NCBI GenBank assembly: GCA_030550015.1 | Contig: JAUQQG010000118.1 | Location: forward strand, 1-64,000 | DNA length: 64,000 nt | Direction: 5' to 3' | From: a bacterium | GTDB lineage: Bacteria > Sysuimicrobiota > Sysuimicrobiia > Sysuimicrobiales > Thermofontiviventaceae | Shown here: in pieces, positions 1-64,000 of the stretch | Position numbering within the stretch: position 1 is the first letter of the stretch | Layout: every line of letters begins with the position of its first letter | Position numbers and translations under genes: made by a program | Notes under the pieces: model-generated | Database searches by the model: none | Seen by the model: only the letters and a program-made list of their open reading frames with translations | Told to the model about the DNA's origin: nothing

Positions 1-170
1 TTTCCGATCCGGTGCACATCCTGGAGAGTCTTTCCGAAAGCCTCAGAGAGTGGCGGGTCCACAGTCCGCAGGACGAACGCACTGGCTAAGCGAATCTGCG
101 CCAGTCGCTGACCCACCACAAAGCGATGGAGGGCTTCGATGTAGACGATAAGATCAGGGAGTTCCGGCAT
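1..170 (-). CDS. mutM: Formamidopyrimidine-DNA glycosylase family protein (partial, N-terminus only)
   Basis: Only the first 56 codons are inside the window; the gene runs off the left edge. The ATG is at 170-168 and the protein begins MPELPDLIVYIEALHR. Pro2 and Glu3 are the catalytic nucleophile/Schiff-base residue and general acid of the Fpg/Nei family, and the conserved RTVDPP segment follows near residue 37. Members are bifunctional base-excision glycosylases/AP lyases that remove oxidised purines such as 8-oxoguanine. It lies downstream of the YprB-like gene on the same strand, 261 bp away. Family assignment is firm from the N-terminal signature. Fpg versus Nei-like substrate range cannot be told, because the zinc finger and helix-two-turn-helix lie outside the window. 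Confidence 0.85.
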   Translation of the reverse strand, partial: MPELPDLIVYIEALHRFVVGQRLAQIRLASAFVLRTVDPPLSEAFGKTLQDVHRIG

Positions 171-431
171 CTCCGGGATTTTTCAGCATCCTCCCGCCGC
201 TTTCCTTTGCAAGCGGAGGGGACGCTTCCGGCAAAGGCAAGGTGAGGCTTGCTATGCGGAGAGAGCGGCGTGCAGGCCGGTTGCATCTAGTGGGTGATAG
301 TCACGGACAGCACCGTTCTTGATTGGGTGGATCCCTGTATTGCCGAGGAGCCTTATCCTCGCCACAAGGGGCCTCGTTGAGGTAATGGGGTTACTAGCCC
401 GCGGAAGCTAGCGTGTGAGGGTTTCTTTCGG
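171..431. other. Intergenic stretch between YprB-like gene and mutM
   Basis: This 261 bp gap separates two leftward genes. Short ORFs that cross it have no recognisable protein character. On the minus strand a small stem (CGAGG/CCTCG, 8 nt loop, about 341-358) can form, but there is no U-run, so I do not call a terminator. No clear promoter was read for mutM. Confidence 0.3.
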
Positions 432-1607
432 CTACACGCGAAGCGATGCTGAGGGGATTCGGCTCAACCTCCGCTCGAGCCGTTCCAAGCGGCAGACGAG
501 TTCCTCCTCCAGTCTCTTCCGCTGCGGCTCAGAAAGGGTGGGGTCGGTATTCAACAGATCCAGGGCTTTCATAGCCATGGCGTGCGCTGCTGCAAAATCT
601 CGTAGGTGCCGCTCGTAGAGCTTGGCAAGCTTCGCGTAGATGCAAGAACACCCTCGCAACGGACCCTCCGCTTCCTCCTCGAGGAGCTGGATTGACCCTA
701 TGAACTGCCCCGATCGGCGGTAGAGATCGGCCAGCCGGAGCACCGCCTTCAGTCTGATCTCTTGCGAGGGATTCCCCTGCAGAGCCTGCTCATAACCTAA
801 CTGTGCCCGCGCAAAGTCGTTGGCCTCCTCTAGAAGGCAAGCCATTCCAAAGCGGTCCTCGGGTTCTTCCAGGTGTGCAGGGTCGTGGAGAGCCTGACCC
901 AGCAGGGCAAGAAGCGCAGGTAGGGCCAGGACATCCTGGAGATTGTGAGCGAGGACCGGCTCAATGATCTTGGGGTCACCCCACTCCAGATACTTCCAGT
1001 AAAGGCTTGGAACAAGCCAGCTTGGAACGTCTATGGAGCGGTGGGCTCCTAGGACGCTGGCCTCAATTGCGGTGAGGCTGGCACTTCCGACCCGAGGCCG
1101 CCACACCCGTCGTGCCGGATACAAGAGGTCAAGGTGGATCGGGTCCGGAGGGGGCTCGCCGAGGTCAAGAGAGAGGAACCGTGATCTTAGGACCGGCCAG
1201 TCAAAGAGACGGCCGTTGAAGCTGACGAAGGACGTTACTCCCTCCATTTGGAGGCGCAACATCGTGAGTATCTCTGTCTCGGCCCTGGGGTGCTCTAGGA
1301 AGTATTGCTCAAGAAGAAGAGTTTCTCCTTCGATCCTTCCAAGCCCAACGAGAAAGACTTGGCACTCCCGCCCCGTACCGAGGGCTGTGGTCTCGATGTC
1401 AAGGAATATAATGGAACGTAGAGGAAGAGGGGTCGTAACTGGGGGACGGCTTAACCGGCCGAGGAGTGAGGAATCGACGGAGAGAAGCGCGGACAAACAT
1501 ACCCGGCCGTAGGACAGGTCGAGGGGGAATACATAGCGTATGAGTGTAACCTCACCTATTCGCCCTATCTTTCGGTTCACGAACCTCCGGACTTTGGCGA
1601 GATCCAT
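432..1607 (-). CDS. YprB-like ribonuclease H-like exonuclease domain with C-terminal TPRs
   Basis: 391 residues. The N-terminal two thirds form a DEDD-type exonuclease fold (RNase_H_2/YprB family): Exo I Asp70-Ile-Glu72, Exo II with Asn131 and Asp136 in the FNGRLFD segment, and a late HNLQD segment with His221 and Asp225, as in DEDDh enzymes. From about residue 250 to 370 there are helical TPR-like repeats that track residues processed per repeat (for example DFARAQLGYEQAL, GQFIGSIQLLEEE). The ATG at 1607 follows a weak purine-rich site. YprB-type proteins are assumed to be nucleases, but their substrate is not established. The TPR tail suggests a protein partner. Confidence is high for the fold and low for the biological role. 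Confidence 0.82.
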   Translation of the reverse strand: MDLAKVRRFVNRKIGRIGEVTLIRYVFPLDLSYGRVCLSALLSVDSSLLGRLSRPPVTTPLPLRSIIFLDIETTALGTGRECQVFLVGLGRIEGETLLLEQYFLEHPRAETEILTMLRLQMEGVTSFVSFNGRLFDWPVLRSRFLSLDLGEPPPDPIHLDLLYPARRVWRPRVGSASLTAIEASVLGAHRSIDVPSWLVPSLYWKYLEWGDPKIIEPVLAHNLQDVLALPALLALLGQALHDPAHLEEPEDRFGMACLLEEANDFARAQLGYEQALQGNPSQEIRLKAVLRLADLYRRSGQFIGSIQLLEEEAEGPLRGCSCIYAKLAKLYERHLRDFAAAHAMAMKALDLLNTDPTLSEPQRKRLEEELVCRLERLERRLSRIPSASLRV

Positions 1608-1835
1608 CGTTGATCCTGCCCTTCATTCCTTCATTTCGCTTCCTGGAGCATAGACCCCTGGTGGATCCCCTGGAGGGAAATTCCGCTGGGACTGAGCTCT
1701 GTCGTCCTTTCCAACAATGCAGATTCGAAGTGTTGCCATTCCATCTGGTCTGTTTTGTCCACTTCCCCGTAGTGGTGGGATGTTCCATGAGGTCGGCCGG
1801 GCTCAGGGTTGGTTTGACAGGCCTTGGGTGTCGAA

Positions 1836-1864
1836 TTGACGAAGGAAAGGGGACATGCTAAGAT
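1836..1864 (+). promoter_or_regulatory. Sigma-70-type promoter of the serine operon
   Basis: The -35 box TTGACG (1836-1841) and the -10 box TAAGAT (1859-1864) are separated by exactly 17 bp. Transcription should begin near 1871, just ahead of the T-box leader. The boxes match the consensus at 5/6 and 5/6 positions. Confidence 0.75.
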
Positions 1865-1869
1865 AACCC

Positions 1870-2177
1870 CCAAAGGCGATGAAGGAGAGTAGTAGGTGCC
1901 GGTTGCCCCTGAAGAGAGCCGGCGGGAGGTGTAAGCCGGCGGGCGAGGCGCTGAATCCGCTCCTGAGCTGCTGCTGGAGGCGGAGGGGAAGGCTTCCGTT
2001 TAAGGCAGCCGGGAAGACCGCCCGATAAAGCGGGGAGAGTGCTGCAAGGGGACTCCTATCGTTTCCTTGCAGAACCAGAGTGGCACCGCGGGGATTTTGG
2101 GCTCGCCTCTGAGGAGAGGTTGGGCTCTTTCGCTTATTTGGAGGATTTTTCACTCTCTCCCATCGAGGGAGAGAGTG
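1870..2177 (+). promoter_or_regulatory. T-box riboswitch leader, serine-specific (specifier UCC)
   Basis: Three landmarks of a T-box are visible. The Stem I AGTA motif (1888-1891) faces GAA plus specifier TCC (1953-1958) between pairing arms aggag (1883-1887) and ctcct. The apical AGAGAG...GGTGTAA element lies around 1912-1935. The T-box core agagTGGCaccgcg spans 2077-2090. The specifier UCC is a serine codon. The fourth base of the TGGC bulge is C, which pairs with the G73 discriminator usual in tRNA-Ser. A perfect 11 bp hairpin (2151-2161 with 2167-2177) follows but has no U-run, so control could be by termination or by translation. Downstream genes are a serine-pathway aminotransferase, serA and serS. 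Confidence 0.88.
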
Positions 2178-2259
2178 ATTGGGGGAGAGTGCAATGGGTC
2201 CTACGCCCCAATAGACTCAATGAACCCAATAACGCGATACACTCTAACGGAGGTGGACG

Positions 2260-3429
2260 ATGGAACAAAAGTATCTTCTGATCCCGGGTCCGACGCCCCT
2301 TCCCCCGGAAGTTCTCGAGGCAACAGGGCAACAGATGATCAACCACCGGAGCCCTTCCTTTGCTGGGATCCTCCGGAGGGTGATTGAAGGCGCGCGCGAG
2401 GTCTTCCAGACTAACCATGATGTCCTCCCCTTGACCTCCTCTGGCACAGGAGGCCTGGAAGCGGCAGTGGTCAATACTCTTTCCCCCGGTGATGTAGTCC
2501 TGAGCCTCAGTTGCGGGTTCTTCGGCGACCGGTTTGCTGATATTGCTGAAGCCTATGGAGCCAGGGTGGAGCGCATCACGGTCGAGTGGGGGAAGCCCAT
2601 CCCACCTGAGGTGGTGGCAGACCGCCTCCGTCGCGACCGGAAAGGGGAGATCAAGGCGATCCTGGTGACCCACAACGATACGTCTACAGGCGTCACCAAC
2701 GATGTGCGCGCGATTTCCGAAGCGAGGGAGAATCACCCCGCGCTGCTCCTGGTGGACGGCGTGAGCGCGGTGGGGGCGATGGACTGCCAGACTGACGCGT
2801 GGGGACTTGATGTAGTGGTTACAGCCTCCCAGAAGGCGCTCATGAGTCCTCCGGGGATCGCCCTGGTGGCCGTGGGGCCACGGGCGTGGGAGGCTGTCCA
2901 ACACGCACGCATGCCTCGCTATTATTTTGACTTCCACGAGGCCAAGCGATACCTGGAACGCCCCGTCATGCAAACCCCATTCACCCCGGCAATTTCCGTT
3001 GTCTATGCCCTCGATGTTGCCCTTGCGCGAATCCGACAGGTGGGTCTAGCGAACTGGATTGCCCGCCATGCCCTCATGGCCCGGGCAACTCGGGCGGGAG
3101 TCAGGGGGCTCGGACTTTCCCTCCTCGCCGAGGAGCCCTACGCTTCCAACGCTGTGACAGCGGTACGGGTGCCGGAAGGAGTGGATGTCCGTCGGTTGAT
3201 TGCTCGGCTCAAGGAAGAGCATGGCGTGGTGGTTGCCGGTGGCCAAGGGCCGCTGGAGGGGAAGATCTTTCGCATCGGTCATCTAGGCTACGTCGAGCAG
3301 CAAGATATCCTTGCAGTGCTTGCTGCACTTGAGGAGGTCCTCCCTGAGCTCGGATTCCCTGTCGAGCGCGGGATGGGCGTGAAGGCGGCGGAGAAAGTGT
3401 TTGCAACAACTGTGGAGGTGCCACAGTAG
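2260..3429 (+). CDS. Class V aminotransferase (serine-pyruvate/alanine-glyoxylate type), probable phosphoserine aminotransferase
   Basis: 389 residues, the normal length for the SPT/AGAT family. It starts at an ATG with a GGAGGTG site 4 nt ahead. The PLP lysine is Lys192 in the TASQKALMSPPG segment, preceded by the cofactor-binding VDGVSAVGA region with Asp166. Family members move amino groups between serine, alanine, glyoxylate and pyruvate. Some thermophiles and archaea use this subfamily instead of SerC to make phosphoserine. Here it is the first gene after a serine T-box and is followed 3 bp later by serA, which strongly suggests the phosphoserine aminotransferase job. Photorespiration-like glyoxylate use remains possible. 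Confidence 0.85.
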   Translation: MEQKYLLIPGPTPLPPEVLEATGQQMINHRSPSFAGILRRVIEGAREVFQTNHDVLPLTSSGTGGLEAAVVNTLSPGDVVLSLSCGFFGDRFADIAEAYGARVERITVEWGKPIPPEVVADRLRRDRKGEIKAILVTHNDTSTGVTNDVRAISEARENHPALLLVDGVSAVGAMDCQTDAWGLDVVVTASQKALMSPPGIALVAVGPRAWEAVQHARMPRYYFDFHEAKRYLERPVMQTPFTPAISVVYALDVALARIRQVGLANWIARHALMARATRAGVRGLGLSLLAEEPYASNAVTAVRVPEGVDVRRLIARLKEEHGVVVAGGQGPLEGKIFRIGHLGYVEQQDILAVLAALEEVLPELGFPVERGMGVKAAEKVFATTVEVPQ

Positions 3430-3432
3430 CCG

Positions 3433-5055
3433 ATGGAGGGGACTCCCCGCGTCCTTGTGACAGAGCCTCTTCACCCCGAAGGGCTGGATCTCCTCCGGAG
3501 GGAAACGGTGGTGGACATCTCTTTGAATCCCTCTCCCGAAGAACTGGTCCATCTGATCCCGGCTTACCATGCGCTCATCGTGCGCAGCGGCACCAAGGTA
3601 ACCAGGGAGGTCATCGAGGCAGGGAGACAGTTGCGCGTGATCGCCAGGGCAGGTGTTGGTGTGGACAACGTGGACATCGCCAGCGCAACGCGCCAGGGGA
3701 TTCTGGTGGTGAACACACCGGAGGGGAGCACCGTCGCGGCTGCTGAGCATACCATGGCTCTTCTCTTGGCCCTGGCGCGGCGAATTCCCGCCGCGTGCGC
3801 GAGCCTCGCCCAAGGAAAGTGGGAACGGGAGCGTTTCGTTGGAACGGAGCTCTACGGCAAAACCCTTGGGATCGTGGGTCTGGGGAAGATTGGGGGAGAG
3901 GTAGCGCGGAGAGCTCTGGTATTCGGCATGCGGGTGCTCGCATACGACCCGTACATTAGCGAGGACCGAGCAAAGCGTATCGGGGCGGAGCTGGTGGGTT
4001 GGGAAGAGATCCTGGCAAGGAGTGATTTCCTCACCCTGCACGTTCCACTGACCCACCAGACGCGGCGCCTCCTCAACCGAGAGGCGCTGGCCAAGATGAA
4101 GCCAGGAGCCTACCTCATCAACTGCGCACGCGGGGGGATCGTCGATGAGGAAGTCCTGCTTGAGTTCTTGGACCGTGGGCACCTTCAAGGGGCCGCCCTC
4201 GATGTCTTCGAGCGCGAACCGCCAAGTGATTCTCCCTTGGTAGGCCACCCGCGCGTGGTGGCCACACCGCATCTCGGTGCCTCCACAGAGGAGGCGCAGA
4301 GGGCGATCTCCCTGGAGGTGAGCCGACAAGTCCTGGCGGCCCTTCGCGGCCTCCCCGTAAAAGGGGCGGTAAACGCCCCTGCGCTCCCAGAGGAAGCTTG
4401 GCAGCGCCTGGAGCCATTCTTGGAACTTTCCCGGCAGTTGGGTGCTCTTGCCGGGAATCTCGTGGATGGCCAGATCGAGGGGATCGAACTGGTGTATGAG
4501 GGGGAGATCTCGAAGGAGCCCTCCGCACCACTTGCGAGCTCATTCCTTGCAGGATTCCTCCAGGCCACCAGTGCGGAGCCCATGAACCTGATTAGTGCTC
4601 CTATCCTGGCCAAGGAGCGCGGGCTTGAGGTCAGGGAAGCCCGCCGGGAGACGAGCGAAGACTTCACTGCGCTCATCCAGGCGCGGATCGTCTACCGCCG
4701 GAGGGAGCCTCACGAGGAGAACCCACGGGGAGGGCTATTGGTGCTTGGAGGTACGGTGTTTGGCCGCAAGGAGCCCCGCATCACCCATGTCGGCGAATAC
4801 CGTCTTGACCTATCCCCTGCACCGCATATGCTTTTCATCTGGAACATGGATCGCCCGGGGATGATTGGGAAGGTGGGCTCGATCTTAGGGGAACTCCAGG
4901 TGAATATCGCCGGGATGACTGTGGGAAGGGTTATGCCAGGCGGTGTAGCACTCATGGTTCTCTCCACGGATTCCCCTGTCCCGCCGGAAGCGGTAATGAG
5001 GATTCGCAGCGTGGAGGGGATTTTCGGGGTGCGCGCTGTTGAGCTGGGCAAGTAA
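3433..5055 (+). CDS. serA: D-3-phosphoglycerate dehydrogenase (long form with ACT domain)
   Basis: 540 residues, the long SerA type. The substrate-binding domain comes first, then the Rossmann motif GLGKIG (about residues 149-154). The catalytic triad is Arg233 in NCARGGIVDE, Glu262 and His280 in TPHLGAS. An ASB-like intervening domain covers roughly 320-455, and a C-terminal ACT domain (from about 465) is the usual serine-binding feedback site. It oxidises 3-phosphoglycerate to 3-phosphohydroxypyruvate, the first serine step. The ATG lies 3 bp after the stop of the aminotransferase gene, so the two are translationally close. No serB-type phosphatase is seen in this operon. Confidence 0.95.
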   Translation: MEGTPRVLVTEPLHPEGLDLLRRETVVDISLNPSPEELVHLIPAYHALIVRSGTKVTREVIEAGRQLRVIARAGVGVDNVDIASATRQGILVVNTPEGSTVAAAEHTMALLLALARRIPAACASLAQGKWERERFVGTELYGKTLGIVGLGKIGGEVARRALVFGMRVLAYDPYISEDRAKRIGAELVGWEEILARSDFLTLHVPLTHQTRRLLNREALAKMKPGAYLINCARGGIVDEEVLLEFLDRGHLQGAALDVFEREPPSDSPLVGHPRVVATPHLGASTEEAQRAISLEVSRQVLAALRGLPVKGAVNAPALPEEAWQRLEPFLELSRQLGALAGNLVDGQIEGIELVYEGEISKEPSAPLASSFLAGFLQATSAEPMNLISAPILAKERGLEVREARRETSEDFTALIQARIVYRRREPHEENPRGGLLVLGGTVFGRKEPRITHVGEYRLDLSPAPHMLFIWNMDRPGMIGKVGSILGELQVNIAGMTVGRVMPGGVALMVLSTDSPVPPEAVMRIRSVEGIFGVRAVELGK

Positions 5056-5106
5056 CCCACCAACGACCCAAAGACTTTGTTGGAGTTCAATAGAGAGGGG
5101 AGAAGG

Positions 5107-6381
5107 ATGCTGGATCTGAACTTAATCCGCAGGGATCCAGAATTAGTCCGCGTCGGCCTGCGTAGGCGGCAGGGAGATCCGGGTATCGTCGATGAGATCC
5201 TGGAGGTGGACCGCAGACGGCGCGAGCTCCAGCAGGAGGTCGACCGTCTTCGCAGGGAGCGTAAGGTCCAATCGGAGGAGATCGCTCGCCTCCCAGAGGA
5301 AGAGCGCGAGGTTCGCAGGACTGGCCTTCGGGAACTCTCAGAGAGGCTGAAGGGCCTGGAAGAACAACTCGCTTTGGCCGAGGAGGAGCTGAACCGGTTG
5401 CTCTTCAAGCTCCCGAATCTGCCCAGCGAGGACACTCCCGAGGGCCGGGATGCTTCTGAAAATGTCCCTGTACGGTCATGGGGGGAGAAGCCAAAGTTCA
5501 CCTTTCAGCCCCTGGATCACGTGGAGTTGGGAAAACGGTTGGGTATTCTCGATCTGGAGCGAGGTGCCAAGGTCAGCGGGTCGCGGTACTACTTCCTGAA
5601 GGGAACTGGAGTCCTCCTGGAAATGGCGTTGATCCGGCTGGCAATGGATCTGCTAGTCCGGGAGGGGTTTACACCCGTTGTCCCTCCAATGCTCGTCCGG
5701 CAGGAGATGCTCATTGGCGCGATGGGAGGGGATCAACTGGACACCCTGCAAGTCTACCGCATTGCGGAGGAGGATCTCGCCTTGATCGGGACATCCGAGC
5801 ATCCCATGGCGGCGATGTTCTCTGAGGAAGTCCTGGAGGAAGAAGCGCTACCCATCCGACTTGCTGGGCTCTCCTCCTGCTTTCGGCGGGAGGCAGGGAG
5901 TTACGGGCGAGACGTCCGTGGCATCTTCCGCGTCCACCAGTTTGAAAAAGTGGAGATGTTTTCCTTTGCCCATCCAGATCGGTCCCGCGAGGAGCACGAG
6001 TACCTCGTCTCCCTCCAGGAGCGTTTCCTCCAGAGCCTCGGGCTACCTTATCGCGTGGTGAGCATCTGTGCAGGAGACATGGGGCTACCGGCGGCCAAGC
6101 AATACGACATCGAGACGTGGATGCCAGGACGTGGGGAGTATGCAGAGACCCACTCCTGCAGCAACTGTACCGATTTCCAGGCCCGGCGCCTTCGCATCCG
6201 CTTCCGTCCAAAAGGTCACGGGGGAGGCGCGTACGTCCACACGTTGAACGGTACCTTGATGGCATCCACACGGACAATCATTGCCATCCTGGAGAACTTT
6301 CAGCAACCAGACGGCTCTGTCCGCATTCCGCCTGTGCTCGTTCCCTATATGAACGGGATAGAAGTGCTCACACCCCCTTGA
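5107..6381 (+). CDS. serS: Seryl-tRNA synthetase
   Basis: 424 residues. The N-terminal long antiparallel coiled-coil arm (about residues 30-100, rich in E, R, L and Q) binds the tRNA-Ser variable arm. Class II motif 2 is SCFRREAGSYGRDVRG and motif 3 is LNGTLMASTRTIIAILENFQ. The ATG at 5107 has a GAGGGGAGAAGG site immediately upstream; a TTG at 5077 in the same frame is less likely. It charges tRNA-Ser and is the third gene of the T-box operon, so its expression should rise when tRNA-Ser is uncharged. It ends 6 bp before the convergent FAD oxidase gene. Confidence 0.97.
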   Translation: MLDLNLIRRDPELVRVGLRRRQGDPGIVDEILEVDRRRRELQQEVDRLRRERKVQSEEIARLPEEEREVRRTGLRELSERLKGLEEQLALAEEELNRLLFKLPNLPSEDTPEGRDASENVPVRSWGEKPKFTFQPLDHVELGKRLGILDLERGAKVSGSRYYFLKGTGVLLEMALIRLAMDLLVREGFTPVVPPMLVRQEMLIGAMGGDQLDTLQVYRIAEEDLALIGTSEHPMAAMFSEEVLEEEALPIRLAGLSSCFRREAGSYGRDVRGIFRVHQFEKVEMFSFAHPDRSREEHEYLVSLQERFLQSLGLPYRVVSICAGDMGLPAAKQYDIETWMPGRGEYAETHSCSNCTDFQARRLRIRFRPKGHGGGAYVHTLNGTLMASTRTIIAILENFQQPDGSVRIPPVLVPYMNGIEVLTPP

Positions 6382-6387
6382 TCCCTT

Positions 6388-7851
6388 CTACACCCCGAAC
6401 TTCCCTGGGTTGAACAATTCGTGCGGGTCGATCGCCCGCTTGATCCTTCGGAGGATCTCAAGCCCTTCACCAAGCTCCTGTCCCAACCAGGGCGCTTTCT
6501 GTAGGCCAATGCCGTGGTGGTGGCTGATGGTCCCGCCTCTGGCGAGACACGCATGCATTGCGGCCTCCCAACATCGCTGATGGTAACCCTCCCGGTCCTC
6601 CCCTGGAAAGCCTGCGAGGGAGACGTAAAGACAGGCACCATCCGGGTAAAAGTGGGAGAAATGGCCGAATGCGACCACCGTTCCAGGCACGGCCTGGATC
6701 GCGCCGACGACTGCATCGTAGAGGGGGAGGATCCGCGAGTACGTCGCCGCCACCTCTATGGTGTCGAGGACGGCCCCCTGCTTGAGGAGGGCTTCTACCT
6801 CCGAGACGTCGAAGCGCGTCTTGAGCCAATGTTGCATCGGCTCCTCCCCAGTCTCTTGAGCACCGTGATCCAGACAGATCTCTGTTCCCACAGAATCCTC
6901 TGCTAAGACGAGGCGGCTCTCTCCTTCAAAGAGAAGGAGTAAGAGAGGTCCTCCCTTGCGTACCACGGAGCTGAACCGGTAGGCCGCCTCCATCTCGTCA
7001 TATAACCTGCACACTGCAGGAAGGACTCCTCGCTGAATCATCTCCCTAACCGCGGTGATCCCCTTAGCCAAGTCGGGGAAGGTGAAGGACCGCATCCTTC
7101 GCATCTCGGGGAGTCGGCGGATACGGAGTGTTGCTGCGGTGATGATCCCCAAAGTTCCCTCAGCTCCTACAAACAGATCCATAAGGCCCGGACCCGTAGC
7201 AGTGCGAGGTGCAACCCGGGTTCGCCAGATCTCTCCCCAAGGGAGGACCACTTCCAACCCCGCTACCATTCCTTCAATGGGGCCGTACTTGGTGGAGAAC
7301 TCTCCGATGCTTCTGGCTGCAATCCAGCCTCCAACTGTAGAGAGGGCCAGGGATTGAGGGATGTGTCCACAGGTAAACCCTTGGCGGTTTAGTTCCTCCT
7401 CGAGGGTAATGCCGAGGATCCCTGCCTCTACTGTGACGAGGAGGTCCTCCTCGTGGAGTTCCCGGATGCGGCGCATCCTGGTGAGGTCCATCACCACGCC
7501 GCCGCGGACTGGCACCGCACCTCCGAGGACCCCCGATCCTCCACCTCTCGGTGTGATGGGGATGCGGTGTTGGGAGGCAAGACGAACGAGAGCAACAACT
7601 TCCTCCGTACTCTCTGGCCATACCACCACGTCAGGAAAGGACAGGACCTTCCCACGGGCATCCCAGAGCCATGCCCGTGGCCACCAGTCCTTTCCAGCTT
7701 TCAGCCGGTCTTCTGGGGAGGTGGAGACACGGTCACCAAGGAGATCCCTGCATGCTTCCACGAAGGAGGAGATCGCTTCGGGGTGCTGAAGGCTTGGGAA
7801 GATAAACTCTGTGGACACAGCTGGTTCGCCCTTCTTGAAGTCCCTTGGCAA
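6388..7851 (-). CDS. FAD-binding oxidase, GlcD/alkylglycerone-phosphate synthase-like
   Basis: About 487 residues. The PCMH-type FAD domain carries the PRGGGSGVLGG loop near residue 100, and the FAD-oxidase C-terminal domain ends with GTISHHHGIGLQKAPWL and the closing DPHELFNPGK. The triple-histidine segment resembles alkylglycerone-phosphate synthase (AGPS) and related flavoproteins more than lactate or glycolate oxidase. It sits 30 bp downstream of glpD on the same strand, so a substrate linked to dihydroxyacetone phosphate or glycerol 3-phosphate is plausible. The start is uncertain: TTG at 7851 is the longest frame, while GTG at 7818 has an AGGG site 10 nt upstream. No acyl-DHAP acyltransferase is seen nearby. 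Confidence 0.8.
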   Translation of the reverse strand: MPRDFKKGEPAVSTEFIFPSLQHPEAISSFVEACRDLLGDRVSTSPEDRLKAGKDWWPRAWLWDARGKVLSFPDVVVWPESTEEVVALVRLASQHRIPITPRGGGSGVLGGAVPVRGGVVMDLTRMRRIRELHEEDLLVTVEAGILGITLEEELNRQGFTCGHIPQSLALSTVGGWIAARSIGEFSTKYGPIEGMVAGLEVVLPWGEIWRTRVAPRTATGPGLMDLFVGAEGTLGIITAATLRIRRLPEMRRMRSFTFPDLAKGITAVREMIQRGVLPAVCRLYDEMEAAYRFSSVVRKGGPLLLLLFEGESRLVLAEDSVGTEICLDHGAQETGEEPMQHWLKTRFDVSEVEALLKQGAVLDTIEVAATYSRILPLYDAVVGAIQAVPGTVVAFGHFSHFYPDGACLYVSLAGFPGEDREGYHQRCWEAAMHACLARGGTISHHHGIGLQKAPWLGQELGEGLEILRRIKRAIDPHELFNPGKFGV

Positions 7852-7881
7852 TGGTCAAAATGTGTACCTGGGCCCTCTTGG

Positions 7882-9492
7882 CTACCCCTTAAAGCGCAAC
7901 CGCCTGCGGATTAAATCCTGGTAGGCTTTCACCTCTGTCTCCACTCGTGCAGGATCCCAGCCGAACTCTTCCCCCATCCACGCGGCTACCACTCGCGCTT
8001 CACGCTCGAAGCCCAAAGGGTCGAACACCAGAAGTCCTGCTCGCCGTTCCAGAGCATCTGGAAGAGTCATAGCCATCTCATCGCGAACCCATAAACGTAC
8101 CTCTGCACGGCAGAGAGGGATGTCCGGGTGCAACGGTTCAAGATCCTGAGGTGTACGCGCCTGTTTTACAACCTCCCAGGCATGCGGCCCGTAGACTGTG
8201 TTGAGACGCTCCTGGACCACTTCCGGAATGTCCGGGCCCAGCTCCTGGAAGCGATCTACCTTTGGCTCCAGGGGGACGCTGGCGGTACGGGAGGGTATCT
8301 GTGGCGAGGGTGCGGGTAGACGGGACTGCGCAAGGTTCACAACCCGCTCGGCCATTGCCCTGTAGGTTGTAAGCTTCCCCCCAGCGATGGTGATGAGGCC
8401 GGCAGGGCTGACGTCGATCCGGTCCTCCCTGGAGACCCGCCACGGCGGGATATCCCGCCGCGCATCCAGGAGGGGACGGATGCCCGCCCAGGCGCCTAGG
8501 ATGTCCCCCCATTCCAATTGGGCTGTGGGGAGGCCGTAGTCAAGAGCTTCCAGGAGGTACTCGACGTCTGAGCGCTCGATCTCTGGTTCTTCCAGATCGC
8601 CCTCATAGTCGGTATCCGTAGTTCCCACGTAGGTGAACTTGCCCCAAGGGATTGCCAGGAGAGGACGGTGATCCCGCGGGGAGAGGAAATTCAGGCCGTA
8701 GGTGAGAGGTAACCTCTCGTGGGGAAAGACGAGGTGGATCCCCTTGGTGAGGCGGAGGGCTCGCCGTTTCTCCGTAGGATCAAGGCTGCGTACCTGGTCG
8801 CTCCAAGGGCCTGCAGCGTTGATGACGAGGGATGTCCGGACCTCGAAGGTCTCGTCGTTGAGACGGTCATGGATCGTGGCGCCACAGATCTTTCCGTTCC
8901 TCAGGAGGAGGGAAGTGGCCTTCGCATAGTTCACACAGACCGCCCCTGCCTTCCAGGCGGATTTGATGTTCTCAAGCACAAGCCGCGCATCGTTGGTAAT
9001 GGCGTCGTAGTACCATGCACCGCCGATCAGGCCCTCGCGCGGGATCCATGGAGCGAACCCGAGGACCGCGCGGAGGGGAAGGATCGTGTGCGGCTTGATC
9101 TGAGACCCGCCCGCAAGGAAGTCGTAGAGGGAGAGGCCCATCTTGAGAAGCCGCACCGGATAGGGCCCATTGCTGTAGAAGGGGAGGAGGAAGGGCATCG
9201 GTTGCACGAGGTGGGGGGCTATCCGCAGTAAGATTCCCCGCTCCTTGAGCGATTGATAGACAATGCGGATCTGCAGGGAGGCGAGGTAGCGAAACCCCCC
9301 GTGGACGAGTTTGGACGATCGGCTGCTCGTCCCAGCTGCGAAATCGGATTGCTCCACCAGGGCTACGCGCAGGCCGCGGAGCGCGGCGTCACGGGCGATA
9401 CCGGCGCCGGTAATACCCCCACCGATCACCAGTATGTCGAAATGTTCTCGCCTGAGGCGCTCTAGATTCGTCTCCCGGAGGGAACTCCCCAT
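7882..9492 (-). CDS. glpD: Aerobic glycerol-3-phosphate dehydrogenase
   Basis: 536 residues, typical GlpD length. The dinucleotide-binding motif GGGITGAGIARDAALRG is at about residues 24-40, followed by the GlpD signature around SSRSSKLVHGGFRYL. The middle FAD/substrate domain includes INAAGPWSDQV, and a C-terminal DAO_C domain begins near residue 400. It oxidises sn-glycerol 3-phosphate to dihydroxyacetone phosphate and passes electrons to quinone at the membrane. The ATG at 9492 was chosen from the track of conserved residues. It is followed by the AGPS-like oxidase gene, and the pair is probably co-transcribed. No glycerol kinase or facilitator is in the window. Confidence 0.93.
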   Translation of the reverse strand: MGSSLRETNLERLRREHFDILVIGGGITGAGIARDAALRGLRVALVEQSDFAAGTSSRSSKLVHGGFRYLASLQIRIVYQSLKERGILLRIAPHLVQPMPFLLPFYSNGPYPVRLLKMGLSLYDFLAGGSQIKPHTILPLRAVLGFAPWIPREGLIGGAWYYDAITNDARLVLENIKSAWKAGAVCVNYAKATSLLLRNGKICGATIHDRLNDETFEVRTSLVINAAGPWSDQVRSLDPTEKRRALRLTKGIHLVFPHERLPLTYGLNFLSPRDHRPLLAIPWGKFTYVGTTDTDYEGDLEEPEIERSDVEYLLEALDYGLPTAQLEWGDILGAWAGIRPLLDARRDIPPWRVSREDRIDVSPAGLITIAGGKLTTYRAMAERVVNLAQSRLPAPSPQIPSRTASVPLEPKVDRFQELGPDIPEVVQERLNTVYGPHAWEVVKQARTPQDLEPLHPDIPLCRAEVRLWVRDEMAMTLPDALERRAGLLVFDPLGFEREARVVAAWMGEEFGWDPARVETEVKAYQDLIRRRLRFKG

Positions 9493-9570
9493 TCCTCGTC
9501 GGCAGCCTTCCCCTCGAAGCCGGCGAGATCTCCCATCGGATCCTGCCGGGCCTACCTTTTCTGGTCCAGC

Positions 9571-10041
9571 TTACTTGGAATGCTTATCGGCGACCTTGGA
9601 CGCTCCGTAAGCCTCCGGCTTGATCACCGCTGCATAGCCGGAGCCAGTGACCATCCCAACGACCTCGCGGATGATCTTCTTGGTCTCTCCGTTGTTCCCC
9701 ACGTCTAGGTGGATCTCCACAGGGAGATCGGAAAACCCGTTCTTGGCCAGCTCGGAGCTAATCTGGCTGGCGACTTCCAGGCTCAGGGAGGCTTCATAGA
9801 GGATGCGCTGGCGCAGGCTCTCGATCTTCCGGTTGCGGAACTTTCGGTAGAAGTACCGTCCACCCCGGCCGAGGCGGTGGATGATCACTGCCGTGACAAA
9901 TGTGGTCTCGTCTCCCAGGAGGGAGTCTGTCCCGATAATGAGGTGGTACTGGCGATCGGGATCCTCCTGGATGTATCGCACGATCTGTCGGAACATGCGC
10001 TCAAAGCTGAGTTTCCCGTACGTCGGGCTGATGAACTCCAT
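9571..10041 (-). CDS. YkuK/DUF458-type ribonuclease H-like protein
   Basis: 156 residues from the ATG at 10041, which has an AAGGAG site 10 nt upstream; the frame is open further but that part lacks conservation. The sequence begins MEFISPTYGKLSFERMF and contains the IIGTDSL segment with an acidic residue, as in the YkuK family, which adopts an RNase H-like fold. The C-terminal HLDVGNNGETKKII and VKPEAYGASKVADKHSK-like stretch are typical of the family. Function is unknown in characterised bacteria. It is the last gene of a leftward group that also holds recR, ybaB and dnaX, separated from recR by 151 bp containing a hairpin. Confidence 0.82.
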   Translation of the reverse strand: MEFISPTYGKLSFERMFRQIVRYIQEDPDRQYHLIIGTDSLLGDETTFVTAVIIHRLGRGGRYFYRKFRNRKIESLRQRILYEASLSLEVASQISSELAKNGFSDLPVEIHLDVGNNGETKKIIREVVGMVTGSGYAAVIKPEAYGASKVADKHSK

Positions 10042-10148
10042 GGCACGTTGCTCCTTGACCCTCCCTAAGTATACTTCGGGCCGCATGGTGACGCAACCCA
10101 AGGATGCGAACGGTCTTCCGTGAAACTGCCTGCGGTCATTCGAAGTAT

Positions 10149-10171
10149 CCTGGCAAAACTCTTTTGGCAGG
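10149..10171. repeat. Short palindrome of the GGCAAAA...TTTTGCC type
   Basis: The CCTGGCAAAA arm and TTTTGGCAGG arm form a stem with one mismatch around a 3 nt loop. It lies between recR and the YkuK-like gene, both leftward, and could end recR transcription, although no U-run follows. Similar palindromes occur near 28140, 36386, 36525, 49581, 50433 and 53814. Confidence 0.5.
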
Positions 10172-10192
10172 GTCCCCTCCCGGTAGAATGCC

Positions 10193-10789
10193 TTAGAGTT
10201 CCCTTCGCCCCTCTAGGGCTTTTGCCAGGGTGACCTCATCGGCGTATTCGAGATCTCCACCGACGGGGAGGCCGTGGGCGATGCGCGTGACCTTGATCCC
10301 CATGGGCTTGATGAGCTTCGCCAAGTAGATCGCCGTGGCTTCTCCTTCCACCCGAGGGTTCGTGGCGATGATCACCTCTTTGATCTCGCCGGTGGAGAGA
10401 CGGTAGAGGAGGTTCCCGATCTTCAGGTCATCGGGGCCAACCCCATCTAAGGGGGAGATGGCTCCGTGGAGGACGTGGTAAAGCCCTCGGTACTCGCGCG
10501 TGCGTTCCATCGCGATCACGTCCTTCGGGTCCTCGACCACACAGATTGTGGACCGGTCCCGGGAGGGGTCTGAGCAGATGGCACAGGGATCCACATCGGT
10601 GAGGTGGAAACAAGTGGAGCAGTAGCGAATTTCCTTCCTGGCTTCGACCATAGCCTGTGCCAGGCGTTCTACCTCCTCCACGGGCGCACGCAGAAGGTAA
10701 AACGCCAGGCGCTGAGCCGTCTTTGGGCCAACCGTGGGCATTTTCGAGAGTTCTGTGATGAGCTTCGCCAGCGGTTCCGGGTAGTGCAT
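10193..10789 (-). CDS. recR: Recombination mediator protein RecR
   Basis: 198 residues, full length. An N-terminal helix-hairpin-helix ([17 protein letters not shown], about 17-33) is followed by the Cys4 zinc finger (CSTC...CAIC, about 57-72) and the Toprim domain with [14 protein letters not shown] and the terminal [20 protein letters not shown]. RecR works with RecO and RecF to load RecA onto gapped single-stranded DNA. The order dnaX-ybaB-recR is a widely conserved bacterial arrangement, which supports the call. A 119 bp gap with a GAGGTG/CACCTC hairpin separates it from ybaB. Confidence 0.97.
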
Positions 10790-10908
10790 AGGTAGGATCC
10801 CATCATACCATCGCTTCTGGAGCTGTTCTTGAGGTGAGGCGCTTTGGCACCTCGCCGCACTCTTTTGGATTTTGCCGGCTGCCCCTCCGGTGCATACGAG
10901 CCGCGTAC

Positions 10909-11217
10909 TTAGAACAGACCTGGGAGTTTGACCCCGCTTGCTTCCTCCATCTTCTTGCTCGAAAGCTCCCTGGCCTGCCGCCGTGCTTCATTGACCGCTG
11001 CGACGATCAGGTCCTCCAACACCTCCACGTCCTCGGGGTTGACCACGGAAGGATCGATGCGGAGCTGCAGGAGATCCCCATGTCCATTGGCCACAACCTT
11101 GACGGCGCCTCCCCCTGCTGTGGCCTCCACACGCTCCTCCTTGAGCTCTTCCTGGACCCGGACGATGGCCTCCTGGACCTTCTGGAACTGTTTCAGCATC
11201 TTCTGCATGTTCATCAT
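10909..11217 (-). CDS. YbaB/EbfC family nucleoid-associated protein
   Basis: 102 residues from the ATG at 11217, whose ATGA overlaps the TGA stop of dnaX, with GGGGAG upstream. The protein starts with a methionine- and glutamine-rich helix ([17 protein letters not shown]), then the conserved [26 protein letters not shown] core and the [12 protein letters not shown] helix. YbaB/EbfC proteins are small DNA-binding dimers of uncertain precise role. Translational coupling to dnaX and neighbouring recR is the classical context. An in-frame GTG at 11226 is possible but less likely. Confidence 0.93.
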
Positions 11218-12962
11218 GGGTTCCACTCCCCTTCGATATTCTTCTTAGCCTCTGGAGATCCCCGCGTCCCCACGATTCTACCCCCAAACATCGCAATGGC
11301 TTTGGATACGAGGGGATCGGGGTCCGGGGAGCCCGCATGGGCTTTGGGAGCAGGAGGGAGGTCGGTGATCAGACAGTGGAGGCGCAGGGGCGTGCCCACG
11401 ACCTGTGCGATCGCCTCCTCCACAATGGTCCGGTTCTCCTCCGTTTGGAGGTGCTCGAGATGGAAGTTGTATCCGGGCCGAAGCCCGACGAGGAGAGTCC
11501 CGTTTTCGACCTTGAGCAACTCCGCATCGATAAGGAGAGCGTGGCAGAACATCTTCTTCCGCTTGATGGCATCAAGGATTCGGGACCAATGGCTGGCCAC
11601 GGTGGCAAACAAGTCCTCATCCCTCTCTTGAGGCCCGTTGGGAGAGCGCGGCACACTTGGGGGATCGAAGTTCGTTTCCTCCGGAGCACGCTCTGCCCGC
11701 TCCTCTTTCTGCGCTTGGGGCTCGGGATTCATAGTCTGCCCCTTCCCGCTCCCTCTGGGGGATTGGCGGGATTGCGCACGGGAAAACTTTCCCACGGGCT
11801 GAGCACCCGGAGGATGGACGCCAGCCTTCTGCTCGAGCGCTTCCACCCTGCGGGCCAGGTCGCTCGGAGATTCTTGATCGAGCCCCGCGAGACGGAGAAG
11901 GGTCAACTCCAAAAGAAGCCGCAGTTGGGGATGGAAACGCGATTCAGACTCGCTCCTGGCAAGGATCTTGAGCGCGCGCAGGATCTGCTCCAGGGAGAGC
12001 CGTGTTGCCTCGTCGCGAAGAGTGGCAATGTGTGCTTCTTGGTGGTCAAGGAGTTCTGCAGGGTTGGGGCAGGCCTTCACGATGAGGAGGTCACGGAAAT
12101 GCTCCAATAGGAAACGAAGGACTTGGCGAATCTCCTTTCCCTCATCGACGATCCGGGATGCCAAACGGAGTGCCTGAACGGGGTCCTGGGAAATTACGAT
12201 CTCCGTCGCTTGGTGGGCGATCTCTTCCTCGACGAGACCAAGGAGGGTGACGACATCCTCTCGAGTGATCCTTCCCTGCGCAAAGGTGGCAAGCTGGTCC
12301 AGGATGCTTTCTGCATCGCGAACGGAGCCATCGCTCATGCGGGCGATGAGGAAGAGTGCATCCTCCTCTACAGAAAGTCCTTCCTCCCGGGCGATGCGCT
12401 GGAGCCGGCTTACGATCTCCCTCCCTGGGACACGCCGGAAGTCAAATCGTTGCGTGCGGGAGAGGATCGTGGGGGGGAGACGATGAGGCTCTGTGGTGAC
12501 GAGGATGAACACCGCGTGCGCAGGAGGTTCCTCCAGGGTTTTCAAGAAGGCGTTGCATGCTTCTTGTGTCATCATGTGTGCCTCATCGATGATATAGACC
12601 TTGTACCTTCCCTCTGCGGGGGCAAGGCGGACGCGCTCTCGCAGCTCGCGGATCTCGTCGATGCCCCGGTTGCTCGCTGCATCGATCTCAATGACATCCA
12701 CAGCATACCCGCCACTGATCGCTTGGCAATTCGGGCAGGCATTGCATGGTTCTGGCGTGGGCCCCTGCTGGCAATTCAGTGCTTTGGCCAGCAACCTTGC
12801 GGTTGTGGTTTTGCCCGTTCCCCGGTGGCCGGCGAAGAGGTAGGCATGGACGATGCGGTTCGCCCGCAGGGCGTTCTGGAGGGTGCGGATCACCCGTTCC
12901 TGCCCCACGACCTCTTCAAATCTCTGCGGGCGCCACTTGCGATAGAGGGAAACGAACGTCAC
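11214..12962 (-). CDS. dnaX: DNA polymerase III subunit gamma/tau
   Basis: 582 residues. The GTG start at 12962 has a GGAGGT site 6 nt ahead; the frame is open to 13154 but that part is not DnaX-like and overlaps the divergent gene. Walker A is GHRGTGKTTT (Lys51), the zinc-binding cysteines are at about 64, 73, 76 and 79, Walker B is IIDEAH (about 124-129) and the LSRTQRFDFR sensor region follows. Domain III and a proline- and glutamine-rich linker (about 400-470) precede a C-terminal tau-like domain. It is the clamp-loader ATPase of the replisome. I see no programmed frameshift slippery site, but did not search exhaustively. Confidence 0.96.
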   Translation of the reverse strand: MTFVSLYRKWRPQRFEEVVGQERVIRTLQNALRANRIVHAYLFAGHRGTGKTTTARLLAKALNCQQGPTPEPCNACPNCQAISGGYAVDVIEIDAASNRGIDEIRELRERVRLAPAEGRYKVYIIDEAHMMTQEACNAFLKTLEEPPAHAVFILVTTEPHRLPPTILSRTQRFDFRRVPGREIVSRLQRIAREEGLSVEEDALFLIARMSDGSVRDAESILDQLATFAQGRITREDVVTLLGLVEEEIAHQATEIVISQDPVQALRLASRIVDEGKEIRQVLRFLLEHFRDLLIVKACPNPAELLDHQEAHIATLRDEATRLSLEQILRALKILARSESESRFHPQLRLLLELTLLRLAGLDQESPSDLARRVEALEQKAGVHPPGAQPVGKFSRAQSRQSPRGSGKGQTMNPEPQAQKEERAERAPEETNFDPPSVPRSPNGPQERDEDLFATVASHWSRILDAIKRKKMFCHALLIDAELLKVENGTLLVGLRPGYNFHLEHLQTEENRTIVEEAIAQVVGTPLRLHCLITDLPPAPKAHAGSPDPDPLVSKAIAMFGGRIVGTRGSPEAKKNIEGEWNP

Positions 12963-12991
12963 CAGGTCACCTCCACGGAATCTTATAGGTA

Positions 12992-14164
12992 ATGCCGGCT
13001 GTAAAGTCGCTCCCCACGCATCGAGGGACAAGGAGCATGTCATCCCTCTTGGAGGTAGATTCGGTGATGGAGGGAGGCTTTCCTGCGGATATGGACAAGA
13101 GGGTGAAGGAAATCCCTCTGGCGAAATCTTTTGAAGAGAATTTCCTGGGCCCACAGGAGGTTCCTTTGTGGGGTTCTCTCGCTGTCATTGTTCTGTCAGG
13201 GATTGCGTCCCTGTGGGTTCTCCTCGATGCGGGGAACCGCGGGCTCGGGAGTAGGAATCCTCTCGCCAACCGAGCTTTGTTGTGGGCGATCGGGGTATTT
13301 CTCGCTCTGCCCATCATCCTCCCCCTGTATCTCCTCTGGGGGCGCCCTGTTGGAGTCCTTGCGCCCTGCCCGTCCTGCAACCGTCCCACCCTGGCCCATC
13401 GAGCATATTGCCTGCACTGCGGGTTCCCCCGGGATTTTGAACCTCCCCCGCGCGCTTGGGGCATTGGGGAGATCGTTGGGATCACGGCGATGTTCTCGAT
13501 GACGTTACCGCTTCTCGCAGGCATGGCTGGGACCCTGCCTGCCTCTGGCCTCCTCCCGCTTTCAGCATATGTGGTAGTGCAGAATGCCTTCTTCGTTTTC
13601 CTCTCTCTCCACGTGGTCCAACGGCGGTACCGTCTTACTCCGGACGTGTTGGGATGGCGGTGGTCGTCGTGGCAGCGAGATCTCCTTCTCGGGGTGTGCA
13701 TCGGTGCAATGGCCCTTGGTCTGTCGATCCTCGCAGAGGAAGCGGTGATCCGGGGGATCGGCCTCTTCCTTGGGCGCGAACGGGTTTTGGAGATGGCACA
13801 GAGTGAACACAGCAGGGATCCCATCTTGACCCTCCTCACCCGTCCCGTGAGCTACATTGAGCTGATCTGGCTCTTCTTGCTCCTTCTCGTCGTTGTTCCA
13901 ATGGGAGAGGAGACCTTCTTCAGAGGACTAGTCTTTGGATGGCTTCGCGCGCGTTGGGATCGGCACGTTGCAGTATGGGCCAGCGCGCTCTTCTTCGCCC
14001 TCGTTCACCAACAGATCGTCCATTTCCTCCCCGTCCTGGTCTTGGGAGGGATCCTTGGCTACCTCCGGGAGTTCACGAGGGGATTGCTTTCTCCCATGGC
14101 CGTGCATGCTCTCAACAACGCCGTCGCCATTCTCAGCGTTTATCTCTTTCATCGTCCCTTCTGA
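12992..14164 (+). CDS. CPBP family intramembrane metalloprotease with zinc ribbon
   Basis: About 390 residues. An N-terminal membrane segment pair is followed by a Cys4 zinc ribbon (Cys126, Cys129, Cys140, Cys143) exposed between helices, then a multi-pass CAAX-protease/bacteriocin-processing (CPBP) domain. The three catalytic motifs are intact: EE(306-307)TFFRG, FALVH(339) and H(372)ALNNA. Family members cleave or regulate membrane substrates. The start is uncertain: ATG 12992, ATG 13037 (AAGGAG only 1 nt away) and ATG 13091 are all possible. It diverges from dnaX and lies 62 bp before the HhH-tail membrane protein, with which it may form an operon. Confidence 0.85.
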   Translation: MPAVKSLPTHRGTRSMSSLLEVDSVMEGGFPADMDKRVKEIPLAKSFEENFLGPQEVPLWGSLAVIVLSGIASLWVLLDAGNRGLGSRNPLANRALLWAIGVFLALPIILPLYLLWGRPVGVLAPCPSCNRPTLAHRAYCLHCGFPRDFEPPPRAWGIGEIVGITAMFSMTLPLLAGMAGTLPASGLLPLSAYVVVQNAFFVFLSLHVVQRRYRLTPDVLGWRWSSWQRDLLLGVCIGAMALGLSILAEEAVIRGIGLFLGRERVLEMAQSEHSRDPILTLLTRPVSYIELIWLFLLLLVVVPMGEETFFRGLVFGWLRARWDRHVAVWASALFFALVHQQIVHFLPVLVLGGILGYLREFTRGLLSPMAVHALNNAVAILSVYLFHRPF

Positions 14165-14226
14165 AGGGGGAGGAGTTTTCTGATGAGTTAAAAATATACT
14201 CTGCAAGGAGGCGGGAGGTGAAGAAA

Positions 14227-15771
14227 ATGCGTACGAGATACCCGAGAAAGGGTAAGAGGAAAGGAGCGGGCACAGGGAAAGCGTGGCTGAAGGGATTCCT
14301 CCTCTCCGTTGCCATCGTGATCCTAGCTCAGTTGGCCTACGCTCAACCGGGCACCCCTGTGGTCGCTACTCCTCTCGTCCAGGTCGAGGGGCAGGTGGTG
14401 AACACGCAAGGGCAACCAATCTCACGAGCCACCATTACCTATGCAGACCGCCTTGGAGGGGATCGGAAGACAACGGCAAGCGACAACCGGGGCCGGTTTC
14501 GCTTCATGGTTTCAGGAGATCAACTGAGGGTCGACTTCTCTGCTCCTGGCTACCGTCCTAGGTCCCAGGTTGTTCCCATTGGCGAGGGAACCACCCAGTT
14601 GCAAATCTTCGCCGTACTCCCTCCGAGCTCCGATGTCATGGTATTCATTTTCCTCCTTCCGGCCCTCGCAGGCATTGTGATTTGGGTCTTCTTCCGTATC
14701 TGGGGAGCGGCTCCGTGGGTCACTCACCTGTACTCCATCACCAGCGTGTTGAGCTGGGTCGGGGTGTTCGTGGCGTTCCTGTACACGTGGCTCAGGAGCG
14801 GCGTGAGCACTCTGCAATTTTTCCACCCGGACGTGGAGATCTCCCTACTCGTCCCCATCTTTGCCTTTATCGGCGTTCTCCTCTATGCCACCACGAGCAT
14901 CGTGGAACATTTTGGAGATCCTCATGGTCGCATGGCCTACCGGAAGTCCCTTATGGCAGTAGCGCACCGGGTCCTCCTGGCACCCTATGTGGCGGTCATC
15001 GCCAACCTTCTCCTCGTGAAAGCAGCGCTGGAGGAGGTTCTCAGTGTCCAGCCTGGCGTTGGCCTTACCACCGTGGAGGTTTTCCTGGCATTCTTTACTG
15101 GTGCCTACATGAAGCCGATCTTGAACTGGATCAACGAGCGAGGCGCCCGGCTCCTCCCACGCCCCCTCCAGGAAGAGCTGGAGATGCGAGAACAACCAAA
15201 CGAGCTGGTGAAGAAGCTAGGCATGACCGTCGAGCTTGCAGAGGACCTTGGGAGGAAAGGGATCTCTACAGTACAGGACTTGGAAGAATTGAGCGACGAG
15301 GATCTCAGCCGCATCGCGGAGGAGATTGTCCTGGACAGGGACCAGCTCCTCCACTGGCGGTCCATGGCCAAAGCTTACCGCCAGAACTTTGCCACCATGC
15401 AGAGGCTCCTGAACCTGAAGTCGCACGAAGAAGAGCTCCTGGAGGAGGCCAGGATCATCTCCATCTGGCAGCTTGGGCGGATGGAGCCCGAGGAGCTGAC
15501 CGGGAGGATCCCAGAGTTTGACCGAACGAAGGCAGAATATCTCTGCAAGGCAAGCAGGGGGTATGCAGCTCTCCTGGGAGTCTCTCCCTCTCTTTTGGAC
15601 AAGCTCAACCACCGGAAGATCAAGGAGATCGTCAACTTGAGCAATATCCCCACGAATCTCGAGGAGGAGTTCGAACGGCTCATCAAGATTCTCAAGGAAC
15701 CTGGTGTTCTTGAAGCGGTGGGGGAGACAGAGATCTCCGCTGTGGTCACCGCGCGAGGCGCGTCCGGGTAG
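14227..15771 (+). CDS. Membrane protein: secreted carboxypeptidase-regulatory-like domain, TM bundle, cytoplasmic helix-hairpin-helix tail
   Basis: 514 residues. The ATG at 14227 has a GGAGGTG site 6 nt upstream. A basic leader and signal-type helix (20-39) are followed by a carboxypeptidase-regulatory/transthyretin-like beta domain (about 50-130; VEGQVVNTQGQPISRATIT). Then come about five hydrophobic helices (136-157, 168-189, 207-225, 243-266, 278-297). The cytoplasmic C-terminal half has a helix-hairpin-helix-like region (about 330-386; LGRKGISTVQDLEELSDEDL) and further helical hairpins to 490. I do not recognise a named family with this order. The helical tail resembles DUF4332-type repeats. 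It ends 14 bp from the 3' end of the convergent SRP RNA gene. Confidence 0.75.
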   Translation: MRTRYPRKGKRKGAGTGKAWLKGFLLSVAIVILAQLAYAQPGTPVVATPLVQVEGQVVNTQGQPISRATITYADRLGGDRKTTASDNRGRFRFMVSGDQLRVDFSAPGYRPRSQVVPIGEGTTQLQIFAVLPPSSDVMVFIFLLPALAGIVIWVFFRIWGAAPWVTHLYSITSVLSWVGVFVAFLYTWLRSGVSTLQFFHPDVEISLLVPIFAFIGVLLYATTSIVEHFGDPHGRMAYRKSLMAVAHRVLLAPYVAVIANLLLVKAALEEVLSVQPGVGLTTVEVFLAFFTGAYMKPILNWINERGARLLPRPLQEELEMREQPNELVKKLGMTVELAEDLGRKGISTVQDLEELSDEDLSRIAEEIVLDRDQLLHWRSMAKAYRQNFATMQRLLNLKSHEEELLEEARIISIWQLGRMEPEELTGRIPEFDRTKAEYLCKASRGYAALLGVSPSLLDKLNHRKIKEIVNLSNIPTNLEEEFERLIKILKEPGVLEAVGETEISAVVTARGASG

Positions 15772-15784
15772 GACCAGTTGACCG

Positions 15785-16060
15785 CTGCGGCCGTGCACCC
15801 GCTGTCGACCAGCCCCTACGAGCGGTATCCTCCTGGCCGGCTCCGACCAGGTCCCCCCACGGCAGTGGAAGTACCGACGTACCGTTGCTCCCTTCCGGGC
15901 CTGGCGGGGTTTGTCGGCTTCCATCGCGCAGGGCCCAGCCCTCCTCGCCTTCCAGAGAGGGCCTGCCTCACAGGAGAGGGCCTCGAGCGGGAGTTCGGCC
16001 CCGCGTAGAGCGGATTTCGGGTACAGGGAACCGCTAGCTCCCCGCCTAGCACGGCCGCAC
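15785..16060 (-). ncRNA. ffs: Signal recognition particle RNA, long form (with Alu domain)
   Basis: On the minus strand the 5' end reads GCGGCCGTGC (16058-16049) and pairs perfectly with GCACGGCCGC near the 3' end (15796-15787). The first bases continue GCTAGGCGGGGAGCTAGCGGTTCCCTGTACCC, the conserved Alu-domain 5' region of long bacterial SRP RNAs. The SRP54-binding apical hairpin carries the family core CCAGGCCCGGAAGGGAGCA (about 15884-15903). Length is near 275 nt, like Bacillus and Thermotoga scRNA rather than the 4.5S form of Escherichia. It binds Ffh and directs membrane protein targeting. ORFs crossing this region are spurious. Exact ends are estimated from the terminal stem. Confidence 0.93.
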
Positions 16061-16061
16061 G

Positions 16062-16091
16062 CCTATACGAACTGTTCCTGCAGCTCGGCAA
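16062..16091 (-). promoter_or_regulatory. Putative SRP RNA promoter inside the korB 3' end
   Basis: Minus-strand -35 TTGCCG (16091-16086), 18 bp spacer and -10 TATAGG (16067-16062) match the consensus at 4/6 and 4/6. The -10 box overlaps the korB stop codon (TAG), and the predicted start falls about 7 nt downstream, where the SRP RNA begins. Its position makes it the best available promoter. Confidence 0.5.
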
Positions 16092-16944
16092 GCTCAGGAC
16101 GTACCCTGAGTTCCTCAAGCGCAGGCGGGTTGTCTGGATCCTTCAAGAGCAACCTGGAGTACGGTTTGCTCGAGGGATCCTTGAAGATCAGACCCGTGGG
16201 GATCCGATCAAGCGTCATGATCTTCGTCAGGACTTTGACACGGTCTGTCGGGTCATATTCCGGGTCCTCGTCGAGGTTGAGGATATTCTCCCGGAACCAA
16301 TCATATGTGTTCACCCTGTTGTAGGTGACGCACGGGCTGAGGACATCGACGAGGGCAAACCCGGGGTGCTGGAGCGCTTCTTTGAAGAGCCTGACGAGTT
16401 GGGGAACGTCTCCGGAGAAGCCTCGTGCGACAAACGTGGCCCCTGCAGCGAGGGCGAGTTTTACCCCATCAACGTCTCGCTCCCGTGTCCCCTGCGGGGT
16501 AGAGGTAGTGACAAAACCGAATGCTGCGGTAGGGGACGCTTGCCCCTTGGTCAAGCCATAGACCTGGTTGTTCATAACAATGTAGGTGATGTCCACATTC
16601 CGGCGAACGGCATGGAGAAAATGGCTCAAGCCAATGGCGTATCCGTCGCCATCTCCACCAGCTCCAATCACCGTCAGGTGCGGGTTCATGAGCTTGATGG
16701 CTGTGGCCACAGGGAGGAGCCTGCCATGGACGCCGTGGAAAGCATACGCCTTGAGGAAGCTGCTGATCTGACTGGAACATCCGATGCCCGTGACCAGGGC
16801 GATGTCCTTGGGGTCAATGTTCAGATCGGCTAAGACCTTCTTCAGGGCATTCAGGACCCCGAAGTCTCCACACCCCGGGCACCAGACGGGCTTGAGCCCT
16901 TCGTAATCCTTTGGGTTTCTCTGGGCCTTTATGACCGTGGCCAT
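16063..16944 (-). CDS. korB: 2-oxoacid:acceptor oxidoreductase, beta subunit (TPP-binding)
   Basis: 293 residues from the ATG at 16944, which has GGAGGT 6 nt upstream. WCPGCGDFG near residue 23 and the TPP-binding GDGDGYAIG plus N-N-QVYGLTKGQ segments are the hallmarks of 2-oxoacid:ferredoxin oxidoreductase beta subunits. Together with KorA it would oxidatively decarboxylate a 2-oxo acid (2-oxoglutarate, pyruvate or branched-chain) to acyl-CoA, reducing ferredoxin or a similar carrier. It begins 4 bp after the korA stop. A sucCD/mdh/icd cluster elsewhere in the window makes 2-oxoglutarate the likeliest substrate, but the sequence alone does not prove it. Confidence 0.88.
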   Translation of the reverse strand: MATVIKAQRNPKDYEGLKPVWCPGCGDFGVLNALKKVLADLNIDPKDIALVTGIGCSSQISSFLKAYAFHGVHGRLLPVATAIKLMNPHLTVIGAGGDGDGYAIGLSHFLHAVRRNVDITYIVMNNQVYGLTKGQASPTAAFGFVTTSTPQGTRERDVDGVKLALAAGATFVARGFSGDVPQLVRLFKEALQHPGFALVDVLSPCVTYNRVNTYDWFRENILNLDEDPEYDPTDRVKVLTKIMTLDRIPTGLIFKDPSSKPYSRLLLKDPDNPPALEELRVRPELAELQEQFV

Positions 16945-16948
16945 CCCT

Positions 16949-18745
16949 TTACCTCCTTGCACGATTCGCCCTGGCAGGGACGCGCTCGGGTCCCACAAGC
17001 AGGGCGTCGATCCGTGTGGCAATCTCTAAAGGCTTAAACGGCTGGCCGTCGAACTTGAGGAGGCTTTCCACTTTCTCCTGAGGGCCTACACACCGTTCGA
17101 CCAGACCGCGCAGTTGCCCTGTAGCATTCTGCTCCACCACGAACACAATCTCTGATTCCTGCACAAACCTGCGTATCTCCTCAGCAGGGAACGGCCAAAG
17201 GGTCCGCAGGCGAAGGTACTTTGTCGTAATCCCCTCTTTTGCAAGCATCTCCATGGCCTCGAGGATAGGACCGTAGGTGCCACCGAATCCAATGATCCCC
17301 ACGCGCGCTGTGGGGTCGCCAGTGAGGACCGGAGGAGGCACAGCTTCCTTCGCCCGCTCCAGCTTGCGCATGCGCTTGAGGGTCATCAGGGTCCGGTTTT
17401 TGGGGCTTTCGCTGTAGGCCCCACTCTCCAGGTGTTCAGAACCTTTTGCGATGAACATCCCGCCAGGGACAGAGGGAATGGGCCGCGGGGAGATTCCTTC
17501 TTCGGTGATGGCGAACCTTCGGAACGGCCACTCCTCGTTGTTCTGGACCGGCTCGCGGACGAGCTTTCCCCTATCGATAGTGATCCTTGAGAGGTCGAGG
17601 GGCGGGATCGTCTGCTTGCTCATGGCTACCAACTGCTCGGTAAGAAAGATCACAGGGCACTGGAAACGCTCGGCCAGGTTGAATGCCTCAGCGATGAGGT
17701 AGAATGCCTCCTCTGCGTTGGCAGGGGAGAGGACGATACGGGGGAAATCGCCATGGGCCCCGAAGATCGCATGGTTGAGGTCTCCCTGCTCCGTCTTCGT
17801 CGGGAGGCCCGTGCTGGGCCCTGGGCGCTGGCAGTCCACAATGACCACCGGAACCTCCACCATCCCGGCCAGGGCCATAGCCTCGGTCATGAGGGAGAAC
17901 CCGGGACCAGAGGTAGAGGTCATCGCGCGTGCCCCAGCATGGGCAGCGCCGATGGCCATATTGATCGCAGCCAGCTCGTCTTCTGCCTGGATCACTACCC
18001 CGTTGTACTTGGGGAGGTATTTGGCCATCCACTCTAGGATGTCCGTGGCTGGCGTGATGGGGTAGGCAGCGAGGAACCGACAGCCGGCGGCGAGTGCGCC
18101 GTACCCAATAGCCTCATCGCCTGTGATGAGCAGGCGTTTGGGGTTCTCCCCATTTCCGGTGATCCGGTAGGGCGGCTTGGGAGCCTGTGCGGCCTGTCTC
18201 CGGCCTAGGTCAAAGGCACGCTTGTTCTTCTCCACCACCGTTGGCCCCTTGCGCCCATAGGTGGAAGCGAGGATGTCATGGAAGATGGTATCGTCCAAAG
18301 AGAGGAGCTCCGCAAGGACACCAAGGGCCACCGTATTCTTCATCAACTCCAAGCCGAGCTCGGAACGGGCGATGTTGCTCAACGGGACTCCGAGGTAGTG
18401 AACTCCTTTGGCGTGGAGGGAATCTGGAACCTGCTCACCCCGGGAGTTGTCGTAGATCACGACCCCTCCTGGCTGGATCTCCCCACTATGGATCTCTACC
18501 GATTCCATGTCGAAGGCGAGGAGGAAGTCGAGGGCATTCCCAGGTCCCCAGATAGGTGCATCTTTTGCCCGGATGGTGTAGTTCGTATGGCCCCCACGGA
18601 TCCGGGAGGGGAAGTCCTTGAGGGCGATTACCCAGAGCCCCATGCGCTTGAGGGCCTTTGCCAGGAGATCCCCTGTAGTTAGGCTCCCATCTCCTGCCTG
18701 CCCGCCGATCCGCACGCTAAGGTCATTCACGCGTACCTCGCTCAT
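16949..18745 (-). CDS. korA: 2-oxoacid:acceptor oxidoreductase, fused gamma-alpha subunit
   Basis: 598 residues. Residues about 1-190 are a POR gamma domain (VRIGGQAGDGSLTTGDLL), and the remainder is the alpha subunit with the pyrimidine-binding domain (YPITPATDILEW, about 227) and transketolase-C-like domain, a gamma-alpha fusion common in KorA of aerobic and anaerobic bacteria. The ATG at 18745 has GGAGG 7 nt upstream. No ferredoxin subunit is in the operon, so electron transfer must use a separate protein. A good sigma-70 promoter lies 60 bp upstream at 18805-18833. Confidence 0.88.
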   Translation of the reverse strand: MSEVRVNDLSVRIGGQAGDGSLTTGDLLAKALKRMGLWVIALKDFPSRIRGGHTNYTIRAKDAPIWGPGNALDFLLAFDMESVEIHSGEIQPGGVVIYDNSRGEQVPDSLHAKGVHYLGVPLSNIARSELGLELMKNTVALGVLAELLSLDDTIFHDILASTYGRKGPTVVEKNKRAFDLGRRQAAQAPKPPYRITGNGENPKRLLITGDEAIGYGALAAGCRFLAAYPITPATDILEWMAKYLPKYNGVVIQAEDELAAINMAIGAAHAGARAMTSTSGPGFSLMTEAMALAGMVEVPVVIVDCQRPGPSTGLPTKTEQGDLNHAIFGAHGDFPRIVLSPANAEEAFYLIAEAFNLAERFQCPVIFLTEQLVAMSKQTIPPLDLSRITIDRGKLVREPVQNNEEWPFRRFAITEEGISPRPIPSVPGGMFIAKGSEHLESGAYSESPKNRTLMTLKRMRKLERAKEAVPPPVLTGDPTARVGIIGFGGTYGPILEAMEMLAKEGITTKYLRLRTLWPFPAEEIRRFVQESEIVFVVEQNATGQLRGLVERCVGPQEKVESLLKFDGQPFKPLEIATRIDALLVGPERVPARANRARR

Positions 18746-18804
18746 TGTATCTGCCTCCTACGCCCTCTCACCCGGCTGTTAGGACTTCCTCAAGCCCTCG
18801 TCCT

Positions 18805-18833
18805 ACTATAGAAGAATTCCCCCCTCTTGTGAA
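18805..18833 (-). promoter_or_regulatory. Sigma-70-type promoter of korAB
   Basis: On the minus strand, -35 TTCACA (18833-18828), 17 bp, -10 TATAGT (18810-18805). Both boxes match the consensus at 5 of 6 positions. It lies in the 263 bp divergent gap between korA and livM, whose rightward promoter I could not place. Confidence 0.7.
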
Positions 18834-19008
18834 GAGGGACGCTCCATTCCGCAAGCTCTCACTTTCCAATATAGCACAGACATCTCACTTAACTATGGAC
18901 GCGTGCCTCCGAGAAAGGGAGGATCGGCGAACGTGCCGAATCTTGAATACTTCGAGACCTCCAGCAAGGCGTGATATCCCAAACCTTACCTCAGGAGGAG
19001 AGTGAGGG

Positions 19009-19992
19009 GTGGAGCTGCGGGAGCGGTATGAAGAGGATCTCGCCCTGGTCCTGGGACTTCCCGCCTGGCTGGGGTTATTGGTGGCTCTGGCTGTTCTCGT
19101 CTTATTCCCCCTCCTCGCGCCGCGCTACCTTGTGTATATCGTCACGCTGATGGCGATTCATATCCTGGTCGCCATCGGCCTGAACCTGTTAACGGGGTAT
19201 ACTGGACAGATCTCCCTGGGTCATGCTGGGTTTGTGGCCATTGGAGCGTATACCGCTGGTCTTTTGATGGTAAGGGTAGGGGTTCCTTTCCCCTTTGCCT
19301 TTCTCCTTTCTGGCTTCTCCGCAGCGTTCTTTGGGTTTCTCCTTGGCCTCCCCGTGCTGCGACTCACTGGGCCCTACCTCACGATTGCAACCTTGGGGTT
19401 TGGGATCGCTGTGCATCAAGTGCTGACCAACTGGGAAGGTCTTTCAGGAGGAAGGATGGGGCTTTTTATTCCCAAACCATCCATAGGGCCGTGGACCCTG
19501 GCTTCAGAAGCAGCCCTCTACTACTTGGCCGTAGGGACAACGGGTGTCCTCACGTGGATTGCCTACAACCTTGTTCGTTCCCACATTGGCCGGGCGTTCG
19601 TGGCCATCCGGGATAGCGATGTTGCCGCGGAGGTCATGGGGGTCAACCTGATGGTCTACAAGACCCTGGCCTTTGGGCTCAGCGCTTTCTATGCAGGGGT
19701 CGCTGGTGCCCTCCAGGGACATCTTCTGGGTTACATCGAACCTCAGATGTTCACCCTGTTCGAATCTATTTATTACTTCAGCATGATCGTGGTGGGAGGG
19801 CTTGGGACGATCCCGGGCTCCATCCTGGGCGCTGTCCTGATGACGATCTTACCCCAGGTACTCTCCGGGCTCCGGGAGTGGCTCCCCATTGTCTACGGAG
19901 GTACCATCATCTTCATCATGGCCGTAGAGCCCTGGGGCCTTTACGGGCGCTGGCTACGGATCAAGTGGTGGTTGAAGACATGGCCGTTCTAG
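19009..19992 (+). CDS. livM: Branched-chain amino acid ABC transporter permease LivM
   Basis: 327 residues, all-helical and strongly hydrophobic with about 8 membrane segments, and the BPD_transp_2 signature GLNLLTGYTGQISLGHAGFVAIGAY (about residues 63-87). The GTG start at 19009 has GGAGGAG 9 nt upstream. It pairs with LivH to form the membrane pore of an HAAT-type importer. It is the first gene of livMHKGF, an order different from the more usual livKHMGF. The last 13 bp overlap livH. Confidence 0.88.
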   Translation: MELRERYEEDLALVLGLPAWLGLLVALAVLVLFPLLAPRYLVYIVTLMAIHILVAIGLNLLTGYTGQISLGHAGFVAIGAYTAGLLMVRVGVPFPFAFLLSGFSAAFFGFLLGLPVLRLTGPYLTIATLGFGIAVHQVLTNWEGLSGGRMGLFIPKPSIGPWTLASEAALYYLAVGTTGVLTWIAYNLVRSHIGRAFVAIRDSDVAAEVMGVNLMVYKTLAFGLSAFYAGVAGALQGHLLGYIEPQMFTLFESIYYFSMIVVGGLGTIPGSILGAVLMTILPQVLSGLREWLPIVYGGTIIFIMAVEPWGLYGRWLRIKWWLKTWPF

Positions 19993-20861
19993 CTTTGCAG
20001 TATGCCCTCAATGGACTGGCCACAGGGAGCCTCTACGTCCTGGTGGCCCTAGGTATTGTGATCCTCTACCGGACATCCCGGATCCTCAACTTCGCCCACG
20101 GGGATATTGCGACCTTTGGGACGTTTCTCGCATTCACCCTGATCACCCGCCTTGGGGTTGCTCCACTCCTGGCTTACCTCCTCACACTCGCTACGACAGG
20201 ACTCCTTGGAGCAGGTTTCTACTCCCTTATCCTCCGGCGCGCAAAGGAGGCTACGCTCTTGGGGCAGATCGTGATGACCCTGGGGTTTGCCCTTGTGCTC
20301 AACGGGGCTGTGGTGGTTGTGTGGGGGGCTGACACCAAGGTGTTCCCTTCGCTTCTCTCGGAGACAAAGGTATACCATCTCGGGGGGATTGTGATCAGCC
20401 AGCTCAGCCTGGGGAGCCTCATCATGGGATTCTTCCTCATGGTCCTGCTCTACCTCCTCGTCCAGTGGACCAAAGTCGGGCTAGCCATGCGCGCGGTCTC
20501 TCAGAATCCTCTCGCTGCCCAGGCTCTTGGGATCCCTACCCGCCGGGTTTTGGCCCTTGCCTGGGGGGTTGCCTCTGCCCTTGGCGCCTCTGCGGGGATC
20601 CTCCTTGCTCCGGTCACACTCCTTGACCCTTTCATGATGCTCGACCCTTTCCTCAAAGGGTTTGCCGCCGCAGTCCTCGGGGGAATGGATAGCCCTCCAG
20701 GAGCCGTCGTGGGAGGGCTTGTGCTTGGGGTGATTGAAAGCCTTTTTGGTGGGTTCGTCTCTGTGGCCTTCAAGGCAACCCTGGCCTTCGCGATCATTGT
20801 CCTAGTGCTTACCGTCCGTCCTGAAGGGCTGCTCGGGAGGGAATACAAAAAACGCGTATGA
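19980..20861 (+). CDS. livH: Branched-chain amino acid ABC transporter permease LivH
   Basis: 293 residues from the ATG at 19980, which overlaps the end of livM by 13 bp. The family signature YALNGLATGSLYVLVALGIVILYRTSRILNFAHGD is at the N-terminus, and about eight membrane helices follow. With LivM it makes the transport path for leucine, isoleucine or valine, or possibly another amide or urea-like substrate. The 12 bp gap to livK and shared strand place it in one operon. Substrate range cannot be read from the permeases. Confidence 0.88.
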   Translation: MAVLALQYALNGLATGSLYVLVALGIVILYRTSRILNFAHGDIATFGTFLAFTLITRLGVAPLLAYLLTLATTGLLGAGFYSLILRRAKEATLLGQIVMTLGFALVLNGAVVVVWGADTKVFPSLLSETKVYHLGGIVISQLSLGSLIMGFFLMVLLYLLVQWTKVGLAMRAVSQNPLAAQALGIPTRRVLALAWGVASALGASAGILLAPVTLLDPFMMLDPFLKGFAAAVLGGMDSPPGAVVGGLVLGVIESLFGGFVSVAFKATLAFAIIVLVLTVRPEGLLGREYKKRV

Positions 20862-20873
20862 GGAGGTGAGAAG

Positions 20874-22064
20874 ATGGGACGGTTGAGGTGGAAGGGTCTG
20901 GTCCTCGCAGTCGCAGGACTCGTGGTCCTGAGTACTCCTCTTATCGGGGCACAGGAGCGCGGGATCACCCCTACAGAGGTTGTCCTAGGTTCCTCCATGC
21001 CCCTTTCAGGACCAGCAGCTTACTGGGGTGCCGTGGGGAAGGGCATCGACGCATACGTCAAATACCTGAACGACCAAGGGGGAATCCACGGCCGGAAACT
21101 CACTTTCATTTTGCGGGACGATAGCTACCTCCCGCCGAGGGCAGTTGCCAATGTGCGGGAGCTCGTGGAGCGAGCAGGCGTCTTTGCCATCGTCGGGTTG
21201 ATCGGGACAGCCAATGCTTTTGCTGTCCGTGATTATATCGTTCAGAACAGGGTGATTTGGATCACCCCCACGGCGGACTCCAGCATCTGGGCAGGCTTCC
21301 GGCAGAAGCGGTACCTCTTCGTGACCTACCCCAGCTATGTCCATGAGGCCACGATTCTGACACGCTATGCTGCTGAGAAGCTTGGTGTGAAGAAGGTGGC
21401 GGTCTTTTACCAGAACGACCTCTATGGGCAGAAAGGCCTCCTCGGGGTCAAACGCGCCGTCAATGCGTTGAAAGGAGCGGTCAAGCTTGTTTCCGCGGTG
21501 CCTTACGAGCTGGTCGTCACCGATCTGAGCAGCCATGCCCTCAAACTCCGTGGGTCCGGGGCAGATGCAGTGATCCTGTATGCGACTCCTCGACATGGTG
21601 CGCTCATCGTCCGGGAGATGGCCAAGATTGGCTACCGTCCCCGGCTCCTCGCGAGCTTCACCCTCACCGATCCGATCATGTTTACCCTCGCCGGTGAGGC
21701 CTGGGATGATGTCTACCTGACCGCTTTCTTCCCCCTCCCTGGCACCGACCCGAAGGTCGATGAGACGCTCCAGATCTTGTTTAAGTACGACCCTACGCTC
21801 AGGGCGAACCCCTTCAACTCTGTCGCTGGGGTAGCGTTCCTGGAGCCGTTTTTGGAGGGGCTACGGCGCGCGGGACGTGACCTTACCACGGAGCGGTTCA
21901 TCTCTGCCATGGAGACCATCCGCAACTGGGATGGGCAGGTCATCCGGGGGGTAACTTTCGGTCCGGATCGACGGCAGGGAATCAACCGGATCTACATCGT
22001 CCGGGCAGAGAAGGGAAGGTATACGAAGCTGACGGATTGGATCGAGTATCCCGTGGAGTTTTAA
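20874..22064 (+). CDS. livK: Branched-chain amino acid ABC transporter substrate-binding protein
   Basis: 396 residues with a Sec signal peptide (about residues 7-26; LVLAVAGLVVLSTPLIGA, no lipobox seen). It is a type I periplasmic binding protein: GSSMPLSGPAAYWG near the N-terminus and the YQNDLYGQKGLLGVKRAV region mid-domain. The ATG is preceded by AGGAGGTG. In a Gram-positive cell the lack of a lipobox cysteine is odd, since such proteins are normally lipid-anchored; this suggests a diderm envelope or a different anchor. It captures the substrate for LivHMGF. Confidence 0.87.
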   Translation: MGRLRWKGLVLAVAGLVVLSTPLIGAQERGITPTEVVLGSSMPLSGPAAYWGAVGKGIDAYVKYLNDQGGIHGRKLTFILRDDSYLPPRAVANVRELVERAGVFAIVGLIGTANAFAVRDYIVQNRVIWITPTADSSIWAGFRQKRYLFVTYPSYVHEATILTRYAAEKLGVKKVAVFYQNDLYGQKGLLGVKRAVNALKGAVKLVSAVPYELVVTDLSSHALKLRGSGADAVILYATPRHGALIVREMAKIGYRPRLLASFTLTDPIMFTLAGEAWDDVYLTAFFPLPGTDPKVDETLQILFKYDPTLRANPFNSVAGVAFLEPFLEGLRRAGRDLTTERFISAMETIRNWDGQVIRGVTFGPDRRQGINRIYIVRAEKGRYTKLTDWIEYPVEF

Positions 22065-22237
22065 CTGCCCAGAGAAGTCCAGAGGTTCGCCGGGGTCTTT
22101 TGAGAATCAGGGATCATCGGAACGAGCTGTGAGGGCTTAGAGGGATTCCATCTTGGAGTCTACCTGAGTCAGCGGGGTTGCCCTGCTTGAGGTGAAGGGC
22201 TCGCCCCGCGACGGCAATGGTGTAAGTGGTGTGTGGT
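22065..22237. other. Gap within the liv operon
   Basis: This 173 bp interval between livK and livG is long for an otherwise tight operon. I found no ORF with protein character, convincing promoter or terminator hairpin in it. Confidence 0.3.
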
Positions 22238-23014
22238 ATGGGCCAGAGCCTGCTGGAGGTCAAAGATCTTACCATCCGGTTTGGCGGGATCGCAGCGCTC
22301 GCCGGCGTAGACCTCACGGTGGAAGAGGGAGAGCTGGTTGCCCTCATCGGCCCGAATGGGGCAGGGAAGACCACCCTCTTCAACTGTCTCTGCGGGATCT
22401 ACCGGCCGGACAGGGGAGAGATGCGCTTTGCCGGCCATGACCTGAGGGGGCTCCGGCCTGACGCCATCGCTCGGCTAGGGATCAGCAGGACATTCCAGAA
22501 TATCGAGCTCTTCCGAAACATGACCGCACTCGACAACATTCTCCTAGCCCGGCATATTCACATGCGTGTGGGCTTCTGGGATGCTGCCCTGGCAACATCC
22601 CGCTGGTGGCGGGAGGAGGTACGACACCGTGCTCGGGCAGAGGAGATCCTGGACTTCCTCGACCTTCAGGCGGCACGCCACCGGAGGGTTGCCGACCTGC
22701 CCATCGGTCAACAGAAACTTGTGGAGCTGGGGCGTGCCCTTGCCCTGGAGCCTAAGCTCCTGCTCCTGGATGAGCCCTCCTCTGGGATGACCGCAGAGGA
22801 AAAGGAGGACCTGGTATTCCGAATCAAAGACATCCTGGAGGAACTAGGGATCACCATCGTGCTCGTTGAGCACGACCTGAAGCTGGTCATGGGGATCGCC
22901 CAGCGGGTCATTGTTCTGGATCACGGTCAGGTGATTGCAGAGGGAACTCCTGCGGAGGTCCAGCAGCATCCTGATGTGATTCGGGCCTACCTGGGGGAGG
23001 AGAGCCTCTCGTGA
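22238..23014 (+). CDS. livG: Branched-chain amino acid ABC transporter ATP-binding protein LivG
   Basis: 258 residues from ATG 22238 (a GTG at 22226 is also in frame). Walker A is GPNGAGKTT, the Q-loop region is SRTFQN, the signature is a degenerate DLPIGQQKLVELGRALA and Walker B is LLLLDEPSSGM; the LivG-type insertion follows the Q-loop. It couples ATP hydrolysis to LivHM transport. Its stop codon overlaps livF by 4 bp. Confidence 0.9.
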   Translation: MGQSLLEVKDLTIRFGGIAALAGVDLTVEEGELVALIGPNGAGKTTLFNCLCGIYRPDRGEMRFAGHDLRGLRPDAIARLGISRTFQNIELFRNMTALDNILLARHIHMRVGFWDAALATSRWWREEVRHRARAEEILDFLDLQAARHRRVADLPIGQQKLVELGRALALEPKLLLLDEPSSGMTAEEKEDLVFRIKDILEELGITIVLVEHDLKLVMGIAQRVIVLDHGQVIAEGTPAEVQQHPDVIRAYLGEESLS

Positions 23015-23790
23015 CTGTTTTGTTACGCGTTTCCAATGTGGAGACCGCCTATTATGGCCGCCTGCTGGTATTACGCGGCGTCTCCCTCGAGGTAGCCGAG
23101 GGACAGATCGTGGCGCTGTTGGGGAGCAATGGCGCAGGAAAGACAACGCTGCTCCGCACGATTATGGGTATGATCCCCAATCAGCCACAGAAGGGGACAG
23201 TGGAATTCCTGGGACGCCGTATCAATGGATGGGACCCTGAGGACATCGCCCGCCTTGGGCTCGCCTACGTTCCCGAGGGGCGGGGGATCTTCCCCGAGCT
23301 GACAGTCCGGGAGAACCTCTTGCTGGGAGCTTATGCGCGCAACGATACCCGAGCAATCCAGGAGGATCTGGATCGGGTCTACGGGAAGTTCCCTGTGTTG
23401 CGCGAACGCTCTCGCCAGCTTGCCGGGACCCTCTCCGGAGGCGAACAGCAGATGCTCGCCATCGCTCGAGCCTTGCTCATGCGCCCTAAGCTCCTCATGC
23501 TGGATGAGCCATCGCTGGGTCTCGCCCCACTGGTCGTTCGGGAGATCTTTCGGATCATCGAGGAGGTCCACAGGGAGGGTACCACGATCCTCCTGGTGGA
23601 GCAGAACGCCCGTCTCGCTCTGAACCTGGCGCACTACGGATACGTGATGGAGACGGGGCGTATCGTCCTTGAGGGGAGGACGGAGGAACTGCGGGAAAAC
23701 CCCAACGTCCAGGAGCTCTACCTGGGAGTCCATCGAGAGGTCTCGATCAAAGGCTATCGCCGCTACAAAGTACGTCGCAGATGGGCATGA
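23011..23790 (+). CDS. livF: Branched-chain amino acid ABC transporter ATP-binding protein LivF
   Basis: 259 residues. Walker A is GSNGAGKTT (about residues 38-46), the family-specific YVPEGRGIFPELTV follows, the ABC signature is LSGGEQQML and Walker B is LLMLDEPSLGL. GTG start overlaps livG by 4 bp (GTGA), implying coupling. The last ~20 residues are basic (GYRRYKVRRRWA), an unusual tail for LivF. It completes the transporter. Confidence 0.9.
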   Translation: MTVLLRVSNVETAYYGRLLVLRGVSLEVAEGQIVALLGSNGAGKTTLLRTIMGMIPNQPQKGTVEFLGRRINGWDPEDIARLGLAYVPEGRGIFPELTVRENLLLGAYARNDTRAIQEDLDRVYGKFPVLRERSRQLAGTLSGGEQQMLAIARALLMRPKLLMLDEPSLGLAPLVVREIFRIIEEVHREGTTILLVEQNARLALNLAHYGYVMETGRIVLEGRTEELRENPNVQELYLGVHREVSIKGYRRYKVRRRWA

Positions 23791-23825
23791 CTATGGAGAG
23801 GAGATCCCAAGCCGGCATGGTGCAG

Positions 23826-23880
23826 GTTTCTTTCACTTTCACAAAACCAGCCAACGTGCAAACCCGCCAACCTGTGAACT
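23826..23880 (-). repeat. Degenerate 8-nt tandem repeat, copy A
   Basis: Minus-strand sequence reads GGTTGGCG GGTTTGCA CGTTGGCT GGTTTTGT, four units with period 8 and core GGTT. It lies in the convergent gap between livF and the acyl-CoA synthetase gene. A second run with the same period is at 26625-26690. Confidence 0.6.
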
Positions 23881-23881
23881 T

Positions 23882-25735
23882 CTAGCGGTACAAACTCTCG
23901 ATGAGGTCTCGGTACTTCTCCATGATCGCTTTCCGCTTGACTTTCAGAGTGGGGGTAATCTCCCCTTCTTCCTCGTAAAGGCGGCGGGGGAGGATGGCGA
24001 ACTTCTTCACCTGTTCGGGGCTCGACAGGGTACGGTTGACCGCTTCGACCTCTGCGGAGATGAGCTTATAGACCTCCGGGTTCCCGGCGAGGTCGGAGTA
24101 CGTGGTGAAGGGGATGCGCCGGTCCTGGGCCCACTTTGTCACGTTCTCTTCGTCGATCACGATGAGCGCGACGAGGTAGCGGCGTCCATCCCCCACGACC
24201 ACTGCGTCATGGATGTAGGGACTAAACTTGAGCTTGTTTTCAATGTACTGAGGGGCGATGTTCTTTCCTCCCGAGGTAATGAACAGGTCCTTCTTCCGAT
24301 CTGTGATCCGAAGATAGCCCTCCTCATCGAGGACTCCTACGTCTCCGGAGTGGAGCCAGCCGTCACGGAGGGTGGAAGCAGTAGCGTCGGGGTCTTTGAA
24401 GTATCCCTTGAACACGTTCGGACCACGGACGAGAATCTCCCCGTCCTCAGCGATGCGTACTTCGACCCCAGGAAGCGGCTTGCCAACCGTCCCCAGTTTA
24501 ATGTCTTCCCCTTGGTGGATGGTCGTCGGACCGCTCCCCTCCGTTTGGCCGTAGACCTCCCGGATGGGTACGCCAATGGACCAGAAGTACCAGAGGATAT
24601 CGGGGGCGATGGGAGCGGCACCGGAAAGTACCAGCCGGGCGCGGTCAAGCCCAAGCTTGCGCTTGAGAGGGAGGAGGACAAAGGTGTGGGCCAAGAAGTA
24701 CAGCGCACGGAGCCACCAAGGCACCTTCCACCTTCCAACATGTTTGGCATCTGGCGGGGATTGGGAGAGCTTGGCCTCGGCGTAGCGCCGCCCAATGCGC
24801 ACAGCCCATCGGTATGCCATCCGCTTGGCGAAGTCGGCCTCCTGCATGTGGAGCTCCACACCTGAGTAGATCTTTTCCCAGATCCTCGGGACAGCGAAGA
24901 TCACCGTGGGGGAGACTTCCCGGAGGTTCTGTAGGACAGTGTCCAAGTTCTCGCAGAAGTTCACCGTATAGCCCCAGCGAACGGGAAGGAAGACGGAGAG
25001 CTGGCGTTCAGCGATATGGGAGAGGGGAAGGAAGGAGAGGACCTCGTCGGTCGGATAGACAGGGTTTGCCTTGGCCAGGGCCTCGGTGGTCCAAAGGATG
25101 TTGTGGTGGGTGAGCATGACTCCCTTGGGAGGGCCTGTGGTCCCGGAGGTGTAGATCAAGACCGCGACATCCTCTGGGTCGATTTCTCGAAGCCTCTCCT
25201 CAAGGAGGTGGGGGTGGGCGGTCTGGAATTGCTCACCGAGTTCCATGAGCTCATCCAGGAACATCACCTGAGGATCTATGAACCCCCGCAATCCCTCCCG
25301 GTCCATCACAATGATGCGCTCGAGCCGGGGGAGATGTCCTCGGACCACTAGGGCCTTGTCGAGCTGTTCCTCGTTTTCCACAATAAAGAGCCGGGCCTCG
25401 CTGTGCCCGAGGATGTAGGCAACCTGTTCCGGGCTGCTCGTTGTGTAGATGGCTGTGGTGATCCCCCCGGCAGCCTGGATCCCTAGATCGCAGATGACCC
25501 ACTCCGGCCTATTCTCCCCAATGAGCCCAACGCGCTCCCCTCGCTCTAACCCAAGGGAGAGGAGGCCGTTGGCAACGAACCGAACCCTCCGGGCGTACTC
25601 CTCCCAGGTAATCCGGTGCCAGATGCCGTACCTCTTATAACGGAGGGCAGTCCGGTTTCCTTGACGCGCTGCCTGGGAGAAGAACATCCCCGGCACGGTC
25701 TGCTCTACTGTAGCTCTGGTCTGGAGGATTGCCAT
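23882..25735 (-). CDS. Long-chain fatty-acid--CoA ligase (AMP-forming)
   Basis: 617 residues. The ANL-superfamily P-loop YTSGTTGPPKGVMLTH is at about 212-227, the Y-G-T-E adenylation motif is VYGQTEGSG and the C-terminal hinge DVGVLDEEGYLRITDRKKDLFITSGGKN precedes the mobile lid domain. Length and the WWLRALYFLAHTFV hydrophobic insert match FadD15/long-chain ACS proteins. It activates fatty acids, or related carboxylic acids, to acyl-CoA. It diverges from the SDR gene across a 114 bp gap. Long-chain preference is from family similarity only. Confidence 0.88.
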   Translation of the reverse strand: MAILQTRATVEQTVPGMFFSQAARQGNRTALRYKRYGIWHRITWEEYARRVRFVANGLLSLGLERGERVGLIGENRPEWVICDLGIQAAGGITTAIYTTSSPEQVAYILGHSEARLFIVENEEQLDKALVVRGHLPRLERIIVMDREGLRGFIDPQVMFLDELMELGEQFQTAHPHLLEERLREIDPEDVAVLIYTSGTTGPPKGVMLTHHNILWTTEALAKANPVYPTDEVLSFLPLSHIAERQLSVFLPVRWGYTVNFCENLDTVLQNLREVSPTVIFAVPRIWEKIYSGVELHMQEADFAKRMAYRWAVRIGRRYAEAKLSQSPPDAKHVGRWKVPWWLRALYFLAHTFVLLPLKRKLGLDRARLVLSGAAPIAPDILWYFWSIGVPIREVYGQTEGSGPTTIHQGEDIKLGTVGKPLPGVEVRIAEDGEILVRGPNVFKGYFKDPDATASTLRDGWLHSGDVGVLDEEGYLRITDRKKDLFITSGGKNIAPQYIENKLKFSPYIHDAVVVGDGRRYLVALIVIDEENVTKWAQDRRIPFTTYSDLAGNPEVYKLISAEVEAVNRTLSSPEQVKKFAILPRRLYEEEGEITPTLKVKRKAIMEKYRDLIESLYR

Positions 25736-25849
25736 GGCTCCATGCGAGGTATGGAGGTCCCCAGGGAGAATATTTTCTGCAGCGGGGGCGGTTTCTCCTG
25801 CGCGCGAGGACGACTTTCCTAGGCATTCTCGTCTGCAAGGAGGTTAACG

Positions 25850-26623
25850 ATGCATGTCCACAGGTTGTTCGACCTTACAGGGAGGGTTGCCCTGGTCACC
25901 GGGGGATCTCGGGGGCTTGGGCTGGAGATCGCGGAAGGGCTTGGGGAAGCAGGAGCAAAGGTGGTGATCTGCGCGAGGCGGGAGGAGTGGCTGCAGCCAG
26001 CGGGAGAGCACCTCCGGGAGCTTGGGATTGAAACCCTCGTGATCCCTTGTGATGTCAGCCGTCCCGAACAGGTGGAGGGAATCATTGCCAAGACCATGGA
26101 CCACTTCGGCCGGCTGGATATCCTGGTCAACGCCGCTGGAAGAAGCTGGGGTCAACCCGCTGTGGAGATGCCTCTTGAACGCTGGCGGGAGGTGATGGAA
26201 GCCAATGCCACAGGAACGTTTCTGGCCTGCCAGGCTGCATCGAAGGTGATGATCTCCCAGGGGTACGGGAGGATTATCAACATTGCCTCTGTTGCTGGGC
26301 TTCTGGGGACACCTCCAGAAATCCTGGATGCGGTCGGGTATTCCGCCAGCAAGGGCGCGATCATCGCGCTCACCAGGGATCTGGCTGTGAAATGGGCCCG
26401 GTACGGGATTACTGTAAACGCCATCGCCCCAGGGTTCTTCCCCACACGGATGTCCAGCGCAGTCATTGCACGTGCCGGGGAAGAGCTGACGCGCCGGATC
26501 CCTATGGGGCGGGTAGGCAGGGAAGGGGAGCTCAAGGGAGTTGCTGTCTTCCTCGCTTCGGAGGCGGCGAGTTACATTACAGGCCAGGTCCTTTGCGTGG
26601 ATGGTGGGATGAGTGCGGTGTAA
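25850..26623 (+). CDS. Short-chain dehydrogenase/reductase (FabG-like)
   Basis: 257 residues, preceded by a perfect AAGGAGGT site 6 nt from the ATG. Cofactor motif TGGSRGLGLEIAEGL, the NAAG segment, catalytic Ser-Tyr-Lys with YSASKGAI and a C-terminal ITGQVLCVDGGM identify a classical SDR. The nearest subgroups are 3-oxoacyl-ACP reductase and gluconate 5-dehydrogenase-like enzymes; the RR following the fold glycine-rich loop hints at NADPH use. Adjacent to an acyl-CoA ligase, a role in acyl-chain metabolism is possible but unproven. Confidence 0.85.
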   Translation: MHVHRLFDLTGRVALVTGGSRGLGLEIAEGLGEAGAKVVICARREEWLQPAGEHLRELGIETLVIPCDVSRPEQVEGIIAKTMDHFGRLDILVNAAGRSWGQPAVEMPLERWREVMEANATGTFLACQAASKVMISQGYGRIINIASVAGLLGTPPEILDAVGYSASKGAIIALTRDLAVKWARYGITVNAIAPGFFPTRMSSAVIARAGEELTRRIPMGRVGREGELKGVAVFLASEAASYITGQVLCVDGGMSAV

Positions 26624-26624
26624 A

Positions 26625-26690
26625 CAGGTTCCACGTTCAATGGAATTCTGAATAACTTGCAACCTGAAAACCTGGAACCTGCAATTAGGA
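26625..26690 (-). repeat. Degenerate 8-nt tandem repeat, copy B
   Basis: Minus strand reads GCAGGTTC CAGGTTTT CAGGTTGC AAGTTATT, with period 8 and core CAGGTT, and its ends form a 9 bp inverted repeat (CAGGTTCCA/TGGAACCTG). It sits in the convergent gap between the SDR gene and the sigma factor gene, like the copy at 23826-23880. Confidence 0.6.
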
Positions 26691-27659
26691 GGCTAGCCAT
26701 GCACTGAGCCTGCTCGCCCGTGCTCGGTGCCGGAGTTTGCGAATCGCCTGCGCCTCGATCTGGCGGACCCGCTCTCGGGTAACTCCAAACTTTCTGCCGA
26801 TTTCCTCAAGGGAGTGGGCCACGCCGTCATCGAGCCCAAATCGGAGCTCTAAAATCTTCCGTTCTCTGGGGGTCAGCTCAGAGAGGAGCCTGCGTACTTC
26901 CTCCTTGAGGGCCCAGTCGGTTGCCTGGTCTTCGGGGTTTACAGCGCGGATGTCGCTCAGGAGGTTTCCCAAGGGATCTGGTTCGTTCCCCTCGATTGGC
27001 GCATCCAGGGAGAGTGGTTCCTGGCTCATCATCCGCAGGTTTTCCACGTCCTTCTTCGAGAGCCCGCTCTCCCTCGCGATCTCCTCCAAAGAGGGCTCCC
27101 TCCCGAGCTTCTGGCTTAGCTGGTCCGAAAGGCGATGGATGCGCCGTACAATGTCGGTGGTGTACAGGGGTAGGCGAATGGTCCTCCCCTGATCGATCAC
27201 CGCGCGCGCCACAGCCTGCCGGATCCACCAGGTGGCGTACGTGCTGAACCGTACTCCCCTGCGCCAGTCAAACTTCTTTACCGCATGGATGAGACCGAGG
27301 GTCCCCTCTTGGATGAGATCTCCAAGGCTGAGCCCCCTGCCGCCATACCGTTTCGCGATGCTCACCACGAGACGGAGGTTCGCTTCCACGAGCCGCTTCC
27401 GGGCCTCCAGGTCGCCTGCCTCCGCACGTTGGGCGAGGGCGATCTCCTCTTCTCGGGAGAGCAGGGGGACCCGGCCAATATCTTGGAGGTAGAGGCGGAC
27501 GAGATCGAGATCCTCTCCCGATTCTTCAGAGGAGTCGGGAGGGGGAGATGCTTCCTCGTTCTCCACAATCTCCTCAGTGCCAGCTACAGAGGGCAGGTCG
27601 TTTATGGGGCCCCTCACTAGGGCTCTCTCCGGCTCAAGGGATTTGGCACGTGTGGTCAT
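26685..27659 (-). CDS. RNA polymerase primary-type sigma factor (RpoD/SigA family)
   Basis: 324 residues from the ATG at 27659, which has GGAGGGT 5 nt upstream; the frame is open to 28301 but the extra part is not sigma-like. Region 1.2 ([20 protein letters not shown]), region 2 with [27 protein letters not shown], region 3 and region 4.2 [20 protein letters not shown] are all present. Region 1.1 is absent, so it is shorter than classical RpoD. It could be the housekeeping sigma or a RpoD-like paralogue (SigB/HrdB type). The -10-recognising residues in region 2.4 (TYATWWIRQ) are consensus. Confidence 0.9.
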
Positions 27660-27859
27660 CCACGACCCTCCATGGAATAGAACGCGTAACCCGCTCGATC
27701 GATTCCCAGGTTCCCTGACGTAAGACTTTCTATAGTTAATACTATCAAAATGTGCGAGAAGGTGCAAGATGGCGTCAGTGGTTGCTTCTCCATAGCCCCA
27801 TTTCCACAGGAGTCCCGAAAAAGGCAACAGACCATTGCCAGGAGGGTTAGGCACTCCGT

Positions 27860-28039
27860 TCACACGAATAGGGTGAGGACCCAGCGGAGGACAGGAATCC
27901 CAAAGAGGCTGTAGACGATGGCAAGGACGACCCCAGCCAGGAGTCGCTCCTCCTCGGGGATTTTGAGGAGATGGAGCGTGGCAACGACCAGCGAGAGCCC
28001 CCAGATCTGGCCGGTGAGGAGTGCGATGAGCACATGCAT
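27860..28039 (-). CDS. Small two-helix membrane protein, unrecognised (59 aa)
   Basis: 59 residues from ATG 28039 with a GGAGGAAGGGAT site immediately upstream. It begins [17 protein letters not shown] and has two hydrophobic segments (about residues 2-26 and 34-57) joined by a charged loop IPEEERL. I do not recognise a family. It sits between the sigma factor gene (200 bp downstream on the same strand) and the divergent TPR gene. It is below the usual ORF size limit and would be missed by many gene finders. Coding status rests on the ribosome site and helix pattern. Confidence 0.6.
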
Positions 28040-28139
28040 ATCCCTTCCTCCTGCTGTCCTCCACCAAGCGTATTCGAGGGTGGTCGGGTGTCCTGGCTAG
28101 TGAATTTGGGTTCATTTTACCATAATCGGGCAAGACTCT

Positions 28140-28158
28140 GGCAAGATGAATTTTTGCC
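28140..28158. repeat. Short palindrome GGCAA...TTGCC
   Basis: GGCAA (28140-28144) and TTGCC (28154-28158) flank 9 bp in the divergent gap ahead of the TPR gene. It is a short member of the GCAA/TTGC palindrome set. Confidence 0.35.
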
Positions 28159-28200
28159 TTCAGAATTTTCCCAGAGCACCGATCACGCAAGGATAGAACG

Positions 28201-29526
28201 ATGGAAGAGGTCAGGGCGTTCTTTCCACCCATAGGGATCCTGGACAGGCTTCTGGATCCGATTGAGGGGATGAGATCCTCTCCTCTTGAGGTAGAGCCCA
28301 CCCTCGAAGCCCTGCCTTCCCTCGAAGACCTGATCCATGTGGAAGCATATCCCGACCCCGAGCAAAGGGCAGAGGTGGCGATCGCACTCTCAAGCCTGTA
28401 CCTCCGGGGAGGGCAGGTGGAGAAAGCCCTTGATTTCCTTGCCTTGGCCTTCAGGGCGATCGAGGAGCAACAGTCTCCCCGTGCAGAGATCCGCGTATTC
28501 CTCCAGTTAGGTGAGGTACGCGCTCTCCAAGGGTACCAGCGGGAGGCAGAGGCCTATCTTCGGCTGGCTCTAGAGCGAGCTTTCGGGATAGGGGCGGAGG
28601 AAGATGCGAGCTGGGCGCTGGGGATTCTGGGGGAGCTCGCGTTGAGGCGTCATGCCTACGAAACAGCCATCGAGTACATCCACCAGGGGATCGCGCTCCT
28701 CGATCAGGTGGAACCACCGCGGCCTCTTCCTAAGGCTTACCTCCTCGCGCTGAGAGGCACGGCGTATCGAGGGATAGGCTCGTTCGATGACTGCCTCATC
28801 AGCTACTGCCAGGTCCTGGAGTTGTTGGAGCTTGCCCACTCCTTCGAGAAGGTCGATCACCCCAGGGAACTGCAAGACCATGGAGTGCATCGTCATGGGA
28901 CAGAGGGGGCCCTCGGATGGTTACAGTCACTGAGTGCCCAGTTAGAGATGCGTGAAATCCAGAGGATGGCCGCGCGGGTGCAGACGAACCTGGGGTTGCT
29001 CCTGCTCTTTCGAGGGGACCTCTACGCAAGCTACGGTTATCTGAAATCCGGACTCTCCCTCCACAGAGAGCTGGGGGACCGGTATGCCGAGGGGTGCGCC
29101 CTGGGAGGACTCAGCCGGTGTTCTTATCTCCTGGGGAGGAATGAGGAGGCAAAGGAGTACGCTATATCCGCCCTTGCTCTGCTGGGCGAAGCGCAGGATC
29201 AGGGAAAGGCTTCTGTGCAGGAGGGAGCTGAGCGGGGGAGGCTACAATTTCTCCTGGCATTGATCATGGAATCTGAGGGAGACCGGGGGGAAGCCCGCCG
29301 TTATCTCCAGGAAGCCATCCAAGCGTTCTCCGTGCTAGGGATCACTACCGACCTCGTGGCAGCCTACATGGTTCTTGGACGATTGCACTTGGAGGAGGGG
29401 GAGGTAGAGGAGGCAGCTTCTCTCTTGCACCAGGCTTTACAGGCCCTCCAACGCTTGACGGTCTCCCTCCAAGACACAAAGGGTTTTCCCCACGGGGTGG
29501 CGGAATTGCCGTGGAATACCCTCTGA
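28201..29526 (+). CDS. Tetratricopeptide repeat protein
   Basis: 441 residues, almost entirely helical with repeats such as [54 protein letters not shown] and [27 protein letters not shown] spaced about 40 residues. No signal peptide or membrane segment is seen, so it should be cytoplasmic. Its 3' end overlaps the possible GTG start of the histidine kinase gene. TPR proteins with this architecture act as scaffolds or regulators, and adjacency suggests a partner role in that signalling system. No enzymatic domain is present. Confidence 0.8.
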
Positions 29527-29552
29527 AAGAACCACTTTCTCCAGGTCCGCCC

Positions 29553-31235
29553 ATGAACTCTGTGCGGCACAGGTTCTTCTTCACCTTCACTGTCCTCCTG
29601 CTTCTCATTCTCCTCGGGGGAGCCTTTGTAGTTGTTTCTTCAACCATTTCGGGGGTTTCCCACAAGATCCAGTTAGCGTTGAAGGAAAGGAAAGGTGAGG
29701 GGATGGACCCTCGCGAGGTCCCGACGAGGGTGCTTCTTCCCGAGGGGGTAAAAGTGGAGATTGGAGGCTCCCGTGATCGAATCCCTATCCCGGGATGGGA
29801 GGTGTCAAGGGGGAGGATCCGGCTTTCCTCTCCCCTGTGGGATTCTGGGGATACCCTCATTGTGAGCGTCTCTCTCAAAGAGGCCTTCTTTCTCTTTTTC
29901 AAGCAAGGCTGGTGGGCGGTTCTCGCGGGAGTTGCAGAGGTACTCATTCTCCTCTTCACTCTGGATCGGTGGGTATTGCAGCCTCTTCGGGGGCTCCTCC
30001 AATTCCTCGCCTCTGGAACCCTTGAGGAGAGGGGATGGGTTGATTGGACGCGGGAGGATGAGATCGGCGAACTGGCCCGGCAGGTGAAGCGAATGCATCG
30101 TGTGGCCCTCGCCTCTATTGAGGAGATCAACAATCTCAAGAAGGTGGAGGAGGCGATCCTGGAGAGTATCGGAGATGCCGTCGTGGCAGTGGACATGGAA
30201 GGGAGGATCATGTTCTTCAATAGGGCAGCAGAAGCCCTCACTGGGTATACGGCCTCCGAATCCCTGGGACGCCCATTTGGGGAGATCCTTGTGATGACGA
30301 GAGAACCCAAAGACTCCTCGCGTGCCCTCCGCTCTCCTGGGATCTCTACCCTCACGACGCGGGACGGCCGTGCAGTCCCTGTCCGAGAACGCGTTCGCCT
30401 CATCGAGGATGGAAGCGGAACGGTCACCGGGTGCCTGATCCTCCTCCGGGACATGACCCATGAAGAAGAGTTCGAGCGGGCGAAGTCTGAGTTCGTGGGG
30501 ATTGCCTCCCACGAGCTCAGGACGCCCCTCTCCGCAATGCGGTGGAGTCTTGAGATGGTGCTGGAGTCCGGGCGCGAGACGATCCCCCCGCAGCATTACC
30601 AGTTTGTCTCCCTTGCCTATGAGAGTACGCTCCGAATGATCGATCTTGTGGAGGAGTTGCTGGATGTCTCGCGCATCGAGCAGGGGAGACTCACCCTTGA
30701 GCCCGTCGAGGTCTCCATCGAGGGATTGACCGAGGAGCTTGTCAAGGAGTGCCTTCCCTTAGCGAACCAGAGACAGATCCATCTGGAATGGCACAAGAGA
30801 ACCTCTCCGATTCCCAAGGTCCTTGTGGACAGGAGGCGAATGCGCCAAGTGATCGAAAACCTCCTGATCAATGGGATCAAGTACACTCCTGAGGGTGGGA
30901 AGGTCTCGGTGGAACTCGGGGTGGAGGATGGCCATGTCGTTCTGGAGGTTCGTGACACTGGGATCGGGATCCCCCTCCCCCAGCAGCCCTATCTCTTCAC
31001 CAAGTTTTTCCGAGGGAGCAATGCGGTGAAGAGCGGGATTGAAGGGACCGGACTTGGTCTGTTCATCGCCAAGCACATCGTAGAAGCTTCGGGAGGAACC
31101 ATTGGGTTCACCAGCCAGGAAGGACACGGGTCCACCTTCTGGGTGAGGCTTCCTGCCCTGGAGGTAGAGAGGAACCGCCCCCTCTCCCTTCAAAGCGCCC
31201 TTAGCGAGGGAGGATCCGCATCAGGATCAGGCTAA
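29553..31235 (+). CDS. Membrane-bound sensor histidine kinase (HAMP-PAS-HisKA-HATPase)
   Basis: 560 residues from ATG 29553 (a GTG at 29511 would add 14). TM1 is at about 7-29 and TM2 near 115-135, bracketing an extracytoplasmic sensor loop. A HAMP-like linker (EIGELARQVKRM) is followed by a PAS domain (ILESIGDAVVAVDMEGRIMFFNRAAEALTGY), HisKA with phospho-acceptor His320 (IASHELRTPLS), and HATPase_c with N box NLLINGIKYTPEGG, G1 DTGIGIP and G2 GTGLGLF. No response regulator gene is next to it, so it is an orphan kinase in this window. The signal is unknown. Its last 35 bp overlap the end of the convergent DUF360-like gene. Confidence 0.9.
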   Translation: MNSVRHRFFFTFTVLLLLILLGGAFVVVSSTISGVSHKIQLALKERKGEGMDPREVPTRVLLPEGVKVEIGGSRDRIPIPGWEVSRGRIRLSSPLWDSGDTLIVSVSLKEAFFLFFKQGWWAVLAGVAEVLILLFTLDRWVLQPLRGLLQFLASGTLEERGWVDWTREDEIGELARQVKRMHRVALASIEEINNLKKVEEAILESIGDAVVAVDMEGRIMFFNRAAEALTGYTASESLGRPFGEILVMTREPKDSSRALRSPGISTLTTRDGRAVPVRERVRLIEDGSGTVTGCLILLRDMTHEEEFERAKSEFVGIASHELRTPLSAMRWSLEMVLESGRETIPPQHYQFVSLAYESTLRMIDLVEELLDVSRIEQGRLTLEPVEVSIEGLTEELVKECLPLANQRQIHLEWHKRTSPIPKVLVDRRRMRQVIENLLINGIKYTPEGGKVSVELGVEDGHVVLEVRDTGIGIPLPQQPYLFTKFFRGSNAVKSGIEGTGLGLFIAKHIVEASGGTIGFTSQEGHGSTFWVRLPALEVERNRPLSLQSALSEGGSASGSG

Positions 31236-31539
31236 TGGTGCTGATGAGGAGCGCTCCCAGGAAGGCTGACCAAAACCCAGAGAGGCGTAACGGAGTAAGG
31301 GCAGCGACGAGGTAGAGCATCAGGGTGTTGACAAGAAGAGTGAATAGGCCCAGAGTCAGGATATTGATGGGGAGGGTAAGCAAAAGGACAAGAGGACGGA
31401 TGACGGCGTTGACAACCCCCAGGACGAGGGCAGCGAGGAGCGCACCGAGGAAGTCGGGGACAGAGATGCCGGGGACGATGCGGGTTGTAAGATAAATCGC
31501 CACCCCGTTGACCAGCCAGCGAAGAATGAACCCTTCCAT
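31201..31539 (-). CDS. Four-helix membrane protein, DUF360/phage holin-like family
   Basis: 112 residues from ATG 31539, with GGGAGAAG upstream. The protein has about four hydrophobic segments, starting MEGFILRWLVNGVAIYLTTR and containing LLLTLPINILTLGLFTLLVNTLMLYLVAAL. This matches the small 4TM DUF360/PF04020-type family that is annotated as holin-like in many bacteria but is unlikely to be phage here. Its function is unknown. It overlaps the kinase 3' end tail to tail by 35 bp. Confidence 0.8.
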   Translation of the reverse strand: MEGFILRWLVNGVAIYLTTRIVPGISVPDFLGALLAALVLGVVNAVIRPLVLLLTLPINILTLGLFTLLVNTLMLYLVAALTPLRLSGFWSAFLGALLISTISLILMRILPR

Positions 31540-31602
31540 ACACACTTCTTCTCCCTTGAGAAAGAGGAACAGATGGAGTGGGGAACGGAGTATCCCTCTT
31601 CG

Positions 31603-31803
31603 CTATTGGGCTGGGGCCTCTGGGATGATCAGCCAAGCGATCAGGTACCCCCCGATGCCGACCAGCATCGTCGGGGGGAAAAGCGCGATCAACGCCCAGA
31701 TGAGGCGGACGATGGTGGGGTCGGCCCCGATGTATTCTGCAATCCCCCCGCAGACCCCGCCGAGCATTCTGTTGACACGCGAACGATACAGCCGTTTCTC
31801 CAC
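31603..31803 (-). CDS. PspC domain-containing small membrane protein
   Basis: 66 residues. The PspC domain is nearly the whole protein: RLYRSRVNRMLGGVCGGIAEYIGADPTIVRL followed by a membrane segment WALIALFPPTMLVGIGGYLIAWLIIP. PspC relates to envelope-stress response in several phyla, but small stand-alone PspC proteins are of unknown role. It is followed by the DUF360-like gene on the same strand, 63 bp away; the pair may be co-transcribed. Confidence 0.88.
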   Translation of the reverse strand: MEKRLYRSRVNRMLGGVCGGIAEYIGADPTIVRLIWALIALFPPTMLVGIGGYLIAWLIIPEAPAQ

Positions 31804-31909
31804 GAGAGCATCCTCCAGACTCTCTTCCAGGCCCAGGTTTTCCCGCGCGTCAGTGCAGTTTCCTCACAACAGGGTCCCCTCACATCTTTGCCCAGAAATC
31901 TTCTGGGAG

Positions 31910-32797
31910 TTACCGAGAATTCCTTGAAGGCCCCAGGATCTCCCTCAGGAGCTCTGCAACATCGCTCGGCAGGTCTGCTACAGCCACCCCCGCTGCCTTC
32001 AGAGCCTCAATCTTGGACTGGGCAGTTCCTTCCGTCCCTGAGATGACTGCGCCTGCGTGCCCCATGCGCTTCCCCGGAGGAGCGGTTCTCCCGGCAATGT
32101 AGGCAACGACGGGTTTGGTGAACCGGCGAGCGATATAGTCCGCAGCCTCTTCCTCGGCGTTCCCCCCGATCTCCCCGATGAGGACCACGGCCTGGGTCTC
32201 CGGATCCGATTCGAACAATTTCAGGACTTCCACAAAGGTCAACCCTACGACAGGGTCTCCGCCGAGACCGATTGCCGTAGTTTCCCCCAAACCCGCGCGG
32301 GTGAGGGCAGCAACGATCTCGTAGGTGAGCGTCCCGCTCCGGGAGACGACGCCAACCTTTCCCGGTTGGAAGAGATGGTTTGGCATGATACCAATCTTGC
32401 ATCGTCCTGCGGAGGCGAGACCTGGCCCGTTGGGCCCAACCACGTGGACCCCCTTCTCCCGGGCATAGGCGACGATCTCGATGGTGTCGTGGACAGGGAT
32501 ATGTTCGGTAATGATGACGACAGGATCGAGCCCGCTGGCAATCGCCTCTAGCGCCGCATCCTTGGCGCCGCGCGCAGGGACGAAGATACAGGAAGCAGTA
32601 GCGCCCGTCTCCTTCACAGCTTCCTCGACGGTGTCGAAGACGGGGATGCCATGGACCGTGGTCCCTCCTTTCCCGGGAGAGGTCCCAGCAACCACCTTTG
32701 TGCCAAACGCAAGCATCTGGCGGGTATGGAATTCCCCCTGGTAGCCAGTGATCCCCTGGACGAGGACGCGCGTCTGTTCGTCAACGAGGATGGCCAT
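31910..32797 (-). CDS. sucD: Succinate--CoA ligase alpha subunit
   Basis: 295 residues. CoA-binding Rossmann domain begins [19 protein letters not shown], and the phosphohistidine loop is [17 protein letters not shown] near residue 245. It forms the ligase that converts succinyl-CoA and ADP/GDP plus phosphate to succinate and NTP. The start overlaps sucC by 17 bp, so the two are co-translated. TCA enzymes mdh and icd follow upstream on the same strand. Confidence 0.95.
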
Positions 32798-33917
32798 GGT
32801 GCACCTCCTGTACCGGTTCCCTGCCTAACCGGACCGCTTCCTGCGCAGCCTCGACAGGGTCGGTGAAGGCCCGGATCCCCTGCGCCTCCAGAATCGCCCT
32901 TCCCTCCTCCTCGTTGGTCCCTGTGAGGCGAACGACCATGGGGACCGAAGGGCGGTTCTCGACAATTCCCCTGGCGATGTCATCACACCGTGTGATCCCT
33001 CCGAAGATGTTCACGAACAGGACCCGGATCCCAGGTTTCCTCGTGGCGATCGCCAGAGCTTGTTTCATTGCTTCCGTAGAAGCCCCTCCGCCAACGTCTA
33101 GGAAGTTCGCCGGTCTCCCCCCGAAGTGTGCGACCATGTCCAGGGTGGCCATCACAAGACCCGCCCCGTTCCCGATGATCGCGATATCCCCGTCTAATTC
33201 CACGTAACTCAGGTCATGTTCCTTGGCCATGCGCTCGAGTTCAGTCATTTCCTGGTCAGCTGGCCGGTCAGGATGACGGTAGCTCGCGTTGTCGTCCAGG
33301 ATGAGCTTGGCGTCGATGGCCACAAGGTGCCCGTCGGTCAGCGCGAGAGGGTTAATCTCCGCAAGCTCGGCGTCCTCTTCCCGCAAGAGGCGGTAAAGAT
33401 TGTAGGCGATCTGGGCGAACTCCGTGAGGGTCCGACCTGTCAAACCTAAGCGCCGTCCCAGAATCCTTGCTTGGAAAGGCTGGAACCCAAGGAAGGGATC
33501 CACGGGGACTTTGATAATCTTCTCTGGAGTCTCCCGGGCCACCTCCTCGATGTCCACACCACCTGCCTCAGAAGCCACTGCGACCACGCGCCGTGCGCTG
33601 CGGTCTATGGTGAACGCGAGGTAGTACTCCTTCTCGATGTCGACCGCTTCGGCGGCCAGAAGGGCACGAACTTGTTCGCCCTTGATGGTCATGCCGAGGA
33701 TGGCCTCCGCGTGTTCCCTAGCTTCCTGAGGGTTCCTCGCGATCTTGATCCCACCGGCCTTTCCTCGCCCTCCGACAAGGACTTGCGCTTTCAGGACGAG
33801 GGGGTACCTGAGGGCGAGGTGCTCGACCTCACCCGGTTGGGTGATGACGGTGCCAGGCGGCACAGGAATGCCGTAGCGGGCAAAGATCTCCTTCGCTTGG
33901 TACTCAAAGAGCTTCAT
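32781..33917 (-). CDS. sucC: Succinate--CoA ligase beta subunit
   Basis: 378 residues. It has an N-terminal ATP-grasp domain ([22 protein letters not shown]) and a C-terminal ligase domain including [19 protein letters not shown]. It supplies the nucleotide-binding half of the SucCD complex. The ATG at 33917 has GAGGAG 8 nt ahead. It ends inside the sucD start. Nucleotide preference (ATP or GTP) cannot be decided here. Confidence 0.95.
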
Positions 33918-33932
33918 GGATCCTACTCCTCG

Positions 33933-36219
<2,287 letters not shown>

Positions 36220-36556
36220 TTCTCCTCCCTCCAACCGATTTTAAGTACCCCGGCAATCATCGTGGGTTTTTACCGGAGCCCCTCTTTGAAGCGCAAGGAG
36301 ATTGACTCAGGTTACAAGACGGCTACTGGCCATCACAAGGATACTGCAAACCCCCTGATCGTGCAAGGCACGTTTGGGTGAGGTACCCCCAGCAAAAGCC
36401 ACAGAGTTTTGCAGGGGGGTGAAGTACGGTTGCCAGGAAGGGGAGGGGGAGGTAAAATACCCCCGTGTGCGGTAAATAGTGCGAGGGATCTCGGATATCG
36501 CCCCTCTCCTGTGGGAGAGTGTCTCCGGCAAATGTCCAAAAGACCTTTGCCCGGGT
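36220..36556. other. 337 bp divergent intergenic region with a candidate promoter and two palindromes
   Basis: It lies between icd (leftward) and the KOW-like gene (rightward). A rightward sigma-70 promoter is readable: -35 TTGCCA (36430-36435), 17 bp, -10 TAAAAT (36453-36458). Two GCAAA palindromes are present: CCCCC-A-GCAAAA with TTTTGC-A-GGGGG (36386-36418) and CCGGCAAA with TTTGCCCGG (36525-36554), the latter just ahead of the KOW-like ATG. No ORF in it has protein character. Confidence 0.45.
36430..36458 (+). promoter_or_regulatory. Putative sigma-70 promoter for the KOW-murT-gatD-MFS group
   Basis: -35 TTGCCA and -10 TAAAAT with a 17 bp spacer match 4/6 and 5/6 consensus positions. The nearest gene starts at 36557. 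Confidence 0.5.
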
Positions 36557-36781
36557 ATGGAGGAGCGGAACTTGTTGTTCAGGCCTGGGGATCGGGTGCG
36601 CATCCGGCCAGACTCGAAAGCAGAGGCTCTGAGGCTTTGGCCAGAGCTTGCAGGGCGTACTGGAACCGTAGTTTCGGTGTACCGGGATGTGCAGGTGATC
36701 GTGGATGGATGGAAGGTCCCGGTCTGGTTTCGGAACGATGTTTCTGAGCTGGAACCTGTCGACGACCAGGAGAAGGGTTGA
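36557..36781 (+). CDS. Small KOW/SH3-like hypothetical protein
   Basis: 74 residues from ATG 36557. Residues 8-60 are a beta-rich SH3-like fold: FRPGDRVRIRPDS, GRTGTVVSVYRDVQVIVDGWKVPVWF, DVSELEPV. Similar small domains bind nucleic acids or polymers, but I cannot name a family. There is no clear Shine-Dalgarno site, as the ATG follows a hairpin. An in-frame GTG at 36479 would add 26 residues. Position 82 bp ahead of murT may make it a cell-wall or translation accessory; this is inference. Confidence 0.55.
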   Translation: MEERNLLFRPGDRVRIRPDSKAEALRLWPELAGRTGTVVSVYRDVQVIVDGWKVPVWFRNDVSELEPVDDQEKG

Positions 36782-36863
36782 ACCTGCGCAACCTTCCCTT
36801 TATGAAGTCTTTGCCGGCTACCTGTGGGCTCCTTGGAGTGCAACGTGAAGGGAAGAGAGTGCC

Positions 36864-38252
36864 GTGTCCCTGCGGCTTACCACCGCGATTACCCTCGGTC
36901 GTCTCGCTGCCCTCGCCAGCCGCTCCCTCGGATTGGGAGGGGGCACAACAATTCCCGGACGGGTGGCCCGGGCGGTGGAACCCCAGCTCGTTCGCCTACT
37001 GGCGCAGCGGCTGCCTTTTGGAACAGTCGTGGTGACAGGGACGAATGGGAAGACCACGACATCACGGATCCTCGCACACATAGCCGAGCTGGCAGCGCTC
37101 GTGCCCATCCATAACCGCGCGGGTGCGAACTTGGCAAGCGGCGTCGCCACCGCCCTTCTGGAGCACGCCAACTACCTGGGGGATCTCGCCGGCGACCTCG
37201 CTATCCTTGAGATCGATGAGGCTACGCTCCCGAAGGTGTTTGATGCGCTCATGCCCAGGGTGATTGTCCTGACGAACCTCTTCCGGGATCAGCTGGACCG
37301 CTACGGGGAGCTCGAGGTCGTAGCGGAGGGTTGGCGCAAGGCACTGAACCAACTCCCCTCCGATGCAACCGTTGTCCTCAACGTCGATGATCCTCTCGTG
37401 GCCGAGGTGGGAAGGGGGGTGAAGGGACAGAGAATGACTTTTGGGATCGAGGATGAGAGGGTTGCCCTTACTGTGCTAGAGCACGCCGCCGACGCACGCT
37501 ACTGCTACCACTGTGGTCGCCCCTACCAGTACACTGTGGTGTATTTCGGGCACATGGGGAAATACTGTTGTGAGGGCTGTGGCACCCGCCGGCTCAATCC
37601 GGACGTGACCGCCAGGGAGATCGTGTTGCGGGGGATCGAGGGGAGCCAGTTTACCATAGATGGCCCCAGAGGGAGCATGCGTGTCCGCACAGCCCTCCCA
37701 GGCCTGTACAACGTGTACAACATCCTCGCGGCATGTGCTGCAGCCTATTCTCTGGGGATCGCGCCCGAGACGATGGAGAGAGCGATCGAGAGTTTCACCC
37801 CGGCGTTCGGCAGAGGGGAGCGGCTCCAACTGAATGATCGCGAGCTGGTTTTCCTCCTCGTCAAGAACCCCGCCGGATTCAACGCGGTTCTCCGCACGCT
37901 CCTACAAGGAGAACAGGCCCCTGTGGTCCTCATCGCTATCAACGACCTCATCGCCGATGGGCGCGACATCTCCTGGTTGTGGGATGTGGACTTCGAGATG
38001 CTTTGTGGGCGGGTGAAAGGTTTGGTCGTCACGGGCCGGAGGGCAGAGGAGATGGCCTTGCGGCTCAAATATGCTGGAGTGGAACCAGGTCGCATCGTCG
38101 TGGAGAAGGACGGGAAACGCGCGGTGTTGCGCGCCGTGGCCATGGCGGAAGAAGGGGAGAAGGTCTTCCTCCTCCCCACCTATACTGCAATGCTCCAGCT
38201 CCGAGCCATCCTCCAGAGGATGGGCGTAGTGTCGGGATTCTGGAGGCAGTGA
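36864..38252 (+). CDS. murT: Lipid II isoglutaminyl synthase, MurT subunit
   Basis: 462 residues. Mur ligase P-loop GTNGKTT (59-65), the central Mur ligase domain, a Cys4 zinc ribbon (Cys214, Cys217, Cys236, Cys239) typical of MurT, and a C-terminal DUF1727 domain. It activates the D-glutamate carboxylate of lipid II with ATP, and GatD supplies ammonia, giving D-isoglutamine. The GTG start at 36864 lies shortly after a GGGAAGAGAG site. The stop abuts gatD by 0 bp (TGA, then ATG). Amidated peptidoglycan of this kind is known from Staphylococcus, Mycobacterium and Streptococcus. Confidence 0.92.
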   Translation: MSLRLTTAITLGRLAALASRSLGLGGGTTIPGRVARAVEPQLVRLLAQRLPFGTVVVTGTNGKTTTSRILAHIAELAALVPIHNRAGANLASGVATALLEHANYLGDLAGDLAILEIDEATLPKVFDALMPRVIVLTNLFRDQLDRYGELEVVAEGWRKALNQLPSDATVVLNVDDPLVAEVGRGVKGQRMTFGIEDERVALTVLEHAADARYCYHCGRPYQYTVVYFGHMGKYCCEGCGTRRLNPDVTAREIVLRGIEGSQFTIDGPRGSMRVRTALPGLYNVYNILAACAAAYSLGIAPETMERAIESFTPAFGRGERLQLNDRELVFLLVKNPAGFNAVLRTLLQGEQAPVVLIAINDLIADGRDISWLWDVDFEMLCGRVKGLVVTGRRAEEMALRLKYAGVEPGRIVVEKDGKRAVLRAVAMAEEGEKVFLLPTYTAMLQLRAILQRMGVVSGFWRQ

Positions 38253-39095
38253 ATGAAACTCAGGATCTGTCACCTCTATCCCGATCTCCTCAATCTCTAC
38301 GGGGACCGAGGGAACATCCTCGCCTTGGTGCGCCGCGCGCAGTGGTATGGGCTGGAAGTTTCGGTGGTATCAAAAGGGCTTGGGGAGTCCGTTGACCCGC
38401 GGGAGTTCGATCTCTTCTTTATTGGAGGGGGAGAAGACCGACAGCAGCGCCTGGCTGCAAGGGATCTGCGAGAGGTGAAGGGGGAAGCCCTGCGGGAGGC
38501 CGCGGCATCTGGGAAGGTCATCCTTGGGGTCTGCGGTGGGTATCAACTCCTTGGTCACGCTTACCGTCCTGCGGAAGGAGAGGATTTAGAAGGGTTAGGG
38601 CTTCTTGATGTGGTCACAGTCCATCCAGGGAAGGCTGCGAAAAGGCTCATTGGAAACATTGTGATCCGTTGCGCCCTGCTCGGTGGGCGCACTCTTGTAG
38701 GTTTTGAGAACCACGGAGGGAGGACCGCACTCGGGTCCGGTGTGAGGCCCCTTGGGGTTGTCCTTGCAGGGTTTGGGAACAACGGGGAGGATGGTACGGA
38801 AGGAGCTGTGTGTGGGAACGTCTATGGGACGTACCTTCATGGCCCCTTGTTACCCAAGAACCCAGCTTTCGCTGACTTCCTCATTGCAAGGGCGCTAGAA
38901 ACCCGCTACGGGAAGGTCCATCTGCGCGCTCTGGATGACAGGGTGGAGGAAGAGGCTCACCGTGCTGCGGCAGCCCTCGCCCTTCGCGGTAGGCCCTGGG
39001 GTGCGAGGGTTCTCGCCAAAATCTCAGGACGCGAATCTGCCAGGGGAAAATTCGATCCCCAAGGGCGCAAAGCTCGGGAGGAAAGCAAGACGTGA
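38253..39095 (+). CDS. gatD: Lipid II isoglutaminyl synthase, GatD glutaminase subunit
   Basis: 280 residues. It is a class I glutamine amidotransferase: nucleophile Cys94 in GVCGGYQLL and catalytic His196 in TYLHGPLLPKN, with DPREFDLFFIGGGEDRQQ, characteristic of GatD/CobB-like proteins. The ATG abuts murT directly, so the pair is co-translated. It provides ammonia to MurT for amidating D-glutamate of peptidoglycan stem peptides. A CobQ-like alternative is disfavoured by the murT neighbour. Confidence 0.92.
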   Translation: MKLRICHLYPDLLNLYGDRGNILALVRRAQWYGLEVSVVSKGLGESVDPREFDLFFIGGGEDRQQRLAARDLREVKGEALREAAASGKVILGVCGGYQLLGHAYRPAEGEDLEGLGLLDVVTVHPGKAAKRLIGNIVIRCALLGGRTLVGFENHGGRTALGSGVRPLGVVLAGFGNNGEDGTEGAVCGNVYGTYLHGPLLPKNPAFADFLIARALETRYGKVHLRALDDRVEEEAHRAAAALALRGRPWGARVLAKISGRESARGKFDPQGRKAREESKT

Positions 39096-40360
39096 GGAAT
39101 TCCCTGCACACAGCGCTGATCCTGAGGCGGCAGGAGACAGTGCGGCTCCTCTCTGGGGTGGTCCTCCGCGTAGTCCTCATCATCGGGATTGCCGAGCTTG
39201 GGTTCGCCACCGTAATCCCCCTGCTTCCCCTTTACCTTACAGAGCACCTCCACGCCAGCGTCAAACTCGTTGGCCTCGTGGTCTCGACCTTCGCAATTGT
39301 GGAGACCGTCTTCAAGACCATCTGGGGCTCCGTTACTGACCGGCTCGGCCGCAGGCCCATCATCATTGGCGGGTTGTTCCTGAGCAGCCTGGCCCCGCTC
39401 CTGATGGCCATGCTCCACGTTCCCTGGCTCTTTGTCCCCCTGCGGCTCCTAGATGGTCTGGGTAGCGCTGGGCTCTGGCCGTCGGCGGCTGCGATCCTCG
39501 TGGATCTCACTTCACCACAGAATCGGGCAGGGGCCATGGGGCTGTTGAACATGTTCTTCCTCACTGGCCTCGCCCTGGGCCCCGCGCTGGGCCTGTACGT
39601 CGTGGGGTTCGCAGGGTCCTACAAAGCGGGTTTCTACCTCGCTTCAGCCCTCCTTTGTGTGAGTGCGATCACGGCATGCCTTGTCCTTCGAGAGGTGCAT
39701 CCTCAGGGATCGGGAGGTGAGGATGGGACCTCGAGCCAAGCCAGAAATTCTGCAGGAGCCATCCGGGGTGGACGGTCTTCCACTTTTTTCCTCTTCCTCC
39801 TCCTCGCATTTGTCCAAATGTTTGCAGCGGGGCTTCTTGCCCCGATCTTGGCAATCTATGCCAAGAGGATCATGGGCCTTTCTGAGCGCGCCATTGGAAC
39901 GCTCTTCCTCTTCCTCGTCCTCTCCGTGGCCCTTGCCTCCCTTCCGGCAGGCTGGCTCGCAGACCGGTTCGGCAAACGCCGCATGGTGCTCGGGGGTATG
40001 CTTCTGGCCAGTGCAGGGATGTGGCTGTTCGTTTTCCCCCCGCGTCTTGACCGCCTCACCATCGCCGCAGTCGCCTTGGGTGCGAGCTATGCCCTTTCTT
40101 CCCCCGCTTGGTTGGCACTCGTGAGCCAGGCTGCTCCGCCAGGCAGGACCGGCCTCGCGATGGGAGCCTCGGAAACGGCGCAAGGGTTGGGGCTCGTCCT
40201 TGGTCCCCTCCTAGGGGGGCTGTTGTGGGATGGTTTCGGGTATCGTGCCCCATTTGCTGCGAGCGCCGCTTTGCTGACCATTGGGCTTATCCTCTCAGCG
40301 CTCACGCTTCCCCGGATGCGCGATCTCCCAAGTGGACCGCCAGGACAGCCGCAAGGATGA
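39092..40360 (+). CDS. Major facilitator superfamily transporter
   Basis: 422 residues with about 12 hydrophobic helices. Loop 2-3 motif GSVTDRLGRRP near residue 73 and the repeat WLADRFGKRRM later are the MFS A-motif signatures. GTGA start overlap with gatD (4 bp) implies co-transcription. Close relatives with these motifs are drug or sugar efflux pumps. Substrate is unknown. The 3' end overlaps the convergent EamA gene by 59 bp. Confidence 0.85.
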   Translation: MRNSLHTALILRRQETVRLLSGVVLRVVLIIGIAELGFATVIPLLPLYLTEHLHASVKLVGLVVSTFAIVETVFKTIWGSVTDRLGRRPIIIGGLFLSSLAPLLMAMLHVPWLFVPLRLLDGLGSAGLWPSAAAILVDLTSPQNRAGAMGLLNMFFLTGLALGPALGLYVVGFAGSYKAGFYLASALLCVSAITACLVLREVHPQGSGGEDGTSSQARNSAGAIRGGRSSTFFLFLLLAFVQMFAAGLLAPILAIYAKRIMGLSERAIGTLFLFLVLSVALASLPAGWLADRFGKRRMVLGGMLLASAGMWLFVFPPRLDRLTIAAVALGASYALSSPAWLALVSQAAPPGRTGLAMGASETAQGLGLVLGPLLGGLLWDGFGYRAPFAASAALLTIGLILSALTLPRMRDLPSGPPGQPQG

Positions 40361-41210
40361 GGAGTCCTCCCACGATCTGGGGGAGCTCCAGGCTCTCCCC
40401 GAGGAGGAAGAACCCAAGAACTCCCGCGACAACTGGTTCGATCGTTGCCACGATGCTGGCCTTGCTGGCCTGAATCCGCCGGAGGCCGGCGAGGTAGAGG
40501 CTTTGGGCAAGGAGGGTTGTAACAAGGGCGAGGTACACGAGTGCAGCCCAGGCCCGGATACTGTGTCCAACGTGAATGGCATCTTGCTGGAGACCTAGGA
40601 GACCGAGGGCGATTGCACCAACCCCCATGGCGTAGGTGAGCGTGGTAAGGATGCTGTAGCGCCGGAGGGCGGCCTTACCAAAGATGCTGTAGAATGCATA
40701 GGTGATCCCGGAGCCGATCCCCGCGAGTGTCCCTTGCAGGGTCAGCCGCAAGGAGGCAGGGTCGTACCCGCGAGCCACGAGGATGCACCCGAGAAAGGCG
40801 ATGAGCAAGCTCAATGTCTTCGTCCTGGTGATAGCCTCCCTAAAGAAGAGCCTAGAGAGCGCGGCGACAAATACTGGAGCGGTATAGAGCAGGATGGCTG
40901 CCATGGCGACAGTTGTCAGCTTGATGGCGTAAAGGTAGACGGCGAAAAACCCAGCGATGCTGACCAATCCAAAAGCAAGGAAAAGGGGGAGGTCACGGGT
41001 GTGGACGCGGAGGGAAGAACGGTCCACGAGGAAGGTAAAAGCAAGCAGCCCCACTGCAGAGAAGGCCGCCCGGTAGAACGCCGCTTCCAGGGGGTGGACG
41101 CCAGAAGCAAAGGCCACTTTCCCCGCTACCCCCAGGCTTCCCCAGAGGACTGCAGCGGAGAGGACGAAGAAATAACCGGCCACGGCCTCGCTTTGACCGG
41201 CCGACCTCAT
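40302..41210 (-). CDS. EamA/DMT family transporter
   Basis: 302 residues with about 10 hydrophobic helices in two five-helix repeats (YFFVLSAAVLWGSLGVAGKVAFASG and ITYAFYSIFGKAALRRYSILTTLTYAMGV). Members of the drug/metabolite transporter superfamily export metabolites or amino acids. It lies 4 bp downstream of the FAD oxidoreductase gene, a probable operon. The MFS gene 3' end overlaps it by 59 bp tail to tail. Confidence 0.85.
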   Translation of the reverse strand: MRSAGQSEAVAGYFFVLSAAVLWGSLGVAGKVAFASGVHPLEAAFYRAAFSAVGLLAFTFLVDRSSLRVHTRDLPLFLAFGLVSIAGFFAVYLYAIKLTTVAMAAILLYTAPVFVAALSRLFFREAITRTKTLSLLIAFLGCILVARGYDPASLRLTLQGTLAGIGSGITYAFYSIFGKAALRRYSILTTLTYAMGVGAIALGLLGLQQDAIHVGHSIRAWAALVYLALVTTLLAQSLYLAGLRRIQASKASIVATIEPVVAGVLGFFLLGESLELPQIVGGLLILAAVLAVHLGDRASGEA

Positions 41211-41213
41211 CCT

Positions 41214-42401
41214 TCACCCGATGATATGCATCCGGTACTTCCCCCGGAAGGGGCGGCCTTCTTGAAAGCGCGTGATGCTGAAGGAGTTCAAGTCCAGGTA
41301 AGTGCACCGGCCAGTTGTCACGTATTCGGCGATGGCCTCCCCCGTGGCTGGGCAGAGCTTAAAGGAGTTCCCGCTTCCTCCTACGATGTGCAGGTAGCCT
41401 CGTACCCCGGGGACGGGGCCGAAGATGAGGTGGAAATCGGGGCTGTTCCCGTCTGGACCTGCCCAGGAGCGGACGCGGGACATCCCCTGTGCCCATGGGC
41501 AGCGCCGGGCTAGGTTTTCATAGATCTCTGCCTCGAACACCACAGGAGGCCTCGCGGGGTAGTTGTCCGGGTCTACCTCTGGGTTCTCCATGGCAGCGTT
41601 CTCGCTGAGGCCTCCTCCTGCCAGCATCAAACCCGCGCTATCGGGGCGGCAATAGGTCATTGTGGTCATATCCAGCCAGGTTGGGCTGTACCGGTGCCAC
41701 CCTGGGTACTTCGGGTCAAATGCCACCATCTGCAGGAGGCCCGGGGTCACAGGGATCTCGATACCGATCATGCGGGCGATCTCTCCGGCCCAAGCTCCCG
41801 CGCAGTTGATCACAAGAGGGGTTCGGATCGTACCCTTGTCTGTGACAACCTTCCAGGAAGTGGTTCCCTCTGCCTCAATGGCCGTCACCTTGGTGTCTGT
41901 GGAGATTTCAGCTCCGAGCTCCCTTGCCTTTCGTGCGAAGGCAACGGCCGCTGAATAAGGATCAGCGTACCCTGCTTCCGCCTCGTACGTCGCGAGGGCT
42001 ATCCCATCGATGTGGAACTCTGGGATCCAACGGCGGATCGCCTCAGGGGGGATGACCTCGGTTTCTACACCGACACGCTGGTGCATGCGAACGATCTCCT
42101 GCATCGTTCCAGCATCTTCAGCCGCTACGGCGACGATGAGTCCATTGCGCACATAGTCCACAGGTTGGCCGAGCTCACTTTCTAGTTCTGGCCAACGCTG
42201 TGCTGCGCGGTGGGCGAGCCTGACCATGGATTCGTTGGAGTAATGACACCGGATGATCCCGCCAGATGCACCGGAAGCAGCAGATGCGATCGAACGCCTC
42301 TCCAAAAGGACGACCTGTTTGCTGGCTTTGGCCAGGTGATAAGCAGCGCTCGTCCCATGGACTCCCCCGCCAATGATGACGATCTCCGATTCTCTGAGCA
42401 T
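41214..42401 (-). CDS. FAD-dependent amino acid oxidoreductase (DAO/sarcosine oxidase-like)
   Basis: 395 residues from ATG 42401, preceded by AAGGAAAGGG. The Rossmann motif IVIIGGGVHGTSAAYHLAK is at the N-terminus, followed by the DAO family C-terminal region PGVRGYLHIVGGSGNSFKLCPATGEAIAEYV. Likely substrates are D-amino acids, glycine, sarcosine or proline. It is 4 bp upstream of the EamA transporter on the same strand. The divergent DJ-1 gene lies 180 bp away. Confidence 0.87.
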   Translation of the reverse strand: MLRESEIVIIGGGVHGTSAAYHLAKASKQVVLLERRSIASAASGASGGIIRCHYSNESMVRLAHRAAQRWPELESELGQPVDYVRNGLIVAVAAEDAGTMQEIVRMHQRVGVETEVIPPEAIRRWIPEFHIDGIALATYEAEAGYADPYSAAVAFARKARELGAEISTDTKVTAIEAEGTTSWKVVTDKGTIRTPLVINCAGAWAGEIARMIGIEIPVTPGLLQMVAFDPKYPGWHRYSPTWLDMTTMTYCRPDSAGLMLAGGGLSENAAMENPEVDPDNYPARPPVVFEAEIYENLARRCPWAQGMSRVRSWAGPDGNSPDFHLIFGPVPGVRGYLHIVGGSGNSFKLCPATGEAIAEYVTTGRCTYLDLNSFSITRFQEGRPFRGKYRMHIIG

Positions 42402-42503
42402 CACCCTTTCCTTCCTTTCCCTCCCCATAATCTTTCGTTGTTGCAGAGGAGTATCGTTACTGGTGCTTCACATTCGCGTCCCAGAGCGGAGTCCCCTGCG
42501 CCG

Positions 42504-42532
42504 TTGACGCCTCCTGCCCGCTCCAGTATACT
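42504..42532 (+). promoter_or_regulatory. Sigma-70-type promoter of the DJ-1/PfpI gene and tRNA-Glu
   Basis: -35 TTGACG (42504-42509), 17 bp spacer, -10 TATACT (42527-42532): 5/6 and 5/6 matches. Transcription starts near 42539; the gene begins at 42581. Confidence 0.75.
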
Positions 42533-42580
42533 TGGAAAGGGATTTTTGGGTCCATGAGGTGATCAGGAGGGGGGTAGGGG

Positions 42581-43114
42581 ATGGAGCTCAAAGGCAAGCG
42601 GGTCGCAGTCCTCGCCGAGAACCTTTACCAGGAGCTCGAGCTGTGGTACCCAGTCCTGCGGTTTCGGGAGGCGGGGGCAGAGGTTAAAATCGTTGGTCCA
42701 AAGAGGGAAGAGTACAAGAGCAAGTCCGGATACCCCGTGAAGGTAGATCTGAGTATCGAGGAAGTGAAGGCCTCAGACTTCGATGCTGTTGTCATTCCCG
42801 GAGGATACGCCCCTGACTACATGCGCCGCCATGAAAAGCTCCTCTCCTTTGTGCGGGAGATGTACGAACGAGGGAAGGTGGTGGCGGCGATCTGCCACGC
42901 AGCCTGGGTGCCGATCTCCGCGGGCATTGTGCGTGGAAAGACCATGACGAGCTTTTGGTCCGTCAAGGACGATGTCATCAACGCCGGTGCGACCTGGGTG
43001 GATCAGGAGGTCGTTCGGGATGGGAACCTGATCACTTCTCGAGTCCCCGACGACCTGCCCGCCTTCTGCAGGGAGATCATCAAGGCATTGACCGAGGTAC
43101 CGGTGCAAGCCTAA
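42581..43114 (+). CDS. DJ-1/PfpI family protein (type 1 glutamine amidotransferase-like)
   Basis: 177 residues. The nucleophilic cysteine is Cys105 in AAICHAAW, with Glu near residue 16-20 of the nucleophile elbow region and the PGGYAPDYMR loop. Homologues include PfpI peptidase, YhbO/YajL chaperone or deglycase-like proteins. It starts at ATG 42581 with AGGGGATG; the protein fold is clear, the activity is not. It is followed after 46 bp by tRNA-Glu on the same strand. Confidence 0.87.
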   Translation: MELKGKRVAVLAENLYQELELWYPVLRFREAGAEVKIVGPKREEYKSKSGYPVKVDLSIEEVKASDFDAVVIPGGYAPDYMRRHEKLLSFVREMYERGKVVAAICHAAWVPISAGIVRGKTMTSFWSVKDDVINAGATWVDQEVVRDGNLITSRVPDDLPAFCREIIKALTEVPVQA

Positions 43115-43160
43115 TGGAAGTTCCCGGAAACGGTCCTTTGCTAGAGCAACGGAAGAATGT

Positions 43161-43238
43161 GGCCCCATCGTCTAGCCAGGCCTAGGACGCGGCCCTCTCA
43201 AGGCCGAGACAGGGGTTCGAATCCCCTTGGGGCCACCA
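43161..43238 (+). tRNA. tRNA-Glu (anticodon CTC)
   Basis: 78 nt including the encoded CCA. Acceptor arm GGCCCCA pairs with TGGGGCC, D-arm region TCGTCTAGCCAGGCCTAGGA, anticodon stem CGGCC/GGCCG with loop CTCTCAA (anticodon CTC, read as GAG codons) and T-arm GGGGTTCGAATCCCC. Discriminator base A is followed by CCA. It could be co-transcribed with the preceding DJ-1/PfpI gene. Confidence 0.95.
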
Positions 43239-43273
43239 CGTGATGGGTCCCCGGGATAGTGGGTTTATTGTAT

Positions 43274-43744
43274 TCAGATCACTACCCAGATCCCTGTCCC
43301 CTTTGCAACGAGATCCCCTCCCTCGCGGTGCACTTCCCCCTCTCCGACGATGATCCGTTTCCCCGCACGGATCACATGCGCTCTGGCGAGGAGGGTCCCT
43401 GGCGGGGCAGGGTTGAGGAAGTGCGCGTTGAGTTGCGCTGTCACCGCGCGCCCCTCGACAGGGAGCACGGAGTGAACGGCCATGCCAATGGCTTCATCAA
43501 GAAGGGAACAGATCACTCCTCCATGCGCTACTCCTCTTCGGTTCAGGAATGGGGTCCGGAGCTCCATGGCAACCTCCGCGAATCCCCCGGACGCCGAACT
43601 GGAGAAGCCTAGCAGGTCCTTCAACCCAGGCAATCGGCTGTTTGCCTCTGCCTCGCTCATCGCTTCAGCAATCGCGAGCAAGGATTTTTGGGATTCCCTG
43701 GAGAGTGTGCGGAAGATTGCCAGGATTTGCCGTTCGCCCGTCAC
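43274..43744 (-). CDS. PaaI family hotdog-fold thioesterase
   Basis: 156 residues from GTG 43744, which has a strong GGAGGGGGG site 6 nt ahead; an ATG at 43789 has no ribosome site. The hotdog fold is visible with FLNRRGVAHGGVICSLLDEAIGMAV, the PaaI active-site HGG with a following Asp/Glu. It hydrolyses acyl-CoA or phenylacetyl-CoA-type thioesters. It reads towards the tRNA-Glu gene, convergent. Exact substrate is unknown. Confidence 0.85.
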   Translation of the reverse strand: MTGERQILAIFRTLSRESQKSLLAIAEAMSEAEANSRLPGLKDLLGFSSSASGGFAEVAMELRTPFLNRRGVAHGGVICSLLDEAIGMAVHSVLPVEGRAVTAQLNAHFLNPAPPGTLLARAHVIRAGKRIIVGEGEVHREGGDLVAKGTGIWVVI

Positions 43745-43936
43745 GAGGAACCCCCCTCCCTTGGAATGGAAGTAGCCGAGCGAGCGCATTGGACAAGGTT
43801 TCGCTTGGGAGCGTGGCTGAATTGAGGCGCTGTTCTAGAAACGGCCATACTACCCTATGCATGGTACGCTAAACTGAGGGATCTCGCTTAGCCCGGCATC
43901 CCTACAAACATCCTGTGGATTTCTTATAGGGGTAAC
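43745..43936. other. Intergenic gap
   Basis: The 192 bp between the thioesterase and the radical SAM gene, both leftward, contain no recognisable ORF or strong hairpin. I see nothing further. Confidence 0.3.
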
Positions 43937-44932
43937 TTAGTCTGGGAGCCACAGGAGACGCAGGCGAGGACCGACCAACCCGCGGGTGTCAAAGCGGTAG
44001 AGACCGGCCTCCCTTGCGGCTGCGAGGGCTTCTTCGTACTCGCTCCTGGTGATGCGTCGGTTGATCTCGCTGTATTCCTTCTCCGAGACCTTTCCCGCGG
44101 GGTAGTATTGGTCCATGATGTTGACGTAGGTGTGTGGCGAGACCTCCTTGGCGAGAAACTGCATAATCTCTCGAGTCCCGGCGATGCCACCTGGCATCAC
44201 AAGGTGGCGGACCAGCACACCTCTCTTGGCCAGGCCATGTTCATCCATGACCAGTGGACCCACCTGTCGGTGCATCTCTTTGATGACGCGCTTTGCCACC
44301 TCAGGGTAATCAGGTGCCTTCAGGTACTTCCTGGCTAGCTCCCGGTCCCAGAATTTGAAGTCGGGCATGTAGATGTCCACGATCCCATCAAGGAGACGCA
44401 GGCTATCGAGGGAGTCATAAGCGCTTGTGTTATAGACGATGGGCAGGCGGAGGCCCATCTCCACGGCGATGGGGAGGGCCTCAAGGATCTGCGGAACCAC
44501 GTGCTCCGGGGTCACCAGGTTGATGTTGTGGCAACCTTGCTCTTGGAGGTAGACCATCATCCGCGCGAGCTGCTCCGGGGTGACAGCTCTTCCTTCGCCG
44601 AGATGGCTGATGCTCCAGTTCTGACAGAACACACACTTTAAGTTGCACCATGAAAAGAAGATCGTCCCACTCCCGTTCCAGCCCCGGAGGCAGTCCTCCT
44701 CCCCGAAGTGCGGGAAGAAGCTGCTGACGACAGCATACCGCCCGGTCTTGCAGACCGCCCACTTGTCCTCCAGCCGGTTTACCCGGCAATTCCTAGGGCA
44801 TACGCTGCAGCTCTCCAGGAGGGAAAGTGCCTCCTCCGCTCTGCGCCGCAGCTCCCTCGCCCCAAGGTGAAGGTAAGCAGGCGTGAAATCCCGCGAGGGA
44901 ATTGTAAATGCGGAGATTGCCCCTGGCTCCAT
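43937..44932 (-). CDS. Radical SAM protein, PflA-like
   Basis: 331 residues. The radical SAM cluster motif is C96-xxx-C100-xx-C103 (SWCNLKCVFCQ). An N-terminal Cys motif (SCSVCPRNCRVNR, 42-53) resembles the extra iron-sulfur segment of PflX/YgcF-like activases. It ends with a VGPRLRLLWLPD tail. It fits the glycyl radical-activating-type radical SAM proteins annotated as PflX-like. The glycyl radical partner is not present nearby, so the substrate is unknown. ATG at 44932 is the only strong start. Confidence 0.85.
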   Translation of the reverse strand: MEPGAISAFTIPSRDFTPAYLHLGARELRRRAEEALSLLESCSVCPRNCRVNRLEDKWAVCKTGRYAVVSSFFPHFGEEDCLRGWNGSGTIFFSWCNLKCVFCQNWSISHLGEGRAVTPEQLARMMVYLQEQGCHNINLVTPEHVVPQILEALPIAVEMGLRLPIVYNTSAYDSLDSLRLLDGIVDIYMPDFKFWDRELARKYLKAPDYPEVAKRVIKEMHRQVGPLVMDEHGLAKRGVLVRHLVMPGGIAGTREIMQFLAKEVSPHTYVNIMDQYYPAGKVSEKEYSEINRRITRSEYEEALAAAREAGLYRFDTRGLVGPRLRLLWLPD

Positions 44933-45030
44933 GGGGAAAACGCTCCTGTACGCACCTTGTCACACGGTTTTTCTGTTGCCCGATTGTTTGGCAACCTCTA
45001 GCTTATTCTAGCGCTGCTCTGGAAAGCCGA

Positions 45031-46050
45031 TCAAGCGATGCCCTTCAATATCTCCACAGCCTTGCGCCAGCGAGGCGCATCCTCTGGGGAGAACTCCCGG
45101 TACCACGAGATGCGGTCGGCGAGCCCATCGTAGCGGGCGCGCAGCAAGGAGGGGATCTCCTCTTCGGGACCGACCACCGCAAAGGCCTCCAACATCTCAT
45201 CCGTGACCAACGTTCCCATCTCCCGCCATTGGCCGTATCTGGCCATCTGCTGGAGCCTTTCCCCGATCTCTTGCCATCCGTGTACCTCGAGGACGATGCG
45301 ATAGGAGGGTGTGGATGCGTAGAACGCGATCTGGCGCTTCACGGAGTTGATGGCCTCCTCCCTCTCTGCTCCTGGTCGGCCGGTGGCCACGAAGCAGCTG
45401 ACAGCAATCTCAATCTCTGCACGAGACCGCCCCGCCCGTGCAAGTCCTGATCCGATAGCGGGGAGGACTACGTGGTGCAAGTAACGGGGGGTATGGAGAG
45501 GGTGCACGAAGAAGCCATCGCAGAGCTCCCCCGCAAGTCGACAGAGCCCGGTGTTCACCCCGGCAATGAACACGGGGATCCGAGGGTGTGCAAGGGGGGA
45601 GGGGCTGAAAAAAGGAGTCATCAAGGTGTGAGTGTAAAACCTCCCCCGGAAGTTGAGGGGGACCTCTTCCTGCCAAGTCCGCCAGACCGCTCGCAGAGCT
45701 TGGACATACTCGCGAAGCCGGGGTACGGGCGGCCCCCAAGGCATGCTGAAACGGCGCTCAATGTGCGCCTTCACCTGAGTCCCCAGGCCCAGGAGGAACC
45801 GGCCGCCGGAAAGGGCCGCGAGATCCCATGCGGTGTGTGCAACCACCACAGGGCTGCGGGCGAAAGCAACGGCGATGGCTGTACCGAGCTGGATCCGCGA
45901 TGTATGCTCTGCAGCCAGGGCAAGAGGGAGGAATGGATCGTGGGCGGTTTCGCTTGTCAGCAAGCCGTCGAATCCACACGACTCCGCAGCCTTTGCCATC
46001 TCCGGGATCGACCGGAGGTCCTTCGTGGCGAGATGCGCATCTACCTTCAT
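45031..46050 (-). CDS. LLM class F420-dependent oxidoreductase
   Basis: 339 residues from ATG 46050 with GGAGG 9 nt upstream. The luciferase-like TIM barrel begins MKVDAHLATKDLRSIPEMAKAAESCGFDG. It includes LTSETAHDPFLPLALAAEHTSRIQLGT, a signature of the F420-dependent branch (TIGR03617-like). It probably reduces or oxidises small organic substrates with coenzyme F420 or FMN. F420 versus FMN cannot be settled without the cofactor genes. A second LLM protein is encoded at 60165. Confidence 0.82.
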   Translation of the reverse strand: MKVDAHLATKDLRSIPEMAKAAESCGFDGLLTSETAHDPFLPLALAAEHTSRIQLGTAIAVAFARSPVVVAHTAWDLAALSGGRFLLGLGTQVKAHIERRFSMPWGPPVPRLREYVQALRAVWRTWQEEVPLNFRGRFYTHTLMTPFFSPSPLAHPRIPVFIAGVNTGLCRLAGELCDGFFVHPLHTPRYLHHVVLPAIGSGLARAGRSRAEIEIAVSCFVATGRPGAEREEAINSVKRQIAFYASTPSYRIVLEVHGWQEIGERLQQMARYGQWREMGTLVTDEMLEAFAVVGPEEEIPSLLRARYDGLADRISWYREFSPEDAPRWRKAVEILKGIA

Positions 46051-46074
46051 CAGGCGAGGCCTCCTCACAAACGT

Positions 46075-46635
46075 TCATCGATGCTCTCTCCTCCGCTCCC
46101 AAACAACCTCCGTCTCTCCGTGGCGGTGGTTGACCACCCTGGCGAGGACGAAGAGGAGGTCGGAGAGGCGGTTGATGTAGCGGAGGAGTTCTGGGTTCAA
46201 GGGCTCTCGGCGGTGGAGCGCGACGATCCGCCGTTCTGCCCTTCTGGCGACAGTACGGGCGACGTGGAGGAGTGCTCCAGGCCCTCCCGCTAGGACGAAC
46301 AGCTGGAGAGGCGGGAGTTCCGCATGGAACCGGTCAATGGTCTCCTCTAACCACTTCACCCGGTCCGCGGTGACTCCTGTGGGTTTCGTGGCTTCCATGG
46401 GAGGTCCCGGGCTGGCCAGCTCAGCCCCAAGGGCGAAGAGCTCCCGCTGGATCTCCAGGAGTACTTCGGCCACATCGCGGTCCTGCTCGAGGTGTGCTCT
46501 GGCGAGACCGAGGAAGCTTCCCAGCTCGTCTACGGTACCGTACGCCTCCACCCGCAAATCGTCCTTGGGAACCCGTCTCCCTCCAAACAAACTCGTCTCA
46601 CCAGCATCCCCTGTTCGTGTGTAGATCCTCCCCAT
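46075..46635 (-). CDS. PduO-type cob(I)alamin adenosyltransferase
   Basis: 186 residues from ATG 46635, with GAGAGGA 4 nt upstream; the frame extends to 46713 but without conservation. The PduO signature MGRIYTRTGDAGETSLFGG(RRVPKDD) and the trimer helices including GPGALLHVARTVARRAERRI identify the family. It adenosylates cob(I)alamin to make adenosylcobalamin, the cofactor of mutases and some dehydratases. It is followed by the LLM oxidoreductase gene 24 bp downstream. Confidence 0.93.
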   Translation of the reverse strand: MGRIYTRTGDAGETSLFGGRRVPKDDLRVEAYGTVDELGSFLGLARAHLEQDRDVAEVLLEIQRELFALGAELASPGPPMEATKPTGVTADRVKWLEETIDRFHAELPPLQLFVLAGGPGALLHVARTVARRAERRIVALHRREPLNPELLRYINRLSDLLFVLARVVNHRHGETEVVWERRREHR

Positions 46636-46709
46636 TGTTCCTCTCACCCTCCATTCCGGCCTCTGAGCTAGTCTGCCAAATCCACACGTAGTTTGTTCTG
46701 GACCTTCCC

Positions 46710-48764
46710 TCACCCTCCACGATCATGCGAATCGGTCTCGATAGCTGGAGCACCCATCTCTTCTGCAGCGGTTCTGGACTCCACCGGGACTCCCCCGAGA
46801 TGTGTGGAGAACCACCTCAGGATCCACTCCAGGCGGATGAGACGCCGCTTTGGCTGGCCACTCCGGGAAAGGTCGTGACTCTCCTGGGGGAAGCGGACAA
46901 AGACAACCTCGCGTCCCAGCTTCTTCAAGGCAACGAAGAGTTGTTCTGCCTCTCCGATGGGGCACCTGAGGTCTTGCTCGCTATGGAGGATGAGGAGGGG
47001 GGTTGTGATGTTCTGCACGTACATGAGGGGAGATCGCTCCAGGTAGAACTGGGGGTTTTCCCAGGGGTCACCAGGGAACTCCCAATACCCCTTGAAATAG
47101 GCTAGATCGCTCGTCCCCCACTGGCTGAGGTGGTTGGAGATGCTCCGCATCGTGACGGCAGCGCGGAAGCGGGAGGTGTGCCCGATGATCCAATTGGTCA
47201 TGAACCCTCCATAGCTTCCTCCAGCCACCCCCAGGCGATTGGGATCCACGAAGTCGAAGGTCTCCAGGATGTAGTCCACACCCCGCATCAGGTCCTCGAA
47301 GTCTTTTCCTCCCCAGTCGTGGTGGGTGGCTGCAGCAAACTTCTGACCATATCCCTGGCTCCCCCGAGGGTTCATGTAGAAAACGACGTAGCCCTCTGCT
47401 GCCAGGACCTGGAACTCATGGAAGAACGTGTACCCGTATGCTGCGTGGGGCCCCCCGTGGATTTGGAGGATCGCTGGGTACTTCCTTCCTGGCTGGAAAT
47501 CCGGAGGTTTCAGGAGCCACCCCTCAATGGGCCAGCCATCGGCGCCTTCAAAGGTGAACCGCTCTGGCGCGACGACGACGATTTCCTCCCCCAGATGGGC
47601 GTTGAGGTGGGTTAGCCTGCGGAGCTCCCCGAGGCGGATCCCCTCTCTTCCTTCCTGCACCTCGGCTTCCCAGAGCTCCCCGGGGGTCACTGGGTCGGAG
47701 ATGGCAAGGGAGACCTTCTTCCTTGCTCCGTCGAAGCTAAACCCGTAGATGTCCCACTGCCCGCTGGTCAGGAAGCGTACTTCCTTTCCCTCGGTTGCAG
47801 GGCCTGGGACGGCGCACAGTTGGCTTGTCCCTCCATGGGTAACGGTGATGATAACCCAGTTTCCATCCAGGGTCCAGGTAGGCCTTCCTGGCACGGGATG
47901 CGCACGCATGTCGCCCAGAAGGGCATGCCCAGCTGACCGGTCAAACCCTGCTGTGAGGCAGATGGGTTCTCTGCCGTCCAAGGGGACGGCCCACACGCCA
48001 GTGTTCGTGGCACCCATGTACGCGTTGTCGTGGCCAAGATAGGCAATCCATGCCCCGTCTGGTGACCAGGAAGGGGCAGATGCTGGACCCTTACTCGCGG
48101 TAAGACACCTGAGCTGGCCTGTGGCGGGGTCCACCACCCACACGTCCGCTACGTTGGTCCTGTCCGCATCGGGGGACCGGTTAGCAATCACAGCGATCCA
48201 GCGTCCATCAGGGGACCAGGAGGGGTACTGGTGATCATACTCCCCCTCCGTGAGCTGTCTCGCCTCTCCACCTGCGGCGGGGATGACGAAGAGGTGTTTC
48301 CACCGGCCGTCCCAGAGACCTTCCCCGTCGGCCTTATACTTCAGGCGGGTGATCACGCGGACCTCATCGTCCTTTATGGCTTCCCCGACCTTGGCGATAT
48401 AGGCGATCTCCTGACCGTTCGGGGACCAGACTGGTTCAGAGACCACAGGGCCCTGGTTGGTGAGCTGGCGGGCCTCACCGCCATCGCTGGGGATGATCCA
48501 AATCTGCTTGTGTCCAGTCCGGTCGGAGAGGAATGCGAGGAACCGGCCGTCCGGGGACCAGCGGGGACTCGTGTCGCGGTGCGGACCAGAAGTGAATGGC
48601 CGGATCTCCCCGTTTGTGGCAACCCAGATATGTGACCGGTAGGCATTGGCATTCGGGTCGATGGTGGTGACGACGAATGCCACACGTCTCCCGTCCGGAG
48701 AGAGCTGGGGATCATCGACGAGGCGGAAGGTGAACAGATCTTCCGCGGTGATTTTCCGAGGCAT
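46710..48764 (-). CDS. S9 family prolyl oligopeptidase (acylaminoacyl-peptidase-like)
   Basis: 684 residues. The N-terminal beta-propeller is visible as repeated SPDGRWIAVIA-type units (e.g. PQLSPDGRRVAFVV, WSPDGRFLAFLS), followed by the alpha/beta hydrolase with catalytic Ser517 in GGSYGGFM and His near residue 640 in QESHDLSR. It cleaves short peptides or acylated N-termini in the cytoplasm. No signal peptide is present. ATG at 48764 has GGAGGGACTTCTG ahead of it. Confidence 0.92.
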   Translation of the reverse strand: MPRKITAEDLFTFRLVDDPQLSPDGRRVAFVVTTIDPNANAYRSHIWVATNGEIRPFTSGPHRDTSPRWSPDGRFLAFLSDRTGHKQIWIIPSDGGEARQLTNQGPVVSEPVWSPNGQEIAYIAKVGEAIKDDEVRVITRLKYKADGEGLWDGRWKHLFVIPAAGGEARQLTEGEYDHQYPSWSPDGRWIAVIANRSPDADRTNVADVWVVDPATGQLRCLTASKGPASAPSWSPDGAWIAYLGHDNAYMGATNTGVWAVPLDGREPICLTAGFDRSAGHALLGDMRAHPVPGRPTWTLDGNWVIITVTHGGTSQLCAVPGPATEGKEVRFLTSGQWDIYGFSFDGARKKVSLAISDPVTPGELWEAEVQEGREGIRLGELRRLTHLNAHLGEEIVVVAPERFTFEGADGWPIEGWLLKPPDFQPGRKYPAILQIHGGPHAAYGYTFFHEFQVLAAEGYVVFYMNPRGSQGYGQKFAAATHHDWGGKDFEDLMRGVDYILETFDFVDPNRLGVAGGSYGGFMTNWIIGHTSRFRAAVTMRSISNHLSQWGTSDLAYFKGYWEFPGDPWENPQFYLERSPLMYVQNITTPLLILHSEQDLRCPIGEAEQLFVALKKLGREVVFVRFPQESHDLSRSGQPKRRLIRLEWILRWFSTHLGGVPVESRTAAEEMGAPAIETDSHDRGG

Positions 48765-48782
48765 TCAGAAGTCCCTCCTTCT

Positions 48783-49517
48783 TCATAATCCGTAAGCCAG
48801 CCGCTCGGCGAGAGGCCAGGGAAGGCCAGCTTGAAGCATTCGTTGCTGCGTCTGCTGGACCGGGTAGTCGAGCCGCACGAGCGTGGCAGTGCGCAGGGTG
48901 AGATCGAGGATCAGGTAGCTTGCTCGGGGATCCCCATCCCGCGGCTGACCCACGCTGCCTCCGTTGAGAATGTACCGCGCGCCCGAGGAGAGGGGGAAGG
49001 GGGACCCCACGGGAAGCTGATGGAATGAGACCTTCTCCTTCTCCGTGTACACAAACGCCCCCGGGATGTGAGAGTGTCCAATGAGGCAGATCTGGAAGTC
49101 GGAGGAAAGGAAGTTTGCCAGGGCTGTGTTCCCGTCGAGGACATACTCTTCGATGGGGTTGCGCGGGCTCCCGTGGACAGCGAGGAGGTCCCCAAATCTA
49201 TGCTCGAGGGAGAGGGATTCCAGGAACGCGCGGCCCTCTGGGCTCAGCACGCGGCGGGTCCAGAGGATGGCCTCCCGGGCGAGTGGGTTGAAATAGTCCA
49301 GGTCGAGGCGGCCGATGACCGCCCAGTCATGATTTCCGGCGAGGGTGAGGATACGGTGTGTCTGGAGCGTTGTGATACACTCGTTTGGATCAGGCCCATA
49401 GCCGACCACGTCCCCAAGGCAAAGGATGGCATCGACCCCTTTTGTGGCAATATCGTTGAGGACGATCTCCAATGCTTGAAGGTTCCCGTGGATATCAGAA
49501 ATCACAGCGTATCGCAT
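48783..49517 (-). CDS. Metallophosphoesterase family protein
   Basis: 244 residues from ATG 49517. Metal ligands are visible as DIHGN (10-14), GDVVGYG (37-43), GNHDW (near 65) and late GHSHIPG (near 147) with GGSVGQPRDGD. This is the YfcE/MJ0936 group of calcineurin-like phosphoesterases acting on small phosphodiesters. An alternative TTG at 49532 adds five residues. The next gene is the HAD hydrolase on the same strand, 77 bp upstream. Confidence 0.87.
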   Translation of the reverse strand: MRYAVISDIHGNLQALEIVLNDIATKGVDAILCLGDVVGYGPDPNECITTLQTHRILTLAGNHDWAVIGRLDLDYFNPLAREAILWTRRVLSPEGRAFLESLSLEHRFGDLLAVHGSPRNPIEEYVLDGNTALANFLSSDFQICLIGHSHIPGAFVYTEKEKVSFHQLPVGSPFPLSSGARYILNGGSVGQPRDGDPRASYLILDLTLRTATLVRLDYPVQQTQQRMLQAGLPWPLAERLAYGL

Positions 49518-49580
49518 TTGAGTACCCAGCAAAAGGTTTCTGACTTCTGCCGGGGGTCCCTTTCTTGAGCAGCGATCTCT

Positions 49581-49611
49581 CCAGCAAAATCTTGTCAGGA
49601 GATCTTGCTGG
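49581..49611. repeat. Short palindrome CCAGCAAAATCT...AGATCTTGCTGG
   Basis: 12 nt arms with one mismatch and 7 nt loop. It overlaps the last codons of the HAD gene, and a near copy is at 50433-50464. Confidence 0.5.
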
Positions 49612-50320
49612 GGTCACTCCGCACCTGCGATCGAAGGTTCCAGTCGACCAGGGGGACGATCTCGTTCAAGCGGCGAATCCGAATGCAATCGGCGTGAGGA
49701 TAGCGATCTGCACGATCAATCAGCACCGGGGTGATCCCAGCCGACCGCGCCCCGACCACATCGTACTCGTAGAGGTCTCCGACATGGAGAACTCCCTCAG
49801 GTGGCACGCCTGCCTTTGCAAGGGCGATCTGGAAGATCCGAGGGTCGGGCTTGGAGACCCCTACCGCCTCAGAGGCGATCACGAAGTCCAGGAACCTGGA
49901 GACCCCGGCCTTTTCGAGGACCTCTGGGAGGGCCTTGTCCCAGTTGGAGACTACCCCGATGACCAAGTTGAGCCTTCGCAGGTGCTCCAGGGTCTCCACG
50001 ACATCGTCGATTGGCCGCAAAGCAAGGCGGCGCTGGAACTCCTGCGCCACAAGGGGGACAAGATCAGTCGCCTTCTCCCCAAGCCCTGCCTTGACAAGAA
50101 GGGTCTCGTACCACTCCCGCCAGAACCTCTCGGGATCCTGCTGGTAGAGCGCGCTTTGTTTCTCGAACCACTCCTCCGCCCCGTCAAAGGCGCGGAACGA
50201 AGCCTCCGGAGAGATGAGGAAGCCAAGGTCCCTCATGATCTCCGTAAAGAGGACCTCCCGAGGAGGGTGAAGGTCGATGAGCGTTCCCCCTGCGTCGAAG
50301 AAGATTGCTCGGTAGCGCAT
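49595..50320 (-). CDS. HAD superfamily hydrolase
   Basis: 241 residues from ATG 50320; an upstream GTG at 50338 is also in frame. Motif I DAGGTLID, motif II VSNWD, motif III with Lys in KPDPRIF and motif IV GDLYEYDVVGAR mark a HAD-IA phosphatase of the HDHD3 or 2-haloacid-like type. It has a cap domain inserted between motif I and II. It probably dephosphorylates small metabolites. Flanked by metallophosphoesterase and FecCD genes, no pathway is implied. Confidence 0.87.
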   Translation of the reverse strand: MRYRAIFFDAGGTLIDLHPPREVLFTEIMRDLGFLISPEASFRAFDGAEEWFEKQSALYQQDPERFWREWYETLLVKAGLGEKATDLVPLVAQEFQRRLALRPIDDVVETLEHLRRLNLVIGVVSNWDKALPEVLEKAGVSRFLDFVIASEAVGVSKPDPRIFQIALAKAGVPPEGVLHVGDLYEYDVVGARSAGITPVLIDRADRYPHADCIRIRRLNEIVPLVDWNLRSQVRSDPSKIS

Positions 50321-50432
50321 TGGCCCCACACCTAGCACCTTCCCATATTACCTGATCCCGGAGCTGGGTGCAACTTCGCGAGATTCTTCCCAGTCAAGAC
50401 CCTTCCTTTGTGGGGGGTTACTTTATGGAACC

Positions 50433-50464
50433 CTAGCAAAATCTCTTGTCGAAATCTTGCCAGG
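50433..50464. repeat. Short palindrome CTAGCAAAATCTC...ATCTTGCCAGG
   Basis: Near-identical copy of the element at 49581-49611 (shared AGCAAAATC, TTGTC and ATCTTGC). It is in the gap after the FecCD gene. Confidence 0.5.
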
Positions 50465-50468
50465 GGAC

Positions 50469-51581
50469 TTAATAGGCTCGGGAGGGCCCTTTCCGCCTGG
50501 CCAGGAGGAAGAGGAAGAAAGGTCCGCCCAAAAAAGCAGTGATCACCCCCACAGGGAGCTCTTGGGGGCTCAGAAGCGTGCGGGCGAAGAGGTCGGCGAC
50601 GACGAGGATTGTCCCACCGAGAAGGGCTGAGGCGGGCAAGAGCCACCTGTGATCCGGGCCTACGAAGAACCTCACAAGGTGAGGGACGATGAGGCCCACG
50701 AACCCAATGAGCCCGCTCGTTGCCGCGGCGCTCGCCGCGGCAAGAGAGGCAGCAACGATCAGGAACCGCTTGACACGTTCGACATCCACACCAAGCTGGA
50801 AGGCTTCCTCCTCTCCCGTCAGGAGAAGGTTCAGGTCCGGGGAAAGGAAGAAAGCTATGGCGATCCCGGAGAGGGCATATGGTGCTGCCATCCGCAGGTG
50901 TTCCCATCCGCGCCCGGAGAACCCCCCCATGAGCCAGAAGATGGCGTGAGGAAGACGCTCTCCCCCGAGGAACAAGAGGAGAGAGATCACCGCAGAAAGG
51001 AAGGCGCTCATGGCAATGCCCGCGAGGAGGAGCGTTTCCACGGGCAAGGCATCAACCGGCCACGTACCCGAACCGTAACCCCGCCGGGCGATACGTACCA
51101 CTGCTGCTGTGGCCCCGAGCGCTCCTGCGAATGCCAGCAAAGGAGTGGCACTGAGTCCCAGGAACCATACCCGGAGGTCAAAGAGGATGGCGATGGTAGC
51201 GCCAAGGGCCGCCCCGCTGCTGACGCCGAGGATGTACGGATCGGCCATGGGGTTGCGGAAGAGTCCTTGATAGACGACGCCAGTGGCACCGAGAGCCATT
51301 CCCACCACCGCAGCGAGCAGGACGCGCGGGAGGCGGATCAACATCACAATGGCCTCGGCCACGGGGTCCCCAGGGGGGAGAAGGGACGGGATGAACTGCC
51401 TGATAAGGATCCTGGCAACTTCGGGGATGGGGATCGCCACGGACCCCCAAGCCGTGGCCGCGAGGGTGGTCAGAAGAAGAAGGAGAGCAAGGCCTAAGAC
51501 GGTGAGACCTCTCCGGCGCCTCTTGGCGAAGTAGCCCGGAGGGGCCTCTGCGAATCGTGTGGTCTTCGGCCCGGAGGACAT
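50469..51581 (-). CDS. FecCD/BtuC-type ABC transporter permease
   Basis: 370 residues. About ten hydrophobic helices and the family signature GVVYQGLFRNPMADPYILGVSSGAALGA (about residues 98-125) plus GLIGFVGLIVPHLVRFFVGPDHR. Such permeases import iron-siderophore, heme or vitamin B12 with a binding protein and ATPase. It begins 8 bp after hisIE, but neither the ATPase nor the binding protein is nearby, so it is an orphan here. PduO adenosyltransferase elsewhere in the window makes B12 a possible substrate, by inference only. Confidence 0.87.
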   Translation of the reverse strand: MSSGPKTTRFAEAPPGYFAKRRRRGLTVLGLALLLLLTTLAATAWGSVAIPIPEVARILIRQFIPSLLPPGDPVAEAIVMLIRLPRVLLAAVVGMALGATGVVYQGLFRNPMADPYILGVSSGAALGATIAILFDLRVWFLGLSATPLLAFAGALGATAAVVRIARRGYGSGTWPVDALPVETLLLAGIAMSAFLSAVISLLLFLGGERLPHAIFWLMGGFSGRGWEHLRMAAPYALSGIAIAFFLSPDLNLLLTGEEEAFQLGVDVERVKRFLIVAASLAAASAAATSGLIGFVGLIVPHLVRFFVGPDHRWLLPASALLGGTILVVADLFARTLLSPQELPVGVITAFLGGPFFLFLLARRKGPSRAY

Positions 51582-51589
51582 ACCCTATC

Positions 51590-52228
51590 CTATCGGCGTC
51601 TTCGTCGCAACTCATCCAATACCTCCCCCAACGCGACCCCTTGGAAGACGAGCAAGACAAGGGTATGGAAGACAAGATCAGCTGCTTCCTCGATGAGCCG
51701 CTGTCGCCCCTCGGCACGGGCCGCCTGGACGACTTCCTGGGCTTCCTCCACGATCTTGGCCCCGATGGCCTCTGTACCCTGCCGGAAGAGGCTACTCGTG
51801 TAGGACCCAGGCCGGGGATTCCTCAGGCGCTCCTTGAGGACGTTTTCCAGCTCAGTCAGGAGAGGCGGCGCTGGAGTCGCCGGGATTGGGGTTTTTACTT
51901 CTCCTTCGATATCGCGGTAGAAGCAGGATGTTTGCCCAGTATGGCATGCCGGCCCCTTTTGCTCGACAAGGAGAAGGAGCGCATCTCCATCGCAATCTAC
52001 GCGGATCTCCTGGACCTTCTGGGTATGCCCTGATTCCTCTCCCTTCCTCCACAATCTCTGGCGCGACCTGCTCCAGTACCAAGCATCGCCGCTTTCTTGG
52101 GTACGCCGGAGTGCATCGGCGTTCATATACGCGAGCATCAGAACCTTGCCTGTCCTCGCTTCCTGGGCGATCACAGGGATCAACCCATTCGAATCGAACC
52201 GGATCTCCACAACCGGGTTCTTCACCAC
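51590..52228 (-). CDS. hisIE: Bifunctional phosphoribosyl-AMP cyclohydrolase/phosphoribosyl-ATP pyrophosphatase
   Basis: 212 residues. The HisI half carries the zinc- and magnesium-site motifs [43 protein letters not shown] and CFYRDIE. The HisE half (from about residue 120) includes [20 protein letters not shown] and [14 protein letters not shown]. It catalyses steps 2 and 3 of histidine synthesis. It overlaps hisF by 7 bp and is followed by a FecCD gene 8 bp later. Confidence 0.95.
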
Positions 52229-53013
52229 ACGCCTCCTTCTTGTTGAGGTTGTTCATCCAACCGCACGGGCACCCCCCTCGCCCGCAGGTATTCTTTGGCT
52301 TCACGTATCGTGTGCTGCTTGGAGTGAAAGAGCGAGGCAACGAGTACGGCGTCCGCCTTGCCCTCGGTGAGGGCCTCGAGGAGGTGGTGGAGCGTGCCTG
52401 CCCCCCCCGAGGCAATGACTGGGATCGGCACGCTTCCTGCCACTCTCTTGGTGAGTTCCAGGTCGTAACCGTCCCTAGTGCCGTCGCGATCGATGCTGGT
52501 CAGCAGGATCTCCCCCGCCCCCAGCGCTGCTGCCTGCTCCGCCCAAGCGACTGCATCGAGTCCCGTGGGAGTCCTGCCCCCGTTGATATACACCTCCCAC
52601 CGTGATGGGGAGATCTGCTTCGCATCTATCGCCACCACCACGCACTGGCTCCCAAAGCGATCAGCAGCCTGCGCAATAAGAATGGGGTTTTGGACACAGG
52701 CGGTGTTCATGGCCACCTTGTCTGCCCCGGCACGGAGCAGGCGTTGGACGTCTTCCAAGTTCCGCACCCCCCCACCCACTGTGAGGGGGATAAATGCTCG
52801 TTCGGCCGTTCGGCGCACCACCTCGACCATGGTGGCGCGGCCCTCCACGCTTGCCGTGATGTCCAAGAAGACGATCTCATCAGCTCCTTCACGATCGTAG
52901 GCCTCGGCCAGCTCGGCCGGATCGCCGGCATCACGCAGCCCCTGGAAACGCACCCCTTTCACAACCCGCCCGTCCTTCACATCGAGACAGGGGATGACGC
53001 GCTTGGCAAGCAT
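52222..53013 (-). CDS. hisF: Imidazole glycerol phosphate synthase, cyclase subunit
   Basis: 263 residues. TIM barrel with catalytic Asp11 in [12 protein letters not shown] and the second Asp in [10 protein letters not shown], plus LTVGGGVRN. It closes the imidazole ring using ammonia from HisH, yielding IGP and AICAR. It is adjacent to hisA and overlaps hisIE by 7 bp. Confidence 0.97.
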
Positions 53014-53078
53014 GATTTCGATTCCCCCCGTTCGCCAAGGAGTTCACAACGCGAGGTCGGTTGGCCTCGGACACAGAT

Positions 53079-53801
53079 CTACAGAAACCTTGCGATGGCA
53101 CCGGCAAGGTCAATCCTTCCTTCATAGAGGGCGCGGCCGATGATCACTCCCTCAAGGCCTTTGGGAGCCAACTGGGCCAGCTGTTCCAGATCGGACATGG
53201 AGGAAACGCCTCCTGATGCGATCACGGGGACTCCTACGGTATCGAGCAGGCTCGTAAGACCGCTGAGGTCCGGACCTGTCATCGCACCGTCCCGCGAGAC
53301 ATCGGTGTAGATCAACCGCCTCACTCCGCTCTCCACCAGGATCTTTGCAGCTTCTAAGAAGTCCAGGGGGAGCGTTGTAAGCCAACCCTCCACAGCGACA
53401 CGCCTGCTCTTCACGTCCAAGGCCACTGCAATTCGGTCCTGGAACTGGCGGGTGGCTTCTGAGAGGAAATCCGGATCGGCGAGGGCTTTTGTACCCAGGA
53501 TCGCGCGCGAGACACCGACGTCAAAGACTTGTTCCAGCGCCGCCCGGTTCCGGATTCCCCCTCCAAACTGGACTGGGATCCTCACTGACTGGAGGATGCG
53601 CCCCACGGCCTCAAGGTTGTGAGGGACTCCTCTGAAGGCACCGTCCAAGTCGACCACATGAAGCCACCTGGCGCCTGCCCTCTCCCACTTTACTGCTACA
53701 ACCGCAGGATCCTCCTCGTACACCACGGCAGTCGACGGATCTCCCCGTCGAAGGCGGACGCACCGCCCCCCTAGAATGTCAATGGCTGGGATGATCAACA
53801 T
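53079..53801 (-). CDS. hisA: Phosphoribosylformimino-5-aminoimidazole carboxamide ribotide isomerase
   Basis: 240 residues from ATG 53801 (MLIIPAIDILGG). Catalytic Asp in PAID and in YTDVSRDG, with phosphate loops VQFGGGIRN and VIASGGVSS. It carries out the Amadori rearrangement at step 4. It overlaps hisH by 23 bp. An upstream in-frame start at 53825 is possible. Confidence 0.96.
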   Translation of the reverse strand: MLIIPAIDILGGRCVRLRRGDPSTAVVYEEDPAVVAVKWERAGARWLHVVDLDGAFRGVPHNLEAVGRILQSVRIPVQFGGGIRNRAALEQVFDVGVSRAILGTKALADPDFLSEATRQFQDRIAVALDVKSRRVAVEGWLTTLPLDFLEAAKILVESGVRRLIYTDVSRDGAMTGPDLSGLTSLLDTVGVPVIASGGVSSMSDLEQLAQLAPKGLEGVIIGRALYEGRIDLAGAIARFL

Positions 53802-54465
53802 CGCGTACACCCGGGCAAATGCCAAGAGACCTTTGCCAGTCGCCAGCTCCTGAGTATTTATGCAACCAGCGCCGGAAGTTGGACAGGATCTTAAGCCCTG
53901 TCACGCTGCTCTTCTCTGGGTGGAACTGGCAGCCCCAGATGACTCCACGTCCTACCACTGCGGGGATCTCCACCCCATAGGTTGTGGTTGCCGAGACGAT
54001 GCTCTTCTCCCGCGGCACTGCGTAATAAGAATGTACAAAGTACACGTAGCTCCCATTTGGGAGACCCTCCAGGAACGGGGCCGGCTGCTGGATGTTGAGC
54101 TGGTTCCACCCCATATGGGGCACCTTCAGCCCCGCTGGGAGGCGCTCCACTCGCCCAGGGAGAAGCCCGAGCCCCAGATGGAGACCATTTTCCAGGCTTT
54201 CCTCAAACAGAAGCTGCATTCCCAGGCAAAGCCCCAGGAGAGGAACTCCGGAGGTCACCATCTCTAGGATCGTTACGTCGAATCCACGCTCACGAAGCCT
54301 GGCCATGGCAGGGCCGAAAGCTCCTACCCCGGGGAGGACGATTGCCGCTGCCTTCGAAAGAGATTCTGGCCGTTCGACGATATCCGCCTCGAGCCCTGCG
54401 CAGGCGAGGGCCTTCTGCACGCTTCTCAAGTTCCCTGCACCGTAGTCAATGATGGCCACGCGCAT
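53779..54465 (-). CDS. hisH: Imidazole glycerol phosphate synthase, glutamine amidotransferase subunit
   Basis: 228 residues from ATG 54465, right after the hisB stop (TGAGATG). Triad Cys80 (GLCLGMQLLFE), His182 and Glu184 (FHPEKS). It hydrolyses glutamine and channels ammonia to HisF. The C-terminus is about 20 residues longer than usual because the frame continues into the hisA start. The frame is open to 54990 upstream, but that segment is an out-of-frame read of hisB. Confidence 0.95.
   Translation of the reverse strand: MRVAIIDYGAGNLRSVQKALACAGLEADIVERPESLSKAAAIVLPGVGAFGPAMARLRERGFDVTILEMVTSGVPLLGLCLGMQLLFEESLENGLHLGLGLLPGRVERLPAGLKVPHMGWNQLNIQQPAPFLEGLPNGSYVYFVHSYYAVPREKSIVSATTTYGVEIPAVVGRGVIWGCQFHPEKSSVTGLKILSNFRRWLHKYSGAGDWQRSLGICPGVRDVDHPSH
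53814..53837. repeat. Palindrome GGCAAA...TTTGCC inside hisH/hisA junction
   Basis: GGCAAA (53814-53819) and TTTGCC (53832-53837) surround tgccaagagacc. The 36525-36554 element has almost the same core (ggcaaatgtccaaaagacctttgcc). It lies in coding DNA at the hisH 3' end. Confidence 0.45.
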
Positions 54466-54466
54466 C

Positions 54467-55060
54467 TCAGTCCAACCTTCCCTTCGTGCTCGGGATCCCT
54501 TCCCTTCCCCTCTCGCGGCGGGTTGCCTGACCCAGGGAAAGCGCCGTGGCCTTGAACACCGCCTCGAGGATGTGGTGAGGGTTTTTTCCATACTGGAGAT
54601 TGAGGTGGAGGGTGAACCCGCCGTGGGAAACGAAGGCCCGGAAGAACTCCTCACACAGATCTGTGGGGAAGCTCCCAAGCAGGACCCTCTCCACTGGGAC
54701 GTTGTAGTGGAGGAAGGGACGGCCACTGAGATCCACCGCGGCGAGCACAAGCGTCTCGTCCATCGGAGCAAGAACCCAGGCAAAACGGACGATCCCCCTG
54801 CCCTCCCCGAGCGCCTGACGGAATGCTTGCCCCAGACAGATCCCCACGTCCTCCACGGTGTGGTGAGCGTCGACCTCCAGATCCCCCGAGGCATGCAAGC
54901 GAAGGTCAAACCGACCGTGGACGGCAATCTGGGCAAGCATGTGATCGAAAAAGGGGATGCCCGTATGGACTTGGTATTCCCCAACACCATCCAGGTTGAG
55001 CTCCACCTCCACCTGGGTCTCGCTGGTCTTGCGCTGTACTCTGCCGATCCTCGGTTCCAT
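54467..55060 (-). CDS. hisB: Imidazoleglycerol-phosphate dehydratase
   Basis: 197 residues from ATG 55060, with GGGGA 5 nt upstream; the longer frame to 55213 is not conserved. Metal-binding histidine motifs DAHHTVEDVGICLGQ and later KNPHHILEAVFKA are diagnostic, with GIPFFDHML. It converts IGP to imidazole acetol-phosphate. It is monofunctional, without the phosphatase domain of enterobacterial HisB. hisH follows 1 bp after its stop. Confidence 0.97.
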   Translation of the reverse strand: MEPRIGRVQRKTSETQVEVELNLDGVGEYQVHTGIPFFDHMLAQIAVHGRFDLRLHASGDLEVDAHHTVEDVGICLGQAFRQALGEGRGIVRFAWVLAPMDETLVLAAVDLSGRPFLHYNVPVERVLLGSFPTDLCEEFFRAFVSHGGFTLHLNLQYGKNPHHILEAVFKATALSLGQATRRERGREGIPSTKGRLD

Positions 55061-55131
55061 CGCTTCCCCTACCTTTCGCAAGACGATTCCCTGACCAGGA
55101 CAAGTCCGAAGTGTGCCTTCATGCACGCTGA

Positions 55132-56217
55132 TCAACGTTTCCGGAGGATCTCCTCCAATGCTTCTAGGAACAGGTCGTTCTCCTGTGGCCTCCCGATGGT
55201 CACCCGGAGGCACCCTTCCAGCAGCGGATAGGAGGAGACATCCCGCACGAGGATCCCGCGCTCCAGGAGACGATCGAACACCTCCTGGGCGGGGAGGCGG
55301 GTCCGGAAGAGGATGAAATTGGCCTCGCTCGGGTAAGGATGGACTCCTTCCATCTGGGAAAGAGCCGCAAACACGCGATCACGCTCCCGGAGGATGACGC
55401 GAACGTGCTTTTCCAGGAGGTCCCTGTGTTCAAGCGCAACGATTGCTGTGGTCTGGGCGAACAGGTCGAGGTTGTAAGGAGGCAGGACCTTGCTGACTTC
55501 TGCAATGATCTGGGAGTTGGCCATGATCCAACCGACGCGTGCACCTGCGAGGCTGAAAGCCTTGGAGAATGTGCGGATCACAGCGAATCTGTCGCGGCGG
55601 AGCACCTCATCGAGGAAGGAGGTGCGGGAAAAACTGAAATACGCTTCATCCACAATCACTACTCCGGGGGATCCTCCTGCCACCGCTAGGATGGCCTCTC
55701 GCGCAAAGAGATTCCCCGTGGGGTTGTTGGGGGAGGCCAAAAAGACAAGGCGTGCGTTGGTTTCGATGGCCTTGGTGAGGAGAGCTTGGGCATCCAGCGA
55801 GAAGTCTGGCCGCAGGGGAACCTCTATAGGTGTTGCCCCGCCGATGACGGTGAGTGGACGTACCATGGAGTACGTAGGGATGGGGTAGACGACACTCCCG
55901 CCTGTTGCGTAGGTCTGGATCAGCGCAAGGATCGCCTCGTTGCTCCCATTGGTGACGGCCACCATGTCGCTGGACAGGCCCATGGCCTCTGCGAGAGCTT
56001 GGCGCAGCGGGGCTGCATCTACCGAGGGATAACGGTTCCAGGGGGAGGCGCGGAGGCGGCGCAGGACCTCCTCCTTGATCTCCTCTGGCCAGTCGTAGGG
56101 GTTCTCGTTCTGGTTGAGTTTTACCTGGAACCGGGATTGATCGAGGCGATACGGGCGTAGAGCCCTCACCTCTGGCCTCGCTGCAGCACGTTGGTGATCT
56201 CTCCGTAACGTGTCCAT
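55132..56217 (-). CDS. hisC: Histidinol-phosphate aminotransferase
   Basis: 361 residues, class I/II fold. PLP lysine Lys219 in TFSKAFSLAGARVGW, with the ASPNNPTGN and VDEAYFSF cofactor contacts. It transaminates imidazole acetol-phosphate to histidinol phosphate. ATG at 56217 begins after hisD's end at 56251. It is followed by hisB. Confidence 0.95.
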   Translation of the reverse strand: MDTLRRDHQRAAARPEVRALRPYRLDQSRFQVKLNQNENPYDWPEEIKEEVLRRLRASPWNRYPSVDAAPLRQALAEAMGLSSDMVAVTNGSNEAILALIQTYATGGSVVYPIPTYSMVRPLTVIGGATPIEVPLRPDFSLDAQALLTKAIETNARLVFLASPNNPTGNLFAREAILAVAGGSPGVVIVDEAYFSFSRTSFLDEVLRRDRFAVIRTFSKAFSLAGARVGWIMANSQIIAEVSKVLPPYNLDLFAQTTAIVALEHRDLLEKHVRVILRERDRVFAALSQMEGVHPYPSEANFILFRTRLPAQEVFDRLLERGILVRDVSSYPLLEGCLRVTIGRPQENDLFLEALEEILRKR

Positions 56218-56250
56218 ACGGCTTCTCTTCGCGCCCTCCTTTGGAACTCC

Positions 56251-57555
56251 TCAGCGCTGCGTCACCGCCATCACATGGGCTGGGAAGTTCTCGTAGTGAC
56301 CCAGGCGCTCCACGACAGGTCGGACCCTTTCTAAACCACGCGGATCGAGTGAGGCGAGGGAAGTGAGCTTGAGGAAGCTCAGGATTGTCACCCCGCTGGA
56401 ATACCTGGCTGCACCTCCTGTGGGCAGTGCTGCGGGCACGCCGATAGCGTAATTGGCTGCAGAGAACGGTGTCTCTTGTCCAATCAGCACCTCCCCAGCG
56501 TTCCGGATCTTCTGCACGATCTCCCAGGGGTTGCGCGTGGCGATCTGCAGGTGTTCAGGAGCATAAAGGTTGATGAATGCCACCGCCTCCTCCATGTCAC
56601 GAGCGACGAGGAGCCCCCCGTACTCTGAGAGAGCCGCCATGGCGTACTCCCGCCGGGGCGAGGGGAGTTTCTGGAGGAAGGCCTCGAGGTGGTGTCGGAC
56701 CTCCCTGGCTATGCCTTCATCGATTGTCATCAGGATCGCTGCCGAATCCTCCCCGTGCTCCGCTTCGTTGAGGAGATCAAGGGCAACCCGCTTGGGATCC
56801 GCATCCCCATCGGCAAGGACAACGCATTCCGTAGGTCCTAGCAAAACGCTCATATCCACGCCATAGGATTGTACGGCGAGCTGGGCGGCCACCACATAAG
56901 GGTTTCCAGGCCCCACTACCTTCTGGACCCGGGGGAGGGTCGCAGTTCCAAAAGCCAGCCCGGCGATCCCGGCGACCCCGTTGCATCGGAAGACACGGTG
57001 CACCCCCAGCATGTCAGCAGCGACGAGGACAGCAGGGTCCGCGGACCCGTCAGGCCTCGGGGGGAGGACGATGGCAATCTCTTGGACGCCCGCCATCACC
57101 GCCGGGGTCACAATGGTGACACAGGTAGACGGGAATGCCCCTTTCCCCGCGGGGACGTAGACGCCCACGCTCTCCACGGGGGTGACCTTGGCTCCTATCA
57201 CCATCCCTTCCTCTATTTCTTCGAGCCACATCGCCCGCGGCCGGAGGAGCTCGTTGAACCGGCGGGTTCGTTCAATAGCCGCCTCGATAGCCTTCCTGAC
57301 CCCATCATCGACCTGCTCATAGGCTTGATGGATCTCCGTGCGCCCCACTGGCAGCCGGTCCACGGTGAGTTCTACACGATCCCACTGGCGCGTTGCTTCC
57401 AAGATCGCTTCGTCGCCACGCCGACGCACATCCTCAAGGATCCCGCGCACGTGTCCAAGGATTTCCTCCGAAAAGATGCGGTGGTTCGCCCGCTGGAGGA
57501 TCTTGCGCAAGCGGGCGGGTTCTGCTTCTCCTAACCGGATGATCTCCACATCCAT
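56251..57555 (-). CDS. hisD: Histidinol dehydrogenase
   Basis: 434 residues from ATG 57555, preceded by GGGAGGG; the frame is open to 57663 but the extra 36 residues are low-complexity and not conserved. Zinc-site motifs LNEAEHGEDSAAI, GPTECVVLADGDADP and the catalytic YAPEHLQIATRNP are present, with VGPGNPYVVAAQ as the family signature. It oxidises histidinol to histidine in two NAD steps. It is preceded by hisG (132 bp). Confidence 0.96.
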   Translation of the reverse strand: MDVEIIRLGEAEPARLRKILQRANHRIFSEEILGHVRGILEDVRRRGDEAILEATRQWDRVELTVDRLPVGRTEIHQAYEQVDDGVRKAIEAAIERTRRFNELLRPRAMWLEEIEEGMVIGAKVTPVESVGVYVPAGKGAFPSTCVTIVTPAVMAGVQEIAIVLPPRPDGSADPAVLVAADMLGVHRVFRCNGVAGIAGLAFGTATLPRVQKVVGPGNPYVVAAQLAVQSYGVDMSVLLGPTECVVLADGDADPKRVALDLLNEAEHGEDSAAILMTIDEGIAREVRHHLEAFLQKLPSPRREYAMAALSEYGGLLVARDMEEAVAFINLYAPEHLQIATRNPWEIVQKIRNAGEVLIGQETPFSAANYAIGVPAALPTGGAARYSSGVTILSFLKLTSLASLDPRGLERVRPVVERLGHYENFPAHVMAVTQR

Positions 57556-57687
57556 CCCTCCCGTCGGCTTCCCTAGATTCGCGCACCTGGCAGAGGTTTT
57601 TGGGTCCTTGCTGGAGGTCTTTGATGGAGGAGGAAATTGCGAGACCTCCAGAGGTATCTCCACAACAGATTGTGCTTGGGTTGCTCC

Positions 57688-58326
57688 CTAGACATGTTGG
57701 AGCACCTCCTCGATTCGGTCCAGCAATGCCTGGATCGACTGGCTCCGTGTGCGCAGGCTCACGCGGTTCACCACGAGCCTGGCCGTGGACTGGAAGACTT
57801 CGGCTACCTCCACGAGCCCGTTTGCCCGCAGGGTCTGGCCCGTCATCACGAGGTCTACGATCGCATCGGCAAGGCCCACGCGGGGGGCCAGTTCCACAGA
57901 ACCGTGCATTTCGATGATCTCCACAGGCCTTCCCTGCTTCCAGAAGAACTCCTCGGCAGTCCTGGGGTACTTGGTGGCGACGCGGAGAAGACCCCCTGAG
58001 GCCCAGACCTCCTCGACGCGCTCCTGTGGGACGGCGACGACTCCTCTGCAAGCTCCGAACCCGAGGTCCAGGAGTTCGTAGACATCGCGCTCCTGTTCCA
58101 ACAGGATATCCTTGCCAGCGATCCCGGCGTCCGCTGCACCGTGTTCCACATACACCAGGAGGTCCACTGGTTTCGCGATGAGCACTTGGCTTCCCGGAAA
58201 CCTTGCCGGCAGCAACAGCTGTCGCTGGTCCTGGACCTCCGCATCCACGAACCCGATGCGCTGGAGGAAAGAGAACGCTTCAGGGAAAAGCCTTCCAGAA
58301 GGGATGGCGATGGTGATGCCGTTCAT
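57688..58326 (-). CDS. hisG: ATP phosphoribosyltransferase, short form
   Basis: 212 residues from ATG 58326, whose ATGA overlaps the hisZ stop. Short HisG lacks the regulatory C-terminal domain and needs HisZ. The PRPP-binding loop EHGAADAGIAGKDIL and DAIVDLVMTGQTLRANGL (phosphate loop) are present. It catalyses the committed first step. Regulation is through HisZ. Long-frame start at 58482 is not plausible because its residues overlap hisZ. Confidence 0.96.
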   Translation of the reverse strand: MNGITIAIPSGRLFPEAFSFLQRIGFVDAEVQDQRQLLLPARFPGSQVLIAKPVDLLVYVEHGAADAGIAGKDILLEQERDVYELLDLGFGACRGVVAVPQERVEEVWASGGLLRVATKYPRTAEEFFWKQGRPVEIIEMHGSVELAPRVGLADAIVDLVMTGQTLRANGLVEVAEVFQSTARLVVNRVSLRTRSQSIQALLDRIEEVLQHV

Positions 58327-59597
58327 AGCTGACTCCTTCCCCTGATCACTGCCTCTACAGCATCGAGGGGGACAGACCACTCCTCCCTCGTTTGTAAGTG
58401 GCGTATTGTGACGTGCTGATCCTTGATCCTTGCGGCCAGGAGAAGTCCCTGCGCTCGTGCGGCTTGACAGCTCTCCTCCCATGATCGACCTGTAACCTCC
58501 ATGACTACCACGATCCCCTGGCCGCGTAACCTACGGGCAACATCCAACCCCCTGGCACGTTCTGCCTTATGGACGTAGACGAGGACGCCGCGACGAGGTT
58601 GGGACACCGGAGCCCACGTCGCGAGGATACGGTCCACGTCCATGGCAAACCCTGTTGCGGGGAGAGGGAGGCCAAACCGGCCCAGGAGGCCGTCGTATCT
58701 CCCGCCTCCAAGCAAGGGGTAGCCAAGGCCCCCTGCATATCCCTCAAAGACCACTCCAGTGTAATAGGTAAAATCACGGATAATCCCGAGATCTAGCTGA
58801 ATCCTTGCCCCTGGACAGTAGTCCCGGAGAACCTCCAACAAATTCTGCAGCTCCTCCAGTGCGGCTCGCGCTGGCTTCGTGGGGCACAAACGGTGAGCTT
58901 CTTCCAGGGCTCGCGACCCGCGCATCTCCGGGAGCCTCAGGACCGCTTCGGAGATCCCTTGGTCCACGTCCAGCTCCTCGAGCCTTTCCCGGAGGCTTAC
59001 GAAATCCTGGCGGTAGAGGAGTTCCTTGATCTCCGTCTGGTCGCTTTCCTCGATCCCGTTGGCCAGGAGCTCCTTGAGGAATCCTACGTGGCCGATCCCA
59101 ATCTGAAACTCTTCCACGCCGGCCTGCTGCATGGCCTCCACGGCGAGGGCGATCACTTCCGCGTCGGCATCGATCCCTGTGGCTCCTATGAGTTCTACCC
59201 CTGCTTGTGTGTACTCCCGGGGGCGATCCCCCCGTGCTTCCTTCCCTCGGAAGATAGAAGAGAAATAGCAAAGGCGCAAGGGGAGGGTCTCATTGTTCAG
59301 TCGCGTGGCTACGAGCCGAGCAATGGGGATGGTCATCTCTGGGCGGAGCGCCAGAAGCTCCCCCTCGATGCCGATAAGCTTGAACAGGCGCTCTACAACT
59401 CCCTCTCCTGCTCCCCGGACAATGGTCTCGAGGTACTCGAGAGTCGGCGTCGTGACCTCCCGGTATCCCCAGCAGGTGAAGGTCCTACGGAGTTTTTCCT
59501 GGAGGGCGAGAACAGACTCTGCTTCTTCAGGGAGGCGATCGCGCATCCCTGGGGGAGGCTGAAGATAACGGTGTCCCTTACGGTTCTGCAGTCGCAT
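58323..59597 (-). CDS. hisZ: ATP phosphoribosyltransferase regulatory subunit
   Basis: 424 residues, histidyl-tRNA-synthetase-like. Motif 2-like RPEMTIPIARLVATR and GRYDGLLGRFG are present, but the arrangement with short HisG next to it and the C-terminal VYVHKAERARG domain point to HisZ. It forms a hetero-octamer with HisG and relays histidine feedback. A genuine HisRS cannot be fully excluded. The ATG at 59597 has no ribosome-binding site and lies about 5 nt after the predicted start of transcription. Confidence 0.88.
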   Translation of the reverse strand: MRLQNRKGHRYLQPPPGMRDRLPEEAESVLALQEKLRRTFTCWGYREVTTPTLEYLETIVRGAGEGVVERLFKLIGIEGELLALRPEMTIPIARLVATRLNNETLPLRLCYFSSIFRGKEARGDRPREYTQAGVELIGATGIDADAEVIALAVEAMQQAGVEEFQIGIGHVGFLKELLANGIEESDQTEIKELLYRQDFVSLRERLEELDVDQGISEAVLRLPEMRGSRALEEAHRLCPTKPARAALEELQNLLEVLRDYCPGARIQLDLGIIRDFTYYTGVVFEGYAGGLGYPLLGGGRYDGLLGRFGLPLPATGFAMDVDRILATWAPVSQPRRGVLVYVHKAERARGLDVARRLRGQGIVVVMEVTGRSWEESCQAARAQGLLLAARIKDQHVTIRHLQTREEWSVPLDAVEAVIRGRSQL

Positions 59598-59608
59598 GGC
59601 GCTTTGAT

Positions 59609-59640
59609 ATTTTATCTTGCTAAAGTGATAAACAAGAAAA
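59609..59640 (-). promoter_or_regulatory. AT-rich promoter/operator ahead of hisZ
   Basis: -10 TAAAAT (59614-59609) with a candidate -35 CTTGTT about 16 bp further upstream. An inverted repeat TTTATC (59611-59616)/GATAAA (59627-59632) overlaps the -10. This island is much AT-richer than its surroundings. With hisZ ATG at 59597, the transcript would be almost leaderless. Confidence 0.45.
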
Positions 59641-59676
59641 GTACAACTCCCACCTTACCACAGCATCCAGGCGAAG

Positions 59677-60048
59677 TCAAGTCCCTTTGGGGGAACGGCG
59701 GCGAGAAGGTCTAGTTCCTGGCGAAGCCCTGCGAGCTGCTTTCGCTAAACCCTTGCGAGCTCCCAGGAGGCGTTCAAGCACGAGCTTATACCCATCGGCG
59801 CCGTACTCGAGGAAGCGCCGGACCCTGCTGATGGTTGCGGAGCTAGCGCCTACACGCTGTGCGATCTCTTCATAGGTATGGCCCTCCCATAGGAGCTTGG
59901 CGACCTCAAACCTCTGGGCCATCGCCTTGATCTCCCCCACTGTGCAGACGTCTTCGAAGAAGCGGTAACACTCCTCGAGGGTGCGGAGCTGGAGCACGGC
60001 CTCGAAGAGCCTATCCACAAGCGGGTCCTTGAGTTTTGGGTTTGCCAT
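59677..60048 (-). CDS. YerC/YecD family TrpR-like DNA-binding protein
   Basis: 123 residues from ATG 60048. The TrpR-superfamily helix-turn-helix is visible in EEIAQRVGASSATISRVRRFLEYG (about 62-85), after FFEDVCTVGEIKAMAQRFEVAKLLWEGHTY. YerC/YecD family proteins are often encoded next to his genes, and this one precedes hisZ by 79 bp. A regulatory role on the his operon fits, but no effector or operator is proven. A C-terminal basic tail (KGLAKAARRASPGTRPSRRRSPKGT) is unusual and may bind nucleic acid or be disordered. Confidence 0.85.
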   Translation of the reverse strand: MANPKLKDPLVDRLFEAVLQLRTLEECYRFFEDVCTVGEIKAMAQRFEVAKLLWEGHTYEEIAQRVGASSATISRVRRFLEYGADGYKLVLERLLGARKGLAKAARRASPGTRPSRRRSPKGT

Positions 60049-60164
60049 AGCGCTCACGCCCCTCTCGATCCAGAGAATTCTGGCATCGGCCTGCGGAGTC
60101 CTTTGCAGGGGGATTCGTCTCTCCCTCGAAGAAAACCCTGGTCAATTGGAAAGGAGGGGATGGT

Positions 60165-61124
60165 GTGTCGAGGGTCGCATTTGGCATCCGGATCCCTGAC
60201 TTCCCTGTGCACGAGAGCCGGGGGAAGCAGTTCATCGATGAAATCCGTCGATACCTGGACGAAGTCTCCGGCGCGTTTGATGCAGCATGGATCTCTGACC
60301 ATTTCATCCCCTGGGCTCCCTTCCAGGATCCAGCAACGGATACCCTGGAGTGCTGGACAACCTTGAGCTACCTGAGCGGTGCTTATCCCCACCTCGTCGT
60401 GGGCGCTATTGTCCTGTGCAATTCCTACCGCCACCCGCCCCTCGTGGCCAAGATGGGGGCCACCCTTGCCACGCTCAACGGCGGGCGCCTCGTCTTGGGG
60501 ATCGGGGCCGGGTGGTTTGAGGAAGAGTACCGGCGGTATGGCTACGAGTTCCCGCCGGCCTCGGTCCGCATCCAGCAGCTAGCCGAGGCTGTCCAAATTA
60601 TCCGGAGAATGTGGACAGAGGAGGCCGCTTCTTTTGAGGGGGCTACCTATAGGATCCACAATGCGTACTGCCGTCCTAAGCCTCCTACGCCCCCACCTAT
60701 TCTCATCGGGGGTGGCGGTGAGCGTTTAACTCTGCGGGTTGTGGCCGAGCATGCCGATTGGTGGAACCTTGTCGGCGGGACCCCGGAGATTTTTGCTCGG
60801 AAACTGCGTATCTTAGAGGAACACTGCAGAGCAGTCGGTAGGGATCCCAGGGCGATCCAAAAGACGTGGGCAACGGACGGTCTGGCCATTGCGCCGACTA
60901 TGGAGCGCGCTTTGCAGATCGCTGCGGGATCCCCATTCACACGGGATCGCATCGGAGCGATTGTAGGGGACCCCGATGAGGTGACGAAGGCCTTGGAACA
61001 GTTTGTCGCCCTTGGCGTGGAGCACTTCATCTTGCGGTTCGTCGATTTCCCTGACCCTGCAGGGGCAAAGCTGTTCGCCAAGGAGGTGATCCCCAGGTTC
61101 CGGCAGGGTCAAAGGGGTCCCTAG
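60165..61124 (+). CDS. LLM class F420-dependent oxidoreductase
   Basis: 319 residues, GTG start at 60165 with GGAGGGG 3 nt ahead. The luciferase-like barrel has GIRIPDFPVHE, RLVLGIGAGWFEEEYRRYG and PPILIGGGGERLTLRVVAEHADWWN, a glycine-rich signature of the TIGR03560-like F420 branch. A substrate cannot be assigned. It diverges from yerC and precedes an MFS gene by 54 bp. Confidence 0.85.
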   Translation: MSRVAFGIRIPDFPVHESRGKQFIDEIRRYLDEVSGAFDAAWISDHFIPWAPFQDPATDTLECWTTLSYLSGAYPHLVVGAIVLCNSYRHPPLVAKMGATLATLNGGRLVLGIGAGWFEEEYRRYGYEFPPASVRIQQLAEAVQIIRRMWTEEAASFEGATYRIHNAYCRPKPPTPPPILIGGGGERLTLRVVAEHADWWNLVGGTPEIFARKLRILEEHCRAVGRDPRAIQKTWATDGLAIAPTMERALQIAAGSPFTRDRIGAIVGDPDEVTKALEQFVALGVEHFILRFVDFPDPAGAKLFAKEVIPRFRQGQRGP

Positions 61125-61178
61125 CGAACTTTTTGGACAAGATTTCACAGGAAACACTCTCCGTATGCTGGGGGGCTA

Positions 61179-62384
61179 ATGACCAATCGCGCTCTCCTCC
61201 TGTATCCTCTCGTTCATGTCCGGGGTCGCCTTCGCCCCCTTGTGAAGGTCGATCTTACCGCGAGCCTCCTGTATGGACTCTTTGGGGGGATGACCTTCCC
61301 GTTCTTCGCCGTGATCGCCCGCCGCCTGGGGGCTGGTCCCCTTGCGCTTTCCCTCCTTGTCGCCGCTCCTGCCGTGGGCATGCTTCTTTCTCTCCTCTGG
61401 GTACGCCTGCTGCGAAGGTGGTCCGCTGCAGTAGTCCTGGCCTGGTCGGGTGTTCTCTCCCGTGGGCTCTTCCTTCTGACGCCCCTTGTGCGCGCCAGCA
61501 CAGCCTATATCGGCCTCATCTTTTGCTTCCACGTGGCGAACGCTGCAACGAGCCCAGCTTACACCCAGATCGTGGGGGTGATCTATCCCGTTGAGGAACG
61601 AGGTCGCATCTTAGGGATTGTGCGGACGGGGATGGCCCTTGCCTGGATCGTCGCCTCCCTTTTAGGCGGCAGACTTCACCAGTCCCTTCCCTTTCAGTGG
61701 GTCTTTGCGCTGGCTGGCCTCTTCGGGGTCGCTGGGAGCCTGAGGTACCTTCGTCTGGGAGAGACGGTTCACCTTCTCCAGAGGGAGATGGAGGTTCCCC
61801 GCGGGGCCTTCGCGGCTGTGCGCTCTGATCGCCTCTTTCGGAGGTTCCTGGTGACGTTCTTCCTCTACGGGACCGGCTACTGGCTATCGGCCCCAGCGAT
61901 CCCGATCCTCCTCGTGGACATCCTCCGGGCAACGGACTTCCAGGTAGGTCTGTTAGCCTCTACCTCTTCCTTGTTCTGGCTCTTGAGTTACCGGTTTTGG
62001 GGGCGCATCATTGACAGGAAGACAGCCCTCGGGACCCTCCGGTGGGCCTACGTGTTGGGATTTTTCACACCGCTCGTGTACCTCGTCGCGCCCACCGTGT
62101 GGGTTCTCCTCCTTGCTGCCGCCATCGATGGGATCGTCACCGCGGGAATCGACCTCCTGTGGATGTTTGCCATTATGGAGATCGCGCCTCGGCAGGAGAT
62201 CGGCGCTTATACAGCACTCTACAATACCTCTGTGGGCGTCAGGGGGACGACAATGCCCTTCCTCAGCGGCTTTCTGCTCCAATTCATCCCTGTGCGAGCG
62301 GTTTTCGCGCTTGCCATGGGGAGTATCCTCATCTCTATTGTGCTCGCCAGGAGGCTTGCCAGCATCGCGACAAGCGACAGGTGA
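61179..62384 (+). CDS. MFS transporter
   Basis: 401 residues with about 12 hydrophobic helices. A short MFS A-motif-like loop (GRIIDRKTALGTLR) and EERGRILGIVRTGMAL are present. It is a DHA-like efflux transporter by general pattern. It is encoded 54 bp after the LLM gene, a possible operon. Substrate unknown. Confidence 0.82.
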   Translation: MTNRALLLYPLVHVRGRLRPLVKVDLTASLLYGLFGGMTFPFFAVIARRLGAGPLALSLLVAAPAVGMLLSLLWVRLLRRWSAAVVLAWSGVLSRGLFLLTPLVRASTAYIGLIFCFHVANAATSPAYTQIVGVIYPVEERGRILGIVRTGMALAWIVASLLGGRLHQSLPFQWVFALAGLFGVAGSLRYLRLGETVHLLQREMEVPRGAFAAVRSDRLFRRFLVTFFLYGTGYWLSAPAIPILLVDILRATDFQVGLLASTSSLFWLLSYRFWGRIIDRKTALGTLRWAYVLGFFTPLVYLVAPTVWVLLLAAAIDGIVTAGIDLLWMFAIMEIAPRQEIGAYTALYNTSVGVRGTTMPFLSGFLLQFIPVRAVFALAMGSILISIVLARRLASIATSDR

Positions 62385-62423
62385 CTCCCCGGGTCCCTCA
62401 TCCCCACTTCCCTCTGGACCCGT

Positions 62424-62783
62424 TTACTCCTCCTGGTGCCGCTCCATGAGGTGCTCCCAGTAGGATCGGAGGGTGTCGATGATCTCTCGCTCGCTTTTGG
62501 GTCTCAAGAACTTGACGACCCGTTTCTCGCCACCTCGCCAAATGACCTTCAACCCCTCTCGGTAAAACTGAGCCCAGAAGTTGGCCTCGCGATCGGCATA
62601 GAGGACGGCTCGTTTGCCTTGAACCAGGGCTTCGAGTCTCGTCTCTCCCTCCCGTTGGATCACCCAGGCGTCCTCCGCGCCGTATACCCGGTGGAGGACC
62701 TTCCGGATTTTCCCGATGACCTCGCGTTGCCGTGGCCAGGAGGACACGTCCAATCTCTCAGGGACGGAGGGCGAACTCAGCAA
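62424..62783 (-). CDS. Hypothetical protein (about 119 aa) overlapping ybaK
   Basis: No family recognised. The protein is mostly charged and helical: REVIGKIRKVLHRVYGAEDAWVIQREG, then ANFWAQFYREGLKVIWRGGEKRVVKFLRP. Start is uncertain: TTG 62783 overlaps ybaK by 26 bp, while GTG 62747 is downstream. It follows ybaK on the same strand and may be co-translated. Confidence 0.5.
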   Translation of the reverse strand: MLSSPSVPERLDVSSWPRQREVIGKIRKVLHRVYGAEDAWVIQREGETRLEALVQGKRAVLYADREANFWAQFYREGLKVIWRGGEKRVVKFLRPKSEREIIDTLRSYWEHLMERHQEE

Positions 62784-63228
62784 CCTCGGGCTTCACCAGT
62801 CGCTCGTAATCGCTGTATCCAATAGACATGGTCTCCCTGTGCGTGCCAGCCCGGAATACAATGACGGGGTCCGCAGTGAGCGATCGGTCCACAAGCACGG
62901 GGAGGTTGTACAGGTTCCCAAAGGGAGGCATCGCCCCAATCTCACAGTCGGGGAAGATATGGGCAAACTCCTCCTCGCGGGCCAGACGTACCTCTTTGGC
63001 TTGGAGAGTTTGGCGGACCTTCTCGACGTCCACACGGTACGGCGCAGGGAGGACCAACATGGTCATTCGTCCGTCCACGATGACCATGACCACCTTTGCG
63101 ACGAGGCGCCCAGGCACATGCTCCACGGCTGCGACCTCCTGGGCGGTGTAGACCACGGGGTGTGTGCGAACCTGGAAGTGCACCCCGTTCTCACGGAAGT
63201 ATTGTTCCAGGCGTTCCCGACAGGTCAT
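62758..63228 (-). CDS. YbaK/EbsC family aminoacyl-tRNA deacylase
   Basis: 156 residues from ATG 63228. The YbaK fold shows VHFQVRTHPVVYTAQEVAAVEHVPGRLVAKVVMVIVDG, the family lysine (Lys47 or so), and EIGAMPPFGNLYNLPVLVD. These free-standing editing proteins hydrolyse misacylated tRNA (for example Cys-tRNA-Pro). GTG at 63237 is another start. It is encoded downstream of tRNA-Arg on the same strand. Confidence 0.87.
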   Translation of the reverse strand: MTCRERLEQYFRENGVHFQVRTHPVVYTAQEVAAVEHVPGRLVAKVVMVIVDGRMTMLVLPAPYRVDVEKVRQTLQAKEVRLAREEEFAHIFPDCEIGAMPPFGNLYNLPVLVDRSLTADPVIVFRAGTHRETMSIGYSDYERLVKPEVAEFALRP

Positions 63229-63401
63229 CCCCACCACTCCCTCCTCCTGGGGTCCTCAGGAGGACTCTTCTGTTGGCTTCTCCTTCTCTCCTCCAAGAGC
63301 CTTGACGAAATAAGCCTGCACACCTTTTGAGGGAAACCTTTGGACAGGCCTTGTTGGGGTAGGGAAGATGCTCAGGCGCAGGAGTTCATTGTGGGAGGCT
63401 G

Positions 63402-63477
63402 TGGCGTCCCCGGGGGGATTTGAACCCCCGACCTTTGGATCCGGAGTCCAACGCTCTATCCGCTGAGCTACGGGGAC
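63402..63477 (-). tRNA. tRNA-Arg (anticodon CCG)
   Basis: 76 nt with encoded CCA. Acceptor GTCCCCG pairs with CGGGGAC, anticodon stem TTGGA/TCCAA with loop CTCCGGA (anticodon CCG, reading CGG), T-arm CGGGGGTTCAAATCCCCC. A discriminator G follows. It is transcribed leftwards towards ybaK. Confidence 0.95.
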
Positions 63478-63507
63478 GTTCTGGGAGACTCCAGGAGCAC
63501 CACCCCG

Positions 63508-63537
63508 ATTATACTGGACTTTCCCCTCGGGGCACAA
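63508..63537 (-). promoter_or_regulatory. Sigma-70-type promoter of tRNA-Arg
   Basis: Minus-strand -35 TTGTGC (63537-63532), 18 bp, and -10 TATAAT (63513-63508), a perfect match. It lies 30 bp upstream of the tRNA 5' end at 63477. Confidence 0.75.
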
Positions 63538-63679
63538 GGTCCTGTGGAATCCCCTCCCTGAACAAAGGTCTTTTGACTCTTCCTGGGGTTCCCTCCCTTG
63601 CCATTTCCTTTGAATTTTGAAAAGATTTCGTTGGGTACCTCTATGGGAGGAATTTCCGGGGGAGGGGAAAATATATCCC

Positions 63680-64000
63680 ATGATGGGCACCTCACCGCGG
63701 GTGGCTGCGATCATCCCTGCCTTTAACGAGGCGAAGACGATTGGCGATGTGGTTGCGGTCGTCAGGCGGAGCCCATTGGTCGATGAGATCATTGTTGTGA
63801 GCGATGGATCTACGGACGAGACCGCAGCCGTTGCCAAGCGTGCTGGAGCCAGGGTGGTTGTGCTGGAGGAGAACGTGGGCAAAGGAGGTGCCATCGCGGC
63901 GGGCCTCCGAGAGACAGACGCAGAGGTTATCCTCCTCCTCGATGCGGACCTCCTCGGCCTCACCACCCAGCATATCGCAAGTCTCCTTCTCCCCGTTCTC
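63680..64000 (+). CDS. Family 2 glycosyltransferase (partial, N-terminus)
   Basis: Only the first 107 codons are inside the window; the gene runs off the right edge. MGTSPRVAAIIPAFNEAKTIGDVV and IIVVSDGSTDETAAVAKRAG are the GT-A N-terminal nucleotide-binding motif, followed by NVGKGGAIAAGL and LLLDADLLG with the DxD-like acidic pair. GGAGGGG at 63661-63667 lies upstream. Candidates include dolichol-phosphate-type mannosyltransferases or glucosyl-3-phosphoglycerate synthase-like enzymes. The acceptor cannot be assigned from this fragment. Confidence 0.85.
   Translation, partial: MMGTSPRVAAIIPAFNEAKTIGDVVAVVRRSPLVDEIIVVSDGSTDETAAVAKRAGARVVVLEENVGKGGAIAAGLRETDAEVILLLDADLLGLTTQHIASLLLPVL

Follow-up and report, generated by a model that had tools for sequence, protein, structure and literature searches.

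A widely shared, ordinary membrane protease and a membrane protein that combines known domains in an unusual order are encoded side by side at this locus, and their proximity raises the question of whether they work together. The window analysed here is a stretch of 64,000 nucleotides (bases 1–64000 of its contig) from a genome of 2.65 Mb in 127 contigs, whose phylum, CSP1-3, is named Sysuimicrobiota in PMC11604079. The gene for P1 (12992–14164) is followed on the same forward strand by that for P2 (14218–15771), and with 53 bp between them the two may be co-transcribed. The initial annotation put forward two ideas, that the protease P1 cleaves its neighbour and that P2 is a membrane-linked nucleic-acid-binding factor. 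The reading that we prefer, with a probability of roughly 0.55, is that P1 is a vertically inherited and probably active housekeeping protease while P2 is a separate, lineage-specific protein of a receptor-like or scaffold type, carrying a docking tail. To place both genes we used a phylum sample of 43 genomes, made up of the host and 42 relatives from other families than the host's own, together with the P1 loci of 19 relatives (out of 39 that have a P1 match), chosen mostly for their long contigs.

P1 is a CPBP protease with a Cys4 ribbon

The P1 reading frame has 390 codons counted from its first ATG. Alternative starts at GTG 13064 or ATG 13067 have GGAGG upstream, and residues 1–29 of the AlphaFold2 model have a pLDDT below 50; the true start may lie at one of these later positions rather than at 12992. 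The protein scores 70.4 bits against the Rce1-like family PF02517, passing the Pfam gathering score of 22.4, and no named CPBP subfamily among the NCBIfam profiles attains its cut-off. Neither P1 nor P2 gave a match in PADLOC. The P1 model has a mean pLDDT of 84.5 and, in the fold comparison, SpdC (6u0o; Z 14.3, rmsd 4.2 over 201 residues) and Rce1 (4cad; Z 12.3, rmsd 3.8 over 181 residues) stand alone above background, with the next row at Z 4.4.

The active-site motif EExxFR is found at residues 306–311 (13907–13924, forward strand). Glu306, Glu307 and Arg311, as well as His339, His372 and Asn376, the last two making up an HxxxN motif (372–376), are invariant in 20 of 20 rows of each of two alignments. 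PMC11980579 describes EExxxR and HxxxN as motifs critical to CPBP catalysis. From these sequence features P1 is probably an active CPBP intramembrane glutamic endopeptidase. It shares the core fold and the EExxxR, H and HxxxN residues with the CPBP/Rce1-like enzymes (Rce1, the myxosortase MrtX, MroQ and, as a fold relative, SpdC), but adds two N-terminal helices and a Cys4 ribbon ahead of this core. P1 is, then, a known kind of protein, a family member with a ribbon variant.

The ribbon lies between predicted helices 2 and 3 (13367–13420, forward strand) and has the pattern CPSC-x10-CLHC, formed by Cys126, Cys129, Cys140 and Cys143. Although it remains below threshold against the Pfam zinc-ribbon profiles (12.3 versus a cut-off of 25), it was modelled by AlphaFold2 as a β-hairpin with a pLDDT of about 90, and the four cysteines are kept in 10 homologues, counting P1 itself. 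The Cys4 pattern that the initial annotation described within a CPBP protease is thus present, as a putative zinc ribbon. Among the homologues scanned, the carriers are this genome and nine loci (L003–L011) of families f6 and f2. The ribbon is absent from all other scanned homologues with an intact N-terminal part; L030, as half of a broken gene, is uninformative. As judged from these alignments the ribbon is an accessory module confined to three families, and it would presumably help to recruit or position substrates, or else stabilise the protein. We also considered whether zinc-ribbon CPBPs might be a general type, and rejected this: within a genome-contig collection the ribbon was present in 6 of 80 CPBP loci, all of them close relatives of P1, and a single further match to the pattern (L157) looks like chance.

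The setting of P1 is strongly conserved. A P1 match was found in 40 of the 43 phylum genomes (39 of the 42 relatives), with none in G019, G035 and G041. In all 19 relatives' loci dnaX is divergent from P1 and is followed by ebfC and recR. On the other side, beyond P2, is a gene for the large bacterial SRP RNA (15791–16054, reverse strand; RF01854, 168.3 bits), 19 bp past the P2 stop. An SRP RNA gene of this kind was located near P1 in 13 of the 19 loci, with strands confirmed by blastn; it faces P1 in nine of these 13 and runs the same way as P1 in the other four. It was not found at L077, L081, L082, L083, L089 or L094, the contig of the last ending 620 bp past P1. The gap between the P1 stop and the SRP RNA is 0–120 bp in 11 of the 19 loci; at L079 it measures 622 bp and at L087 about 1.27 kb. 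This would be best explained if P1 has been inherited vertically in CSP1-3/Sysuimicrobiota, with a fixed place next to dnaX-ebfC-recR and, for many lineages, next to the large SRP RNA gene as well, which forms part of the preferred reading and shares its probability. Being highly conserved in an uncultured phylum, beside replication and recombination genes and the SRP RNA, P1 is a sensible target in the hunt for a housekeeping substrate.

Two further features of this region can be recorded. The cluster adjoining P1 in the window (9571–13154) consists of an RNaseH_like gene (PF04308), recR, ebfC and dnaX, and the RNaseH_like gene is present in 18 of the 19 loci. The four loci at which the SRP RNA strand is flipped relative to P1 (L076, L079, L080 and L088) belong to one family.

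Architecture and distribution of P2

P2 is an orphan membrane protein of 517 amino acids, starting at GTG 14218 with AAGGAGG ahead of it. The codon usage of its frame carries 0.34 bits per codon, whereas none of the other five frames exceeds 0.04, and its GC content and GC3 (0.716) are ordinary for the window. Given this native codon signature and ordinary composition, P2 is a real gene that does not look recently foreign. All of its features are on the forward strand. By sequence and hydropathy, a predicted signal peptide or first anchor covers residues 22–42 and ends in AYA-Q (14281–14343); the N-region has 10 Lys/Arg and no acidic residues. A CarboxypepD_reg (TTR-like) domain follows at residues 55–127 (14380–14598), where PF13620 passes its gathering score with 49.6 bits versus 32.3 (E 5.3e-13). 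The membrane region, assigned from hydropathy and low-confidence model helices, comprises residues 138–303 (14629–15126). It contains four clear helices and a fifth that is marginal (best 19-residue KD 1.37). With five helices the Lys/Arg-rich loops would face the cytosol and the tail would be inside, so that five helices and a cytoplasmic tail seem likely; without the fifth the tail would face outside, which counts against the preferred reading.

The domain order given in the initial annotation therefore stands as far as its two terminal domains are concerned, since both the CarboxypepD_reg domain and the DUF4332/HhH tail described below exceed their cut-offs, whereas the five helices and the cytoplasmic location of the tail are likely only. 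Like that annotation, we found no named family with this order, and none of the open-licence literature covered describes such an architecture. A whole model of P2, predicted from the single sequence, has a mean pLDDT of 47.3 and gave no match at E ≤ 0.001 in a fold search; no PHROG match was obtained either. P2 is a modest new architecture of known domains, with a putative function.

In the phylum sample P2 occurs in the host only (1 of 43 genomes). Six other genomes gave matches at E ≤ 0.01, five of them to the outer-domain end alone and one, in G014, to a permease. Among 386 genomes from across the domain, searched at E ≤ 0.01, the host was the sole strong match, P2 itself being accompanied by weak matches only. 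Eight of the nine weak matches (all but L049) were read as open reading frames. By eye these eight resemble NusA, ribosome recycling factor, an ABC permease, a methyltransferase and a sugar isomerase, and they were on this ground rejected as relatives. There was no match at E ≤ 0.001 in 400 genomes of the G386 phylum or 201 of the G387 phylum, and P2 homologues were not found in genome contigs, viral contigs, plasmids or phages, in searches that had no known positive, so that their empty outcome by itself shows nothing. These wider searches covered genome samples with one membrane protein sequence as the query, with which remote homologues are easily missed. Lineage-specific, as used here for P2, means that these sequence searches did not find it in any other family covered.

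A degenerate DUF4332 domain in the P2 tail

The initial annotation proposed comparing the tail with DUF4332, and this comparison was positive. Residues 335–438 (15220–15531, forward strand) match PF14229 with 43.3 bits on the protein and 45.6 on the DNA, passing the gathering score of 23.2, over profile positions 2–99 of 122. Weak Pfam matches to RNA_pol_A_CTD (PF03118, E 0.0096) and HHH_5 (E 0.29) were also seen. The domain is degenerate: no G-x-G hairpin turn is found anywhere in residues 304–517, while in the DUF4332 alignment (15 of the 16 best loci, L059 being left out) 12 of 15 relatives retain the first GxG and 11 of 15 the second, counted by eye. Internal HhH repeats in the tail were not significant (shuffle p 0.07–0.18). 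Across its 214 residues (304–517) the tail has 30 Lys/Arg and 40 Asp/Glu, giving a net charge of −10. While the best DUF4332 matches are small open frames of about 135–240 codons, in P2 the domain is fused behind a membrane region.

In the P2 model a pLDDT of 69–84 is reached only at residues 330–390 or thereabouts (74–84 over most of 331–380), and the domain-level fold comparison consequently bears on the tail, barely covering the membrane region and outer domain. In this weak single-sequence model the best match of the tail is the first acidic repeat of NusA, AR1 (1u9l; Z 9.2, rmsd 2.4 over 67 residues), with AR2 (6ib8) at Z 8.0. By this model the tail would share an HhH-like fold with the NusA acidic repeats and the C-terminal domain of the RNA polymerase α subunit, in addition to its acidic character and the weak PF03118 similarity, but P2 has none of the other NusA domains and carries its module on a membrane protein. 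NusA AR2, a dual HhH domain, binds the protein SuhB (PMC6614801). Because of the weak NusA-like model and the acidic composition, we infer that the tail docks a protein partner, which fits better than nucleic-acid binding. Some caution is suggested by the RAD51-type/RAD51-complex and POLQ HhH domains, some of which act with DNA and which score within about 1 Z of the two NusA repeats. The NusA-like match also derives from a model of low mean pLDDT, and with no P2 homologue found, conservation of a docking surface can only be supposed.

Searches with the DUF4332 profile gave matches in 25 of the 386 genomes at E ≤ 1e-5, one other of which (L050) belongs to the host's order. L050 is the one other DUF4332 match in the phylum and is a different, unrelated membrane protein: P2 and L050 do not match one another (E 1.1). 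Like P2, the proteins at L050 (genome G023) and L075 (genome G249) are polytopic membrane proteins with a C-terminal DUF4332 domain. The two are 42% identical over 247 amino acids of the membrane part, and both, unlike P2, keep a GxG. This type of DUF4332-tailed membrane protein, present in two unrelated genomes, is possibly an undescribed family. At L067 and L069 (genomes G177 and G314) DUF4332 repeats end large coiled-coil proteins, whose upstream part, by eye, is presumably an SMC/RecN-type ATPase.

Relationship between P1 and P2

If P1 were a processing protease with P2 as its dedicated substrate, a cut within the membrane would release one end of P2, either its HhH tail or its outer domain. 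The genes are adjacent on one strand with a gap of only 53 bp, the catalytic motifs of P1 are intact, and a two-gene arrangement of a CPBP enzyme with its target has a precedent in MrtJ/JDVT-CTERM (PMC11980579). On the other hand, 39 of 42 relatives have P1 and 0 of 42 have a P2-like gene, the fixed neighbours of P1 are dnaX and the SRP RNA, and P2 shows by eye no C-terminal sorting tag but ends in a soluble tail. The initial annotation looked to gene neighbourhoods to judge whether the pair is conserved, and named lack of linkage in related genomes as a refutation of its proposal; this is the outcome seen here. P2 is never next after P1 at the 19 relatives' loci, where the SRP RNA or other genes are found instead, and it occupies the gap between P1 and the SRP RNA in the host only. 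As the adjacency is not conserved, the proposed functional pair is unsupported, and we consider cleavage of P2 by P1 very unlikely. Being adjacent in this genome only, the two probably do not work as a pair, although a link between them may have been acquired in this lineage alone. The idea that P2 uses its HhH tail to keep DNA or RNA at the membrane gains something from the DUF4332 match, the weak RNA_pol_A_CTD and HHH_5 matches and the high ranking of the POLQ and RAD51 HhH domains in the fold comparison. It would seem unlikely, however, for a tail in which both hairpin turns kept by most DUF4332 relatives are lost, acidic residues exceed basic ones and the best fold match is to a NusA acidic repeat.

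A separate matter is whether P2 is a new arrival or has long been present in the phylum, its sequence changing too quickly to be recognised or the gene having been lost in all the other sampled families. Its native composition and codon usage agree with the latter, as does the make-up of the sample, drawn from families other than the host's and searchable for the membrane region with one sequence only. Nevertheless, the DUF4332 profile yields a single other match in the phylum, in a different protein, and with 120 bp or less between P1 and the SRP RNA in 11 of 19 relatives there is no room for P2; we regard an old origin as possible but doubtful. On the preferred reading, the P2 gene would have taken up its place between the P1 and SRP RNA genes in this lineage. 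The protein would be exported by Sec, display its TTR-like binding domain outside and span the membrane about five times. Its C-terminal domain, cytosolic, acidic and derived from an HhH fold, would bind another protein in the manner of NusA acidic repeats, rather than nucleic acid, making P2 a receptor or scaffold. A more specific and quite improbable version is that P2 is a transmembrane receptor coupling an extracellular ligand, bound by the TTR-like domain, to a cytosolic module like the NusA acidic repeats or α-CTD, thereby tethering a transcription complex or another cytosolic complex to the membrane; no named family was found for a receptor combining such domains. On a small scale, P2 shows a putative HhH docking domain of cytosolic type standing after a sensor-like outer domain and a membrane region. 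Should the tail indeed bind another protein, P2 would represent an additional signalling or scaffold architecture; failing that, it is just a single orphan gene.

Elsewhere in the window, a T-box leader (1870–2113; RF00230, 101.9 bits) precedes open reading frames at 2260, 3433 and 5077. By Pfam the second of these is a D-3-phosphoglycerate dehydrogenase and the third a seryl-tRNA synthetase, which suggests control by serine.
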